Shown here piece after piece: positions 1 to 48,445 of a stretch of 48,445 nucleotides of DNA (position 1 is the first letter of the stretch; the number at the start of each line of letters is the position of its first letter). The notes beneath the pieces are model-generated. The model saw only the letters and a list, made by a program, of their open reading frames with translations, ran no database searches and was not told the origin of the DNA. Source of the DNA: Oscillospiraceae bacterium (GTDB lineage Bacteria > Bacillota > Clostridia > Oscillospirales > Oscillospiraceae); contig JAFQFP010000012.1 of assembly GCA_017398625.1 (NCBI GenBank), forward strand, positions 1-48,445, in the 5' to 3' direction. Both the position numbers and the translations under genes were made by a program.

Positions 1-125
1 ATCGCTGCGGCGATTCCGGTCGCGGCTCTGACAGTCCACCGGACTGTCATTCACTACCGCGACTGCGCTTCGCTTACCCCTTTAGGCAAGGGGGGCTTTG
101 GTGCTCAGCAACCACCAACACCCCA
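1..125. repeat. Palindrome-rich intergenic sequence at left edge
   Basis: No gene is supported here. Two hairpins are visible: GACAGTCC/GGACTGTC (30-48) and CCCCTT/AAGGGG (77-93). Their arrangement, with a CGCTTCGC-type turn between them, resembles the multi-hairpin intergenic repeats found inside the Rhs locus at 43.8 and 45.7 kb, although the sequence differs. It is probably a dispersed intergenic repeat cut by the window edge. That assignment is inference. Confidence 0.4.
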
Positions 126-154
126 ACAAATCGGAATTTGTCCTCCAAAGCATA

Positions 155-187
155 CAAAAACTCCCCAACCGAGACCGGTTGGGGAGT
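155..187 (-). terminator. Rho-independent terminator of rpsB-tsf
   Basis: An 11-bp perfect stem (ACTCCCCAACC/GGTTGGGGAGT, arms 160-170 and 177-187) with a 6-base loop is followed on the minus strand by five T residues. It sits just after the tsf stop codon. Confidence 0.9.
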
Positions 188-200
188 GCTCTTTATTCGC

Positions 201-1130
201 TTACTTGCCGGCGCCGGCGATCTGAGCAGCGACCTCAGCAGCGAAGTCGTCCACCTTCTTCTCAATGCCCTCACCCTTGACATAGTGAACAGCATCGATG
301 AACTTGACGGAACCACCCAGCTGCTTAGCAGCATTGGCAATGTAGCCCTCCACATCGCCCTTAAAGAGGTCGGAGCGGACAAACTCCTGCTGCAGCAGGC
401 AGGACTCCTTGAAGAAAGCAGCCATCTTGCCCTGTGCGATCTTTTCCTTGACCTGAGCGGGCTTGGAAGCCATCTTGGGATCATTGTCCATCAGAGCCAC
501 CTGAACGGCCAGCTCCTTGTCCACATCAGCCTGAGGCACCTGAGTCTTATCCCAGTACTTGGGGCTCATGGCAGCGATCTGCATAGCCACATTCTTGCCG
601 ATCTCGGTGACATCGATGTCGCCTTCCACAGCCAGATTCACCAGAACGCCATGGGTGCCGCCCATGTGGACATAAGCCACATTGGTGTTCTCGGCATAGC
701 GGTCAAAGCGGCGGATCTGCATATTCTCGCCGATGGACATGACCTTCTCCTGCATGATCTCAGTAACGGTCAAGCTGGAGCCCGGGTAGGTGCAAGCCTT
801 CAGAGCATCCACATCAGCGGGGTTCTGCTCGGCGACCACGACAGCCAGATTCTTCACCAGATACATAAAGGCATCGGTCTTAGCGGCAAAGTCGGTCTCG
901 GAGTTGACCTCGATGACGACGCCCACACCGTTAACGACGGTGGCATAGGCAACGCCCTCGGCGGCAATGCGGTCAGCCTTCTTGGCAGCCTTTGCCAGAC
1001 CCTTTTCGCGCAGCCAGTCAACAGCCTTGTCCATATCGCCGTCGGTAGCCTGAAGAGCCTTCTTGCAGTCCATCATACCGACATTGGTCATTTCACGCAG
1101 TTTCTTAACATCCTGAGCGGTAAAAGCCAT
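201..1130 (-). CDS. tsf: Translation elongation factor Ts
   Basis: EF-Ts is the guanine-nucleotide exchange factor that regenerates EF-Tu-GTP in the cytoplasm. The 309-residue product starts with the UBA-like N-terminal domain (MAFTAQDVKKLREMTNVGMM, with the family motif MDCKKAL and then GD near residues 21-31), followed by the two-part dimerisation/core region. The length is normal for Firmicutes. The start is set by a GGAGG site just upstream. It lies 32 bases downstream of rpsB on the same strand, the classical rpsB-tsf operon, and ends at a strong terminator. Identification is secure. Confidence 0.98.
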   Translation of the reverse strand: MAFTAQDVKKLREMTNVGMMDCKKALQATDGDMDKAVDWLREKGLAKAAKKADRIAAEGVAYATVVNGVGVVIEVNSETDFAAKTDAFMYLVKNLAVVVAEQNPADVDALKACTYPGSSLTVTEIMQEKVMSIGENMQIRRFDRYAENTNVAYVHMGGTHGVLVNLAVEGDIDVTEIGKNVAMQIAAMSPKYWDKTQVPQADVDKELAVQVALMDNDPKMASKPAQVKEKIAQGKMAAFFKESCLLQQEFVRSDLFKGDVEGYIANAAKQLGGSVKFIDAVHYVKGEGIEKKVDDFAAEVAAQIAGAGK

Positions 1131-1162
1131 TTTGAAATCCTCCTGTATTTGTAAGGTTGTGA

Positions 1163-1885
1163 TTATTCAGCGGCGGGAGCCTCGACAGCCTCGGCTGCGT
1201 CCTCACCCTGACGGCCCTCGATGGCAGCGTTTGCCATGGTGGCAGCGATCAGACGGATGGCGCGGATAGCGTCATCGTTGCCGGGGATGACATAGTCGAT
1301 CTCATCGGGATCGCAGTTGGTGTCCACGATCGCCACGATGGGGATGTTCAGCTTGCGGGCCTCAGCAATGGCATTGCGCTCCTTGCGGGGGTCAACGATA
1401 AACAGAGCAGCGGGGATCTTCTTCATTTCCTTAACGCCGCCCAGATACTTCTCCAGCTTCTCGATCTCGCCCTGATGCTTGATGACTTCCTTCTTGGGCA
1501 GCATAGCGAAGGTGCCGTCCTCTTCCATCTTGCGCAGCTGAGCCAGACGGTCGATACGGGTACGCATGGTGCGGAAGTTGGTCAGCATGCCGCCCAGCCA
1601 GCGGGCGTTGACATAGTAACCGCCGCAGCGGGCAGCTTCTTCCTTGATAGCGTCCTGAGCCTGCTTCTTGGTGCCAACGAACAGAACATTGCCGCCATTT
1701 GCGGAGATCTCACGAACGAAGTTGTAGGCTTCCTCCAGCTTCTTAACGGTCTTCTGCAGGTCGATGATGTAGATACCGTTACGCTCGGTGTAGATGTAGG
1801 GAGCCATTTTGGGGTTCCAACGACGGGTCTGGTGGCCAAAGTGTACGCCGGCCTCCAGCAGTTGCTTCATAGATACGACAGCCAT
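1163..1885 (-). CDS. rpsB: 30S ribosomal protein S2
   Basis: S2 is a structural protein of the small ribosomal subunit, needed for S1 binding and initiation. The product (240 residues) begins [20 protein letters not shown], the family's N-terminal signature, and contains the second signature region with [19 protein letters not shown] near the C-terminal third. An in-frame TTG lies two codons upstream, but the ATG at 1885 has AGGAG at the right distance and gives the conventional start. It is first in the rpsB-tsf operon, behind a consensus promoter and an approximately 120-base leader that may hold autoregulatory structure. Confidence 0.98.
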
Positions 1886-2015
1886 TTTCAATTTCTCCTT
1901 TTGTTTTGTCCTCCACCCCGATCATTTCGCACTGCCCGCCCCATGGGGCACTCGGGGGTGCGATCACCGGGTGTGTGGTGTTAAATGTCATGGGTCTTTT
2001 TGCCCATGCCGAAAT

Positions 2016-2044
2016 ATTATAGTTGAAAGTTTCCCGTTTTTCAA
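2016..2044 (-). promoter_or_regulatory. Sigma-A promoter of rpsB-tsf
   Basis: On the minus strand TTGAAA (2039-2044) and TATAAT (2016-2021) are separated by exactly 17 bases. The transcript would carry a leader of about 120 nt before rpsB. A small hairpin, ATGGG/CCCAT, lies just inside the leader (about 1989-2008). Whether S2 regulates through this leader cannot be seen. Confidence 0.8.
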
Positions 2045-2088
2045 GTATTATTTTCAAATTTTTTTGGATTTATTCTACTTTTTTCCAT

Positions 2089-2124
2089 AAAAAACCGGGG
2101 CAGCACTTAAAAATGCCACCCCGG
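2089..2124 (-). terminator. Terminator of sigG-ylmC, overlapping the ylmC stop
   Basis: The stem CCGGGGTGGCA/TGCTGCCCCGG (arms 2114-2124 and 2095-2105) is followed by six T on the minus strand. The first arm lies within the last codons of the YlmC-like gene, so coding sequence and terminator overlap. Confidence 0.85.
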
Positions 2125-2394
2125 CTTCGCCTTTGTCCTCGGAACACGGCAGTCCTCCGGCTTGATATCCACCAGCACCGTGTCCGGGCCGATGCGGCGG
2201 ATGCAGCTCCAAGGGATCAGATAGTCCTCCGCCCGGCTGCCCAACCCGAACATCCGACAGTGCCCCGGCACCACGATGGCGATCACATTTCCCTCCGGCA
2301 CCTCAAGCTGGACATCGGTGACATAGCCCAGCCGCCGCCCGTCCCGCAGGCAGATCACTTCCTTGCACTGTAGCTGCGTAAATCGCATCGACAT
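2107..2394 (-). CDS. ylmC: YlmC/YmxH family PRC-barrel sporulation protein
   Basis: Small (95-residue) PRC-barrel protein of the YlmC/YmxH family, present in most endospore formers. Its biochemical role is not established. Family hallmarks are visible: RFTQLQCKEVICLRDGRRLGYV at the N terminus, then IVVPG, the segment DYLIPWSCIRRIGPDTVLVD and a short C-terminal tail. The start ATG at 2394 has GGAGG eight bases upstream; an ATG two codons later is also possible. It follows sigG by 59 bases on the same strand, as in other Clostridia, so co-transcription in the forespore programme is likely. Confidence 0.9.
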   Translation of the reverse strand: MSMRFTQLQCKEVICLRDGRRLGYVTDVQLEVPEGNVIAIVVPGHCRMFGLGSRAEDYLIPWSCIRRIGPDTVLVDIKPEDCRVPRTKAKPGWHF

Positions 2395-2453
2395 ACCCTG
2401 CCCCTCCCCTTTTTCCTTTGGTGCAGTGTATGCCCCCACGATGCCGGTTATGC

Positions 2454-3233
2454 CTAGGACACGGTCACGGATTTACGCATGGTGCCAATGGCGTTCTTTT
2501 CCAGCCGGGACACCTGCGCCTGAGAGATGCCCAGATGCCGCGCCACCTCCATCTGGGTCTTTCCGTCGTAAAACCGCAGGGACAGGATGGTCTTTTCCCG
2601 CTCTCCCAGACTTTGAAAGGCGGTACGCAGGGTAATCCGCTCCATCCAGCTTCCCTCGGTGTTCTTGGTGTCCCGTACCTGATCCATCACCGTCAGCGGA
2701 TCGCCGCCGTCGGCGTACACTGGGTCGTGGAGGCTCACCGGAGCGCACACCGCGTCCAGCGCCTCGCTGATGTCCTCCATGGGCAGCTCCAGCTCCTTGG
2801 ATATCTCCTCCAAGGTAGGCTCTCTGCCCAGCTTCACCGTCAGCGCCTCCTTGCACTGCAGCACCCGGTATGCCACATCCCGAAGGGAACGGGACACCCG
2901 AATTGCGCTGTTGTCCCGCAGGTAGCGCCGCACCTCTCCGGCGATCATGGGCACGCCATAGGTGGAAAAGCGCACCTGCTTTCCCGGGTCAAAATTGGAG
3001 ATCGCCTTGATCAGCCCGATGCAGCCCACTTGAAACAGGTCGTCCGGGTTCTCTCCCCGGCTGCTGAACCGCTGGATCACCGACAGCACCAGCCGCAGAT
3101 TCCCCTCGATCAGCGCCTCCCTTGCCTGCACATCCCCCTGCTTGCTCCTGCGCAGCAGGCTTTCCATCTCCTGTTGGGTCAATACCTTCAGCTTTGCGGT
3201 GTTCACGCCGCAGATCTCTACCTTTCCCTGCAT
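2454..3233 (-). CDS. sigG: Sporulation sigma factor SigG
   Basis: Late forespore-specific sigma factor of the sigma-70 family (sigma-G). The 259-residue product begins MQGKVEICGVNTAKLKVLT, a segment typical of SigG. Region 2 carries DLFQVGCIGLIKAISNFDPG and FSTYGVPMIAGEVRRYLRD, region 3 follows, and region 4 ends with a helix-turn-helix (MEVARHLGISQAQVSRLEK). The reading frame is open 38 codons further upstream, but ATG 3233 has a good GGAGG and matches the family start. sigE and spoIIGA, often adjacent in other spore formers, are not in the window. A candidate forespore-type promoter lies upstream. Confidence 0.96.
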   Translation of the reverse strand: MQGKVEICGVNTAKLKVLTQQEMESLLRRSKQGDVQAREALIEGNLRLVLSVIQRFSSRGENPDDLFQVGCIGLIKAISNFDPGKQVRFSTYGVPMIAGEVRRYLRDNSAIRVSRSLRDVAYRVLQCKEALTVKLGREPTLEEISKELELPMEDISEALDAVCAPVSLHDPVYADGGDPLTVMDQVRDTKNTEGSWMERITLRTAFQSLGEREKTILSLRFYDGKTQMEVARHLGISQAQVSRLEKNAIGTMRKSVTVS

Positions 3234-3265
3234 GGTGCTCCTCCGTAAATTGGATTTGACCCTTT

Positions 3266-3294
3266 CATTATTTCCCGGCAGGAGGAAAACATAC
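3266..3294 (-). promoter_or_regulatory. Candidate sigma-F/sigma-G promoter of sigG
   Basis: On the minus strand GTATG (3290-3294) is followed after 14 bases by GGAAATAATG (3266-3275). The latter matches the published sigma-F -10 pattern GGNRANAHTN; the -35 matches GYWTA at four of five positions. The spacing is slightly short. Autoregulated forespore transcription of sigG is established in Bacillus, so the position makes sense, but this is a pattern match only. Confidence 0.4.
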
Positions 3295-3454
3295 TTTGTT
3301 GGTTTTTCACAAAAATTCTCCCCGAAGCCCGGAAAACGGCAGGACACAAACCTACTGTTTTGGAAAAGTTGCCAACTTTTTCGCCAAAGTTTGGAGAAAA
3401 ACCGGGGTGTAAAACCGGCGACATAACACGCCGAAAAAAGCCCCGAATCCAGAA

Positions 3455-3597
3455 TTATTCACCCGGTTATGCATAGATCCGACCCCCTTCGACAAAACCG
3501 GAAAACCCGAAAATAGCTGTTGAAAAGCCTAAGTTTTCCACATTCTCCACAGGTTTTTCCACAAGGGTTTTCCACAGGAAGGATTCTCTGTGGATAT
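3455..3597. other. Cluster of DnaA-box-like 9-mers in a 600-bp gene-free gap
   Basis: The gap between sigG and rpsT holds no convincing gene. It contains TTTTCCACA at 3534-3542, 3555-3563 and 3568-3576, TTCTCCACA at 3543-3551, and on the other strand ATATCCACA at 3589-3597. Weaker one-mismatch copies are TTATTCACC (3455-3463) and TTATGCATA (3467-3475). The DnaA box consensus is TTATNCACA. An AT-rich stretch follows (3600-3790). This is the layout of an origin or of a DnaA reservoir/regulatory cluster, but dnaA and dnaN are not adjacent. Confidence 0.55.
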
Positions 3598-3772
3598 CCA
3601 TTTTGGTTAACATAATCATTTCTGACAACTTCCGACTTTTTACGCAGTTTTTCCCCTGCCCAAAAAATACACAACACCCCTTTTGGGCTCTGAGAAAAAA
3701 AGACTTGACAGAAAATTTTACCGTCTCCGGGCAAAAAATTCGGATTTTACCGAAATTTTTTTCAAAAAGGGA

Positions 3773-3801
3773 TTGATTTTATAGGAAACAAGCGCTATAA
3801 T
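3773..3801 (+). promoter_or_regulatory. Promoter of rpsT
   Basis: TTGATT (3773-3778) and TATAAT (3796-3801) are separated by 17 bases, about 45 bases before the rpsT start. A second TTGACA at 3705-3710 has no matching -10. Confidence 0.75.
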
Positions 3802-3844
3802 GTGAAGCTGTATGAACCAAAATAAGCGAATAGGAGGTGTACTC

Positions 3845-4108
3845 ATGCCCAACATCAAGTCCTCTAAGAAGGATGTCATTCAGTCTAAGATCGCTTACGA
3901 GAAGAACAAGGCTAACAAGTCTGAGCTGAAGACCGCTGTCAAGAAGTTTGACGCTGCCGTTGCCGGTGGCGACAAGACCGCTGCAGAAGCTGCATACAAG
4001 CTGGCTGTGAAGAAGGTCGACCAGGCAGTGATCAAGGGTATTCTGCACAAGAATACCGCTGCCCGCAAGAAGAGCAGCATGACTCTGCAGCTGAATAAGC
4101 TGGCCTGA
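3845..4108 (+). CDS. rpsT: 30S ribosomal protein S20
   Basis: S20 is a small basic primary 16S rRNA-binding protein of the 30S subunit. The 87-residue product shows the family start MPNIKSSKKDV, a long lysine- and alanine-rich helical hairpin, and the conserved end with IHKNTAARKKSSM-like sequence (here LHKNTAARKKSSM, then LQLNKLA). ATG 3845 is chosen over the in-frame ATG 33 bases upstream because AGGAGGTG stands just before it and because MPN is the family N terminus. It is monocistronic, with its own promoter and terminator. Confidence 0.97.
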   Translation: MPNIKSSKKDVIQSKIAYEKNKANKSELKTAVKKFDAAVAGGDKTAAEAAYKLAVKKVDQAVIKGILHKNTAARKKSSMTLQLNKLA

Positions 4109-4123
4109 TTTCTCTGAAAATAT

Positions 4124-4157
4124 CTCCTTCCGAGCTTATGCTTGGAGGGAGTTTTTT
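4124..4157 (+). terminator. Terminator of rpsT
   Basis: A 12-bp stem with a few G-T pairs (arms 4124-4135 and 4140-4151, loop TTAT) is followed by six T, 16 bases after the rpsT stop. Confidence 0.9.
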
Positions 4158-4180
4158 CATTATATACGGCAGCGGATCTT

Positions 4181-4305
4181 TTTCCGCAATACATCACCGG
4201 GCGGACTTGAAATACACAAAGTATGTCTGCGTCCGCCCGGCTTGTCTTGCGAAAAAATCTCTCGCTGCCTGTGAGTGCCGTTTCCGCAATACATCACCGG
4301 GCGGA
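4181..4305. repeat. 25-bp direct repeat pair with hairpin upstream of recG
   Basis: The 25-base sequence starting TTTCCGCAATACATCACC occurs at 4181-4205 and again at 4281-4305, exactly 100 bases apart. The end of the first copy (CCGGGCGGAC, 4197-4206) also pairs with GTCCGCCCGG (4231-4240), forming a 10-bp hairpin. No coding sequence is visible in this 288-base gap. It could be a short mobile or REP-like repeat, or a regulatory element for recG. Confidence 0.7.
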
Positions 4306-4359
4306 TCCTAATGCACAAGGCAATTGAAAATATATTGTGTAGAAATTTTCGCCGGGATG

Positions 4360-4368
4360 TGCTATTCT
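4360..4368 (+). promoter_or_regulatory. Extended -10 promoter candidate for recG
   Basis: TGC followed by TATTCT (4360-4368) forms an extended -10 element without a convincing -35. The recG start lies 28 bases downstream, behind AGGAGGTG. Confidence 0.45.
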
Positions 4369-4396
4369 ATATAAAAGAGCAAAAGGAGGTGTTTCC

Positions 4397-6445
4397 ATGG
4401 CAAAGCTGACCGATCCCGTAAGCATATTAAAGGGCGTGGGTCCTGCTAAGGCAAAGCTGCTGGCAGCGCTGAATATCCATACCCTGCAGGATCTGATCTG
4501 CCATTTCCCCAGAGGCTATGAGGACAGGACCCGTCTGGTCACCGTCAGCGAGCTGGAGCCGGACCGCCCTGCCTGTTTTCGTGCCATGGTGATGAACACC
4601 CCCAGAACCAGCCACATCCGCAAGGGGCTGGATATCACCCGTGTTCAGGTCGCCGACCACACCGGGCGTCTGAATCTGACCTTCTTTAACCAGAAATTTA
4701 CCACTGACCAGCTTCAGTACGGCAGGGAATACATTTTCTACGGTGCTGTTTCCGGGGACTATACCGGCTACGGCATGACCTCCCCCAGCTTTGAAGCACT
4801 GGACGCGCCGCCGGTGACCACCCGCCGGGTGCTGCCCATCTATCCGCTGACTGCGGGACTTTCCAACGCGGTGATGCTCAAGACCGTTGCACAGGCGCTG
4901 GCAGTCTGTGACCCCCCGGCGGAGATCCTGCCGGAGCAGGTGCGCCGGGAGTACGGCATCCTGCCTGCGGAGCGGGCATACTATGCCATCCATGCGCCTG
5001 CCTCCATGGAGGAAGCGGAGCTTGCCAAAAAGCGGCTGGTGTTTGAGGAATTTTTCGTATTTTCCGCAGGGCTTTCCCTGATGCGTGCCGCCCGGGCGGA
5101 GAAAAGGACCGACCCCTATCAAAACCGGGAGCTGACCGCCTTTTACGCCGCGCTGCCCTTTGCCCTCACCGGTGCCCAGAGCCGCGCCATCGCCGAGATC
5201 GCAGACGACTTGTGCAGAGGTACGCCCATGAACCGGCTGGTGCAGGGAGATGTGGGCAGCGGCAAGACCATGGTGGCTGCTGCCGCCGCCCAGCTTGCCA
5301 TGCAAAACGGCTATCAGGCGGCGCTGATGGCGCCCACAGAGATCCTTGCGGAGCAGCATTACGCTTCCCTGTCCAAGCTGTTCGCCCCGCTGGGCTGGTC
5401 TGTGGCGCTGCTGACCGGGTCTCTGACCCCCAAGCAAAAGAAGGATGTGCGCCGGCAGATCGCCGAGGGACAGGTGCAGCTTGTAGTCGGCACCCATGCT
5501 CTGCTGACGGACACCACCGTTTTCCATGATCTGGGTCTGGTGATCGCCGATGAGCAGCACCGCTTCGGTGTGGCGCAGCGCTCGGCGCTGGGCGCCAAGG
5601 GCACCGATCCCCACCTGCTGGTAATGTCCGCCACCCCCATCCCCCGGACGCTGGCGCTGCTGATGTACGGTGATCTGGAGGTGTCCGTGCTGGACGAGCT
5701 TCCTCCGGGACGGCAGCAGGTGCAGACCTTCCTTGTGGGAGAGAATATGCGCAGCCGGATCAACACCTTTATCCGCAAGCAGGCAGCCGAGGGTCACCAG
5801 AGCTATGTGGTCTGCCCCGCGGTGGAGGAAAACGAGGAGCTGGGCATCAAGGCAGCCACCGTCTGGGCGGAAACTTTGCAAAAAACCGTTTTCCCCGATT
5901 TGCGGATCGCTCTGCTCCACGGTCAGATGAAGGGCACAGAAAAAGAAGAAGTGATGACCGCCTTTTCCCGTGGAGAAGCGGATGTTCTGGTGGCAACCAC
6001 AGTGATTGAGGTGGGCGTGGATGTTCCCAATGCCACGCTGATGGTCATTGAGGACGCAGACCGGTTCGGTCTTTCCCAGCTTCACCAGCTTCGGGGACGG
6101 GTAGGCAGAGGCAGCGCCCAAAGCTACTGCATTCTCACCACCCAAAACCGAAACCCGGAGACGGTGGCACGGCTGAAGGCGCTGTGTAAGACCACCGACG
6201 GCTTCCGCATTGCCGAGGAGGATCTGCGGCTGCGGGGTCCCGGCGATTTCTTCGGTGCGAGACAGTCCGGTCTTCCTGCCTTCCGGGTGGCGGATCTGAG
6301 CTTTGACCTGCAGACGCTGAAGCAGGCGCAGGCCGCTTCCGCCCAATGGATCGATACACAGGGCACTGCCGACACCCCCGAAGCCCGCGCTCTGCGGCAG
6401 CGGATCGGGGAGCTGTTCCGCCGCGCTCAGGGAACCATGAACTAA
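4397..6445 (+). CDS. recG: ATP-dependent DNA helicase RecG
   Basis: RecG is a double-stranded DNA translocase that regresses stalled forks and processes Holliday junctions and R-loops. The 682-residue length is normal. An N-terminal region with the OB-fold wedge (about residues 60-150) precedes the SF2 core: Walker A within QGDVGSGKT, the box II DEQH, SATPIPRT, and motif VI QLRGRVGRG, then the C-terminal segment DLRLRGPGDFFGARQSG typical of RecG. The start has a strong AGGAGGTG. The next gene starts 12 bases after the stop, so the two may be co-transcribed. In Bacillus recG also neighbours the yloU-yloV genes, whose homologues lie 2.7 kb downstream here. Confidence 0.97.
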   Translation: MAKLTDPVSILKGVGPAKAKLLAALNIHTLQDLICHFPRGYEDRTRLVTVSELEPDRPACFRAMVMNTPRTSHIRKGLDITRVQVADHTGRLNLTFFNQKFTTDQLQYGREYIFYGAVSGDYTGYGMTSPSFEALDAPPVTTRRVLPIYPLTAGLSNAVMLKTVAQALAVCDPPAEILPEQVRREYGILPAERAYYAIHAPASMEEAELAKKRLVFEEFFVFSAGLSLMRAARAEKRTDPYQNRELTAFYAALPFALTGAQSRAIAEIADDLCRGTPMNRLVQGDVGSGKTMVAAAAAQLAMQNGYQAALMAPTEILAEQHYASLSKLFAPLGWSVALLTGSLTPKQKKDVRRQIAEGQVQLVVGTHALLTDTTVFHDLGLVIADEQHRFGVAQRSALGAKGTDPHLLVMSATPIPRTLALLMYGDLEVSVLDELPPGRQQVQTFLVGENMRSRINTFIRKQAAEGHQSYVVCPAVEENEELGIKAATVWAETLQKTVFPDLRIALLHGQMKGTEKEEVMTAFSRGEADVLVATTVIEVGVDVPNATLMVIEDADRFGLSQLHQLRGRVGRGSAQSYCILTTQNRNPETVARLKALCKTTDGFRIAEEDLRLRGPGDFFGARQSGLPAFRVADLSFDLQTLKQAQAASAQWIDTQGTADTPEARALRQRIGELFRRAQGTMN

Positions 6446-6457
6446 GGAGGTATTCTT

Positions 6458-7387
6458 ATGAAAAACCGCATACTTTCTTTGCTGCTTTTGCTTTGCCTGC
6501 TGGCAAGTCTCTGCCTGCCGGTGCTTGCCACAGAAGTCCAGAGCTTCGGCAATGGCTTTACATGGAGCCTTGACGGCAGCACCCTCACCGTTTCCGGCTC
6601 CGGCAACATGCCGGATTTCACCGAGGGCGGCGCTCCATGGGCTGCCCACAAAAATCAGATCAGCCGGGTGGTTTTCACCGGCGGCATCACCTATGTGGGC
6701 GCATACAGCTTCAAGGATTACGACGGCATCACCTCCGTGGACTTTGGCAGCGCCATGTACGAGATCGGTGCGGAGGCATTTCGGGGCTGCGACGGTCTGA
6801 CGGCGCTGCACATGCCCGCCAGCTTCAAGGTCTTTGGCAAAAACTGCCTTCGGGGCTGCACCAACCTCACCGCCATCCACTGTGCGGGACGCTTCCCCTC
6901 CTTCCGCTCCAACTGCCTGTGGGACACCTATGCCAAGATCTATTTCCCGGTGGAGCGGCCTTGGGGCATAGAATACATCAAGCAGCTTGAGGAAGCCTTC
7001 AATGGCCGCATCGAATTTCTCGCCTCCGACGGCACCGACCCCTATGACCCCAGTCTGGAGACCACCGCGCCCACCGAGGAGACCACCATGCCCACGGTAG
7101 AGACCACCGCCCCAACGGAAGAAACTACCGAGCCCACTGAGGAGACCACCGTGCCTACCGAGGAGACCGCCGCACCCACCGCGCCGCCTACCGCACCTCC
7201 CCCCCAGACCGCACCGCCTACCGCTCCTCAGGAGACCGTGCCGCCCCCTGCCGAGCCCGGCGGCATCAACTGGGCAGGCTGGATCTTGGGGCTTCTGGCG
7301 CTGGTGCTGCTGATGAGTCTGGTGACTTGGATCTTCCTTGCCAACCAAAAACAGGGCAAATACTCCGCCAAGAAGAAAAAACGCTGA
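6458..7387 (+). CDS. BspA-type leucine-rich-repeat surface protein, C-terminal TM anchor
   Basis: 309 residues. An N-terminal signal peptide (charged KNR, then a Leu-rich core, cleavage near VLATE) precedes a beta-rich segment GNGFTWSLDGSTLTVSGSG, often found before BspA repeats, and two to three LRR_5/BspA repeats (for example ISRVVFTGGITYVGAYSF, IGAEAFRGC, FGKNCLRGCTNL). Residues about 197-265 are a low-complexity Thr/Glu/Pro spacer with repeated ETTxPTE units. A transmembrane helix (WILGLLALVLLMSLVTWIF) and a basic tail follow. The protein is therefore probably anchored in the membrane with its repeat domain outside. BspA repeats are linked to adhesion in some bacteria, but the function here is unknown. 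Confidence 0.8.
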   Translation: MKNRILSLLLLLCLLASLCLPVLATEVQSFGNGFTWSLDGSTLTVSGSGNMPDFTEGGAPWAAHKNQISRVVFTGGITYVGAYSFKDYDGITSVDFGSAMYEIGAEAFRGCDGLTALHMPASFKVFGKNCLRGCTNLTAIHCAGRFPSFRSNCLWDTYAKIYFPVERPWGIEYIKQLEEAFNGRIEFLASDGTDPYDPSLETTAPTEETTMPTVETTAPTEETTEPTEETTVPTEETAAPTAPPTAPPPQTAPPTAPQETVPPPAEPGGINWAGWILGLLALVLLMSLVTWIFLANQKQGKYSAKKKKR

Positions 7388-7419
7388 AAAATCTTACCAT
7401 TTCTTAAAATATGGTTAAC

Positions 7420-7468
7420 ATTCTCCGGGAAAACAGCCCAAAAAGGCCTTTTCCCGGAGAATTTTTTT
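7420..7468 (+). terminator. Terminator after the BspA-like gene
   Basis: A perfect 14-bp stem (ATTCTCCGGGAAAA/TTTTCCCGGAGAAT, arms 7420-7433 and 7449-7462) is followed by a run of T. Confidence 0.93.
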
Positions 7469-7496
7469 GTGTGGAACGGAAAAATTAAAAAATGGG

Positions 7497-7525
7497 TTGT
7501 AAGTTTGGAAAAAATAATGTAAAAT
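7497..7525 (+). promoter_or_regulatory. Promoter of the gpmI-Asp23-YloV unit
   Basis: TTGTAA (7497-7502) and TAAAAT (7520-7525) with a 17-base spacer lie about 60 bases before gpmI in very AT-rich DNA. Confidence 0.65.
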
Positions 7526-7582
7526 AATACAACTGATAAAGTGCAAAAATCTGTCCTAAACACATTTTGGAGGTTTCTTTTT

Positions 7583-9145
7583 ATGAAAAAACCCATTGTA
7601 TTGGTCATTATGGACGGCGTAGGCAAGGGTGACGGCGGCAGCGGCGATGCCGTTGTGGTCGCCAAGACCCCCACACTTGACCGTCTGCTGGCAACCTGCC
7701 CCCATACTTACCTGAAGGCCCACGGCACCGCCGTCGGTCTGCCCTCCGACGAGGATATGGGCAACAGTGAGGTGGGTCACAACGCCCTTGGCTGCGGTCA
7801 GGTCTACTCTCAGGGCGCAAAGCTGGTGGGTGAGTCCATCGAGAACGGCAGCCTGTTTGCCTCCGCCACTTGGGTAGATCTGGTGGAAAACGCCAAGGCA
7901 GGCAAGGCGATGCATTTCCTCGGCCTGCTCAGCGACGGCAACGTCCACTCCAACATTTCCCATCTCATCGCTCTGCTGAAAGCAGCCCATGCCGCCGGGG
8001 TGAAGAAGGCATATTGCCACATCCTGCTGGACGGCCGTGATGTGCCTGCCACCTCCGCTCTGGAGTATGTGGGCGCGCTGGAGGCTGTGCTTGCTCAACT
8101 GAATACCGAAGGCTGCGACTATGCCATCGCCTCCGGCGGCGGCAGAATGCACTTGACCATGGACCGCTACGAGGCAAACTGGGGCATGGTAGAAAAGGGC
8201 TGGCACACCCATGTGCAGGGTCAGGGCAGAATGTTCTCCTCTGCCAAGGAAGCCATCGAGACCTACCGCGCCGAGACCGGCTGCATCGATCAGGATCTAC
8301 CCGCCTTCGTGGTGGCAAGAGAGGGTCAGCCCGTGGCGAAGATCGCCAACGGCGACTCCGTGGTGCTGTTCAACTTCCGGGGCGACCGGGCACAGGAGAT
8401 CTCTCTTGCCTTTGACCGGAAGGATTTCGATAAGTTCGACCGGGGCGACTATACCGGTGTAAAGTTTGCCGGTATGCTGCAGTATGACGGCGATCTGAAC
8501 ATCCCCGAAAACTATCTGGTGCAGCCCCCTGTGATCACCAACACGCTGACCGAGGTCCTGTGTGACGCAGGCATCCGGGAATATGCCCTGTCCGAGACCC
8601 AGAAATATGGCCATGTGACCTACTTCTGGAACGGCAACCGCTCCGGCAAGGTCTGCGAAGAGCTGGAGACCTATGAGGAGATCCCCTCCGATGTGATCCC
8701 CTTCGAGCAGGCACCTGCCATGAAGTCCAAGGAGATCACCGAGAAGATGGTGGAGAACATGGCTTCCGGCAAGTTCCAGTTCCTCCGCTGCAACTTCCCC
8801 AACGGCGACATGGTGGGTCACACCGGCGTTATGGAGGCAGTTGTCTACGCCATGGAATGTGTGGACAGCGGTCTTTCCGCCATCGTGGAAGCCGCCGACA
8901 AGTACGGCTACACCCTGCTGATCACCGCCGACCACGGCAACGCTGACCAGATGACCGAAACCAAGAAGGGCAAGACCTCCGTGCGTACCGCCCACTCTCT
9001 GAATCCTGTTCCCTTTATCATCTACGACAAGGATAACCATTGGGACATCCTGCCCGGCAGCTACGGTCTTGCCAATGTGGCTCCCACCATTGTGAAGATG
9101 ATGGGTCTGACCGCTCCCGATTGCTGGGAAAAGAGCATGATCTGA
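7583..9145 (+). CDS. gpmI: 2,3-bisphosphoglycerate-independent phosphoglycerate mutase
   Basis: Glycolytic enzyme that interconverts 3- and 2-phosphoglycerate using two metal ions. The 520-residue product has the alkaline-phosphatase-superfamily pattern: IMDGVG at residues 9-14, the catalytic serine in GNSEVGH (Ser62, the canonical position), LLDGRDVPATS, GGRMHLTMDRYEANW, NFRGDRAQEI, NGDMVGHTG and the metal site ITADHGNADQM. The ATG at 7583 has TTTGGAGGT at the right spacing; an upstream in-frame ATG at 7541 lacks one. The Asp23-like gene follows 18 bases later, so these genes are probably one transcript. Confidence 0.96.
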   Translation: MKKPIVLVIMDGVGKGDGGSGDAVVVAKTPTLDRLLATCPHTYLKAHGTAVGLPSDEDMGNSEVGHNALGCGQVYSQGAKLVGESIENGSLFASATWVDLVENAKAGKAMHFLGLLSDGNVHSNISHLIALLKAAHAAGVKKAYCHILLDGRDVPATSALEYVGALEAVLAQLNTEGCDYAIASGGGRMHLTMDRYEANWGMVEKGWHTHVQGQGRMFSSAKEAIETYRAETGCIDQDLPAFVVAREGQPVAKIANGDSVVLFNFRGDRAQEISLAFDRKDFDKFDRGDYTGVKFAGMLQYDGDLNIPENYLVQPPVITNTLTEVLCDAGIREYALSETQKYGHVTYFWNGNRSGKVCEELETYEEIPSDVIPFEQAPAMKSKEITEKMVENMASGKFQFLRCNFPNGDMVGHTGVMEAVVYAMECVDSGLSAIVEAADKYGYTLLITADHGNADQMTETKKGKTSVRTAHSLNPVPFIIYDKDNHWDILPGSYGLANVAPTIVKMMGLTAPDCWEKSMI

Positions 9146-9163
9146 ATATAGGAGGAACTGTAT

Positions 9164-9517
9164 ATGATCCATCATAACAACGAAAACGGCAGCGTCAATG
9201 TCAGCTCCGCGGTGTATACCGAGATCGTCGGCACCGCCGCCGCCAACTGCTTCGGTGTAAAGGGCATGGCTGCCCGCTCCGTCACCGACGGTCTGTTCCA
9301 CCTGCTGCGGAAGGAATCCGTGGGCAAGGGCGTTAAGGTCGAATTCCATGAAGACGACACCATTTCCATCGATCTGCATATCGTGGTAGACAACGGCGTG
9401 AACCTGAACGCGGTGGCAAGCTCCATCATCTCCGAGGTTCGCTATGTGGTCACCAAGTGCACCGGCACTCAGGTTCGTGCCGTGAATGTGTATATCGATT
9501 CTATGATGATTGGATAA
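9164..9517 (+). CDS. Asp23/Gls24 family (YloU-like) protein
   Basis: 117-residue alkaline-shock/Gls24-family protein. In Firmicutes this family is tied to envelope stress and membrane association, and Bacillus YloU is encoded next to YloV. Family features are visible: VNVSSAVYTEIVGTAAANCFGV near the start, then a KGVKVEFHEDDTISIDLHIVV strand pair and the end VRAVNVYIDSM. AGGAGGA precedes the start. It sits between gpmI and the YloV homologue, and the same pairing with the YloV gene in many Firmicutes supports a shared function. Confidence 0.9.
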   Translation: MIHHNNENGSVNVSSAVYTEIVGTAAANCFGVKGMAARSVTDGLFHLLRKESVGKGVKVEFHEDDTISIDLHIVVDNGVNLNAVASSIISEVRYVVTKCTGTQVRAVNVYIDSMMIG

Positions 9518-9534
9518 AGAGAGGTAGAGACAAA

Positions 9535-11163
9535 TTGAGGCAGACTATCACCGGGGCCGATTTCCGCAGAATGATGATCAGCGCGACCGCCTCCATTGAG
9601 ATCAATAAGCAGGCTCTCAACGAGCTGAATGTTTTCCCTGTGCCCGATGGCGACACCGGCACCAATATGTCCATGACCATCAACGCCGCTGCCGCCGATC
9701 TGCGCAAGGCTGAGGATCCCGATCTGGGCAAGGCAGCTTCCATTTCCGCCTCCGCCATGCTGCGGGGCGCCCGTGGCAACTCCGGCGTTATCCTGTCCCT
9801 GCTGCTGCGGGGCATCTCCAAGAAGCTGAAGGGTGCTGAGGAGTGTGACGGTGTGCTGTGGGCAGCCGCTCTGCAGGAGGGCGTGGATGCCGCCTACAAG
9901 GCGGTCATGAAGCCCGCCGAGGGCACCATCCTCACCGTTGCCCGTCTGGCTGCCGCCAAGGCTGCCGATGCCGCCAATGAGAACAACTACTTTGAATTTG
10001 TGCAGGAAGCCGCCATCGCCGAAGCGAAGGTGGCGCTGGCTAACACCGTCAACCAGAACCCCGTGCTGAAAAAGGCAGGGGTGGTGGACGCAGGCGGCAA
10101 AGGCTGGCTGCTGGTTCTGGAAGCATTCTATGCTGTGCTGCAGGGTCAGGACATCGTTGCCCCCGAAGCAGGCTCTGCAGAGGTCAAGGAGCAAGCTGCC
10201 TTCTCCGACTTCGACGCCGAGGACATCACCTTCACCTATTGCACCGAGTTCATCATCTCCCGGGAGAACGACAAGGATCCCGAGGCTCTGCGTGCCTTCC
10301 TCAGCGAGCTAGGCGACAGCTTGGTGCTGGTGGATGACGAGGAGATCATCAAGGTCCATGTCCACACCAACGATCCCGGCACCGCCCTCCACGAAGCCAT
10401 CAACTACGGTTCCTTTGTCACCGTAAAGATCGAAAACATGCGCCTGCAGCACACCGAGAAGGTGCTCAGCGAGCAGGAGATCGCACCCAAGATCGCCGAG
10501 AGCGAAAAGCCCATCGGTGTCGTGGCGGTCTGTGCCGGCGAGGGTCTGGCAGATGTGTTTATGAATCTGGGCGTGGACGGTATCATTTCCGGCGGTCAGA
10601 CCATGAACCCCAGCACGCAGGACATTCTGGAAAAAGTCAATCAGGTACCTGCCGATACCGTGTATGTGCTGCCCAACAACAAGAACATCATCATGGCTGC
10701 CCAGCAGGTGGACCCGCTGACCCCCAAGAAGGTCATCGTGATCTCCAGCAAGACCGTTCCTCAGGGCATCACCGCTATGCTGAACTTTAACCCCGAGGGC
10801 ACGGAAGAAGAAAACACCGCCGCCATGGAGGAAGCCCTGTCCACCGTGGACACCATGCAGATCACCTATGCCGCCCGGAACTCCGATTTTGACGGCTACA
10901 TGATCCATGAGGGCGACTATCTTGCCATGTACGGCAGTGCCCTGTTCGGTACCAGCCGGGACATCAAGGTACTGCTGCGCTCCCTTGCAGAAAAGGTGCG
11001 CGACGACGGCAAGGAGTATATCACCATCTACTACGGCGCGGATATCTCTGAAAAGCACGCCCAAAAGGCGGCAGACCTGTTCAGCCAGATCTGCCCCGAC
11101 GCGGATGTGAATCTGATCAACGGCGGCCAGCCGGTCTACTACTATATGATCTCCGCAGAATAA
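9535..11163 (+). CDS. DAK2-domain protein, YloV/FakA-like fatty acid kinase
   Basis: 542 residues with an N-terminal DhaL (DAK2) ATP-binding domain. The metal/nucleotide motif NVFPVPDGDTGTNMSMT lies near residues 28-44 and RGARGNSGVILS near residue 80. A middle and a C-terminal domain of the YloV/FakA type follow. FakA phosphorylates fatty acids held by FakB (DegV) proteins for phospholipid synthesis; no fakB is visible here. The start is taken as TTG 9535, which has GAGAGG upstream and follows the Asp23 gene by 17 bases; the frame continues back into that gene. A terminator follows. Confidence 0.88.
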   Translation: MRQTITGADFRRMMISATASIEINKQALNELNVFPVPDGDTGTNMSMTINAAAADLRKAEDPDLGKAASISASAMLRGARGNSGVILSLLLRGISKKLKGAEECDGVLWAAALQEGVDAAYKAVMKPAEGTILTVARLAAAKAADAANENNYFEFVQEAAIAEAKVALANTVNQNPVLKKAGVVDAGGKGWLLVLEAFYAVLQGQDIVAPEAGSAEVKEQAAFSDFDAEDITFTYCTEFIISRENDKDPEALRAFLSELGDSLVLVDDEEIIKVHVHTNDPGTALHEAINYGSFVTVKIENMRLQHTEKVLSEQEIAPKIAESEKPIGVVAVCAGEGLADVFMNLGVDGIISGGQTMNPSTQDILEKVNQVPADTVYVLPNNKNIIMAAQQVDPLTPKKVIVISSKTVPQGITAMLNFNPEGTEEENTAAMEEALSTVDTMQITYAARNSDFDGYMIHEGDYLAMYGSALFGTSRDIKVLLRSLAEKVRDDGKEYITIYYGADISEKHAQKAADLFSQICPDADVNLINGGQPVYYYMISAE

Positions 11164-11169
11164 GACCAC

Positions 11170-11209
11170 AGCGCCCACTGCCCATTGGGCAGCGGGCGCT
11201 TGTTTCTAT
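11170..11209 (+). terminator. Terminator after the YloV-like gene
   Basis: A 14-bp stem with one mismatch (arms 11170-11183 and 11187-11200) is followed by a broken T-rich tract (TGTTTCTATT). It may be only partly efficient. Confidence 0.65.
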
Positions 11210-11239
11210 TGTCGGATCTTGGAGAAAGGAGGCGTGGCT

Positions 11240-12073
11240 ATGAAAGAGATCCCCAAGGGGGGGCTGATCGGCAAGATCTACCACACTGTTCGTGCGCTGG
11301 AAGAAAAGGACATCCCCATCCATGCGGCAAATGCCAGCTTCTTCATCGTTCTGGCGGTATTCCCGGCGCTGCTTCTGCTGCTGGGTATCCTGCGCTACAC
11401 ACCTTTGGATGTACACGCCCTCATCGGCGTGCTGGAGGGAGTGCTGCCTGCGGCACTGCTGCCGGAGGCGGAAAAGCTGATCCTAAACACCTACCAAAGC
11501 ACCTCCGGCATGGTGATCTCCCTGTCGGCTGTGGCAACGCTCTGGTCTGCCAGCCGTGGGATCTACGGTCTGCTCACCGGGCTCAATGCGGTGTATGAGA
11601 CCTCCGAGGATCGAGGCTACCTGTATACCCGTTCCATCAGCGTGGTGTACACCTTCCTGTTCTTTCTGGTACTGCTGCTGACGCTGGTGCTCCATGTGTT
11701 CGGCAGCGCGCTGGTGGGAGCACTGGAGTCTCTGGACAATCCGCTGATGCGGCTTTTGACCGGGATCATCGATCTGCGGTTCTTTCTGCTGCTGGCGGTG
11801 CAGACAGCGGTGTTCACCGCCATCTTCACCGTGCTGCCCAACCGGAAAAACCGCCCTTCGGAGAGCCTTCCCGGCGCACTGCTTGCTGCCATCGGCTGGC
11901 AGGTCTTTTCCCATGTCTACTCTCTGTATGTAGACCATTTCCCCAGCTACGCCAACATCTACGGCTCTGTTTACGCCGTGGCGCTGAGCATGCTGTGGCT
12001 GTACTGCTGTATTTCCATCCTGTTTTACGGCGGCGCGTTGAATTATTTGATCAAAAACAGGGAAAACGCCTAA
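11240..12073 (+). CDS. YihY/virulence factor BrkB family membrane protein
   Basis: 277-residue polytopic membrane protein of the YihY/BrkB (formerly 'ribonuclease BN') family, whose function is unresolved. Family features include ANASFFIVLAVFPALLLLLGIL in the first helix region, a segment with LWSASRGIYGLLTGLNAVYE, and the final helices containing SVYAVALSMLWLYCCISILFYGGALNY. About six transmembrane segments can be counted. ATG 11240 is preferred because AAAGGAGG precedes it by seven bases; the frame extends seven codons upstream to another ATG with no such site. Confidence 0.9.
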   Translation: MKEIPKGGLIGKIYHTVRALEEKDIPIHAANASFFIVLAVFPALLLLLGILRYTPLDVHALIGVLEGVLPAALLPEAEKLILNTYQSTSGMVISLSAVATLWSASRGIYGLLTGLNAVYETSEDRGYLYTRSISVVYTFLFFLVLLLTLVLHVFGSALVGALESLDNPLMRLLTGIIDLRFFLLLAVQTAVFTAIFTVLPNRKNRPSESLPGALLAAIGWQVFSHVYSLYVDHFPSYANIYGSVYAVALSMLWLYCCISILFYGGALNYLIKNRENA

Positions 12074-12129
12074 AACTTTACCCCCTGTTCACAAATTCGG
12101 GGTATTATGAGAAAAAAGGGGGCAAAGGT

Positions 12130-12960
12130 ATGTTTGGCTATGTAAGCGCCAGCACAAGCGAGCTGACGCAGGCACAAAAGGAGCGCTACGGCGCGGTATA
12201 CTGCGGCATTTGCCGCCGGATTCGGGAAAATGCCTCTCAGCTTTCCCGGCTGGGACTGAGCTATGACATGGCTTTCCTTGCCCTACTGCTGAGCAGCCTT
12301 TATGAGCCGGAGGAGATCGGCGGGCCCAAAGCCTGCAGCCTGCATCCTCTGCGCCGCAGAAGCTGGGTGGATAACGAATATATCAGCTATGCCGCGGATA
12401 TGAATGTGGCACTGGGGTACTACAACGCGCTGGACGATTGGGAGGACGACCGGCGGCTGTCTGCCAAGGCAGTTTCCGCTGTGTTTGAAAAGCACATCCC
12501 TTCCATTCGCAGCCGCTACCCCCGGCAATGCCAAGCCATTGAAGCATGCATCCGGGAGCTGCGCGTCTTGGAAGCGGAGGGCTGCGCCAATCCCGACCTG
12601 CCTGCTAACCGGTTCGGCGCGCTGATGGAGGAGCTGCTGGTATACCGCAAGGATCTGTGGGAGGATGATCTGCGGCAGATGGGCATGGCGCTGGGCAGAT
12701 TTATCTATCTGACGGATGCCGCCATAGACTACCGCCGGGATGTGAAGAAAAACCGCTACAATCCCTTTGCCGCCATGGGCATGGGCGAGGATCCTCAAAA
12801 GTGGGAGCGGTATCTGGTGCTTGCCATGGCACGATGCACCCAAGCCTATGAACGGCTTCCGCTGGTGCAGGATAAGCCGCTGCTGGACAACATCCTTTAC
12901 AGCGGCGTTTGGATAGAATGGAGACGGCAGCGCAAAGCCGCTGCGGGAGGAACGAAATGA
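12130..12960 (+). CDS. DUF5685 family protein
   Basis: 276 residues beginning [20 protein letters not shown] and continuing with YCGICRRI, the hallmark start of the DUF5685 family (usually MFGYV...YCGLCR). [20 protein letters not shown] and a central DDWEDDRRL also fit the family. The conserved acidic/helical pattern ([22 protein letters not shown]) recalls all-helical isoprenoid-synthase-like folds with Asp-rich motifs, but no function is established. The last four bases overlap the DnaJ-like gene (ATGA), indicating translational coupling; DUF5685 and J-domain genes are neighbours in related genomes as far as I recall. Confidence 0.85.
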
Positions 12961-13613
12961 TCGACGATCCTTACAAGATACTGGGAGTCAGCCCCAACGC
13001 TTCCGACGAGGAGATCAAGCGGGCATACCGAAGCCTAGCCAAAAAATACCACCCGGATCTCAACCCCGGCGATGAAGCTGCTGCCAAAAAGATGCAGCAG
13101 ATCAACGCCGCCTATGAGCAGATCAAAAACCCGGAGAAGGCACAGCAGACCTCCGGCGGCTATGGCAGTTATGGCAGCTACGGCAGCTACACCGGTTACG
13201 ACCCCTTCGGCGGAGCATGGCAGCAAAGCTACCGGCAAAACCGGAATTCCGGCGACCAGTACCAGCAGGCGGCTTACCGCTATATCCAGTACCGCCGGTA
13301 TCAAGAGGCGCTGAATGTGCTGGATAACGCCACCGAGAGAAATGCCCGGTGGTACTACCTCAGCGCCCTTGCCCACAACGGTCTGGGCAATCAAGTCACG
13401 GCGCTGGAGCATATCCGCAAGGCGGTATCCATGGAGCCGGACAACCAGACCTATCTCTACACCCTGAACCGAATGGAACAGGGCGGCGAGGCATACACCC
13501 AGCAGGCAGGCTCTTTCCGGGGCTTCTCTTTCGGCGGCTCTCCCTGCTCCGGTCTGTGTTTTTGCTATCTTCTGCAGCTATTGTGCTGCCGGGGCAGGCT
13601 TTTCTGCTGTTGA
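12957..13613 (+). CDS. J-domain (DnaJ-like) protein with Cys-rich tail
   Basis: 218 residues. The J domain occupies residues 1-65: [20 protein letters not shown], then the HPD tripeptide in [10 protein letters not shown] and [12 protein letters not shown] Gly/Tyr/Ser-rich linker (repeats of YGSYGS) and a TPR-like helical region (about 105-180, [12 protein letters not shown] and [20 protein letters not shown]) follow, and the last 25 residues are Cys- and Leu-rich ([18 protein letters not shown]). J domains stimulate Hsp70/DnaK. The tail could be membrane-associated or metal-binding; this is inference. It is coupled to the DUF5685 gene. Confidence 0.88.
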
Positions 13614-13638
13614 CGAGCAGGGCTGCCTATGTTAAAAT
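13610..13638 (+). promoter_or_regulatory. Promoter of the cobalamin-riboswitch transcript
   Basis: TTGACG (13610-13615) and TAAAAT (13633-13638) are 17 bases apart. The -35 element contains the stop codon of the DnaJ-like gene. The riboswitch begins about 40 bases downstream. Confidence 0.75.
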
Positions 13639-13674
13639 GACTAAGACAATTCCATAGCCTTTGCGTGGCAGACG

Positions 13675-13890
13675 GAGCGCCGGGCTTCGCCTGCTGAACA
13701 AGATAACCGGGTGAGAATCCCGGACGGTACCGCCGCTGTATGCGTTGACGGTGCTCCCTTTCGGCGAAAGCCGGTCACTGGATCTTTCCGGGAAGGCAGG
13801 GAGCGCTCCCGGGTCGCAGCCCCGGGTAAAACGCAAGTCAGAAGACCTACGCGAAGCGTCTCCTCCCCCTGCGTGTTTACAGGGAGGTGC
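13675..13890 (+). ncRNA. Cobalamin (B12) riboswitch
   Basis: The conserved core is recognisable in order: AACCGGGTGAGAATCCCGG (about 13705-13723), CCGCTGTA (13733-13740), GTCACTG (13774-13780), GGGAAGGC (13790-13797) and AAGTCAGAAGACCT (13835-13848). The last two are the near-invariant B12-box region of RF00174-type riboswitches. A further hairpin (CCTCCCC...CAGGGAGG, about 13862-13887), whose loop could form the kissing contact, precedes a strong terminator hairpin. Ligand binding would be expected to terminate transcription ahead of the DUF4430-ECF genes. Confidence 0.93.
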
Positions 13891-13912
13891 GGATCTTGTC
13901 GCAGAAAGACGG

Positions 13913-13951
13913 CTGCGGCGCTCATTTTGGGGCGCCGCAGTATTTTTATTT
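13913..13951 (+). terminator. Riboswitch expression-platform terminator
   Basis: The stem CTGCGGCGCTC/GGGCGCCGCAG (arms 13913-13923 and 13930-13940) is followed by TATTTTTATTT. It stands between the B12 aptamer and the ribosome-binding site of the DUF4430 gene, consistent with transcriptional control. Confidence 0.88.
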
Positions 13952-13966
13952 CAGGAGGTAACCTAT

Positions 13967-14362
13967 ATGTTGAAAAACAAAAAGCTGCTGATCGCCGTGA
14001 TCGCCATGCTGGTTGCGGCCGCTCTGCTGCTGACCGTCTATTTCTTCACCCGTCCCGAACCTCAGGAGGGCAGCAAAGCCTTCACCGTCACCGTCGTCCA
14101 CAAGGACGGCACCTCCAAGGACTTCTCCTATGAGAGCGACGAGGAATATCTGGGTTCTGTGATCCTTGCCGAGGGTCTTGTGGAAGGCGAGATCGGAGCT
14201 TACGGCCTATTCATCTCCACCGTAGACGGCGAGACCGCCGATTACAGTGTGGACAGCGGCTGGTGGGCTTTGTATGAGGGTGATCAAATGGCAATGCAGG
14301 GCGCAGACACCACCCCTATCACCGACGGCGGCATCTATAAGCTGGTGTATACTGTTGGCTAA
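13967..14362 (+). CDS. DUF4430 (transcobalamin-C-like) membrane-anchored protein
   Basis: 131 residues. An N-terminal hydrophobic segment (LIAVIAMLVAAALLLTVYFF) serves as signal or anchor, and a DUF4430 domain follows: TVTVVHKDGTSKDFSYESD, then LVEGEIGAYGLFISTVDGE and SGWWALYEGDQMAMQGADTT with the ITDGGIYKLVY end. DUF4430 resembles the C-terminal domain of vertebrate intrinsic factor and transcobalamin. Together with the upstream B12 riboswitch and the downstream ECF S component it points to extracytoplasmic corrinoid capture. ATG 13967 has CAGGAGGTAA upstream. The binding role is inference. Confidence 0.85.
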   Translation: MLKNKKLLIAVIAMLVAAALLLTVYFFTRPEPQEGSKAFTVTVVHKDGTSKDFSYESDEEYLGSVILAEGLVEGEIGAYGLFISTVDGETADYSVDSGWWALYEGDQMAMQGADTTPITDGGIYKLVYTVG

Positions 14363-14858
14363 GAAAAAGCTTTCTTTAAGCCGGATCACCCTCTTTGCGG
14401 TACTGGGCGCACTGACCTTCGGTGCCAAGATGGCAATGAGCGCCCTGCCCAACATCGAGCCGGTATCTCTGATGGTGATGCTCTTCGCCGTGGTACTGGG
14501 GCTGAAGGCGCTGTACCCCATCTATGTGTATGTGTTTCTGGAGATCTTGGTCTGGGGACTTGGCACATGGAATGTGATGTATCTGTATATCTGGGCAATT
14601 CTGGCTGCCTTGGCATGGCTGCTGCGGAAGGCGGAGCATCCGCTGGTATGGGCGCTGCTTTCCGGCAGCTTCGGGTTGTGTTTTGGTGCTCTGTGCGCCC
14701 CGGTTGATGTCTGCATCGGCGGCTTTGGCTACGCCGCGGCAAAATGGGCATCCGGTATCCCCTTTGACATTGCCCACTGCGTCGGAAACTTTGTGATCGC
14801 CCTGCTGCTGTTCGTGCCCATGCGGCGGCTGCTGACCCGGCTGTATCAAAAACTATAA
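14355..14858 (+). CDS. ECF transporter S component, predicted corrinoid uptake
   Basis: 167-residue integral membrane protein with about five to six helices (TLFAVLGALTFGAKMAMSAL, SLMVMLFAVVLGLKALYPIY, VMYLYIWAILAALAWLL, LSGSFGLCFGALCAPVD, FVIALLLFVPM), typical of substrate-binding S units of energy-coupling-factor transporters. The start is inferred as TTG 14355, overlapping the DUF4430 stop by eight bases; no ATG is available early in the frame. Riboswitch control argues for cobalamin or a corrinoid precursor as substrate. The EcfT and EcfA/A' partners are not in the window, so it would use a shared energising module encoded elsewhere. Confidence 0.8.
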   Translation: MAKKKLSLSRITLFAVLGALTFGAKMAMSALPNIEPVSLMVMLFAVVLGLKALYPIYVYVFLEILVWGLGTWNVMYLYIWAILAALAWLLRKAEHPLVWALLSGSFGLCFGALCAPVDVCIGGFGYAAAKWASGIPFDIAHCVGNFVIALLLFVPMRRLLTRLYQKL

Positions 14859-14863
14859 ATTCT

Positions 14864-14909
14864 GCCTGTCACGGAAGAAAGCTGCGTTCTTCCATGACAG
14901 GCTTTTTTT
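14864..14909 (+). terminator. Terminator of the DUF4430-ECF unit
   Basis: A long stem, GCCTGTCACGGAAGAA paired with TTCTTCCATGACAGGC (one mismatch, arms 14864-14879 and 14887-14902), is followed by seven T. Confidence 0.92.
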
Positions 14910-14947
14910 ACGCTTTTCAGAATATCCTTTTCCAGAAAGGGGTACAA

Positions 14948-15679
14948 TCACTCCAACGGCCCTACCAGTGTCCCCGGTGCCCCGGTAAAGGCAGACAGCA
15001 CCTCCAAACAGATCCCATGCCTCTTTGCCAGCTCCACGGAGCGGTCATGGAGCACCTGCGCCCCGTTTTCGATGAGCCGAAGCATCCGGTCATAGGAGAT
15101 CCTGCCAAAACGGGTGGCTCCCGGATATCGCCGGGGATCCCGGTCATACACACCGTCCACATCCGTAAAAATCTGGCACATATCCGCCTGCAAAAACGCC
15201 GCCAATGCCACTGCAGTGGTATCGGAGCCCCCTCTGCCAAGTGTTGTGATATCTCCGTTGGGGCCGATGCCCTGAAACCCCGCCACCACAACGACCCTTC
15301 CCTGCTCCAACTCCTGCCGGATCCTGCTGTCCTCCAGCCACTGTATTTCGGCGTTTCCGTGGACACCGTCGGTGTGCAGACCAGCCTGCCACCCGGTGAG
15401 GCTCACCGCCGGGTAGCCCAGGGCGCCGATGGCCATTGCCATCAGCCCCGCGCTGAGCTGCTCTCCCGCAGCCATATAGGCATCCATCTCCCGGGCAGAG
15501 CCTCTGGGGTTGATCTGCCCGGCAGCGGCAATGAGATCATCGGTGGTATCCCCCTGTGCCGACACCACCACCACCATCTGCGCCCCCTGTTGGGCAAGAC
15601 GGGTGATCCGGCGGGCTGCAGACAGGATCCTGCCGCTGTCCGCAAGGGAACTGCCGCCGTACTTCTGCACTATCAGCAT
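14948..15679 (-). CDS. Aspartate kinase, catalytic domain only (no ACT domains)
   Basis: Amino-acid kinase family enzyme for the first step of the aspartate pathway (Lys, Met, Thr, diaminopimelate). Catalytic motifs are present: KYGGSS at residues 6-11, VVVSAQGDTTDDLI, the block with TLGRGGSDTTAVALAA, and FTDVDGVYDRDP. It has 243 residues against about 400 for usual LysC. The protein stops right after the linker equivalent (TGAPGTLVGPLE), where the two regulatory ACT domains would begin. ATG 15679 has GGAGG eight bases upstream. An ACT-domain gene lies directly upstream on the same strand but beyond a terminator. Confidence 0.85.
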   Translation of the reverse strand: MLIVQKYGGSSLADSGRILSAARRITRLAQQGAQMVVVVSAQGDTTDDLIAAAGQINPRGSAREMDAYMAAGEQLSAGLMAMAIGALGYPAVSLTGWQAGLHTDGVHGNAEIQWLEDSRIRQELEQGRVVVVAGFQGIGPNGDITTLGRGGSDTTAVALAAFLQADMCQIFTDVDGVYDRDPRRYPGATRFGRISYDRMLRLIENGAQVLHDRSVELAKRHGICLEVLSAFTGAPGTLVGPLE

Positions 15680-15728
15680 TGCCATCACCTCCGCTGCATC
15701 CTATGTCAGCTATGGGTGCTTGGTGACG

Positions 15729-15761
15729 AAAAAAGCGCCGCCCCGGGCGCTGCCCGGGGCG
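15729..15761 (-). terminator. Terminator between the ACT gene and the aspartokinase
   Basis: A 10-bp perfect stem (CGCCCCGGGC/GCCCGGGGCG, arms 15752-15761 and 15739-15748) is followed on the minus strand by GCGC and six T. Read-through or a separate promoter would be needed to express the aspartokinase. Confidence 0.8.
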
Positions 15762-15769
15762 TTCCTTAT

Positions 15770-16210
15770 TTATCCCGCAAGTACCTCTGCCTTCACAACG
15801 CCCGGTGTCTTTTCCAAGCGGTGGAGCAGATCCTCCAGATGGCACTCCATATCCATGGTCTGGGCGGAAACGGTGACCATGGCACAGCCGCCGGAGGGAA
15901 TGGTCTGATTGATGGTCAGAATGTTGGTGCCGCTGCCGGCAAATACCGCCAGAATGGACGACAGCACGCCGGGCTCATCATGGAGCATGAGTTGGAAGGT
16001 AACGATCCTGCCGGTCATCATGTTCTGGAAGGGAAGCACCGCATCCCGGTACTTATAAAAAGCGCTGCGGCTGATATCCGTCATTCGGGTGGCTTCATTC
16101 ACCGTGGCAGCTTCCCCGGTGGAGAGCAGGCGCTTTGCCTCTGCCACCTTCAAAAACACCTCCGGCAGCGCGGATGCTTCTACGATATAATATTTCGGGC
16201 TGTTTGCCAT
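15770..16210 (-). CDS. ACT domain-containing protein, UPF0735/PheB family
   Basis: 146 residues. The N-terminal part (about 1-65) resembles a small helix-turn-helix (VNEATRMTDISRSAFYKYRD). The C-terminal part (about 70-146) is an ACT domain, starting FQLMLHDEPGVLSSILAVFA with the ligand-loop Gly, then NILTINQTIPSGGCAMVTVS. The family (called PheB in Bacillus) usually neighbours homoserine dehydrogenase or other aspartate-pathway or aromatic genes. Here it precedes an ACT-less aspartokinase. The start has AGGAGGTTCCTT. The ligand and any partner are unknown. Confidence 0.9.
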   Translation of the reverse strand: MANSPKYYIVEASALPEVFLKVAEAKRLLSTGEAATVNEATRMTDISRSAFYKYRDAVLPFQNMMTGRIVTFQLMLHDEPGVLSSILAVFAGSGTNILTINQTIPSGGCAMVTVSAQTMDMECHLEDLLHRLEKTPGVVKAEVLAG

Positions 16211-16284
16211 AAGGAACCTCCTAAGCAGTAAATCTTTTTTGGGGAAATGGCTTCTCCCGGCACACAAATGTATTTCCATAGACG

Positions 16285-16312
16285 ATTGTAACACAGTTTT
16301 GACAAAATGCAA
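16285..16312 (-). promoter_or_regulatory. Candidate promoter of the ACT-domain gene
   Basis: On the minus strand TTGCAT (16307-16312) and TACAAT (16285-16290) are separated by 16 bases, about 75 bases before the ACT gene start. Confidence 0.5.
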
Positions 16313-16331
16313 GAGGAAAAGGAGGATTTTC

Positions 16332-17384
16332 ATGCCGCGGAACACATTGGGTAAGCTGACGGCGCTGGTGCTGGTCTTTTTCGGGGTCTGGCTGGCGATC
16401 CGGTTTGCGCTGCCCTTGGCGCTGCCCTTTCTGCTGGGGGCGCTGGTAGCCTTGGGCGCAGAGCCGCTGGTGGCGCTTTGCATCCGGCGGCTAAAGCTGC
16501 CCCGGCCCGCTGCCGCCGGCATCGGGGTTGCCGCCACGCTGGTGCTTTTGGGCACGGTGGTGGTGCTGCTGTGCTCGGTGCTGGTACGCCAGCTGGGAAC
16601 CTTGGCAAAGACCGTGCCCCAACTGGCAGACTCTGCCTTATCCGCCCTCACCACGCTGGAGGACTCCCTGCTGCGGCTCACCGCAGGAATGCCGGAAACG
16701 GTGCGCCCAACCGTAAACCAAGGGATCTTGAACCTGTTCGACAGCGGCTCCGCCATAATGGAAAACATCACCGGCCGTCTGCCGGGGATGGCAGGCTCGG
16801 TGCTGAGCCATGTGGGCAGCGGTGCGCTGACCGTGGGCACCGGAGTGCTGTCCGCCTTTATGATCTCCTCCCGTCTGCCCCGGATCAAGGCTTTCTGCAA
16901 AAGCAAGCTGCCGGAAAACCTTCACAGGCGGTATCTGCCTGCGCTGAAACGGCTGCGGCAGCTTCTGGGGGGCTGGCTGCGGGCACAGATGAAGCTGGGC
17001 AGCATCAGCTTCCTCATCCTCACCGCAGGGCTTTTTCTGCTGGGGATCCCCTATGCCCCTCTCTGGGCGCTGCTTGTGGCGCTGGTGGATGCCCTGCCCA
17101 TGCTGGGCACCGGACTGGTGCTGCTTCCGTGGGCGCTTGTATCCTTTCTGCAGGGCAACAGCCTGCGCTCGGCGGGGCTGCTGGGGATCTATGCCGCCGC
17201 GGCACTGACCCGCTCCGCATTGGAGCCACGGCTGCTGGGCAAGCAGCTTGGGTTGGATCCGCTGATGACACTGGTGGCGCTGTATATCGGCTATCGGCTC
17301 TGGGGATTTCCGGGAATGCTTTTGGCGCCTATGGTCGCCATGGTGGCAGCGGAGGTCTCCGGCGCGCTGAAAAAGGAGACTTGA
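16332..17384 (+). CDS. AI-2E family permease, YtvI-like
   Basis: 350-residue membrane protein of the AI-2E/PerM family. Features are two N-terminal helices, a long amphipathic/soluble segment (about 90-170), and a block of C-terminal helices with the family motif PMLGTGLVLLPWALVSFLQG and final DPLMTLVALYIGYRLWGFPG. In spore formers the subgroup is annotated as sporulation integral membrane protein YtvI; the transported compound is unknown. A second paralogue lies at 30,241. ATG 16332 has AAAAGGAGG upstream; the frame is open earlier without a good site. Confidence 0.85.
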   Translation: MPRNTLGKLTALVLVFFGVWLAIRFALPLALPFLLGALVALGAEPLVALCIRRLKLPRPAAAGIGVAATLVLLGTVVVLLCSVLVRQLGTLAKTVPQLADSALSALTTLEDSLLRLTAGMPETVRPTVNQGILNLFDSGSAIMENITGRLPGMAGSVLSHVGSGALTVGTGVLSAFMISSRLPRIKAFCKSKLPENLHRRYLPALKRLRQLLGGWLRAQMKLGSISFLILTAGLFLLGIPYAPLWALLVALVDALPMLGTGLVLLPWALVSFLQGNSLRSAGLLGIYAAAALTRSALEPRLLGKQLGLDPLMTLVALYIGYRLWGFPGMLLAPMVAMVAAEVSGALKKET

Positions 17385-17428
17385 CCGGACAGAACTGCCC
17401 CGGTTTTGAAAAATTTCCATCCCGGCTA

Positions 17429-17457
17429 TTGTGCATCCGCGGGGTTTTTGTTATAAT
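17429..17457 (+). promoter_or_regulatory. Promoter of recJ-relA
   Basis: TTGTGC (17429-17434) and TATAAT (17452-17457) with a 17-base spacer. A start at about 17464 leaves a very short leader before recJ. Confidence 0.65.
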
Positions 17458-17479
17458 AATGAGAAAAAGTAATTATTGG

Positions 17480-19540
17480 ATGTGCATGAACTTGAAATAC
17501 GGAATCTGGAATGTATCAAAGCCAAGATCGGAAGCAGTAAACCAGCTTGTAGCCGCCGGGTACGCCCCGCTGACGGCTATGGTTTTGTCTGCCCGGGGCA
17601 TCCGGGATCCCCGGGATGCCCACCGGTACTTAGACTGTGCCGCACCGCTGATCGACCCCTATGCCATGACCGATATGGCAAAGGCAGCCGACCGGGTACG
17701 GCTTGCCCTGTCCCGTGGGGAAAAGATCGCCGTTTTCGGCGACTACGATGTGGACGGCATCACCGCCACCTGCCTGCTGACCTCTTTTCTGCGGGGTATG
17801 GGCGCGGATTGTGTCCCCTACATCCCCGGACGGCTGGAGGAGGGCTACGGCTTAAACCCCATCGCTATCCACCAGCTCCATAAGGAGGGCATTCAGCTCA
17901 TCGTCACCGTGGATTGCGGCATCACCGCCATTGACGAGGCACAGCTTTGCAAGCAGCTTGGCATCAGCCTTGTGATCACCGACCATCACGAGTGTAAGGA
18001 AACACTGCCGGAGGCGGCAGCGGTGGTAGATCCCCATCGCCGGGATTGTACCTATCCCCACAAGAACCTTTCCGGTGTGGGCGTGGCATTTAAGCTCGCC
18101 TGTGCTCTCTGCGGCAGCCAGGAAAAGGTGCTTGCCGAGTATGCCGATATGGTCGCTCTGGGCACCGTTGCCGATGTGATGCTGCTGCAGGGAGAAAACC
18201 GGGTGTTCGTCCGTCGGGGTCTGGAGGCGCTGAAAAACACCCGCCGCTGCGGTCTGGCGGCGCTGATGAAGGAAGCCGGCTGTGATCCCAGCCAGCTCTC
18301 CGCCTCCGCCATCGGCTTTATGCTGGCGCCCCGGATCAATGCCGCCGGGCGAATGGGCAAGATCGACCTTGCTATCGACCTGTTCCTCACCGAAAGCCCC
18401 GCCGAGGGCAGCCGTCTGGCAAAGGCGCTGTGCGACTTGAACCGCCAGCGGCAGGCGGTGGAATCGGAGATCTACCAACAAGTCATTGCCATGCTCCCGG
18501 AGGATCAGCCCCCGGAGGCCATCGTTCTGGCAGACGACAGCTGGCATCAGGGCGTGGTAGGCATCGTTGCCAGCCGCATCGCCGAGGAATTCTGCTGTCC
18601 CACCTTTCTGATCTGTCTGGACGGCGAGCACGGCAAGGCAAGCTCCCGCAGCTACGGCGGCTTCAACCTGTTTTCCGCTCTGACCTCCCTGTCCGGCCTG
18701 CTGGAAAGCTACGGCGGTCACGAGCTGGCGGCAGGCTTCACCATCACAAGAGACAATATCCCCGCCTTTCGAAAAGAGATCTGCGCTCTTGCTGCCAGCT
18801 TCTACAGCGACGATACCCCACGCACCAGCATTTCCATCGATTGTGCCATTGATCCGGAGCTGCTCACCGTGGGCGGCATCGACGCGCTGGATCAGCTGGA
18901 GCCCTGCGGAAACGGCTGCCCCAAGCCCACCTTGATGATGGAACGGCTGACGGTGGAGCGGATCCGTCCCGTAGGCAACGGCCGCCATCTGCGGCTGCGT
19001 CTGCGCCGGGGGCGTCACGCCGTCAACGCCATCTATTTTTCCGCCACCGCGGAATCCGCCTCCATTGTGCAGGGGGATCTGGTGGATGTGGCATTTTCTC
19101 CCCAAGTCAACGAGTTCAAGGATGAACGGAGCGCCCAGATGAACATTTTGGATATCCGTCCTGCCTGCAGTGCCGAATGCACCGCCGAGCTGGGTCTGTA
19201 CCGGGCGATGGTCAGCGGCTGTCTGGAACGGGAAGGGGCGGCGCTGCTGCTGCCGGACCGTCAGACCCTTGCCACCGTCTGGCGCTACCTTGCCGCCTGC
19301 GGCGCACCGCAGGTGCAGGAGGCTCCCATGTGCCTTTGCCGGAAGATCGTCCGCTGGTCCGGAAGTCCCTTGGACTTAGGACAGCTTTTGACCTGTCTGG
19401 ATATTTTCGCCGATGTGGGTCTTGTGCAGACCCGGCGGCTCCACAAATACATTTCCATCCGGCTGACACCGGGGCGGCAGAAGGCCGACCTGAATCAAAG
19501 CCATACGATGCAGCTTCTGCTGCAGGTGAAAGAGAGTTGA
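17480..19540 (+). CDS. recJ: Single-stranded-DNA-specific exonuclease RecJ
   Basis: 5'-3' exonuclease of the DHH phosphoesterase superfamily used in recombination and mismatch or base-excision repair. About 686 residues. Motifs in order: FGDYDVDGITAT (metal ligands), VDCGITAIDE, ITDHHECKE (the DHH triad), LGTVADVMLL, the DHHA1 region with APRINAAGRMG and SYGGFNLFSAL...GGHELAAGFT. A C-terminal extension (about 560-686) follows, as in Firmicutes RecJ. The exact start is uncertain: ATG at 17480 or 17486, neither with a clear ribosome-binding site; an ATG at 17459 overlaps the -10 region. relA follows six bases later. Confidence 0.95.
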   Translation: MCMNLKYGIWNVSKPRSEAVNQLVAAGYAPLTAMVLSARGIRDPRDAHRYLDCAAPLIDPYAMTDMAKAADRVRLALSRGEKIAVFGDYDVDGITATCLLTSFLRGMGADCVPYIPGRLEEGYGLNPIAIHQLHKEGIQLIVTVDCGITAIDEAQLCKQLGISLVITDHHECKETLPEAAAVVDPHRRDCTYPHKNLSGVGVAFKLACALCGSQEKVLAEYADMVALGTVADVMLLQGENRVFVRRGLEALKNTRRCGLAALMKEAGCDPSQLSASAIGFMLAPRINAAGRMGKIDLAIDLFLTESPAEGSRLAKALCDLNRQRQAVESEIYQQVIAMLPEDQPPEAIVLADDSWHQGVVGIVASRIAEEFCCPTFLICLDGEHGKASSRSYGGFNLFSALTSLSGLLESYGGHELAAGFTITRDNIPAFRKEICALAASFYSDDTPRTSISIDCAIDPELLTVGGIDALDQLEPCGNGCPKPTLMMERLTVERIRPVGNGRHLRLRLRRGRHAVNAIYFSATAESASIVQGDLVDVAFSPQVNEFKDERSAQMNILDIRPACSAECTAELGLYRAMVSGCLEREGAALLLPDRQTLATVWRYLAACGAPQVQEAPMCLCRKIVRWSGSPLDLGQLLTCLDIFADVGLVQTRRLHKYISIRLTPGRQKADLNQSHTMQLLLQVKES

Positions 19541-19545
19541 ATTAA

Positions 19546-21726
19546 GTGGAATCCTTTAGCGAACATTACGAAAGTATGTGTGCCGCGGTGCAAAAGCACC
19601 TGATCGGCATCGATATGGCGCTGATCGAGCAGGCTGTGGCATACGCCAGCGACAAGCACAAGGATCAAAAGCGCAAGGACGGCTCCCCCTACATCATCCA
19701 CCCTCTGGCTGTCGCCGAGATCGTGGCAGAGATGGGGCTGGATATGGATGCGGTGCTGGGCGCACTGCTCCACGACTGCATCGAGGACACCGACGCCTCC
19801 CACGATGATATCGCCAAGCGCTTTGGCAGTACCGTTGCGGAGCTGGTGGAGGGCGTCACCAAGCTGACCCGTGCCAATTTCTCCTCCACGGAGCAGGCGC
19901 AGATGGAAAATCTGCGGAAGATGTTCATGGCAATGTCCAAGGACATCCGGGTGGTGCTCATCAAGATCGCCGACCGTCTCCACAACATGCGCACCATGCA
20001 GTACCAGTCCCCCGCCAAGCAGGTTAGCAAGTGCCGGGAGACCATGGATATCTACGCGCCGCTGGCGCACCGTCTTGGTATGCAGAAGATCAAGTGGGAG
20101 CTGGAGGATATCTCCCTGCGGTATCTGGATCCGGAGGCCTATGCGCAGATCATGGCTTATCTGAAGGCTCACGAGGAACAGGACGAGGCATTTATGAACG
20201 CCATTCAGGAGCGGGTCACCACCCGACTGCAGAAGGTGGGTATCTCCAACAAAACCTACGGCCGGATCAAGCATGTCTACTCCATCTACCGGAAAATGGT
20301 GACCCAGAACAAGTCCCTTTCCGAGCTGTACGACCTGTATGCTTTTCGGGTCCTTGTAGACAATATCCCCAACTGCTACAATGTGCTGGGACATATCCAC
20401 GATCTGTTCAATCTGGTGCCCGGCCGGTTCAAGGACTATATCTCCACCCCCAAGCCCAATATGTACCAAAGCCTGCACACCACCGTTATCGGCACGCAGG
20501 GCATCCCCTTCGAGGTGCAGATCCGCACATGGGAGATGCATGAAACAGCGGAATACGGCATCGCAGCCCACTGGAAATACAAGCAGGGCGGCGAGGGCAG
20601 CAACGAAAAGGATTTCGAGTGGGTGCGCCGTCTGCTGGAAAGCCAGCAGGATACCGATGCGGAAGATTATGTAAACTCCCTAAAGATCGATATGTTCGAC
20701 GATGAGGTGTTCGTCTTTACCCCCAAGGGCAAGATCGTATCCCTGCCCGCCGGCTCTACCCCCATCGACTTCGCCTATGCCATCCACTCCGGCGTGGGCA
20801 ACACCATGGTAGGTGCCAAGGTTATGGGGCGCATCACCACCATCGATACTCCCCTGCAAAACGGCGATATCGTGGAGATCATCACCTCCAAGAGTGCCAA
20901 GGGTCCCAGCCGGGACTGGCTGAATATCTGCAAGAGCAATCAGGCACGCACCAAGATCAAGCAGTGGTTCAAAAAGGAAAAGCGGGAAGAAAATGTTGCC
21001 CACGGCCGCTCCTCCTTTGAAGCGGAAATGCGCCGGGTGGGTCTGCCCCTTTCCATCACCATCGACCCGGAGGTGGGCCCCCAGCTTCTGAAAAAGCTGT
21101 CCTTTGACAACTGGGAGGATATGTATGCCGCCATCGGCTACGGCGGTCTGACCGCGCTGAAGGCCGTCGGCAGGATCCGGGACGATATCAACCGTGCCAT
21201 CAAGGTGCAGACCAACGAAAAGGTGCTGGCAAATCCCGTCAAGACCGATCCTTCCAAGAAGAACCGCCACGCCGTTGGCGGTGTCATCGTGGAGGATATG
21301 GACTCCATTATGATCAAGTTTGCCAAGTGCTGCACCCCCGTGCCCGGGGATGACATCATTGGCTTTATCACCAAGGGCTTCGGTGTATCCATCCACCGCT
21401 GCGACTGCCCCAACGCCGCCCACCGGGATGAGCCCATCCAAGCAGCCCGCTGGGTACGGGTGCACTGGGCAAACCAAGCGGATCAACCCTTCGATACCAC
21501 TCTGGAGCTGGAATGCCGCACCAGAGACGGTCTGCTGCTGGATGTTGCCACCACCATGACCGCCGCCCGTGTCCGCTTGAAGGAGCTCAACGGCAAGGAT
21601 CTGCCCGACGGCAAGAGTGTCTTTACCGTCCGGTTTGAGGTCAAGAATGTGCAGGAGCTGGAGTCCATTCGGGGCAAGCTGCTGAACATCCGGGATGTGC
21701 TCTCCTCCCGCCGGGGTCAGAACTGA
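19546..21726 (+). CDS. relA: Bifunctional (p)ppGpp synthetase/hydrolase (Rel)
   Basis: Stringent-response enzyme that makes (p)ppGpp from ATP and GTP/GDP and hydrolyses it. 726 residues, standard for long Rel. The HD hydrolase domain (about 30-200) has HPLAVAEIV and the HD pair in LLHDCIEDT (His76-Asp77). The synthetase domain (about 230-350) includes YDLYAFRVLVDN and YQSLHTTVIG. TGS (about 390-450, VFTPKGKIVSLPAGSTPIDF), the zinc-finger region (CCTPVPGDD near residue 595) and the C-terminal ACT domain follow. Both catalytic halves look intact. GTG start at 19546; closely linked to recJ and dtd. Confidence 0.97.
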   Translation: MESFSEHYESMCAAVQKHLIGIDMALIEQAVAYASDKHKDQKRKDGSPYIIHPLAVAEIVAEMGLDMDAVLGALLHDCIEDTDASHDDIAKRFGSTVAELVEGVTKLTRANFSSTEQAQMENLRKMFMAMSKDIRVVLIKIADRLHNMRTMQYQSPAKQVSKCRETMDIYAPLAHRLGMQKIKWELEDISLRYLDPEAYAQIMAYLKAHEEQDEAFMNAIQERVTTRLQKVGISNKTYGRIKHVYSIYRKMVTQNKSLSELYDLYAFRVLVDNIPNCYNVLGHIHDLFNLVPGRFKDYISTPKPNMYQSLHTTVIGTQGIPFEVQIRTWEMHETAEYGIAAHWKYKQGGEGSNEKDFEWVRRLLESQQDTDAEDYVNSLKIDMFDDEVFVFTPKGKIVSLPAGSTPIDFAYAIHSGVGNTMVGAKVMGRITTIDTPLQNGDIVEIITSKSAKGPSRDWLNICKSNQARTKIKQWFKKEKREENVAHGRSSFEAEMRRVGLPLSITIDPEVGPQLLKKLSFDNWEDMYAAIGYGGLTALKAVGRIRDDINRAIKVQTNEKVLANPVKTDPSKKNRHAVGGVIVEDMDSIMIKFAKCCTPVPGDDIIGFITKGFGVSIHRCDCPNAAHRDEPIQAARWVRVHWANQADQPFDTTLELECRTRDGLLLDVATTMTAARVRLKELNGKDLPDGKSVFTVRFEVKNVQELESIRGKLLNIRDVLSSRRGQN

Positions 21727-21778
21727 CCTCCTCCCCTGCAGGGGAGCCATGAATACTTCCTATAAAGGAGAAACCGCC

Positions 21779-22246
21779 ATGCGCGCTGTTTTAACAAGAG
21801 TCAATTCCGCCTCCGTGTCCATCGGCGGCGAAACCGTAGGCAAGATCGGCAAGGGCTTTCTGATCCTGCTGGGGGTAGGCCCGGAGGATGGGGAGGCACA
21901 GTGCCGCCGTCTTGCGGAAAAAGCATTGGGGCTTCGCATCTTTGAGGACGCTCAGGGCAAAATGAATCTGGGTTTGGAGCAGGTGGGCGGCGAGGTGCTG
22001 GTGGTCAGCCAGTTCACCCTCTACGGCAACTGCCGCAAGGGTCGCCGTCCCAGCTTTGTGGAGGCCGCGCCCCCGGAGCTGGGCAACGCCATGTATGAGC
22101 GGTTTCTGGAGATCTGCGCGGAGCTGGGCTTTCCGCCCCAGCACGGCTGCTTCGGCGCGGATATGCAGGTGGAATCCGTCAATGACGGTCCTGTGACCAT
22201 CCTGCTGGACACCGTTCAGCTCATGGAGGAGCCCCGGAGGAAATAA
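21779..22246 (+). CDS. dtd: D-aminoacyl-tRNA deacylase
   Basis: 155-residue enzyme that removes D-amino acids from mischarged tRNA. The N terminus MRAVLTRVNSASVSIGG, the Ser-Gln-cis motif VVSQFTLYGNCRKGRRPSF and the Gly-cisPro motif in VNDGPVTILLDT are all present, as in canonical DTD. TAAAGGAG precedes the start. It follows relA by 52 bases and precedes an MBL-fold gene by one base, the Firmicutes relA-dtd-MBL order. Confidence 0.96.
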   Translation: MRAVLTRVNSASVSIGGETVGKIGKGFLILLGVGPEDGEAQCRRLAEKALGLRIFEDAQGKMNLGLEQVGGEVLVVSQFTLYGNCRKGRRPSFVEAAPPELGNAMYERFLEICAELGFPPQHGCFGADMQVESVNDGPVTILLDTVQLMEEPRRK

Positions 22247-22247
22247 T

Positions 22248-22859
22248 ATGCCGAATATTGAAACTTTGACCCTTGGCAGTTACCAGACCAACTGCTATCT
22301 GGTCTGGGAAGCCGGCGCTGACCGATGTGCGGTGATCGACCCCGGCTATGACCCGGAAGCTATTTTGGGAAAAGTCCGCTCTCTGGGTCTGACGGTGGAT
22401 GCCGTGTTGCTGACCCACGGGCATTTTGACCATGTAGGGGCTGTGGAAGCCATCGTCAACGCCACCGGCTGCCCTCTTTGGATGTCCCAAAGCGACTACA
22501 CCCAGTTTAAGACCCCCATAAACGACTTTTTCTACCCCATCCACGACTGTGATTTCGCTGAAGTCAGCTTTTGCGAGGATGGGGAGCAAATCCGCGCCGG
22601 CAATTTGACCTTTATCGTTCTGGAAACCCCCGGACACACTCCCGGCTCTGTGTGCTACCTCTGCGGCGATGCCCTGTTCTCCGGGGACACCCTGTTTGCA
22701 GGCTCCTGCGGCAGAACCGATCTCCCCGGCGGCGATCAGCGCGCAATCCGCCGCTCTCTGCGCCGGCTTGCCGACCTGCCGGGAGACTTTAAGGTCTACC
22801 CCGGTCACGCAGATGCCACCACCTTGGAAACGGAACGCCGCTCCAACCCCTATCTGTAA
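22248..22859 (+). CDS. MBL-fold metallohydrolase, glyoxalase II-like (YqgX/YrvJ group)
   Basis: 203 residues with the complete binuclear zinc motif of the metallo-beta-lactamase fold. HGHFDHVG (the HxHxDH signature) lies near residue 60, the third His is in ETPGHTPGSVCY, the bridging Asp in FSGDTLFAGSCGRTDL, and the last His in YPGHADATT. It resembles small glyoxalase-II-like hydrolases acting on thioesters. The substrate is unknown. It starts two bases after dtd and precedes hemZ, so it is co-transcribed. Confidence 0.9.
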   Translation: MPNIETLTLGSYQTNCYLVWEAGADRCAVIDPGYDPEAILGKVRSLGLTVDAVLLTHGHFDHVGAVEAIVNATGCPLWMSQSDYTQFKTPINDFFYPIHDCDFAEVSFCEDGEQIRAGNLTFIVLETPGHTPGSVCYLCGDALFSGDTLFAGSCGRTDLPGGDQRAIRRSLRRLADLPGDFKVYPGHADATTLETERRSNPYL

Positions 22860-22881
22860 CCCCTTTCAAAGAGGAAACACC

Positions 22882-24303
22882 ATGAAACTGACACTGATCG
22901 GTCACGACGACCTTTACGCGGTGGAGCAGCTCCAAATGTCCCTGTTCGGCAGCGATGCCGCCGGTGAGGCGGTGTCCGCGCTGCACAGAAGCGGCAGCTA
23001 CATCACCGCTTCCACTACGATCACCTATAACGGTCAGACCGCCCATGGCATTCGCCGGTTCCGGACGGCTTCCGAGACCGTGCGGCTGCGGCGGCAGAAG
23101 CTGCAGCAGAGCTATTACGCCGCTGCGGTAAAGCTGCTGCCCACCCTGCCCCCATGGGGGGCTTTGTCCGGTGTGCGGCCCACAAAGCTGACCACCAAGC
23201 ATCTGCTGGAGGGCGGCACGGAGTCCTCCGCCAACGCCTTGATGCGGGATGTTTACTATGTCACCGAGGATCGCCGCCGGCTTGCCATGGACTGCTCCAA
23301 GTCCACCGTAGCGGCGGCCTCCCTGCTGGCACCTACGGACATTTCCCTGTATGTGGGCATTCCCTTCTGCCCCACCCGCTGTGCCTACTGTAGCTTTGTC
23401 AGCCGCAGTGTGGGCAAGCGGACGGAGCTTCTGGAGCCCTATCTGGAAGCGCTGCACCAAGAGCTGGCGCTGACGGCAAAATTACTGGCAAATTCCGGAC
23501 GCCATGTGCGTACCATTTACATAGGCGGCGGTACTCCAACCACATTGTCCTGTGACCAGCTTGCCCGGCTGCTGGACGGCATCACCGATGCCTTTGACCT
23601 GTCCCGGCTGCTGGAATTCACGGTGGAGGGCGGCAGACCGGACACGCTGGATGCCGAAAAGCTGTTGACTATCCGACGCCACGGTGCCGACCGCATGAGC
23701 ATCAATCCCCAAACCATGGTGGACGAGGTGCTTCGGCGCAGCGGCAGACCCCACACCGCCGCAGATGTGCTCCGAGCCTATGAGCAGGCAGTTGCCGCCG
23801 ACTACAAGGCCATCAATATGGACTTGATCGCCGGGCTACCCGGAGACACCCCAGCGGGTTTCCGCCACTCGCTGGATACGGTGGCAGCCTTAGCGCCTGC
23901 CAATATCACCGTGCACACCCTCGCGCTGAAAAAGGGCGCCGACCTGTTCGAAAAGCGGGTGGATCTGCCCTCCGGCACCGATGTGGCGCAGATGGTGGAA
24001 TACGCCAACCTCCGCCTGCGACAACTTGGCTACAAGCCCTACTATCTGTACCGGCAGAAATATATGTCCGGCAGCTTTGAAAATGTGGGCTGGAGCAAGG
24101 ACGGTCTTGACTGCCTGTATAACATCTACATGATGGAAGAGCTGCATACCATCGTCTCTCTGGGTGGCGGCGGTATGAACAAGGTAAATCTGCCCGGCGG
24201 ACGGCTGGAGCGGCTGCACAACCCCAAATTCCCGGAGCAGTACATCCAGCAGCTGGACAGCGTGCTGGCACAAAAGCACGCCCTGTTTGAACGGATGGGC
24301 TAG
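22882..24303 (+). CDS. hemZ: Radical SAM coproporphyrinogen III oxidase-like protein HemZ
   Basis: 473 residues. An N-terminal region specific to HemZ (about 1-150, with GALSGVRPTKL) is followed by a radical-SAM TIM-barrel: YVGIPFCPTRCAYCSF places the cluster cysteines at about residues 163, 167 and 170, followed by IYIGGGTPTTL and EFTVEGGRPDTL. The C terminus has the HemN-type segment (NIYMMEELHTIVSLGGGGMNK). HemZ is annotated as an oxygen-independent coproporphyrinogen dehydrogenase; no other haem genes are nearby, so haem biosynthesis is not proven and another radical-SAM function is possible. The start has GAGGAAAC. Confidence 0.92.
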   Translation: MKLTLIGHDDLYAVEQLQMSLFGSDAAGEAVSALHRSGSYITASTTITYNGQTAHGIRRFRTASETVRLRRQKLQQSYYAAAVKLLPTLPPWGALSGVRPTKLTTKHLLEGGTESSANALMRDVYYVTEDRRRLAMDCSKSTVAAASLLAPTDISLYVGIPFCPTRCAYCSFVSRSVGKRTELLEPYLEALHQELALTAKLLANSGRHVRTIYIGGGTPTTLSCDQLARLLDGITDAFDLSRLLEFTVEGGRPDTLDAEKLLTIRRHGADRMSINPQTMVDEVLRRSGRPHTAADVLRAYEQAVAADYKAINMDLIAGLPGDTPAGFRHSLDTVAALAPANITVHTLALKKGADLFEKRVDLPSGTDVAQMVEYANLRLRQLGYKPYYLYRQKYMSGSFENVGWSKDGLDCLYNIYMMEELHTIVSLGGGGMNKVNLPGGRLERLHNPKFPEQYIQQLDSVLAQKHALFERMG

Positions 24304-24318
24304 AAAGGAACTCTTTTT

Positions 24319-25632
24319 ATGGATACGCTGATCTCCAATGTCACCGTTGTGACTATGAATGAACGGATGGATGTCCTCTTTGGCGCATACATTGCCATCG
24401 AGAACGGAAAGATCCTCTCCATTACCCGGCAGCCCCCCAAGGAGCAGCCTGCCACCATCATCGACGGCACCGGCATGGTCGCCATGCCCGGTCTGATCAA
24501 CTGCCACACCCATCTGGCAGCCACGGTGCTGCGCAGCTACTTAGACGATCTGGGAAATCTGGAAATGCTGGAAAATGTGCTGCAAAAGGAGGCAAAAATG
24601 GACTCCCGCAGCGCAAAGGCTGCTGCCCTGCTGGGCATTGCCGAGTGTCTGCGCTTTGGCATCACCTCCGTTTCCGACCTGTACTATTATCCCGACGCCA
24701 CCGCTCAGGCGGCGGCAGAGGCAGGCATCAAGGCGAATATCGCCCTGTCTGCCTACCGGTTCATCGACGAAAACGAGGACTTTGACTTTGAGACCGACGA
24801 GCAGTGTGCCGAGCTGCGCCGGGTCACGGAAACATGGCACGGCTACGACGGCGGACGGCTTCGCATCGATGCCGGCATCTATGCCGAATACACCAGCAAC
24901 TACCGCCTGTGGGAAGCGCTGGCAGGCTACGCCGCCGAGCAGGGTCTGGGCTTCCAGCTCCACCTTGCCCAAAGCACCGAGGAGGCTGAGGGCTGCATGG
25001 ATCGCACCGGGCTTTCCCCTGCCCAGCTTCTGGGCTGCCACCGGCTCTTTGCTGTTCCGGTGACCGCCGCAGGCTGCGCCGCCTTGACCGAGGAGGACAT
25101 AGCGCTGCTGGGCAAGCACAAAGCCACCGCCGTGGCGCTGCCCCTTGCCGATGCCAAATCCGGCAGAGCCTCCGCGTCCATCCGTGACTGTGTTCGATCC
25201 GGCATGAATGTGGCTCTTGGCACCGACGGTGCTGTGGAAGCAGGCAATCTGGATCTGTTTGAGGTAATGCGCTTCGCCGCCGCCCGTCAGCGGCAGGAAA
25301 GCGCCGATGCCGCCGCCCTGCCCGCCGCCGCTGCCCTGATGATGGCAACGGTCAGCGGTGCCCGTGCCCAAGGCAGAGCCGACCAATGCGGTATGCTCAA
25401 AGAGGGCATGGACGCAGATGTAGTACTGGTGGACTTTACCGCCCCCCATCTGATGCCCTGCCACAATGTGGTGAACGGTTTGGTGTTCTCCGCCAAGGGC
25501 GGCGATGTTGCCATGACCATGGTACGGGGCAAGGTGCTGTACCAAAACGGCAGCTTTCCCACCATCGATCTGAAGGCAGTGGTGGAGGAGCTTACCGGCT
25601 ACGCCATCCCCCGTCTGTTCTCGCAGGAATAA
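24319..25632 (+). CDS. Amidohydrolase, MTA/SAH-deaminase-like, with altered active site
   Basis: 437 residues of the amidohydrolase superfamily, closest in pattern to 5-methylthioadenosine/S-adenosylhomocysteine deaminase (MtaD): composite beta-sandwich ends, NCHTHLAATVLR with the HxH metal pair, HLAQSTEE, NVALGTDGAVEAGNLD with the metal Asp, and the C-terminal GMLKEGMDADVVLVD. Two conserved catalytic positions differ. The usual HxxE is HLAQ, and the usual AHC segment is FAVPV, so the catalytic Glu and a key His are missing. Metal ligands remain. The substrate may differ or the enzyme may be inactive. It sits 15 bases after hemZ. Confidence 0.8.
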   Translation: MDTLISNVTVVTMNERMDVLFGAYIAIENGKILSITRQPPKEQPATIIDGTGMVAMPGLINCHTHLAATVLRSYLDDLGNLEMLENVLQKEAKMDSRSAKAAALLGIAECLRFGITSVSDLYYYPDATAQAAAEAGIKANIALSAYRFIDENEDFDFETDEQCAELRRVTETWHGYDGGRLRIDAGIYAEYTSNYRLWEALAGYAAEQGLGFQLHLAQSTEEAEGCMDRTGLSPAQLLGCHRLFAVPVTAAGCAALTEEDIALLGKHKATAVALPLADAKSGRASASIRDCVRSGMNVALGTDGAVEAGNLDLFEVMRFAAARQRQESADAAALPAAAALMMATVSGARAQGRADQCGMLKEGMDADVVLVDFTAPHLMPCHNVVNGLVFSAKGGDVAMTMVRGKVLYQNGSFPTIDLKAVVEELTGYAIPRLFSQE

Positions 25633-25644
25633 GGAGGCGCTACT

Positions 25645-27237
25645 ATGTCTGATGCACAGAAAAAGCAATCCTTCCTTCACGGCACCGCCCTGCTTGCCAT
25701 GGCCACCGCCATCGTCAAGGTCATCGGCGCGCTCTACAAGATCCCCCTCAACGCCATTATCGGTGAGCAGGGCTTCGGCTACTACTCCACCGCCTATGAG
25801 CTTTATGCCATACTGCTGATGATCTCCACCGCCGGTTTGCCGGTGGCAATGAGCCGCATGATCTCTCAGGTAAGTGCACTGGAGCATCACAATCAAGTGC
25901 GGAAGATCTATACCACCGCCCGTGCTATTTTCCTCGGTCTGGGCATTGCGGGGACTCTGCTGATGACGGTATTCTGCCGCCAGCTTGCCCAGTTCCAGAA
26001 CCAGCCCGACGCATGGGCAGCCATCGGCTGCCTTGGTCCCTGTGTGCTGCTGATCTGCATCATGAGCACCTATCGCGGCTTCTTCCAAGGGCAGGGCAAT
26101 ATGCTCCCCACCTCGATCTCTCAGGTCATCGAGGCCGTGGTAAAGCTGGTGATCGGCATTGCCGCCGCCCTGCTGCTGCTGAAAACCACCAACAGCGTTC
26201 CGCTCGCCGCGGGCGGTGCCATTTTGGGCGTGACCGCAAGCTGTCTGGTGTCCTCCTTCTATCTCTACGGCTGCTTCCGCAAAAGCTACCGCTCCATGCC
26301 CGCAGGCACGGACACCCCCGGCAGCTTCTCCCAGACCGCCAAGCAGCTGCTGATCATCGCCATCCCCATCACCCTAGGCTCCGCCGGTCTGCAGCTTCTC
26401 ACCGCTCTGGAGACCAAGATCTACATGGGTCGGCTGCTGCAGACCATGTCTCAGCAGAGCGCGGACATCCAGCGGGGCATCTACTCCATGGCGCAGACCA
26501 TCTTCAATATGCCCTGCGCCTTTATCACCCCCATCACCATCAGTGTGATCCCCGCCATCACCGCCCAGCTCACCCTGTGCAAATATAAGGAGGCTGCTGC
26601 CACCGAGGAATCCGCCATCCGGGTCATGGGTCTGTTCAGTATGCCCTGTGCCTTCGGTCTAGCAGCACTGGCAGAGCCTGTCACCGCCCTGCTGGGCGGC
26701 TACACCGGCGAGCGGCTTGCCCTTGCCACCCAGCTTATGACCGTTCTGGGTATCAGCATCATGTTCAATGCCGTGGTGCTGGTCACCACCGCCATCATGC
26801 AGGCTCACGGCCATGTGAACCGGCCGGTTGTCAATATGCTCATCGGCGGTCTTGTGAAGCTGGCTGTGGTGTTCATCCTCACCGGCAATCCCCTCATCGG
26901 GATCGTGGGCACGCCCATCGGTACGCTGCTTTGCTACCTGTGCATCTGCGTTCTGAACATCGCCTCCATGCGCAAGCTGCTGCAGCAGCCCCCGGCGATC
27001 CTTAAGAATCTGATCCGTCCCTTCATTGCCTCCGCTGTGATGGGCGGCTGTGCCTACGGTGCATGGCTGGCACTGAAGGCGCTGGGCACCACCAGCCGCG
27101 TCCTGCTCTGCGGCGCTCCTGTTCTGGTGGGCGTGGCTGTGTATCTGGTGCTGGCTGTGGTGCTCAAGGTCATCACCCGGGAGGACTGCTTGCTGCTGCC
27201 CAAGGGCGAGAAGATTGCCAAGCTCCTGCACTTGTAA
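25645..27237 (+). CDS. spoVB: SpoVB-like polysaccharide/lipid flippase (MOP superfamily)
   Basis: 530-residue polytopic protein (about 14 helices) of the MATE-like/MOP exporter superfamily. The N terminus FLHGTALLAMATAIVKVIGALYKIPLNAIIG and the following GYYSTAYELYAILLMISTAGLPVAMSRMI are typical of stage V sporulation protein B and related lipid II/polysaccharide flippases. SpoVB is needed for spore cortex assembly in Bacillus. Close paralogues serve other polysaccharides, so the spore role is probable rather than certain. It follows the amidohydrolase gene by 12 bases with AAGGAGGCG before the start. Confidence 0.87.
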   Translation: MSDAQKKQSFLHGTALLAMATAIVKVIGALYKIPLNAIIGEQGFGYYSTAYELYAILLMISTAGLPVAMSRMISQVSALEHHNQVRKIYTTARAIFLGLGIAGTLLMTVFCRQLAQFQNQPDAWAAIGCLGPCVLLICIMSTYRGFFQGQGNMLPTSISQVIEAVVKLVIGIAAALLLLKTTNSVPLAAGGAILGVTASCLVSSFYLYGCFRKSYRSMPAGTDTPGSFSQTAKQLLIIAIPITLGSAGLQLLTALETKIYMGRLLQTMSQQSADIQRGIYSMAQTIFNMPCAFITPITISVIPAITAQLTLCKYKEAAATEESAIRVMGLFSMPCAFGLAALAEPVTALLGGYTGERLALATQLMTVLGISIMFNAVVLVTTAIMQAHGHVNRPVVNMLIGGLVKLAVVFILTGNPLIGIVGTPIGTLLCYLCICVLNIASMRKLLQQPPAILKNLIRPFIASAVMGGCAYGAWLALKALGTTSRVLLCGAPVLVGVAVYLVLAVVLKVITREDCLLLPKGEKIAKLLHL

Positions 27238-27273
27238 AAAAATTTGGAAAATACGGAAATTTTTTGAAAAAAG

Positions 27274-27294
27274 CCTTGATTTTTCAAGGGTTTT
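27274..27294 (+). terminator. Short terminator after spoVB
   Basis: CCTTGA/TCAAGG (27274-27279 and 27284-27289) with a T4 loop, flanked by an A-tract and GTTTT. A weak but plausible terminator in AT-rich DNA. Confidence 0.5.
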
Positions 27295-27325
27295 GTGATA
27301 GCTTTATTCACGCTGTCATATTTTG

Positions 27326-27334
27326 TGATAAAAT
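27326..27334 (+). promoter_or_regulatory. Extended -10 promoter of the HU gene
   Basis: TGA followed by TAAAAT (27326-27334), with a poor -35 (TATTCA near 27305). The HU start lies 22 bases downstream. Confidence 0.5.
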
Positions 27335-27355
27335 TTCAAAGAGAGGGTATATACT

Positions 27356-27631
27356 ATGAACAAGACTGAACTGATCGCCGCTGCTGCCCAGCAGTCCGGC
27401 ATTTCCAAGAAGGACGCTGAGCGCGTTGTCAACGCTGCTCTGGATGCCATCACCGCCACACTGTCCGAGGGCGGCCGTGTGCAGCTGTCCGGCTTCGGCA
27501 TCTTCGAGGTGAAGGCTCGCGAGGCAAGAATGGGCCGCAACCCCAAGACCAAGGAAGCCATCGAGATCCCCGCTACCAAGCTGCCCGTATTCAAGGCAAG
27601 CAAGGCTCTGAAGGACACCGTCGCTAAGTAA
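27356..27631 (+). CDS. hup: HU family DNA-binding protein
   Basis: 91-residue histone-like nucleoid protein that bends DNA non-specifically. The HU N terminus MNKTELIAAAAQQSGISKKD is followed by VQLSGFGIFEVKAREARMGRNPKT, which contains the signature beta-arm GFGxFxxxxRxxRxGRNPxT and its intercalating Pro. The end ALKDTVAK is standard. The stop codon overlaps the start of the S4-domain gene by one base (TAATG), so the two are co-translated. Confidence 0.96.
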   Translation: MNKTELIAAAAQQSGISKKDAERVVNAALDAITATLSEGGRVQLSGFGIFEVKAREARMGRNPKTKEAIEIPATKLPVFKASKALKDTVAK

Positions 27632-27870
27632 TGCGGCTGGATAAGTACCTGAAGGTCTCCCGGCTTATCAAGCGCCGCACCGTTGCCAACGAAGCCTGCG
27701 ATAACGGACGCATCAGCGTCAACGGCAGAGTGGTGAAGGCCAGCTACGAGGTAAAGGTGGGCGACCGCATCGAGATCGCGCTGGGAAGCCGAACCTTGGC
27801 AGTGGAGGTCGTGCAGGTCGCGGAAAATGTCCGCAAGGACGACGCTGCCGCCATGTACAAGGAAGTTTGA
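27631..27870 (+). CDS. rqcP: S4-domain RNA-binding protein RqcP (YabO/HslR-like)
   Basis: 79 residues, almost entirely an S4 RNA-binding domain: MRLDKYLKVSRLIKRRTVAN, then SVNGRVVKASYEVKVGDRIEI. This matches RqcP, which binds 50S-peptidyl-tRNA complexes with RqcH and supports alanine tailing in ribosome-associated quality control in Firmicutes. rqcH is not in the window. The start codon overlaps the hup stop. In Bacillus rqcP likewise lies in a cluster of translation and spore genes. A strong terminator follows. Confidence 0.92.
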   Translation: MRLDKYLKVSRLIKRRTVANEACDNGRISVNGRVVKASYEVKVGDRIEIALGSRTLAVEVVQVAENVRKDDAAAMYKEV

Positions 27871-27874
27871 GTGG

Positions 27875-27912
27875 TTTGCCTGCCCTTTCGGGCAGGCAAA
27901 CCCTCGGTTTTT
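27875..27912 (+). terminator. Terminator of hup-rqcP
   Basis: A perfect 11-bp stem TTTGCCTGCCC/GGGCAGGCAAA (arms 27875-27885 and 27890-27900, loop TTTC) is followed by CCCTCGGTTTTT. Confidence 0.8.
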
Positions 27913-27936
27913 CCTAAAAAAGTTGGATTTTCCCCC

Positions 27937-27965
27937 TTGACAACGGCATTTACCCGTGTTAAAAT
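27937..27965 (+). promoter_or_regulatory. Promoter of infC-rpmI-rplT
   Basis: TTGACA (27937-27942) and TAAAAT (27960-27965) with a 17-base spacer. Predicted start near 27972, giving a leader of about 145 nt. Confidence 0.85.
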
Positions 27966-27971
27966 AACCCG

Positions 27972-28116
27972 GTAATAAAGAAGGCTGAACATCCGCCTCA
28001 CCTCCAGCAATGCGAAGAGGTCAACATTCCCACCTTCCTCCCCATCGGGGAGATCAGTGTGTATGTATGCGGATGCGAGGCATCCGCTTTTTTGTTTTAT
28101 TTTGGAGGTGCTTACC
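27972..28116 (+). ncRNA. infC leader with attenuator (L20/IF3-leader type)
   Basis: The untranslated leader ends in a perfect hairpin GCGGATGC/GCATCCGC (28069-28076 and 28080-28087) plus six T (28088-28093), located just before the infC ribosome-binding site. Upstream segments (CACCTTCCTCCCC, GGGGAG) offer alternative pairings. In Bacillus, L20 represses its own infC-rpmI-rplT operon by premature termination in the leader. The same logic is likely here, but the L20-binding fold was not modelled and may be of a different class. Confidence 0.7.
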
Positions 28117-28632
28117 ATAGGCAAATTAGATCATCAGCTCAATGAGGAGATCCGCGACAAGGAGGTTCGTCTGATCGGTTCCGACGGTGCCCAGCTTGGC
28201 ATTATGTCCGCTGCACAGGCCAATGCACTGGCAGAGGAGCAGGAACTGGATCTGGTGAAGATCTCTCCCAATGCTACACCCCCCGTATGCAAGATCATGG
28301 ACTATTCCAAGTTCTGCTTCGATCAGAAGAAGAAGGAAAAGGAAGCCAAGAAGAACCAGCGGGTCGTGGAGATCAAGGAGATCCGCATGAGCCCCAGCAT
28401 CGATACCAACGACTTCAACACCAAGGTCAAGGCCGCTCAGAAGTTCTTGAGCGACGGCAACCGTGTCAAGGTCAGCGTCCGCTTCCGCGGCCGTGAGATG
28501 GCACACACCAATCTGGGTGAGAAGCTGCTGATGGATTTCGCTGCTGCCTGCGAGCAGATCGCCACCATGGAAAAGAACCCCAAGCTGGAAGGCCGCTTTA
28601 TGGCCATGTTCCTTACCCCCAAGAAACAGTAA
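28117..28632 (+). CDS. infC: Translation initiation factor IF-3 (ATA start)
   Basis: 171-residue factor that binds the 30S subunit, prevents 50S joining and checks the start codon. The N domain LDHQLNEEIRDKEVRLIGSDG, the linker rich in Lys/Glu (DQKKKEKEAKKNQRVVEIKE), and the C domain IRMSPSIDTNDFNTKV and VSVRFRGREMAH are canonical. The start is inferred as ATA at 28117, eight bases after GGAGG (28104-28108). The only other in-frame candidate, GTG 28108, overlaps that site. infC genes are known to use AUU/AUC/AUA, which IF-3 discriminates against, giving autoregulation. First gene of infC-rpmI-rplT. Confidence 0.96.
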   Translation: MGKLDHQLNEEIRDKEVRLIGSDGAQLGIMSAAQANALAEEQELDLVKISPNATPPVCKIMDYSKFCFDQKKKEKEAKKNQRVVEIKEIRMSPSIDTNDFNTKVKAAQKFLSDGNRVKVSVRFRGREMAHTNLGEKLLMDFAAACEQIATMEKNPKLEGRFMAMFLTPKKQ

Positions 28633-28666
28633 GTAAATCACCAAAGATACGGAAGGAGAAATACCT

Positions 28667-28864
28667 ATGCCCAAGCTGAAGACCCATAGCGGTGCAAAGA
28701 AGAGATTTAGCCTGACCAAGTCCGGCAAGGTCAAGAGAGCCCGCGCTTACAAGAGCCACATCCTCACCAAGAAGGACACCAAGCGTACTCGCCGTCTGCG
28801 CACCACCGCTTACGCTGATGTCACCAATGTCGAGGCCATCAAGAAGATGATCCCGTACAAGTAA
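28667..28864 (+). CDS. rpmI: 50S ribosomal protein L35
   Basis: 65-residue very basic large-subunit protein. [20 protein letters not shown], the central [20 protein letters not shown] and the end IKKMIPYK are diagnostic. AAGGAGAAA precedes the start. It lies between infC and rplT in the standard order. Confidence 0.98.
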
Positions 28865-28888
28865 GCTGAAGGATAGGAGGATACAGAA

Positions 28889-29245
28889 ATGGCAAGAGTT
28901 AAAGGCGCAATGATGACGCGCAAGAGAAGAAACGCTACCCTGAAGCTGGCTAAGGGCTACTGGGGTTCCAAATCCAAGCACTTTAAGATGGCCAAGCAGG
29001 CCGTTATGAAGTCCGGCAACTACGCTTTCGTAGGCCGCAAGCTGAAGAAGCGCGACTACCGCAGACTGTGGATCACCCGCATCTCCGCTGCTGTCGCTCC
29101 CTACGGTCTGAACTACTCCAAGTTCATGAACGGCATCAAGAAGGCTGGCATCGAGCTGAACCGCAAGAGCCTGTCCGAGATGGCTATCCAGGATCCCGCC
29201 GCTTTCGGCGCTCTGGTCGAGCAGGCTAAGGCTTCCCTGAACTAA
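28889..29245 (+). CDS. rplT: 50S ribosomal protein L20
   Basis: 118-residue large-subunit assembly protein and, in Firmicutes and E. coli, the autogenous repressor of its operon. The sequence [54 protein letters not shown] and the helical C terminus are characteristic. GGAGGATAC lies upstream. The leader with an attenuator before infC is the probable regulatory target. Ends at a strong terminator. Confidence 0.98.
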
Positions 29246-29251
29246 GCAACC

Positions 29252-29282
29252 AAAAGGCTCTGCCAACGGCAGAGCCTTTTTT
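29252..29282 (+). terminator. Terminator of infC-rpmI-rplT
   Basis: The stem AGGCTCTGCC/GGCAGAGCCT (29255-29264 and 29268-29277, loop AAC) is preceded by A and followed by a T run. It ends just before the RluA gene's ribosome-binding site. Confidence 0.95.
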
Positions 29283-29310
29283 GCACGAATTTTTCTACGG
29301 AGGTGATATC

Positions 29311-30180
29311 GTGGAGCTTTCCCATACCGCAAAGCGCAGCGGCAGGCTGTCCTCGTTCCTGCGAGGGGAAATGGGCATGTCTGCCGGATTGGTAAACCGG
29401 CTGAAATGGAAGGAGCGGCTGCTGGTCAATGGTCAGCCCCGGCATACGGACTATGCCGTTTGTCCGGGAGATGTGATCACCGCGCTGCTGGAGGAGCCGG
29501 AGCTGAACTATCCGGCAGAGCAGGGAGAACTGACCGTCCTTTACGAAGATGCCCATCTGCTGGCGGTGGATAAGCCCGCCGGTATGCTGATCCATCCCTC
29601 CCGCAGCCGAAACACCGGCACCCTCGCCAACCTTGTGGCAGGCTACTATCAGCAGACCGGGCAGGCAAGCGCCTTTCACCCCATCACCCGGCTGGACCGG
29701 GATACCTTCGGCATCGTGCTACTGGCAAAAAACGCCCACATCCATGCCCTTTTGAATCAGGCACACACCGACGGCACACTGGTCAAGACCTACCATGCAT
29801 GGGTGTTCGGCAGCCCCGATGCCGACAGCGGTATCATTGATGCACCCATCGCCCGCCGTCCTCTGCCCAGCCTGCTGCGGTGCGTATCCGCCGATGGCAA
29901 GCCCTCCGTAACGGAATTTTCCGTGCTGCAGCGGCAAGAAAACTGCAGCAAGCTGTCGCTGCGTCCCATCACCGGGCGGACACATCAGCTTCGTCTCCAC
30001 TGCGCCCACATGGGCTTCCCCATTCTGGGAGACCCCCAGTACGGCAGCGAGGAAAGCCGTCGCTTTTCAGAGGACATGGGGCTGAAGCATCAGATCCTTT
30101 GCGCCGCTTCCCTGTCCTTTTCCCACCCGGTAACGGGAGAAGCGGTGCAGCTGGTTTCCCAAATGGCAGCCAAGCTTTGA
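29311..30180 (+). CDS. RluA-family pseudouridine synthase
   Basis: 289 residues. An N-terminal S4-like segment (LSSFLRGEMGMSAGLVNRLKWKERLLVNG) is followed by the RluA catalytic domain: LLAVDKPAGMLIHPSR, the active-site motif PITRLDRDTFGIVLLAKN (catalytic Asp in RLDRDT), and RPITGRTHQLRLHCAHMGFPILGD. Such enzymes isomerise uridine in rRNA or tRNA; the target (RluD-like or other) cannot be told. Position 3 of the usual HRLDxxTSG is Thr-Arg-Leu-Asp here, an acceptable variant. GTG start at 29311 with GGAGGTG seven bases upstream. Confidence 0.92.
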   Translation: MELSHTAKRSGRLSSFLRGEMGMSAGLVNRLKWKERLLVNGQPRHTDYAVCPGDVITALLEEPELNYPAEQGELTVLYEDAHLLAVDKPAGMLIHPSRSRNTGTLANLVAGYYQQTGQASAFHPITRLDRDTFGIVLLAKNAHIHALLNQAHTDGTLVKTYHAWVFGSPDADSGIIDAPIARRPLPSLLRCVSADGKPSVTEFSVLQRQENCSKLSLRPITGRTHQLRLHCAHMGFPILGDPQYGSEESRRFSEDMGLKHQILCAASLSFSHPVTGEAVQLVSQMAAKL

Positions 30181-30240
30181 AATAGGGCTTGACAGACCGC
30201 CGAAAAATATGGAAAATAAAGCCAGAAGGAGGGATCTGCC

Positions 30241-31332
30241 ATGGAAGCAAAAAAGAATTTTATCTGGAATGTGTTGTTCTATGCCACCGTGCTGCTGCTC
30301 GTGGTGCTTGTCTACAAGTATATTCTTCCCATCCTCACGCCTTTTATCATCGGCTTTTGCGTAGCGTCCATCGTGCGGCTGCCTCTGCGGAAACTTCACA
30401 CAAAGAATCCCAAAAACGCTCGCCGGCTTTCCGCACTGCTGTGCATTCTCTTTTATCTCGTCATTGCCGGTCTACTAGGTCTGTTCGGTGCCCGGATCGT
30501 AACGGAGCTGGGTGCTTTTACCGCTGCCATACCGGGCATTTTGGAGACCCATCTCTACCCGCTGGGTACACAGATCGCCGACTATGTGCAGGCGGTGCTG
30601 GCGCCCTTTGACCCCAGACTGACGGAATGGGTCATCGAGCTGGGCAAGACCGTGCTGCAAAGTCTGGGGCAGTTTGCCACAGACCTTTCCGCCTCCGTTG
30701 TGAAATGGGTAGCAAACAGCGCTGTCAGCCTCCCCGGCTTCGTCATTCAAGTGATCCTGACCATCGTTTCCACCTTCTATTTCGCCGCTGATTACGAAAA
30801 GGTGCTTGCCCTTTTCAAAAAATGCATCCCCGAGGGCAAGCGGCAGGTCATCGTGGAGGCTTTGGGCTATGCCAAGACCGCAGTGCTTGCCTTCCTAAAG
30901 ACCTATTCCATTTTGTTCTCTGTCACCTTCTTGGAGCTTTCCATCGGTCTGTCCGTTTTGGGTATCCCCTACGCCATACTTATTGCCCTTGCCATCGCCA
31001 TCTTTGATCTGATGCCGGTGCTGGGTACCGGCGGCATCCTGCTGCCTTGGGCGCTGATCCTGCTGATCTTGGGGAATATCCCCCTTGCCATCGGCATTAT
31101 TGTGCTGTATGTGATCATCACCGCCGTGCGAAATGCCTTGGAATCGAGGATCGTAGGCAACCACATCGGGCTGCATCCGCTGGCAACACTGATCGCCATG
31201 ATCCTTGGCCTGCGGCTGATCGGTCTTCTGGGTATGATCGCCTTCCCCATTGCGCTGGTGGCTGCGGTGAACTTCCGCCGCCAAGCCCTAGCCGCCGCAG
31301 ATCCCCAGCCCGCCGCGGAAACCCAAGCTTAA
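30241..31332 (+). CDS. AI-2E family permease, YtvI-like (second paralogue)
   Basis: 363-residue membrane protein with the same layout as the permease at 16,332. It has N-terminal helices (LFYATVLLLVVLVYKYILPIL), a central soluble segment, and C-terminal helices with LMPVLGTGGILLPWALILLIL and the end HPLATLIAMILGLRLIGLLGM. The family exports small solutes or signals in some members; in spore formers it is labelled sporulation protein YtvI. A possible promoter lies at 30,189-30,217 (TTGACA, weak -10 GAAAAT). AGAAGGAGGG precedes the start. A terminator follows. Confidence 0.87.
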   Translation: MEAKKNFIWNVLFYATVLLLVVLVYKYILPILTPFIIGFCVASIVRLPLRKLHTKNPKNARRLSALLCILFYLVIAGLLGLFGARIVTELGAFTAAIPGILETHLYPLGTQIADYVQAVLAPFDPRLTEWVIELGKTVLQSLGQFATDLSASVVKWVANSAVSLPGFVIQVILTIVSTFYFAADYEKVLALFKKCIPEGKRQVIVEALGYAKTAVLAFLKTYSILFSVTFLELSIGLSVLGIPYAILIALAIAIFDLMPVLGTGGILLPWALILLILGNIPLAIGIIVLYVIITAVRNALESRIVGNHIGLHPLATLIAMILGLRLIGLLGMIAFPIALVAAVNFRRQALAAADPQPAAETQA

Positions 31333-31338
31333 TAAAAC

Positions 31339-31381
31339 AGCGCTGTCATTGCAAAACGCAGTGACAGCGCTTATTTTTTTA
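31339..31381. terminator. Bidirectional terminator between the permease and cutC
   Basis: The stem AGCGCTGTCA/TGACAGCGCT (31339-31348 and 31362-31371) has TTATTTTTTTA on the right and AAAACAG on the left, so it can serve the plus-strand permease and less strongly the minus-strand cutC, whose stop codon lies in the T run. Confidence 0.85.
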
Positions 31382-32125
31382 TCTGTCCAACGCCGCTCTG
31401 GCAGCCTGTACAGCCTCTTTTTCCGTTTGGGACATGCTCCATTCGTCAAAGCCCGGTGCCCCCATAGGAACGCCCTCCCGGCGGAACACCATGCCGCTGG
31501 GCATGCTCCGGGAGCCGCTCATGTGGAAAGCGTCTGCGTTGGAAAACGCCCCGCGAAATGCGGTGATCACCCCGGCATTGACCCCCGCACCGATCAACAC
31601 CTGCGGTCCTCCTTCCGCTTGCAGTGCCAGCAGCCTGCCAATGACCTCCATGCCCTCGCTGCACCGGCGGGCGCAGCCGCTGGTCAGCACCGTGTCAAAG
31701 CCCAGCGCCCTTGCTTCCAGATAGGTCTGCACCGGATCCCGGGAGACATCGATACACCGGTGGAGGGTCAGCTGCTTATCTCCCGCAGCATCCAGCAAGG
31801 GCTTCATTGCCTGCCCATCCGGCTCCCCTGCCGCCGTCAGACAGCCAATAACAAAGCCGTCTGCTCCCGCAGCCGCCAGCGCCTGCATCTGCTGCGCCAT
31901 CAGCCGGATCTCCTCTGCCGTATACAGAAAATCGCCGGGACGGGGACGCATAAGACACCGCACCGCAATATCGCTCTCCCCGCGGATCTGCCGCAGCAGC
32001 TCGGTGTAGGGCGTCAGTCCTCCCACTGCCAGCGCGCCGCACAGCTCCAGCCGGTCAGCCCCGCCGGCGATGGCATTGCGTGCCGATGCCAGAGAATCCA
32101 CACATATTTCCAGCAAGCGTCCCAT
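31379..32125 (-). CDS. cutC: Copper homeostasis protein CutC
   Basis: 248-residue TIM-barrel of the CutC family, described in copper tolerance although its biochemical role is debated. Conserved blocks are visible: LLEICVDSLASARNAIAGGA and DRLELCGALAVGGLTP at the N terminus, RPRPGDFLYT, GADGFVIGCL, LTLHRCIDVSRDP, TVLTSGCARRCSEG and IGAGVN. The start ATG 32125 has GGAGG upstream; the frame is open for 35 further codons without a suitable site. Single gene, convergent with the permease and divergent from the NSS transporter. Confidence 0.92.
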   Translation of the reverse strand: MGRLLEICVDSLASARNAIAGGADRLELCGALAVGGLTPYTELLRQIRGESDIAVRCLMRPRPGDFLYTAEEIRLMAQQMQALAAAGADGFVIGCLTAAGEPDGQAMKPLLDAAGDKQLTLHRCIDVSRDPVQTYLEARALGFDTVLTSGCARRCSEGMEVIGRLLALQAEGGPQVLIGAGVNAGVITAFRGAFSNADAFHMSGSRSMPSGMVFRREGVPMGAPGFDEWSMSQTEKEAVQAARAALDR

Positions 32126-32192
32126 ATTTTGTCCTCCCGGTAGTTTTTTCTCCATTATAGGGAGAAAATACAGGAAAATCAACGGTTTTCCT

Positions 32193-32221
32193 TTGACAAA
32201 CGCCCCCTTTGGCTCTATAAT
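32193..32221 (+). promoter_or_regulatory. Consensus promoter of the NSS transporter
   Basis: TTGACA (32193-32198) and TATAAT (32216-32221) with a 17-base spacer, both hexamers perfect. The start codon is 30 bases downstream. Confidence 0.9.
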
Positions 32222-32250
32222 GGTCTCCATTCGATATCTGGAGGATCTTT

Positions 32251-33618
32251 ATGGAACGAGAGCGTCTCGGAAGCCGTATCGGCTTCATTCTTCTCAGCGC
32301 CGGCTGTGCCATCGGCATCGGAAATGTGTGGAAATTTCCCTACATCACCGGACAGAACGGCGGCGCCATCTTTGTTTTGCTGTATTTGCTGTTTCTGGTG
32401 GCACTGGGCATCCCGGTGATGGCGATGGAATTTTCCCTCGGACGGGCAAGTCAGAAAAGCCCCGTGCGGATGTACCATGTTTTGGAGCCCAAGGGCTCAA
32501 AATGGCACCTCCACGGCTACGCCGCCCTGCTGGGCAACTATGTGCTGCTGATGTGCTATACCTGCATTGCCGGCTGGATGGTGCAGTATTTCTTCAACAC
32601 CGCCACTGGGTCCTTCGTTGGGCTGAGCAGCACGGATATCGCCGCCCGCTTCCCTGCCCTGCTGGCAGACGCGAAAAGCATGGCGCTGTATACCCTGCTG
32701 GTCATTGCCATCGCCGCCGTGGTCTGCTCCTTCAGCCTGCAAAAGGGTCTGGAACGGGTCACCAAGTATATGATGCTGGCGCTGCTGTCCATTATGATCG
32801 TGCTCGCCATCCATAGCTGCACTCTGGAGGGCGGCATGGAGGGGCTAAAATTCTATCTGCTGCCGGATTGGGATCGGTTTGTGGAAGCGGGGGTGGTCAA
32901 TGTGATGGCTGCCGCCATGAATCAGGCATTTTTCACCCTCAGCCTAGGCATCGGCTCCATGGCGATCTTCGGCAGCTATCTGGGCAAGGAGCGTACCCTG
33001 CTGGGAGAAGCCACCAATGTGGGTCTGCTGGATACCTTTGTTGCCATCACTGCCGGACTGATCATTTTCCCCGCCTGCTCCGCCTACGGGGTGGAAGCAG
33101 ACAGCGGTCAGGGGCTGGTATTCGTGACTCTGCCCAACATCTTCAATAATCTGCCCGGCGGCGTAGTCTGGGGCAGCCTGTTTTTCCTGTTCATGTCCTT
33201 TGCGGCACTGTCTACCGTGTTTGCCGTGTTTGAAAACATCGTCGCATGTACCCGTGACCTGTTCGGCTGGAACCGCCGGAAGGCATGCGCCATCAACTGC
33301 ATTGCGCTGATGGCGCTGAGTATGCCCTGCGTTTTGGGGCATAATATCCTCAGCTTTATCCAGCCCTTCGGGGAAGGCAGCTCCATTATGGATCTGGAGG
33401 ATTTTCTGGTGAACAACCTGCTGCTGCCAATCGGCTCGCTGGTGTTCGTGGTGTTCTGCGTCAGCCGCCGGGGCTGGGGCTGGGACAAATTCGTCGCCGA
33501 AGCCAACACCGGAAAGGGCCCAAAGGTGCAAAAATGGATGCGGCTGTATATGACCTATGTTCTGCCGGTGATCATCGCCGTGGTTCTGGTGCTGGGTCTG
33601 TACAATTTTTTCAAGTAA
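32251..33618 (+). CDS. Sodium-dependent transporter, NSS (SNF) family
   Basis: 455-residue Na+-coupled symporter of the LeuT/neurotransmitter:sodium symporter family. TM1 contains the unwound Na+/substrate motif region GFILLSAGCAIGIGNVWKFPYI, TM2 follows with GGAIFVLLYLLFLVALGIPV and ExxLG-like MEFSLGRAS, and TM6 has NQAFFTLSLGIGSMAIFGSY. About eleven to twelve helices. Substrates of bacterial members are usually amino acids or indole derivatives; the specificity here is unknown. The gene has its own strong promoter and no obvious terminator before the guaA promoter. Confidence 0.93.
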   Translation: MERERLGSRIGFILLSAGCAIGIGNVWKFPYITGQNGGAIFVLLYLLFLVALGIPVMAMEFSLGRASQKSPVRMYHVLEPKGSKWHLHGYAALLGNYVLLMCYTCIAGWMVQYFFNTATGSFVGLSSTDIAARFPALLADAKSMALYTLLVIAIAAVVCSFSLQKGLERVTKYMMLALLSIMIVLAIHSCTLEGGMEGLKFYLLPDWDRFVEAGVVNVMAAAMNQAFFTLSLGIGSMAIFGSYLGKERTLLGEATNVGLLDTFVAITAGLIIFPACSAYGVEADSGQGLVFVTLPNIFNNLPGGVVWGSLFFLFMSFAALSTVFAVFENIVACTRDLFGWNRRKACAINCIALMALSMPCVLGHNILSFIQPFGEGSSIMDLEDFLVNNLLLPIGSLVFVVFCVSRRGWGWDKFVAEANTGKGPKVQKWMRLYMTYVLPVIIAVVLVLGLYNFFK

Positions 33619-33657
33619 GCAGGGAAATTTTTCTGCTGTTTCGGTGAAAAAACCATA

Positions 33658-33686
33658 TTGAAAAAAAGCGCGAAAAGTAGTATAGT
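33658..33686 (+). promoter_or_regulatory. Promoter of guaA
   Basis: TTGAAA (33658-33663) and TATAGT (33681-33686) with a 17-base spacer. No purine riboswitch is recognisable in the roughly 35-base leader. Confidence 0.8.
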
Positions 33687-33720
33687 TTGGATATAAATTT
33701 TTAACAGGGAGGAACCGTTT

Positions 33721-34722
33721 ATGGACAACAATGTGCGTCCGGAATCCATGACCCGTATCACCACTCTTGCGCAGGCAAGCGCGTTTATTGAGGAGCAGGT
33801 CGCCCTCGTCCGCCAACAGGTAGGCGATAAGAAGGTGCTGCTGGCTCTGTCCGGCGGTGTAGATTCTTCCGTAGTCGCCGCACTGCTGATCAAGGCCATC
33901 GGCAAGCAGCTTGTCTGCGTTCATGTGAATCACGGTCTGATGCGCAAAGGCGAAAGCGAGCAGGTCATTGAGGTATTTGGCAAGGCGCTGGATGCCAATC
34001 TGGTCTATGTGGATGCCACCGACCGGTTCCTGAACCTGCTGGCAGGTGTCTCCGACCCCGAGCGCAAGCGCAAGATCATCGGCGCTGAGTTTATCAAGGT
34101 GTTTGATGAAGAGGCCGCTAAGCTGGACGGCATTTCTTTCCTTGCACAGGGCACCATCTACCCCGACATTCTGGAGAGCATCAAGGCAAAGGAAAGCGGC
34201 AAGCCCGTCAAGTCCCACCACAATGTGGGCGGTCTGCCCGAGGATATGGCAATGGAGCTGGTGGAGCCGGTGAAGCTGCTGTACAAGGACGAAGTCCGCA
34301 TCGTCGGCGAGGCTCTGGGTCTGCCCCACGGCATGGTCTACCGTCAGCCCTTCCCCGGTCCCGGTCTGGGCGTGCGCTGCTTGGGTGCCATCACCCGTGA
34401 CCGTCTCCATGCCCTGCGGGAAGCCGATGCCATCCTGCGGGAGGAATTTGACAACAGCGGTCTTGCCGGTAAGGTCTGGCAGTACTTCATCGCTGTGCCC
34501 GATCTCAAGAGCGTCGGTGTCAAGGACGGCCTGCGCTACGAGGGCTGGCCCGCCATCATCCGCGCAGTGAACACCACCGATGCCATGACCGCCACCATCG
34601 AGGAGATCCCCTATTCCCTGCTGCACCATATCACTAACCGCATCACCCACGAGGTCGAGGGCATCAACCGCGTCCTGCTGGATCTGACGCCCAAGCCCAT
34701 CGGCACGATTGAGTGGGAATAA
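33721..34722 (+). CDS. guaA: GMP synthase ATP-pyrophosphatase subunit (no glutaminase domain)
   Basis: 333-residue protein equal to the C-terminal two thirds of GuaA, which aminates XMP to GMP. The PP-loop VLLALSGGVDSSVVAALL (about residues 38-55), VHVNHGLMRKGE, AQGTIYPDILES, KSHHNVGGLPE, the dimerisation domain with RQPFPGPGLGVRCLG, and the terminal GTIEWE are all intact. The N-terminal class-I glutamine amidotransferase domain (about 190 residues in usual GuaA) is absent. The gene has its own promoter and GGGAGG site, so it is not a visible truncation. It could use ammonia or a separate glutaminase subunit. The 3' end is a known integration target. Confidence 0.93.
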   Translation: MDNNVRPESMTRITTLAQASAFIEEQVALVRQQVGDKKVLLALSGGVDSSVVAALLIKAIGKQLVCVHVNHGLMRKGESEQVIEVFGKALDANLVYVDATDRFLNLLAGVSDPERKRKIIGAEFIKVFDEEAAKLDGISFLAQGTIYPDILESIKAKESGKPVKSHHNVGGLPEDMAMELVEPVKLLYKDEVRIVGEALGLPHGMVYRQPFPGPGLGVRCLGAITRDRLHALREADAILREEFDNSGLAGKVWQYFIAVPDLKSVGVKDGLRYEGWPAIIRAVNTTDAMTATIEEIPYSLLHHITNRITHEVEGINRVLLDLTPKPIGTIEWE

Positions 34723-34757
34723 CTCTGGGTGGCTGTTAGGTTATTGTAAAAGTTAAG

Positions 34758-34803
34758 AAAACGCCGTAATTTGCAAAAAAACATGCAAATTGCGGCGTTT
34801 TTT
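34758..34803 (+). terminator. Terminator of guaA
   Basis: An 18-bp stem with one G-T pair (arms 34758-34775 and 34784-34801) is followed by a T run. Core-genome composition ends here. Confidence 0.95.
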
Positions 34804-34840
34804 ATTCGCAACTTGCAACAGAAATTTCTACTGCTTCAAA

Positions 34841-34861
34841 TTTGACCAACTTTTGACCAAC
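34841..34861 (+). repeat. Tandem 11-bp-period direct repeats beside guaA
   Basis: TTTGACCAAC occurs twice, at 34841-34850 and 34852-34861, one helical turn apart. GCAACTTGCAAC nearby (34808-34819) is another short direct repeat. Short tandem repeats of this period next to an integration hotspot resemble integrase or excisionase arm-type sites. No integrase gene is in the window, so this is inference. Confidence 0.4.
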
Positions 34862-34891
34862 AGTTTCCCACTTATTTTCTTTTTAATATAC

Positions 34892-34920
34892 TTGCATAAT
34901 TTTGTTTTAAGTGGTAAGAT
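34892..34920 (+). promoter_or_regulatory. Promoter of the 34,987 gene
   Basis: TTGCAT (34892-34897) and TAAGAT (34915-34920) with a 17-base spacer. Confidence 0.55.
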
Positions 34921-34986
34921 TGCGGTAGAAATGCATTTTCTACAGAATTACCCGGCTTATAACTTTACTTACGGAGGTGTTTTACA

Positions 34987-35493
34987 ATGGGCAATATCTA
35001 TCCTTCTATCTCAGAAAAGCTTGCCGAACTCAATATAGATATCTATCATTACGAAGATATTGTTCGTTGTTACATCCTGGCAAGGCTCAACATTCAGCAC
35101 TCAAAGCAACCGGATTTCGAAGACGGAATCCATACGGCAGAATTTGCTACGGAGGTTTCCCGTTATCAGTTCCAGCCGCCTGATGCCTATTATCATAGCC
35201 CCGCTTTTTCTGACCTCTGCCGGGAACTTGTGGCTACAGGAATGGACAGAAAATGCCGTCCAAATTGGACGGCATTTTCTAAATGGTGTTATTATAACTT
35301 TTTCGAAATATATCTAACCGATTCAGCAATAGCGAATTTGTATTATCCAATCAAAACACCTCCTTTAAGTCAAAATCACTGCGAACACTACATAAATCTT
35401 TGCATTTATTATATTTACCTAAAGGAAATTTGTCGACGCCGCCGAATCAACCGTTCATTTTTTTCGTTAATACCTGCAAGTTTGGTAGGCTAG
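34987..35493 (+). CDS. Hypothetical protein, probably 3'-truncated
   Basis: Not recognised. Open for 168 residues behind a promoter and a good GGAGGTG site. Residues 1-88 (MGNIYPSISEKLAELNIDIY and following) look like real protein with a mixed, Tyr-rich composition. At about residue 88 the frame runs into a 14-bp perfect terminator-like hairpin (35248-35280), and the remainder (FSKWCYYNFFEIYLTDS, then a basic end) has the look of chance coding. The likeliest reading is an older gene whose original end was lost when other DNA was joined at the hairpin. Composition is AT-rich like the island to its right. Confidence 0.5.
   Translation: MGNIYPSISEKLAELNIDIYHYEDIVRCYILARLNIQHSKQPDFEDGIHTAEFATEVSRYQFQPPDAYYHSPAFSDLCRELVATGMDRKCRPNWTAFSKWCYYNFFEIYLTDSAIANLYYPIKTPPLSQNHCEHYINLCIYYIYLKEICRRRRINRSFFSLIPASLVG
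35248..35280. terminator. Perfect 14-bp hairpin inside the 34,987 frame
   Basis: AGAAAATGCCGTCC/GGACGGCATTTTCT (arms 35248-35261 and 35267-35280, loop AAATT). It is terminator-like in both directions and could end the minus-strand defence cassette, whose last gene stops 290 bases away, although it lies within an open frame on the plus strand. Confidence 0.6.
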
Positions 35494-35571
35494 CCAGAAA
35501 AAGTGCACCAAGATTCCAACTCCACTTCCATATGTACATAACGTATGGATTCACGCAAATTGTCACACACC

Positions 35572-36297
35572 CTACACGTTAGGTGAAGTCTCACGTGTAT
35601 ATATTACATCGCCCATAAAAATCGGTTTGCCATCAGAGGCAAGGCAATGCCAAAATTTTCCAACCATTTTATTTGGTTTCTGATTCGGCATCAGCCCACT
35701 TCTATCAATAGTCATTTGTTCATAACCCCGCCTGGACTCTGGATAGCCTTGCCGCTGCAATTCCGCAGTGTATTCAACCATGTAAAAAATCCTTATTGCC
35801 CCCCGATCATCCCAATCAGCAAGTAATGAATACCATATAAATTTTTCTCCAATAGACGATCTGACCTCAATTGTTTTGCACGTTTGCTTAAAGATAACTG
35901 GAGACGGAATCTTTGTGTCCTTCAACTCTGTCCATCCATTGCTATCGAGACGTTTTGAATATGTAGTTGTGTCGCTCCATTCTCCATCAATGTCATACTG
36001 TGGGTACTTCTTCTTCCATCCTTTTTCGTTAACATATTTTAAAACAAAAAAGTAGATGCCAGCTGTTATAGAAGTGGGTGCCAAAAAATCAAAGAATAAG
36101 GTCAGAAAATATCCAACAAATTGCTCCTCCAGCTTAAGAAAACCAGCAATATGAGACACCACTAAGTTTTTGCACTCCAGATAAAATGCGTTGGAATTTA
36201 GGAAATAACCAATTGCGATTAATACCACCCAAATACCTAAGCAGAGCTTAAACGCGGTCCCTTTCCACTTGTTATAGTAATCCGCCAACTCTCTCAT
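35572..36297 (-). CDS. Two-TM, beta-rich membrane protein (Cap15/S-2TMbeta-like effector candidate)
   Basis: 241 residues. Two N-terminal transmembrane helices (about 17-36, FKLCLGIWVVLIAIGYFLN, and 60-87, including FLTLFFDFLAPTSITAGIYF) precede a cytosolic region of alternating beta strands (about 98-241): IDGEWSDTTTY, PVIFKQTCKTIEVRSSIG, IRIFYMVEYTAELQ, a YEQMTIDR strand and KPIFMGDVIYTRE. Two TM helices plus a small beta barrel is the plan of Cap15, a CBASS effector that senses cyclic nucleotides and disrupts the membrane. No CD-NTase is present. GGGAGG ten bases before the start; overlaps the SDR gene by 26 bases. The similarity is inferred from architecture only. Confidence 0.6.
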   Translation of the reverse strand: MRELADYYNKWKGTAFKLCLGIWVVLIAIGYFLNSNAFYLECKNLVVSHIAGFLKLEEQFVGYFLTLFFDFLAPTSITAGIYFFVLKYVNEKGWKKKYPQYDIDGEWSDTTTYSKRLDSNGWTELKDTKIPSPVIFKQTCKTIEVRSSIGEKFIWYSLLADWDDRGAIRIFYMVEYTAELQRQGYPESRRGYEQMTIDRSGLMPNQKPNKMVGKFWHCLASDGKPIFMGDVIYTRETSPNV

Positions 36298-37030
36298 CTT
36301 GATTTGCCTCCCATATTATATTTCGCTCATAGTACCCTTTGTGGTAAAATGAATCGCTATACTTGAATAAGCTTATCACATTTCCATTAACCAAAGGAGA
36401 GAGATTTTCTATTGTCTGCTCAACAGTTTCTGACAACTCGCTTAATGTAGGATAGTTTTTATGAAATGCTTCTGGCTTTGTTTCAAGGACATTATTGGTC
36501 TTAATAGATGGCAACGCAAAGGCATTCGCTGTTATGTTGTATTTTGATTGTTCGTTTGCAACACATTTAATTAAACATTCAACCGCAGCTTTGGACGATG
36601 TAAACGCAGCCATATCCGGGTAATTATATCTTACCGAATTGCAGCTAAAAGCAATGATTCTTCCGCCACCAACCGCCTGCATGATAGGAACTACGGCCTT
36701 AACAACGCCAAAAAGGGTAACATAGTGGCTTTGTATTTGCGAAACAACTTCGTCAAAGCTTGTATTTGTTACAGATTTATGCGCCCAAAAATCTCCCACA
36801 CTGTGTATCAGGGTAAATGGTGTGGAAAAGCACTTCCTAATGTATTCTCTCAGACGAAGAAGATCACATTCTTTTGTCAGGTCTACTCCATCTATCCACT
36901 TGACCGTAGAGTCAGCGACAGATTTTGCAGAACGCGATACAAGCAGTACTTCGTGGTTTTTAGCCAAAAGAAACTGAGCCAGAGCTCTGCCAATTTCCGA
37001 ATTTGCTCCTGTTATAACATAATTACTCAT
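36272..37030 (-). CDS. SDR-family NAD(P)-binding protein with Tyr-to-Phe active site
   Basis: 252-residue short-chain dehydrogenase/reductase fold. The N-terminal dinucleotide motif TGANSEIG lies at residues 7-14, followed by VSRSAK and DGVDLT, LIHSVGDFW at the usual NNAG position, and IIAFSCNSVRYNYPDMAAFT then SSKAAVECL. In the catalytic YxxxK the Tyr is Phe (Phe143, Lys147), so normal hydride-transfer chemistry is unlikely. The Rossmann part appears complete, so it may bind NAD(P)(H) without turnover. AAGGAGG precedes the start; it follows the helicase by 122 bases and overlaps the two-TM gene. Its place in a SIR2-containing cassette suggests a nucleotide-sensing role (inference). Confidence 0.8.
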   Translation of the reverse strand: MSNYVITGANSEIGRALAQFLLAKNHEVLLVSRSAKSVADSTVKWIDGVDLTKECDLLRLREYIRKCFSTPFTLIHSVGDFWAHKSVTNTSFDEVVSQIQSHYVTLFGVVKAVVPIMQAVGGGRIIAFSCNSVRYNYPDMAAFTSSKAAVECLIKCVANEQSKYNITANAFALPSIKTNNVLETKPEAFHKNYPTLSELSETVEQTIENLSPLVNGNVISLFKYSDSFYHKGYYERNIIWEANQDERVGGLL

Positions 37031-37152
37031 TTTGATACCTCCTTAATCTTTTGTTTGATACACAAGCATCGCGGTTTGTTTGCTCTTGTATGCTTATCAC
37101 GCATTCATTTGAAATGAAACCAAGCAATTCTCCTTTCTACACCCATGAGAAG

Positions 37153-39627
37153 TTATTGCCCAACAGGGTTCGTTGCATACGCTTTAAAGAACAACTCCGG
37201 TGTGAACTGATAATATGCCAACATCTGCGACAGCTCCTTAACATTTTTAAATGTACCATTGGAAGCGACAGCAGTACAGAAGTCCCGTACTTTCTGTTTA
37301 AGCAATGCCAGCCTTTCGGCATCAATAACTCTAAAATCTTCTGCAGGCGAGGCATGGAAATCAAAACAACAAGATGGGTGTACTATCACAGGAATACACC
37401 GACAATCGGGCGGATAGTTTTTTCGAAACCAGCTAACCGATGACAACAGCTGCCCGCAGTATTCTTTGCTAATCTTCTCGGCTGTTGCCTCATTTTTACA
37501 TTCAATTACGGCGTACTGCATCCCTTCCATATGCCACAACACATCCGGACCAACACCGTATTCATCATCTGGCTGTGTAGCCTCCATGCCCAATAACACT
37601 GCCAGCTTTTTCATTGCCGCCTCGAATCGCTTATATGAGGAAGGCGCAAATACAAGAGCGTCAATTGCTGCATTTAAATCAATGAGGTACTCATTTACGT
37701 CCTTTTCACTGTACTTTTCAATAATTTGCTGTGCCTGCGGCTTTATCTTGTTCAATTCGCTCCTACGTTTAGCCCCAGCGATGGGTTTTATAATATAGTG
37801 GTTATATGTTTGCGCGGCAGCTAAAACACGTTGCGCCTCCGTCGGGTCAATAAAATAGCTGTATTTCGCTTGCTCAAGCATAATATACCCTTTCAAGATA
37901 CCTTCCTGTGTTTGATTCGCAAGCGTTCTCAGTGTATTCCTTGCACTTTCTGCTTGTCCGCGCAGCGCAGCCTGGTTAAATGCGATTCTACAGACCAGAG
38001 CAAACGCATCAACCCTAAGTTCTCTGTCATATGCAAGGTTGCTTAATGCGCCACGGCTTAATTGCGTCCAGCCGGTATCCTGGGTCACGCAGTAATCTAA
38101 AACACCAAAAATTTCTTCAAGGCTCTTGCCCATCAGGTCTTGCGCAAGATAGCTAGATACTTCATTTTGCTTTTTTGTGGCCGGGCTGAAATTGGAGCAC
38201 GCATTTTGGGAAAATAGAACCTGTACCAGAGCAGAACCCATAATGATTACACCGCAATAATCATTTGTTGAGCGTACGCCTCGCCCCATGCCCTGCTCAA
38301 TCTTTTGTATTTTTTCCTTCTGCCCGCTGATGGTTCCTTGCAAGCAGTGTTCTTTTATTTTGTCGTAAGCTGTTCGCGCATCTGGCAAACCATCCAAAAC
38401 GATTATTCTGCAAGCATCATCGGGTAGATCTATACCGTCATATTTGTTTACCAGCACATACAGCCCTGACTTTTGTGATCGCATTTTATCAATGCCCTCT
38501 TTAATATTAATGGCAGTGTAGATATCATTCGTTACATCTTGCCAAAAACGCGCCCGAAAGTTGGATGGGACAATCACAACAACATTATAGTCCTTAGCGT
38601 ATTCATATAGCTTGTACTTTATTTCCAAATCGCTGATGCCAGGTGTATACGCTTGCGGACAGAGAATCATTCTGTCTCCGATATCTGCAGCAAGCTTAGG
38701 TGTTATTACCGTTGTCTTAGGATCAACATCAAAAACAGACACCAGCTGGCTGTCATCACACAGCGTTGCGCTCATAAATACGCGGCGCTTAGCATTGGCA
38801 AACGCAGAGATTTTATGTATTGGAACAGCATATGGTTCTATTTCAATTGACTTATAGGAGAAAACGCAGTTGCAATACTGCAGAATATCCGAAATTAGAG
38901 GATAGTTAAACATAATCTTTTTGTCTTCTTTATGCTGGTGTATGATCTGGAGCAAGTCACTTTTTGTTTCTGCAATTCGCCAAAAAGGGACTGCCATACA
39001 TACACTTGCAGCATCTCCTTCGCAAATATCTAAGTATCCCTTTTCGTTTTGATTGCGAAGGTCATCTTTATACAGGTTGAATATCTCGTTCCCCAATTCG
39101 CTATCCATGTCAATCTTCATAGAAAACTGAGACTTTACGTCATCAACACAAGCGTGAACATCATCGATCAGAATGTAATCCAATGCTACATTGCCAGTAT
39201 TGCGCATCCCAAAAACAGACTTTCCATTAAAGAGTTTCTGAATATTGATGACCAGAATCGCCTCGCCACGAATAAACGACAGATCTTTTTCTGAGGTCGC
39301 AACAGATATTCCAAGGTCATTTGCTTCTGCAATCACCTGATCTACCAAATAATTATCCGGAACAACATATGCCGCCATCCCTCCATTTTCTGCCATGCAG
39401 CTTTTCAGGATAAGCAATGCAACTGTCGTCTTTCCGCTACCGGTATTCATCTTGATTATAGTATCCTTGCTGCTGCGGTTCTCGAACCACTGCTCCAGAA
39501 CTTCTGCCTGCACACTACGCAAATATGCGTATTTTGCACTTTTAGCAGGCAACGTCATAAATATGTCCACAGGATTAATTATTGCCGCTCCATTGATTCT
39601 TGCACTAAGCTTCCCAAAATCTATCAT
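37153..39627 (-). CDS. SF2 helicase with C-terminal PD-(D/E)XK-like nuclease domain
   Basis: 824 residues. Helicase core: Walker A KMNTGSGKTT (about 59-68), box II DDVH (155-158) in place of DEAH, SATL (286-289), GIDLPDDACR (398-407, XPD/DinG-like) and motif VI EQGMGRGVRS (444-453). A helical region follows (about 500-670). Near the end GPDVLW (Asp695), then AVIECKNE (Glu709, Lys711) has the D...ExK spacing of restriction-endonuclease-like nucleases, with a following conserved YCGQLLSSVSWF helix. ATG 39627 is preferred to a GTG 11 codons upstream. No methylase is present. Probably the nucleic-acid-sensing or cutting part of a defence cassette (inference). Confidence 0.8.
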   Translation of the reverse strand: MIDFGKLSARINGAAIINPVDIFMTLPAKSAKYAYLRSVQAEVLEQWFENRSSKDTIIKMNTGSGKTTVALLILKSCMAENGGMAAYVVPDNYLVDQVIAEANDLGISVATSEKDLSFIRGEAILVINIQKLFNGKSVFGMRNTGNVALDYILIDDVHACVDDVKSQFSMKIDMDSELGNEIFNLYKDDLRNQNEKGYLDICEGDAASVCMAVPFWRIAETKSDLLQIIHQHKEDKKIMFNYPLISDILQYCNCVFSYKSIEIEPYAVPIHKISAFANAKRRVFMSATLCDDSQLVSVFDVDPKTTVITPKLAADIGDRMILCPQAYTPGISDLEIKYKLYEYAKDYNVVVIVPSNFRARFWQDVTNDIYTAINIKEGIDKMRSQKSGLYVLVNKYDGIDLPDDACRIIVLDGLPDARTAYDKIKEHCLQGTISGQKEKIQKIEQGMGRGVRSTNDYCGVIIMGSALVQVLFSQNACSNFSPATKKQNEVSSYLAQDLMGKSLEEIFGVLDYCVTQDTGWTQLSRGALSNLAYDRELRVDAFALVCRIAFNQAALRGQAESARNTLRTLANQTQEGILKGYIMLEQAKYSYFIDPTEAQRVLAAAQTYNHYIIKPIAGAKRRSELNKIKPQAQQIIEKYSEKDVNEYLIDLNAAIDALVFAPSSYKRFEAAMKKLAVLLGMEATQPDDEYGVGPDVLWHMEGMQYAVIECKNEATAEKISKEYCGQLLSSVSWFRKNYPPDCRCIPVIVHPSCCFDFHASPAEDFRVIDAERLALLKQKVRDFCTAVASNGTFKNVKELSQMLAYYQFTPELFFKAYATNPVGQ

Positions 39628-39681
39628 TAAACCAGTTTCCTTTCTTTTTATTTTGTGCACATTCTAATTTTTCGTGCGAAA

Positions 39682-40017
39682 CTACTTTACAATGATTCGC
39701 TCTCCGCATTTACAAGGAGCATTAAGGCACAGCACAGCTGCGAGCGGATCAATGTTATATTCCGTCGCGATAATATGCGCGTCCACCATAACAGCAAGAA
39801 ACCATGCATCCTCATTTTCTTTTTCGGGAATCTTTTTTCTCCTGTTGCTATCACATTCCTCGAACAGCCGCTTTATCCTCTTTCTGTCCGCAGCATTAAG
39901 ACTATTAAACTGTTGTAATGCTGTACTGAACGGACACAGGCTTTTCGAAAATGCATTCGCTATAGCAAACCACTTTTCTGCATTGGCCTTACTCAGAAAA
40001 ACAATTCTATTTTTCAT
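39682..40017 (-). CDS. Hypothetical 111-residue protein of the defence cassette
   Basis: Not recognised. Starts MKNRIVFLSKANAEKWFAIA, is mostly helical with a charged middle (FEECDSNRRKKIPEKENED), and ends with a small cysteine knuckle (NAPCKCGERIIVK). ATG 40017 overlaps the end of the SIR2-like gene by 11 bases and has TGGAGGG upstream, so it is translationally coupled to it. The helicase starts 54 bases further on. Small proteins in such positions can be adaptors or inhibitors of the toxic component, but nothing in the sequence decides this. Confidence 0.75.
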   Translation of the reverse strand: MKNRIVFLSKANAEKWFAIANAFSKSLCPFSTALQQFNSLNAADRKRIKRLFEECDSNRRKKIPEKENEDAWFLAVMVDAHIIATEYNIDPLAAVLCLNAPCKCGERIIVK

Positions 40018-41140
40018 ACATGTCCCTCCAGAATTCCTTTGCAGACCGGAATTCAATCTTGTTCTCTTGGCATAATCTTGGAAGCAGCTCCTTCACCCTG
40101 TCACATTGATCTGCTGAAAAAAAGTAATAAACACAATGCGTGATTGGGGTAGTATTAATGGCTTCAAAAATATGAAAGTCATTCCATGGTGAGAGTCCCA
40201 GGATTTCCAATTCCCCCGTTATGGCACGCAGTTCATCAAAGTGATAGTTTTCTGAAAAGCGCAGTTCCGGATGCGAAGCTTTCAATTGAATTGCGTATCC
40301 CGTATTTGCCAGCAGTATATTTTCTTCACTCGTCCAGGCGTCAATTTGTGCCCTTATTGCAGGATTTGTAGAATATGCTACCGCCATTTTCTCAATGGTT
40401 GCGTTTGCTTGCGGACTCTGGTTAACTTGGAATTCCTTGTAAGCTCCGCAATGTGTGGTTAATGCATTAGAATACAAATACCAATAGTTTTCATCAATTG
40501 GGTTTGTTCGCACCGGGCAGTCCGGCAGTTGGTTTCTGAATGAATTCTCATCGTACACATCAGCCAGTTTATCAAATTGGCCATGAATATGCAGAACATC
40601 AGAACTCACAACGGAATCTATATTTGAATCGTAGTTCGTTGTGAATATAGAGTCAAAACTATTCAGGTATGAAGTGAATCTAGCCGGGTATTGCGTGTAA
40701 AGCGTATTGATTTTTCCTTCATTATAGATAGCAAGGAGATATGCAATACGCATTGCTTCCCGGGAATAGAATTGATCTGGATTCCCCATGTTATATTTGT
40801 GGCATACAAGATCATGGATCAGATAGTAATCCTCAAAACCTATATCAGTAATCCGCAGCGTATTTATTCTGCTGCCGTATTGTTCCTTGAACGCTTTTAA
40901 GGAGTCTCGTTCCGCAGCACAATTTGCTATGGTATCATAGTGGCCCTGGATAATTTCACGAGCCTGCAAATACAGCTGTCCTATGTAAATTTTTAAAAGA
41001 TATGGTTCATTAACAATAATGTGCGCCGGAAAATCATCTCGGTCGCAGTTTTTTAATATTCGCAGCACAATCTGCTGTGTGGTGTTACTTTTATCATCAA
41101 ATTGAATGTTAATGCCGTTGCCTACAAGTAACTGTTTCAC
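40007..41140 (-). CDS. SIR2/AbiH-like protein, candidate NAD-consuming effector
   Basis: 377 residues. The N terminus QLLVGNGINIQF (Gly-Asn-Gly at 7-9) corresponds to the nucleotide-binding loop of SIR2-like and AbiH-like proteins. IFTTNYDSNIDSV (165-177) is the typical TTNYD block, and VLHIHGQFD (182-190) holds the His-Gly expected at the catalytic site. A mixed C-terminal region ends with FSADQCDRVKELLPRLC. SIR2 domains in defence systems (ThsA, DSR and others) hydrolyse NAD+ on infection. Family limits with AbiH and DUF4917 are blurred. GTG start at 41140 with AGGAGAG upstream; first gene of the five-gene cassette. Confidence 0.75.
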   Translation of the reverse strand: MKQLLVGNGINIQFDDKSNTTQQIVLRILKNCDRDDFPAHIIVNEPYLLKIYIGQLYLQAREIIQGHYDTIANCAAERDSLKAFKEQYGSRINTLRITDIGFEDYYLIHDLVCHKYNMGNPDQFYSREAMRIAYLLAIYNEGKINTLYTQYPARFTSYLNSFDSIFTTNYDSNIDSVVSSDVLHIHGQFDKLADVYDENSFRNQLPDCPVRTNPIDENYWYLYSNALTTHCGAYKEFQVNQSPQANATIEKMAVAYSTNPAIRAQIDAWTSEENILLANTGYAIQLKASHPELRFSENYHFDELRAITGELEILGLSPWNDFHIFEAINTTPITHCVYYFFSADQCDRVKELLPRLCQENKIEFRSAKEFWRDMYEK

Positions 41141-41179
41141 TCTATGATCTCTCCTGTATCTTGCATATTATTTAGCTGC

Positions 41180-41192
41180 GTATACTTTATAC
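41180..41192. promoter_or_regulatory. Palindrome upstream of the SIR2-like gene
   Basis: GTATA-CTT-TATAC (5-3-5) lies 40 bases before the GTG start, within the likely promoter region of the defence cassette. On the minus strand TATAAAG or TATACG could serve as a -10; no clear -35 at 17 bases is seen. It could be an operator. Confidence 0.35.
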
Positions 41193-41218
41193 TTCCTTGT
41201 GTGGAAATATTTGTACAA

Positions 41219-41250
41219 AAGCACCCGGTTTTAAACACCGAGTGCTTTTT
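41219..41250. terminator. Terminator-like hairpin upstream of the defence cassette
   Basis: The stem AGCACCCGGT/ACCGAGTGCT (one mismatch, arms 41220-41229 and 41237-41246) has T on the right and A on the left. It insulates the cassette from the Rhs region to its right, whose transcription runs the same way. Confidence 0.7.
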
Positions 41251-41972
41251 ATTTGCGCTCAGCGCTCTTGTTTATCGATATCTTAGGAATAACCCTTAAT
41301 GACCAAACCAACTAGGACAAGCGCACCCCTCTTTTGCTCCACTACAATTCCCTTGCTCAACCATCAGATTATTCAGCCACATACAACAAGATTTTGTCTC
41401 TGCCGGTTTCCCATGTGCGCTACAGATAGCGCACCGTTTACGAATGCAGGATATCTAATTATCCCGCATTGATTCTCTTTTGTTTCTAACCTACTGTAGT
41501 AAATACAGTATATCCTTCGCTCATTTCTTTGTCAACGCCAAAAAATATATATTGCACAAAAATATCGTTTGATATACTGTCTAAAACAAGCTCTTTGACA
41601 AATCTACCGTTGTACCTTACTGTAGGAATTAGGGATACACATGGTCTCCTGACACACGCACTGTCTTCTTGTCTCGACATAAACATTATACTACTTTCTA
41701 TCAGATCCTTTTAGGGCCGCTGTTACAATCATAACCACTAGTAAACTAGTGGTTTGCTCAGCCCCTAGAAGGGACATCTCATGCTGACACCTAAAAGGGG
41801 TATCGAAAAATACCATCGCATCAATCGCACCGCAACTGGTGAACCAGTCACATTCGTTTGACGATTCTGCTTTGGTAAATCGCACACTTTTTATTATTTC
41901 CTATATAGAACCTCCTGTTTTCGACAGTGATGTGATCGCCAAACCATCTCTATCGTTTAAGGAGGTTTTATT
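41251..41972. other. AT-rich gene-poor spacer
   Basis: No convincing gene. Two short minus-strand frames (41,486-41,686 and 41,691-41,885) have no ribosome-binding site or recognisable product. The stretch holds several small hairpins: an IS200/IS605-like palindrome listed separately, GGTAT/ATACC (about 41798-41813) and ACTGG/CCAGT (about 41838-41851). It looks like decayed mobile-element DNA between the defence cassette and the Rhs locus. Confidence 0.5.
41733..41754. mobile_element. IS200/IS605-like end palindrome (remnant)
   Basis: A perfect 9-bp stem with a 4-base loop, AACCACTAG-TAAA-CTAGTGGTT, followed by TGCTCAGCCCC. Subterminal imperfect or perfect hairpins of this size mark the ends of IS200/IS605 elements recognised by Y1 transposases. 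No tnpA or tnpB gene is nearby, so it may be a remnant or a non-autonomous copy. Confidence 0.4.
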
Positions 41973-42257
41973 ATGCCAGGGCTTTTTTACCCACCCCTGG
42001 TAGAACCATGGGTTTATGTTAAGCCTAAAGGCACTCAAAAAGACAGGGGTAGCAAATTGCTACCCCTGCCGGGTTGTGTGGGTGTTAAGTTTCGGGATTA
42101 TCGCTGGGCGGTTCGATCAAGACAGAGAACCGTCCTCTGTGTCCCTACTCCGTTCCCTGTGCACTCACAACCTCATCTGCTCAATACGGTAGTCAGAAAT
42201 CGGAATGCGGCTATATCGTGTCAGTGCGTCAACATGGAAGGAATCATAATCCAATAG
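41973..42257 (+). CDS. Doubtful small open frame with strong ribosome-binding site
   Basis: 94 codons after a near-perfect TTAAGGAGG spaced eight bases from the ATG. The first 40 residues (MPGLFYPPLVEPWVYVKPKG and following) are Pro/aromatic-rich. After that the frame crosses the CAGGGGTAGCA hairpin and the REP-like trailer of the Rhs module, which is unlikely to be coding. It could be a short leader peptide or a remnant of a mobile element. No homologue is recognised. Confidence 0.25.
   Translation: MPGLFYPPLVEPWVYVKPKGTQKDRGSKLLPLPGCVGVKFRDYRWAVRSRQRTVLCVPTPFPVHSQPHLLNTVVRNRNAAISCQCVNMEGIIIQ
42044..42165. repeat. REP-like trailer of Rhs module 3
   Basis: The hairpin CAGGGGTAGCA/TGCTACCCCTG (42044-42068) leads into GGGTTGTGTGGGTGTTAAGTT and a second hairpin ACAGAG-AACCGTC-CTCTGT (42122-42140). 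Closely similar segments lie at 43.87-43.95 and 45.78-45.88 kb, in each case right after an immunity gene (minus-strand direction). The AACCGTCC palindrome resembles dispersed REP-type repeats of Clostridia. Confidence 0.7.
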
Positions 42258-42736
42258 GATAAATCTATCAAGATTTCTTACACCATACAGATAGCTGTCA
42301 CGCAGTTTTTTAGATCCGTTTGATTAATTGGATTGAAAAAGATACAGATTACAGTTTGGTAATGCATTTTGCTCGCATCTGCACCGTAGGCTATCACTCC
42401 AATATCTTCAATTTCTTCCCATAAATACCACTTATCTTTTCTGTCTCTGATCGTGAAACCGGATTGACCAAATGCAATCTGCCGTTTTTCTACTTGATAA
42501 CACTTTTTTCCCATATTGAACAGAAAAAAAGAAAGGAAAAGAGCCCAGGCTGAAGTCAGAAACGACACAATCAGCTGTGTTATGGTCACATTATTATTAC
42601 TCAGTGTATCAACTACAATGAGAATGGGAGCAAATAGTAACGCAAGACCCGTCAGCAGATAAAACAATGCTGCATAACGCCCTAATTTGCTCAAAGGCGA
42701 AGTTCTGCAATGAATAAATATGTGGCTCAAGTTCAT
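42165..42736 (-). pseudogene. Two-TM PH-like immunity candidate, frameshifted at an A6 run
   Basis: The frame from 42736 gives two TM helices (LFYLLTGLALLFAPILIVV and ITQLIVSFLTSAWALFLSFF) and a PH-like beta region (FGQSGFTIRDRKDKWYLWEE, IEDIGVIAYG), then stops at 42278. If the A6 run at 42306-42311 were A7, reading would continue KKLRDSYLYGVRNLDRFILL and on to YRIEQMRL, ending at 42165 with about 190 residues. That continuation looks like real protein. It is therefore a one-base deletion, a sequencing error or slippage-controlled. It follows the third Rhs tip by 100 bases, so it is probably its immunity protein. Confidence 0.65.
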
Positions 42737-42835
42737 CTCTCAATACCTCACCATATTCCTACAAACAGGCTTACGCTGACCATGTATTGAAGAATTGAGA
42801 CTACTTGGACTGTCGTTAAAACTATTCGAAATAAC

Positions 42836-43777
42836 CTACTGAATTGCAACATTTGCAATTTCGGTTTGTGCTCCCACAAATAGCCCTCCAGAAAATGAAG
42901 TAAATCTAGTTGTAAAGGCAGTATCTTTTGCAACAGGGATCTTGGTTCCAAAATAAGTGCCAACTCCTGCAACCACACCGGTGGTTAAGCCATCAGCGAT
43001 TTTTTGCGATATAGGTCCTTCAGTATTGGTTGCGGTTATTACTCCGGATAGTACTCCCACGCCTACAGAAGCAACCACAGCAACAGTTCCCCCAACGGCA
43101 CCACCAACTGCGCCAAGGGCCCCAGTAACTGCACCAGTTGTGGCAGCACCAAACAGACCAGAGGCAGTGACATCCTCTCCATTAATACCACAGCTGACAA
43201 GATGGGATACCGCACCAATTATTGCACCTGCAATTGCTCCACCGATTGCAGCACCTACAACAATCTCCCAAAATCCACCACTTTCATCCTTTCTGCTTAC
43301 TGGATTATTTCCGCAGTATGCAAAAAGGTTCAGACTGGTAAAATCACCATTTGCGCCCAGCAAAGAGGGATCGTCCGCATTGATGAAACGGCAGATGGTA
43401 GGATCGTAATAACGGCTGGCTACATAATAGAACTCAGTCTCGGTATCGTAGACATATCCACGGTAGCGGAGGGGGTTATGTCTGCCGAGGGTGGAGTCAA
43501 GGGTGCCGGTGCCGTTATTGCCGGAGGTGTGGCTGCCCCATGCGTCGTAGATGTAGGAAACGACGGTTGTGCCTGTGCTGTCCAGAATAGCGGTGATGTC
43601 ACCTTGGAGATTGGTGGCGTAGTAATAGGTAGTGCCGTTGTAGGTGACGGTTTGGGGTGTGCCGGACGCGTCGTAGGTGAAATACAGGGTGTTGCCGTTT
43701 ACATCGGTGACGGTGATCTGGTTATGATCGTATTGAAAGGTCAGCTTGCCGCCGAGATCGGTAACGCCGCTGTGCGG
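42836..43777 (-). pseudogene. Orphan Rhs module 3: core end plus glycine-zipper tip, no start codon
   Basis: Open from just after a TAG (43778-43780) for 313 codons. It begins in the Rhs core (LGGKLTFQYDHNQITVTDVN, then GNTLYFTYDASGTPQTVTYN, then HNPLRYRGYVYDTE and RYYDPTICRFINAD), matching the main Rhs gene at 46.6-47.0 kb. After FAYCGNNPV it diverges into a Gly/Ala/Val-rich tip (VGAAIGGAIAGAIIGAVSHL and GAVTGALGAVGGAVGGTVAV), like membrane-inserting glycine-zipper toxins. The first possible start is TTG at 43363, after the core. So the module is probably silent unless recombined into the main gene. Confidence 0.7.
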
Positions 43778-43849
43778 CTACACCTCATCCGTCAGCTTCG
43801 CTGACACCTTCTCCTCAAGGAGAAGGCTTAAGGCAAAGGCGGGGATGGG
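43738..43849. repeat. 112-bp module-boundary repeat, copy 1
   Basis: Almost identical to 45653-45764. Contains GTCAGC-TTC-GCTGAC, then CCTTCTCC-TCAA-GGAGAAGG, then the left arm of GGCGGGGAT...ATCCCCGCC. The pattern of successive hairpins is of a kind widespread in intergenic DNA of Oscillospiraceae. On the minus strand it immediately precedes and enters the open frame of orphan module 3, supplying its upstream TAG. Confidence 0.85.
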
Positions 43850-43864
43850 AATATGCCCGATCCC

Positions 43865-43950
43865 CGCCGGGTTGTGTGGGTATGAAATTTAGGTGTTAGC
43901 GCTTAGGGTTACTGTCAACACACAGAACCGTCCCCTGTGCGCCGTCTCCA
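43865..43950. repeat. REP-like trailer of Rhs module 2
   Basis: CCGCCGGGTTGTGTGGGTAT, then CACAG-AACCGTCC-CCTGTG (43921-43939). Homologous to the trailers of the other two modules; it lies just past the lipoprotein gene's stop. Confidence 0.7.
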
Positions 43951-43959
43951 TCCACTGTC

Positions 43960-44649
43960 CTACCGCGTCCCCTGCTGGGAATATAGAATATCATCACAAA
44001 GAGAATACCCGTATATACATGCAGCTTTATTTCGAGGGATGAAATCAATACTCGATACAATCATGTCATTCAAAGTATGGGTATTACGTTCATACTTAAC
44101 TAACGCTACTGTGTTTTCATCAATCAAAGAATATGAAAATATCCCGCTTGATGCAATAGTGATCGTATCTGTCATAGGGGCACATAGTTGGACATTTTCT
44201 AAGGTAGATTGACCGGGAGTAATCTCACTTAGACATTCTATGGATGAGAATAGCGCAGGGTCAACATATACACATTTATATACCAACGCGCTCACTTGAG
44301 ACTGTTCCTGTATAGGAATCGCAAAGGTTACATACCATGTGCCGCCTTCAGTAACAGGATAGACTGCATAGTATAAATTTTGACCATCTTTATTGATTTT
44401 TCTCATGAAATCAAGTGGAAGATGCTCATTAAGTTCGGAAATAGAAATGCTACGATTTGGAGCAGAAGTATACTTATTTTCTACGCCAAAGTATCCACAA
44501 AGAAATTCAATCGAATAGGTCTTTGGTGATTCAATCGGAGCATTATTGATTTTATCCCATATGTTTATGTCATTCATACTTGATTCCCCGCTGCACGCCG
44601 TGAAGGAAATGCAGATTATTAGAACGGCAAATATTGCAAGCTTCTTCAC
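43960..44649 (-). CDS. Predicted lipoprotein, immunity candidate for module 2
   Basis: 229 residues starting at GTG 44649, whose last bases overlap the stop of the preceding Rhs tip (GTGA), with GAGGGG upstream. Lipoprotein signal: KKLAIFAVLIICISFTACSG with the lipobox FTAC. The mature part (about 210 residues) is not recognised; it has features of a small extracellular beta/alpha domain (YYAVYPVTEGGTWYVTFAIP). A surface lipoprotein coupled to a toxin tip suggests protection from outside, or a general partner protein. The tip itself lacks a start codon, so expression of this gene from its own signals is uncertain. Confidence 0.65.
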   Translation of the reverse strand: MKKLAIFAVLIICISFTACSGESSMNDINIWDKINNAPIESPKTYSIEFLCGYFGVENKYTSAPNRSISISELNEHLPLDFMRKINKDGQNLYYAVYPVTEGGTWYVTFAIPIQEQSQVSALVYKCVYVDPALFSSIECLSEITPGQSTLENVQLCAPMTDTITIASSGIFSYSLIDENTVALVKYERNTHTLNDMIVSSIDFIPRNKAACIYGYSLCDDILYSQQGTR

Positions 44650-45692
44650 TCCGACCACCCCTCTCGAACCGCAAAAAATATAGGACCATTAGCATCGTGA
44701 TAATAGAGTCCATTTAGAGCAAAAACTACTTGTCCATTTACCATGCCTGCTGGAAGCCAATAAGTGTTATTTACATATTTTTCGTCTTTGTAACAACCTC
44801 GAAAATTTGGATCATTGCCGGATTTATTAAACCAACCGTTTTCGTCCAATCTGATAAAGTGGTAATCATATTCACCGCACATTAGTGCAACTTTATACCA
44901 ACCGTCCTCCACAGGAGAATCGATAGATTCAAGTCTAACGCAGTTTTTACTCCCTCCTAGATCTTCTTGGACCGCACGAAATGTTTCCTCCGTACTATCC
45001 CCCTGTTGATATCCTGTCGGATCAGCATCAATCTGTTTTTTAATTGCATTTCCATAACAGTTATATGATTCACTGGATGCGGTAGAAATATCAAGATCGG
45101 GCGCAGCGGAAAGCTCGCCATTGGGAGCAGGAGATTCACATCCACCAAGAACAAGAGGTAGAATAATCATGGGTATAATCAAGGGCCACCAAGCAGTACC
45201 TCTTGGATCTGCATTGTTAACTGGATTATTCCCACAATACGCAAACATATTATTGCCCAGCAGACCCTGCCCAGTTGCCATGTAGTCATCCGCATTGATA
45301 AACCTACCCATCTCCGGGTTGTAATAGCGGCTTTGGAGGTAATAGAGCCCAGTCTCGGTGTCGTAGACATATCCGCGGTAACGGAGGGGGTTGTGCCGTC
45401 CCAGTGTAGATGCAAGGGTGCCGGTGCCGTTGCTGGTTGAGGTGTGGTTGCCCCATGCGTCGTAGGTGTAGGAAACGACGGTTGTGCCTGTGCTGTCCAG
45501 AATAGCGGTGATGTCGCCTTGGAGATTGGTTGCGTAGTAATAGGTAGTGCCGTTGTAGGTGACGGTTTGGGGTGTTCCGCTGGCATCGTAGGTGAAATAC
45601 AGGGTGTTGCCGTTTACATCGGTTACGGTGGTCTGGTTATAATCGTATTGGAAGGTCAGCTTGCCGCCGAGATCGGTAACGCCGCTGTGCGG
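44646..45692 (-). pseudogene. Orphan Rhs module 2: core end plus papain-like tip, no start codon
   Basis: Open from just after a TAG (45693-45695) for 348 codons. The first 127 codons contain no ATG, GTG or TTG and encode the Rhs core end (LGGKLTFQYDYNQTTVTDVN, TYYYATNLQGDITAILDSTG, LYYLQSRYYNPEMGRFINAD). After FAYCGNNPVNNADPRGTAWW comes a hydrophobic segment (LIIPMIILPLVLGG), a spacer, then a domain with YNCYGNAI, DYHFIRLDENGWFNKSGNDP and YWLPAGMVNG. The Cys...His...Asn/Asp order suggests a papain/NlpC-like cysteine peptidase fold (inference). It stops in the GTGA overlap with the lipoprotein gene. Confidence 0.7.
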
Positions 45693-45764
45693 CTACACCT
45701 CATCCGTCAGCTTCGCTGACACCTTCTCCTCAAGGAGAAGGCTTAAGGCAAAGGCGGGGATGGG
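45653..45764. repeat. 112-bp module-boundary repeat, copy 2
   Basis: Near-identical to copy 1 at 43738-43849 (constant offset of 1915 bases), including the three-hairpin arrangement. It borders orphan module 2 at its Rhs-core end. Confidence 0.85.
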
Positions 45765-45779
45765 GATATGCCCTGTCCC

Positions 45780-45880
45780 CGCCGAGCGGTGTGGGTGTTA
45801 AGTTTCGGGGGCATCGTCAGTCGGCTTGGTCAAGACAGAGAGCGCCGTCCCCTGTCCTGCGCCCTGTCCCGTGTTACTCT
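45780..45880. repeat. REP-like trailer of the main Rhs module
   Basis: CGCCGAGCGGTGTGGGTGTT, then GACAG-AGAGCGCCGTCC-CTGTC (45834-45856). Same layout as the other two trailers; it follows the small membrane immunity gene. Confidence 0.7.
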
Positions 45881-45883
45881 CCG

Positions 45884-46090
45884 TCATTCTTCTTCAGCTG
45901 ATTCTTCATTTTTCGCTCGGTTGCTTCTTATAAAACTAACAACTACATAGTATAAAGTTATAGCATTTGCCAAATTACAAAATAGCCAGTAAAAATATTG
46001 TAGAATATCGTTCTGCATCGCCTCATGAAGGACATCAAACAGGAAAGCTACAATATATAGAAACACCAAAATAAATGGTAATATTTTCAT
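45884..46090 (-). CDS. Small two-TM protein, immunity candidate for the main Rhs tip
   Basis: 68 residues, MKILPFILVFLYIVAFLFDV then a second helix (FCNLANAITLYYVVVSFI) and an acidic tail (NEESAEEE). ATG 46090 overlaps the Rhs stop (ATGA), with GGAGGATTTGGTGGG upstream. Position and coupling are typical of a cognate immunity protein. A membrane immunity fits a membrane-acting toxin, and the Rhs tip has a hydrophobic end. Confidence 0.7.
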   Translation of the reverse strand: MKILPFILVFLYIVAFLFDVLHEAMQNDILQYFYWLFCNLANAITLYYVVVSFIRSNRAKNEESAEEE

Positions 46091-48445
46091 CCCACCAAAT
46101 CCTCCCAACTTATCTCTGGCAAAAGATTATAATATTGCAATGTAGAACGAATAGCAAAGGCTATAGTTAAAGCAACCACTACGACTCCTCCTGTAGTTAC
46201 TGTAGTTGCTGTAGCTAAAGTCGCATAACCGGCATATGCGGTAGCATTTGTGAATGTCATTGATGCAAAATCTCCCAGACGAGATGGACTGCTGAAAGTA
46301 TCTTCCCAAAAAGCTTTCACTGCCATATCATGCTGATACTTCTGCTGCACTTGTAATTCATTGCTATGCTTGTATGCTTCCCACATTGCATTCCCTGCAT
46401 CAGCAATCATTTCATTTTGGCGTGCTATAATTTGCATTTTAAGCATATCTTGCTGCTGGTTGATGCTAATAATCCTATTATACGCATCTGTACACCATAC
46501 GACCAAATTATTCCACTTATCTTCGGCGGTTTTTCCTCCGCACTTCTCACAATCATTCCAGAAATCCAACCGATGGAAACAGGTTCCACAGGGATCGCAG
46601 CCATTTACAGGATTGCACAGGCAGTAAGCAAACATATTATTGCCCAATATGCCCTGCCCGGTAGCAATAAGTACATCTGCGTTGATGAACCGTCCTATAG
46701 CCGGGTTATAATAGCGGCTTTGGAGGTAATAGAGTTCGCTTTCTACATCGTAAACATAACCGCGGTAACGGAGGGGGTTGTGCTGACCCAGTGTAGATGC
46801 GAGGGTGCCGATGCCGTTATTGCCGGAGGTGTGGCTGCCCCATGCGTCGTAGGTGTAGGAAACGACGGTTGTGCCTGTGTTGTCCAGAATGGCGGTAATG
46901 TCACCTTGGAGATTGGTTGCGTAGTAATAGGTAGTGCCGTTGTAGGTGACGGTTTGGGGTGTTCCGCTGGCATCGTAGGTGAAATACAGGGTGTTGCCGT
47001 CTACCGTCATTTGCACAAGCTGGCTTCCGTTGTAGACATAGCTGTAGGTGGAAGTACCGTTGGTGCGCTTCGTCCGCAGGCCGTCCGCATTGTAGGTGTT
47101 CGTCCAAGTAGATGCGCCGTTGGACAAGGTGGCAAGCTGGTGACCCTGCTTCCATGTGTAGCTCCGTGTGCCGTCACTCAGGGGATTGCCGATCTGGTCA
47201 TAGGTAATGGCAGCTCCATCGTAAGCTGTCAGCAGATCGCCCCACTGGGAGTTGTCATAGGAATAGTTTACCGTGTCGGACGCCGTTCCTACTGTTCCCG
47301 TGGTATAGGCATATTGGTTCTTGCTCTGGATATTGCCCGCATTGTCATAGACCCAAGTGTAGGTGCTTCCTGCCTGCTGATTGTTTTCCCGAATGAGCTG
47401 GTTGGCGGAATCGTAGGCGTAGGTGGTGGTATAGGTGCCATCGCTGACGGAGGTAATATTGCCGTTGTCATCGTAGGTGTAGGCGTAGGTAACGCTGTAA
47501 TTGACACCCTCTGTTTTGTGGGTGGCTACCTGTCCTGTCAGTGTTCCGTTGGGACCGGGTTTGTAGGTATAGGTCTCCGTCAGAACAGTGGTATCACCGT
47601 TCTTTGTGACCTTGGTGGTGATCCGTCCGTAGGCATCGTAGGTATAGCTCTCCGTGATGCCGTCTGTGGTGATCGCCGTTACCCGGTTATCATCGTCATA
47701 GGTATAGCCGGTGGTATGCGCCACACCGTTGACGGTCTCCACCATTTGGGTCAGGTTGTTAATGGTGTCGTACTCATAGCCCACGGAGTGAGAGTAACCG
47801 TTGCCGCTCTCCACATACTTCATCATGCGGTCGGTGAAGTCATAGTAATAGGTGGTGGAGATCCCGGTTTCCGAATCATAGACCGTTGCCAAAGCGCCGG
47901 AGTTATCGTAGTCATAGGTGACATACGAATTATCCTCGTAGGTCTGCTTCGTTACTCTGCCCTGCTGATCGTACTCATATTGTACACTATCTCCGTTTCC
48001 ATACGCAAGCTCTTCCAGATAGAAGTTTCTATCATTGGTATAATCATAGCTTGCAAGAGTGGTCGTTCCTACCTTCACACTTGACCGCAGGGCAAAATCG
48101 CCGTAGGTGAAGCTGTAGGTCGTGCTGGGGGTTTCCAGCTTGGTAAGCAGGTCGTTTTCAAAGGTGTACTCCGTGGAAAGGGCAAGCCCGGTATCCGTGG
48201 TCAGCTCCATGGATGCCATACGGTACATGGAATCGTAGGTGTATACCGTCCGAGTGGCTTCCGTATCTTCGGGGTACTGCACCCAGTTCAAAACACCGGT
48301 ATCTTCGTTGTAGTTATACCGGGTTATGTTGCCCAGCGCATCCGTAGCGGAAACAGGGAAATTGCCGTTAGCGCTGTATCCCACTGAGCTTGTGATCTTG
48401 TTGCTTCCGTTAATAATGGACACGCTGGTGTTGTTTCCCCAGTCA
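46087..48445 (-). CDS. Rhs/WapA repeat protein, 3' part (continues past window)
   Basis: Partial: the frame is open to the right edge (about 785 codons), with the N-terminal part outside. The visible part has many YD/RHS repeats (for example YEYDQQGRVTKQTYEDNSYV, YAYDSANQLIRENNQQAG), which form the cocoon of Rhs and WapA proteins, and ends with the core motif RYYNPAIGRFINAD. The variable tip (about 165 residues) begins with a Cys-rich stretch (NDCEKCGGKT), is helical, and has a hydrophobic segment (ATATTVTTGGVVVVALTIAFAI). Tip activity is unknown. Such proteins deliver the tip to neighbouring cells. The immunity gene is coupled downstream. Confidence 0.9.
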   Translation of the reverse strand, partial: DWGNNTSVSIINGSNKITSSVGYSANGNFPVSATDALGNITRYNYNEDTGVLNWVQYPEDTEATRTVYTYDSMYRMASMELTTDTGLALSTEYTFENDLLTKLETPSTTYSFTYGDFALRSSVKVGTTTLASYDYTNDRNFYLEELAYGNGDSVQYEYDQQGRVTKQTYEDNSYVTYDYDNSGALATVYDSETGISTTYYYDFTDRMMKYVESGNGYSHSVGYEYDTINNLTQMVETVNGVAHTTGYTYDDDNRVTAITTDGITESYTYDAYGRITTKVTKNGDTTVLTETYTYKPGPNGTLTGQVATHKTEGVNYSVTYAYTYDDNGNITSVSDGTYTTTYAYDSANQLIRENNQQAGSTYTWVYDNAGNIQSKNQYAYTTGTVGTASDTVNYSYDNSQWGDLLTAYDGAAITYDQIGNPLSDGTRSYTWKQGHQLATLSNGASTWTNTYNADGLRTKRTNGTSTYSYVYNGSQLVQMTVDGNTLYFTYDASGTPQTVTYNGTTYYYATNLQGDITAILDNTGTTVVSYTYDAWGSHTSGNNGIGTLASTLGQHNPLRYRGYVYDVESELYYLQSRYYNPAIGRFINADVLIATGQGILGNNMFAYCLCNPVNGCDPCGTCFHRLDFWNDCEKCGGKTAEDKWNNLVVWCTDAYNRIISINQQQDMLKMQIIARQNEMIADAGNAMWEAYKHSNELQVQQKYQHDMAVKAFWEDTFSSPSRLGDFASMTFTNATAYAGYATLATATTVTTGGVVVVALTIAFAIRSTLQYYNLLPEISWEDLVG

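What the first reader, a model, noticed from the sequence alone, without database searches (positions are those of the whole stretch)
35572..41140. Five-gene putative defence cassette: SIR2/AbiH-like, small protein, helicase-nuclease, SDR pseudoenzyme, two-TM beta-rich protein
Seen: five minus-strand genes, with overlaps of 11 and 26 bases at two junctions and gaps of 54 and 122 bases at the others, in AT-rich DNA between core guaA and an Rhs locus. Known: SIR2-like NADases, SF2 helicases with PD-(D/E)XK nucleases, and Cap15-type two-TM effectors each occur in anti-phage systems. Inference: their combination in one unit, with an SDR protein, does not match any system I can name (it is not Thoeris, DSR, Hachiman or standard CBASS). 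A plausible logic is that the helicase-nuclease senses or attacks foreign DNA while SIR2 and the membrane protein are abortive effectors.
Basis: partly seen in the sequence, partly recalled or inferred. Interest (0 to 1): 0.92.

Follow-up and report, generated by a model that had tools for sequence, protein, structure and literature searches.

The report
Three stacked phage-defence modules
The five genes look like three separate anti-phage units side by side (one already known, called Hna, and two unnamed gene pairs) and not one five-part machine; the two pairs are worth testing.

Summary
The five minus-strand genes are real and placed as described. They do not behave as one conserved unit; they separate into three modules. 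(1) The helicase-nuclease is Hna, a known single-gene abortive-infection system (E 3.9e-113 to the solved Hna; nuclease residues P, D, E, K kept). (2) The SIR2/AbiH-like gene and the small gene are a two-gene unit: the small ORF sits at the 3' end of the SIR2-like gene in 19 of 73 distinct retrieved relatives, mostly with the same 11-nt overlap, and in one it is fused to it. None of these relatives has Hna or the two-TM gene within the stretch held. (3) The overlapping SDR and two-TM genes recur as a pair in one other genome, with neither Hna nor SIR2-like gene within 19 kb; both SDRs have lost the catalytic Ser and Tyr. The SIR2 call rests on motifs invariant in 43 of 43 rows; profile support is weak and a PDB profile search found no SIR2. 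Verdict: a small defence island in AT-rich DNA with one known system and two unnamed candidate pairs. A single five-gene system is not supported.

The parts
40007..41140 (-). SIR2/AbiH-like protein, 377 aa, GTG start; module 1, candidate NADase effector
   Evidence: Motifs G7-N8-G9, N169-Y170, H186-G187 and G315..P318-x-N320-D321 invariant in 43 of 43 aligned relatives; weak PADLOC PDC-S21 4.4e-6 and SIR2 0.026; 73 distinct relatives
39682..40017 (-). Small partner protein, 111 aa from ATG at 40017 (ORF opens at 40056); module 1
   Evidence: Homologue at the 3' end of the SIR2-like gene in 19 of 73 distinct relatives; same ATG offset (-10) as in 13 of 18 relatives checked; no Pfam, PADLOC or NCBIfam family
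37153..39627 (-). Hna-type helicase-nuclease, 824 aa from ATG (ORF opens at 39660); module 2
   Evidence: PADLOC PDC-S28 1.6e-286; solved Hna 10uj/9yhn/9ykj E 3.9e-113; P705 D706 E720 K722 (numbering of the 835-aa ORF) match Hna P712 D713 E727 K729
36272..37030 (-). SDR-fold protein with altered active site (S to C, Y to F, Lys kept), 252 aa; module 3
   Evidence: PF00106 1.7e-20; ortholog 55-56% identical in G860 with the same substitutions; register from alignment to 2et6
35572..36297 (-). Two-TM protein with a soluble C-terminal part, 241 aa; module 3, candidate membrane effector
   Evidence: Two hydrophobic segments about 15-33 and 60-89, two also in the G860 homologue; homologue 32-38% identical, by method, next to the SDR in G860
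41213..41250 (-). Terminator-like hairpin between the upstream DNA and the SIR2-like gene
   Evidence: Seen by eye; fold -20.1 kcal/mol against -6.3 in shuffles, z -5.6

Best explanation
A small acquired defence island with three stacked modules. [quoted passage not shown] inferred for this one from kept motifs. Module 1 is a SIR2/AbiH-like effector with an obligate 111-aa partner, co-translated by an 11-nt overlap. I infer that the two form a complex in which the partner controls (holds off, or relays a phage signal to) an NAD-consuming enzyme, so that infection ends in NAD depletion. Module 3 is a pseudo-SDR overlapping a two-TM protein. I infer that the pseudo-SDR binds a nucleotide (NAD(P) or a derivative) without catalysis and controls a membrane-damaging effector, as a nucleotide controls OptE in Panoptes. 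Shown here: the genes, the Hna identity, the recurrence of both pairs, invariant SIR2 motifs, the lost SDR catalytic residues. Inferred: all activities of modules 1 and 3, and that they act against phages.
For: Hna; Hna-like proteins cover at least 80% of the query in 187 of 257 matching plasmid records out of 72,556, and in the 14 other Hna loci I opened no neighbour resembles the other four proteins. Module 1: small ORF in 19 of 73 distinct SIR2-like loci, clustered on the tree (2 changes against 13.2 in shuffles, 0 of 500 as low), pairwise distances of the two proteins correlated (r 0.91 over 16 pairs, 0 of 5000 permutations; r 0.64 over the 11 closest, 1 of 5000), a fusion in L099, kin on (pro)phage records. 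Restriction-modification and other PADLOC families among 140 neighbouring ORFs. Module 3: pair in G860 without the rest; S to C and Y to F in both SDRs.
Against: No activity was or could be tested. A profile of the SIR2-like family found no SIR2 structure in the PDB at E up to 10, Pfam gave the window protein no SIR2 or AbiH match, and profile comparison with four SIR2_2 proteins reached only 25% probability, over 19 columns. The two-TM protein matched no Cap15-type family or structure, and average beta propensity of its soluble part is no higher than that of the other proteins. Module 3 rests on one other genome. No small-protein family is known, so its role is a guess. The five genes could still be co-transcribed and act additively.
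Confidence: 0.72

Rival explanations
1. One five-gene defence system: SIR2-like protein, small protein, Hna-type helicase-nuclease, SDR and two-TM protein act together, with the helicase-nuclease as sensor and the others as effectors.
For: Five genes on one strand, two overlaps, gaps of 54 and 122 nt, shared low GC; no strong terminator listed between them on that strand.
Against: 0 of 74 SIR2-like loci have Hna or the two-TM gene in the stretch held; 14 of 14 other Hna loci lack the other four; the SDR pair stands alone in G860; Hna is reported to work as a single gene.
Confidence: 0.07
2. Module 1 is a toxin-antitoxin pair first and a defence system second: the small protein is an antitoxin that must be present wherever the SIR2-like toxin is intact.
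For: In L069 and L092 the SIR2-like gene is broken (frame break; transposase insertion) while the small gene is intact; the small gene lies downstream with a fixed overlap; the fused copy in L099 also has a broken SIR2-like part.
Against: Only two or three decayed loci, too few to weigh; most SIR2-like relatives (54 of 73 distinct) have no such small gene, so the SIR2-like fold as such does not need one; L129, near this clade, has none.
Confidence: 0.25
3. The SIR2-like protein is not an NADase but another nucleotide-binding or nucleic-acid enzyme that shares only short motifs with SIR2.
For: No significant Pfam or PDB match; weak profile comparison.
Against: Four SIR2-type motifs in the SIR2 order, with N169 and H186 in 43 of 43 relatives; 39 of 43 relatives hit PDC-S21 at E up to 0.01, best 1.3e-12; the TTNYD segment aligns in register with SIR2_2 at E 7.7e-4 against 0.079-0.92 in 20 column shuffles. 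What PDC-S21 itself does is not known to me.
Confidence: 0.2
4. The SDR/two-TM pair is a metabolic or envelope operon unrelated to defence that happens to lie beside defence genes.
For: In G860 the pair sits among what look by eye like housekeeping genes (recR- and rpe-like ORFs), and no defence function is shown.
Against: The SDR has lost Ser and Tyr in both copies, which does not suit a metabolic dehydrogenase; the pair is rare: no match for the SDR at E 1e-14 in 390 other class genomes, and 1 of 11 other genomes in the genus of G860's set has it, namely none besides G860, as expected of an accessory gene.
Confidence: 0.35

Closest known systems
Hna (helicase-nuclease abortive infection), Sinorhizobium meliloti; PADLOC PDC-S28
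   Same: SF2 helicase plus C-terminal PD-(D/E)XK nuclease; alignment over residues 12-773; nuclease P, D, E, K and the helicase motifs kept
   Different: About 30-39% identical to most relatives found; dimer-loop residues T30, D31, P34 named in the paper are not evidently kept in the alignment; activity untested
SIR2 NADase effectors of abortive-infection systems (DSR, Thoeris ThsA, SIR2-HerA; recalled) and AbiH (recalled); PADLOC PDC-S21
   Same: GxG-type start, TTNYD, H-x-H-G and G-x-S..D-type motifs in order
   Different: No significant match of the window protein to SIR2, SIR2_2 or AbiH profiles; a dedicated 111-aa overlapping partner that I found in no library
Panoptes (OptS/OptE; mCpol and 2TM-beta)
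   Same: Two-gene layout with a nucleotide-handling protein and a two-TM protein; passages read describe OptE as held off by a nucleotide
   Different: The partner is an SDR-fold protein, not a cyclase; the two-TM protein is not recognised as S-2TM-beta by any search made
CBASS with Cap15 effector
   Same: Two TM segments followed by a soluble C-terminal part
   Different: No CD-NTase (SMODS) match in the genome at E up to 0.01 (genome 69% complete); no sequence match to Cap15

Membership tests
Hna | Full-length similarity to characterised Hna | tested here: met
   phmmer E 3.9e-113, query residues 12-773; PDC-S28 1.6e-286
Hna | SF2 motifs and PD-(D/E)XK residues P712, D713, E727, K729 | tested here: met
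   P705 D706 E720 K722 in the window ORF; Walker A TGxGKT, PD and E-x-K in 11 of 11 aligned rows
Hna | Acts as a single gene | tested here: met
   By gene context only: 14 of 14 other Hna loci opened lack relatives of the four neighbours (eight began with 1.5 kb flanks, six of these widened)
Hna | 3'-5' ssDNA exonuclease triggered by phage SSB | not testable with these tools
   needs biochemistry
SIR2/AbiH-type NADase | Conserved motifs with catalytic Asn and His | tested here: met
   N169 and H186 in 43 of 43 relatives; the catalytic role of these positions is recalled
SIR2/AbiH-type NADase | Significant match to a curated SIR2 or AbiH profile or SIR2 structure | tested here: not met
   Window protein: no Pfam family at E up to 1, PADLOC SIR2 0.026; homologues 0.012-0.043; no SIR2 in PDB profile search
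SIR2/AbiH-type NADase | Profile-profile similarity to SIR2_2 | tested here: inconclusive
   25% probability, E 7.7e-4, 19 columns; shuffles 0.079-0.92
SIR2/AbiH-type NADase | SIR2 fold | not testable with these tools
SDR dehydrogenase (active enzyme) | SDR fold profile | tested here: met
   PF00106 1.7e-20
SDR dehydrogenase (active enzyme) | Catalytic Ser-Tyr-Lys | tested here: not met
   Cys, Phe, Lys in the window protein and in the G860 ortholog
S-2TM-beta / Cap15 / OptE | Two N-terminal TM segments | tested here: met
   hydropathy, window and G860
S-2TM-beta / Cap15 / OptE | Beta-barrel nucleotide-binding domain | tested here: inconclusive
   mean beta propensity 0.99 against alpha 0.99, uninformative; fold not testable
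S-2TM-beta / Cap15 / OptE | Match to a family profile or structure | tested here: not met
   Pfam, PADLOC, PDB
CBASS or Panoptes | CD-NTase or mCpol synthase beside the two-TM gene | tested here: not met
   Neighbour is an SDR; SMODS absent from the genome at E up to 0.01; mCpol was not searched genome-wide

The most novel reading that the evidence does not exclude
The SDR/two-TM pair is a guard of the NAD(P) pool: a catalytically dead SDR senses an NAD(P) nucleotide and keeps a membrane-lysing partner quiet, releasing it when phage or a neighbouring NADase depletes the nucleotide; beside a SIR2-like NADase it would be a second-line trigger, a Panoptes-like logic with a metabolic cofactor in place of a cyclic nucleotide.
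Probability: 0.1. Interest if true: 0.85.

Novelty: new variant of a known kind. Interest (0 to 1): 0.45.

Why it matters
If right, the locus removes one supposed five-part system from the list and puts two compact, testable pairs in its place. A SIR2-like effector with an obligate overlapping partner would show how such an effector is held in check or triggered. A dead dehydrogenase paired with a membrane protein would be an unusual sensor-effector layout.

Tried and rejected
Single five-gene system: rejected on gene context. CBASS/Cap15 membership: failed sequence tests, fold untested. Single-protein scans for Hna relatives in genome contigs and viral contigs found nothing, because the patterns are too specific; the same query found 257 plasmid records by tblastn. 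PADLOC family PDLC04986 hit 106 of 391 class genomes, but only 8 (own included) are long matches (E at or below 6.9e-78); the rest are short helicase matches and were dropped. Two further tm2 'matches' in the order search (E 0.001 and 0.0096, short, stops inside) were dropped. One viral match for the two-TM alignment (L169) lies in a 298-aa phage ORF of another kind and was dropped as chance. Three SDR matches near SIR2-like genes (L077, L104, L123) keep Y-x-x-x-K and were dropped as ordinary SDRs. In one search, 34 of 300 family genomes match at E 1e-8, but besides the own genome only G860 matches in both halves of the query; the other 32 match the SDR half at 34% identity or less. Two phylum genomes with weak SDR matches were not opened. 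A4 left out the broken SIR2-like copies and also the intact L066 and some others: 42 of the 73 distinct relatives plus the window protein are in it. PADLOC tally of 140 neighbour ORFs has no background control and lists 25 of 178 families. Chou-Fasman averages do not tell alpha from beta here (values recalled). Empty-site comparison with same-genus genomes gave nothing: the guaA-like gene alone is shared, and the nearest copy lies by a contig end. Pairs of paper searches for PDC-S21 and for SDR with Cap15 returned no paper; a wider SDR search returned 8 papers, none holding 'short-chain dehydrogenase'; subscription journals and preprints are mostly outside that library.
Full report
Observation. 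The window (contig C23 of a 1.35 Mb, 69% complete genome in 57 contigs) has the five ORFs at the stated places with the stated junctions. From homologues the likely starts are ATG 39627 for the helicase and ATG 40017 for the small protein. The DNA is AT-rich against its surroundings. An 11-of-12 promoter-like site lies at 41535-41507 on the minus strand, but promoter-like sites are not enriched over shuffles (18 against 21.9), and a strong terminator-like hairpin lies between it and the SIR2-like gene (41250-41213, -20.1 kcal/mol, z -5.6); the transcription start is therefore unknown.

Module 2, the helicase-nuclease. It matches PADLOC PDC-S28 over residues 12-831 at 1.6e-286 and the solved Hna (10uj, 9yhn, 9ykj) at 3.9e-113. 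The paper with these structures (PMC13381803; abstract, introduction, one results section and found passages read) describes Hna as a single-effector abortive-infection system and 3'-5' ssDNA exonuclease, and names P712, D713, E727 and K729; the window ORF has P705, D706, E720 and K722. Hna-like proteins are frequent on plasmids: 257 of 72,556 records match and in 187 one place covers at least 80% of the query. Long matches occur in 8 of 391 class genomes, own included. I opened 14 other Hna loci (7 annotated records; 7 genomes, six of them widened): none has a relative of the SIR2-like, small or two-TM protein; the one SDR hit is to the helicase ORF itself at E 0.003.

Module 1, the SIR2-like and small proteins. 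The window protein has no Pfam match at E up to 1 and weak PADLOC matches (PDC-S21 4.4e-6, SIR2 0.026). In the order, 5 of 344 other genomes carry a relative. An alignment search gave 66 genome loci and 8 viral-contig loci; L128 repeats part of L069, so 73 are distinct. The small ORF was found by phmmer in 19 of 74 loci (18 distinct), and clustering of downstream ORFs adds L079: 19 distinct in all. In 13 of 18 relatives checked, as in the window, its ATG lies at offset -10 from the end of the SIR2-like stop. In L099 the small domain continues in one ORF after the last SIR2-like motif, in a gene whose earlier part is broken. On a tree of 43 SIR2-like proteins the 16 with the small partner fall in one supported set of 17, the exception being viral L129; the label needs 2 changes against 13.2 in shuffles. 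Distances of the two proteins correlate (r 0.91, 16 pairs; r 0.64 for the 11 closest); shared descent alone would give this too, so it shows joint inheritance and not contact. Other relatives stand without it, in Bacteroidota, Pseudomonadota, Planctomycetota, Chloroflexota and one archaeal MAG among others. None of the 74 loci has Hna or the two-TM protein by phmmer at E 0.01, in stretches of 3.2 to 13.1 kb. One relative lies on a Terrisporobacter phage.

Is it SIR2? For: G7-N8-G9, N169-Y170, H186-G187, G315, P318, N320 and D321 are the same in 43 of 43 rows, in the order of the motifs of four SIR2_2 proteins fetched for comparison; 39 of 43 rows hit PDC-S21 at E up to 0.01. Against: PDB profile search finds no SIR2 at E up to 10, and profile comparison gives 25% probability over 19 columns, though E 7.7e-4 is far below 20 shuffles and two unrelated alignments. 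I hold SIR2-like at about 0.8.

How module 1 may work. The fixed overlap, the joint inheritance and the fusion argue that the two proteins work together. Two copies (L069; L092 with a transposase ORF, PF01609 1.1e-20) have a broken SIR2-like gene and an intact small gene, and L076 is cut short with no small gene in the stretch held; this suits a costly effector with a regulator but is too few to prove it. Two loci, L063 and L076, have a related 782-788-aa ORF upstream, in L063 with NB-ARC (1.7e-4) and TPR matches. Methylases, restriction enzymes and mads-type proteins are among 140 neighbouring ORFs of 19 loci (no control).

Module 3, the SDR and two-TM proteins. A joined query over 300 family genomes found both in one other genome, G860: SDR 55.7% over 246 residues, two-TM 32% over 224. 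The genes overlap there too, by 17 nt at the ORF starts or 8 nt from the first ATG. Neither Hna nor the SIR2-like gene lies in the 19 kb taken. The SDR has Cys and Phe in place of the catalytic Ser and Tyr, keeps Lys, and has TG(A/G)NSEIG in place of TGxxxGxG in both (the canonical residues are recalled and read against 2et6). The SDR has no match at 1e-14 in 390 other class genomes nor in 11 others of G860's genus; viral and plasmid searches gave no close relative, and the two-TM protein none in plasmids, phages or the order. Cap15-type identity is not supported by sequence. Panoptes (PMC12657218 and PMC12657230; found passages only) shows that a two-TM beta-barrel protein can be held off by a nucleotide from its partner gene; that is the model I borrow, as inference.

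Verdict. One known system and two unnamed pairs in one island. I expect the modules to work separately; additive or shared regulation is not excluded.

Noticed in passing
window 33721-34722 (+): guaA-like ORF of 333 aa with ATP-pyrophosphatase and GMP_synt_C parts only; same-genus genome G486 has an 86% identical copy and also a full-length relative (open frame 529 aa, 54%); only this copy was found in the 69% complete own genome.
   Followed up: partly
window 13646-13868 (+): Cobalamin riboswitch, 65.9 bits.
   Followed up: no
window 43371-43670 and 45286-45585: 300-nt direct repeat, 84% identical, in the Rhs-side region; perhaps repeated Rhs cassettes.
   Followed up: no
L096, L097, L102, L107: Longer SIR2-like relatives (about 460-490 aa) follow a 1148-1525-aa ORF; the one scanned (L096) is an Eco57I-type methylase.
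   Followed up: partly
L063 and L076, upstream of the SIR2-like gene: Related 782-788-aa ORFs; in L063 NB-ARC/TPR matches, that is STAND-like.
   Followed up: partly
L065 7557-8159 (+): Short ORF matching ADPrib_exo_Tox (PF03496, 8.9e-11) just after the SIR2-like/small pair in a gut Clostridia MAG.
   Followed up: no
L036 (Enterococcus hirae plasmid) and L035 (Rhizobium plasmid): Hna genes lie beside TIR-domain or RES-domain genes and recombinases, a sign of defence islands.
   Followed up: no
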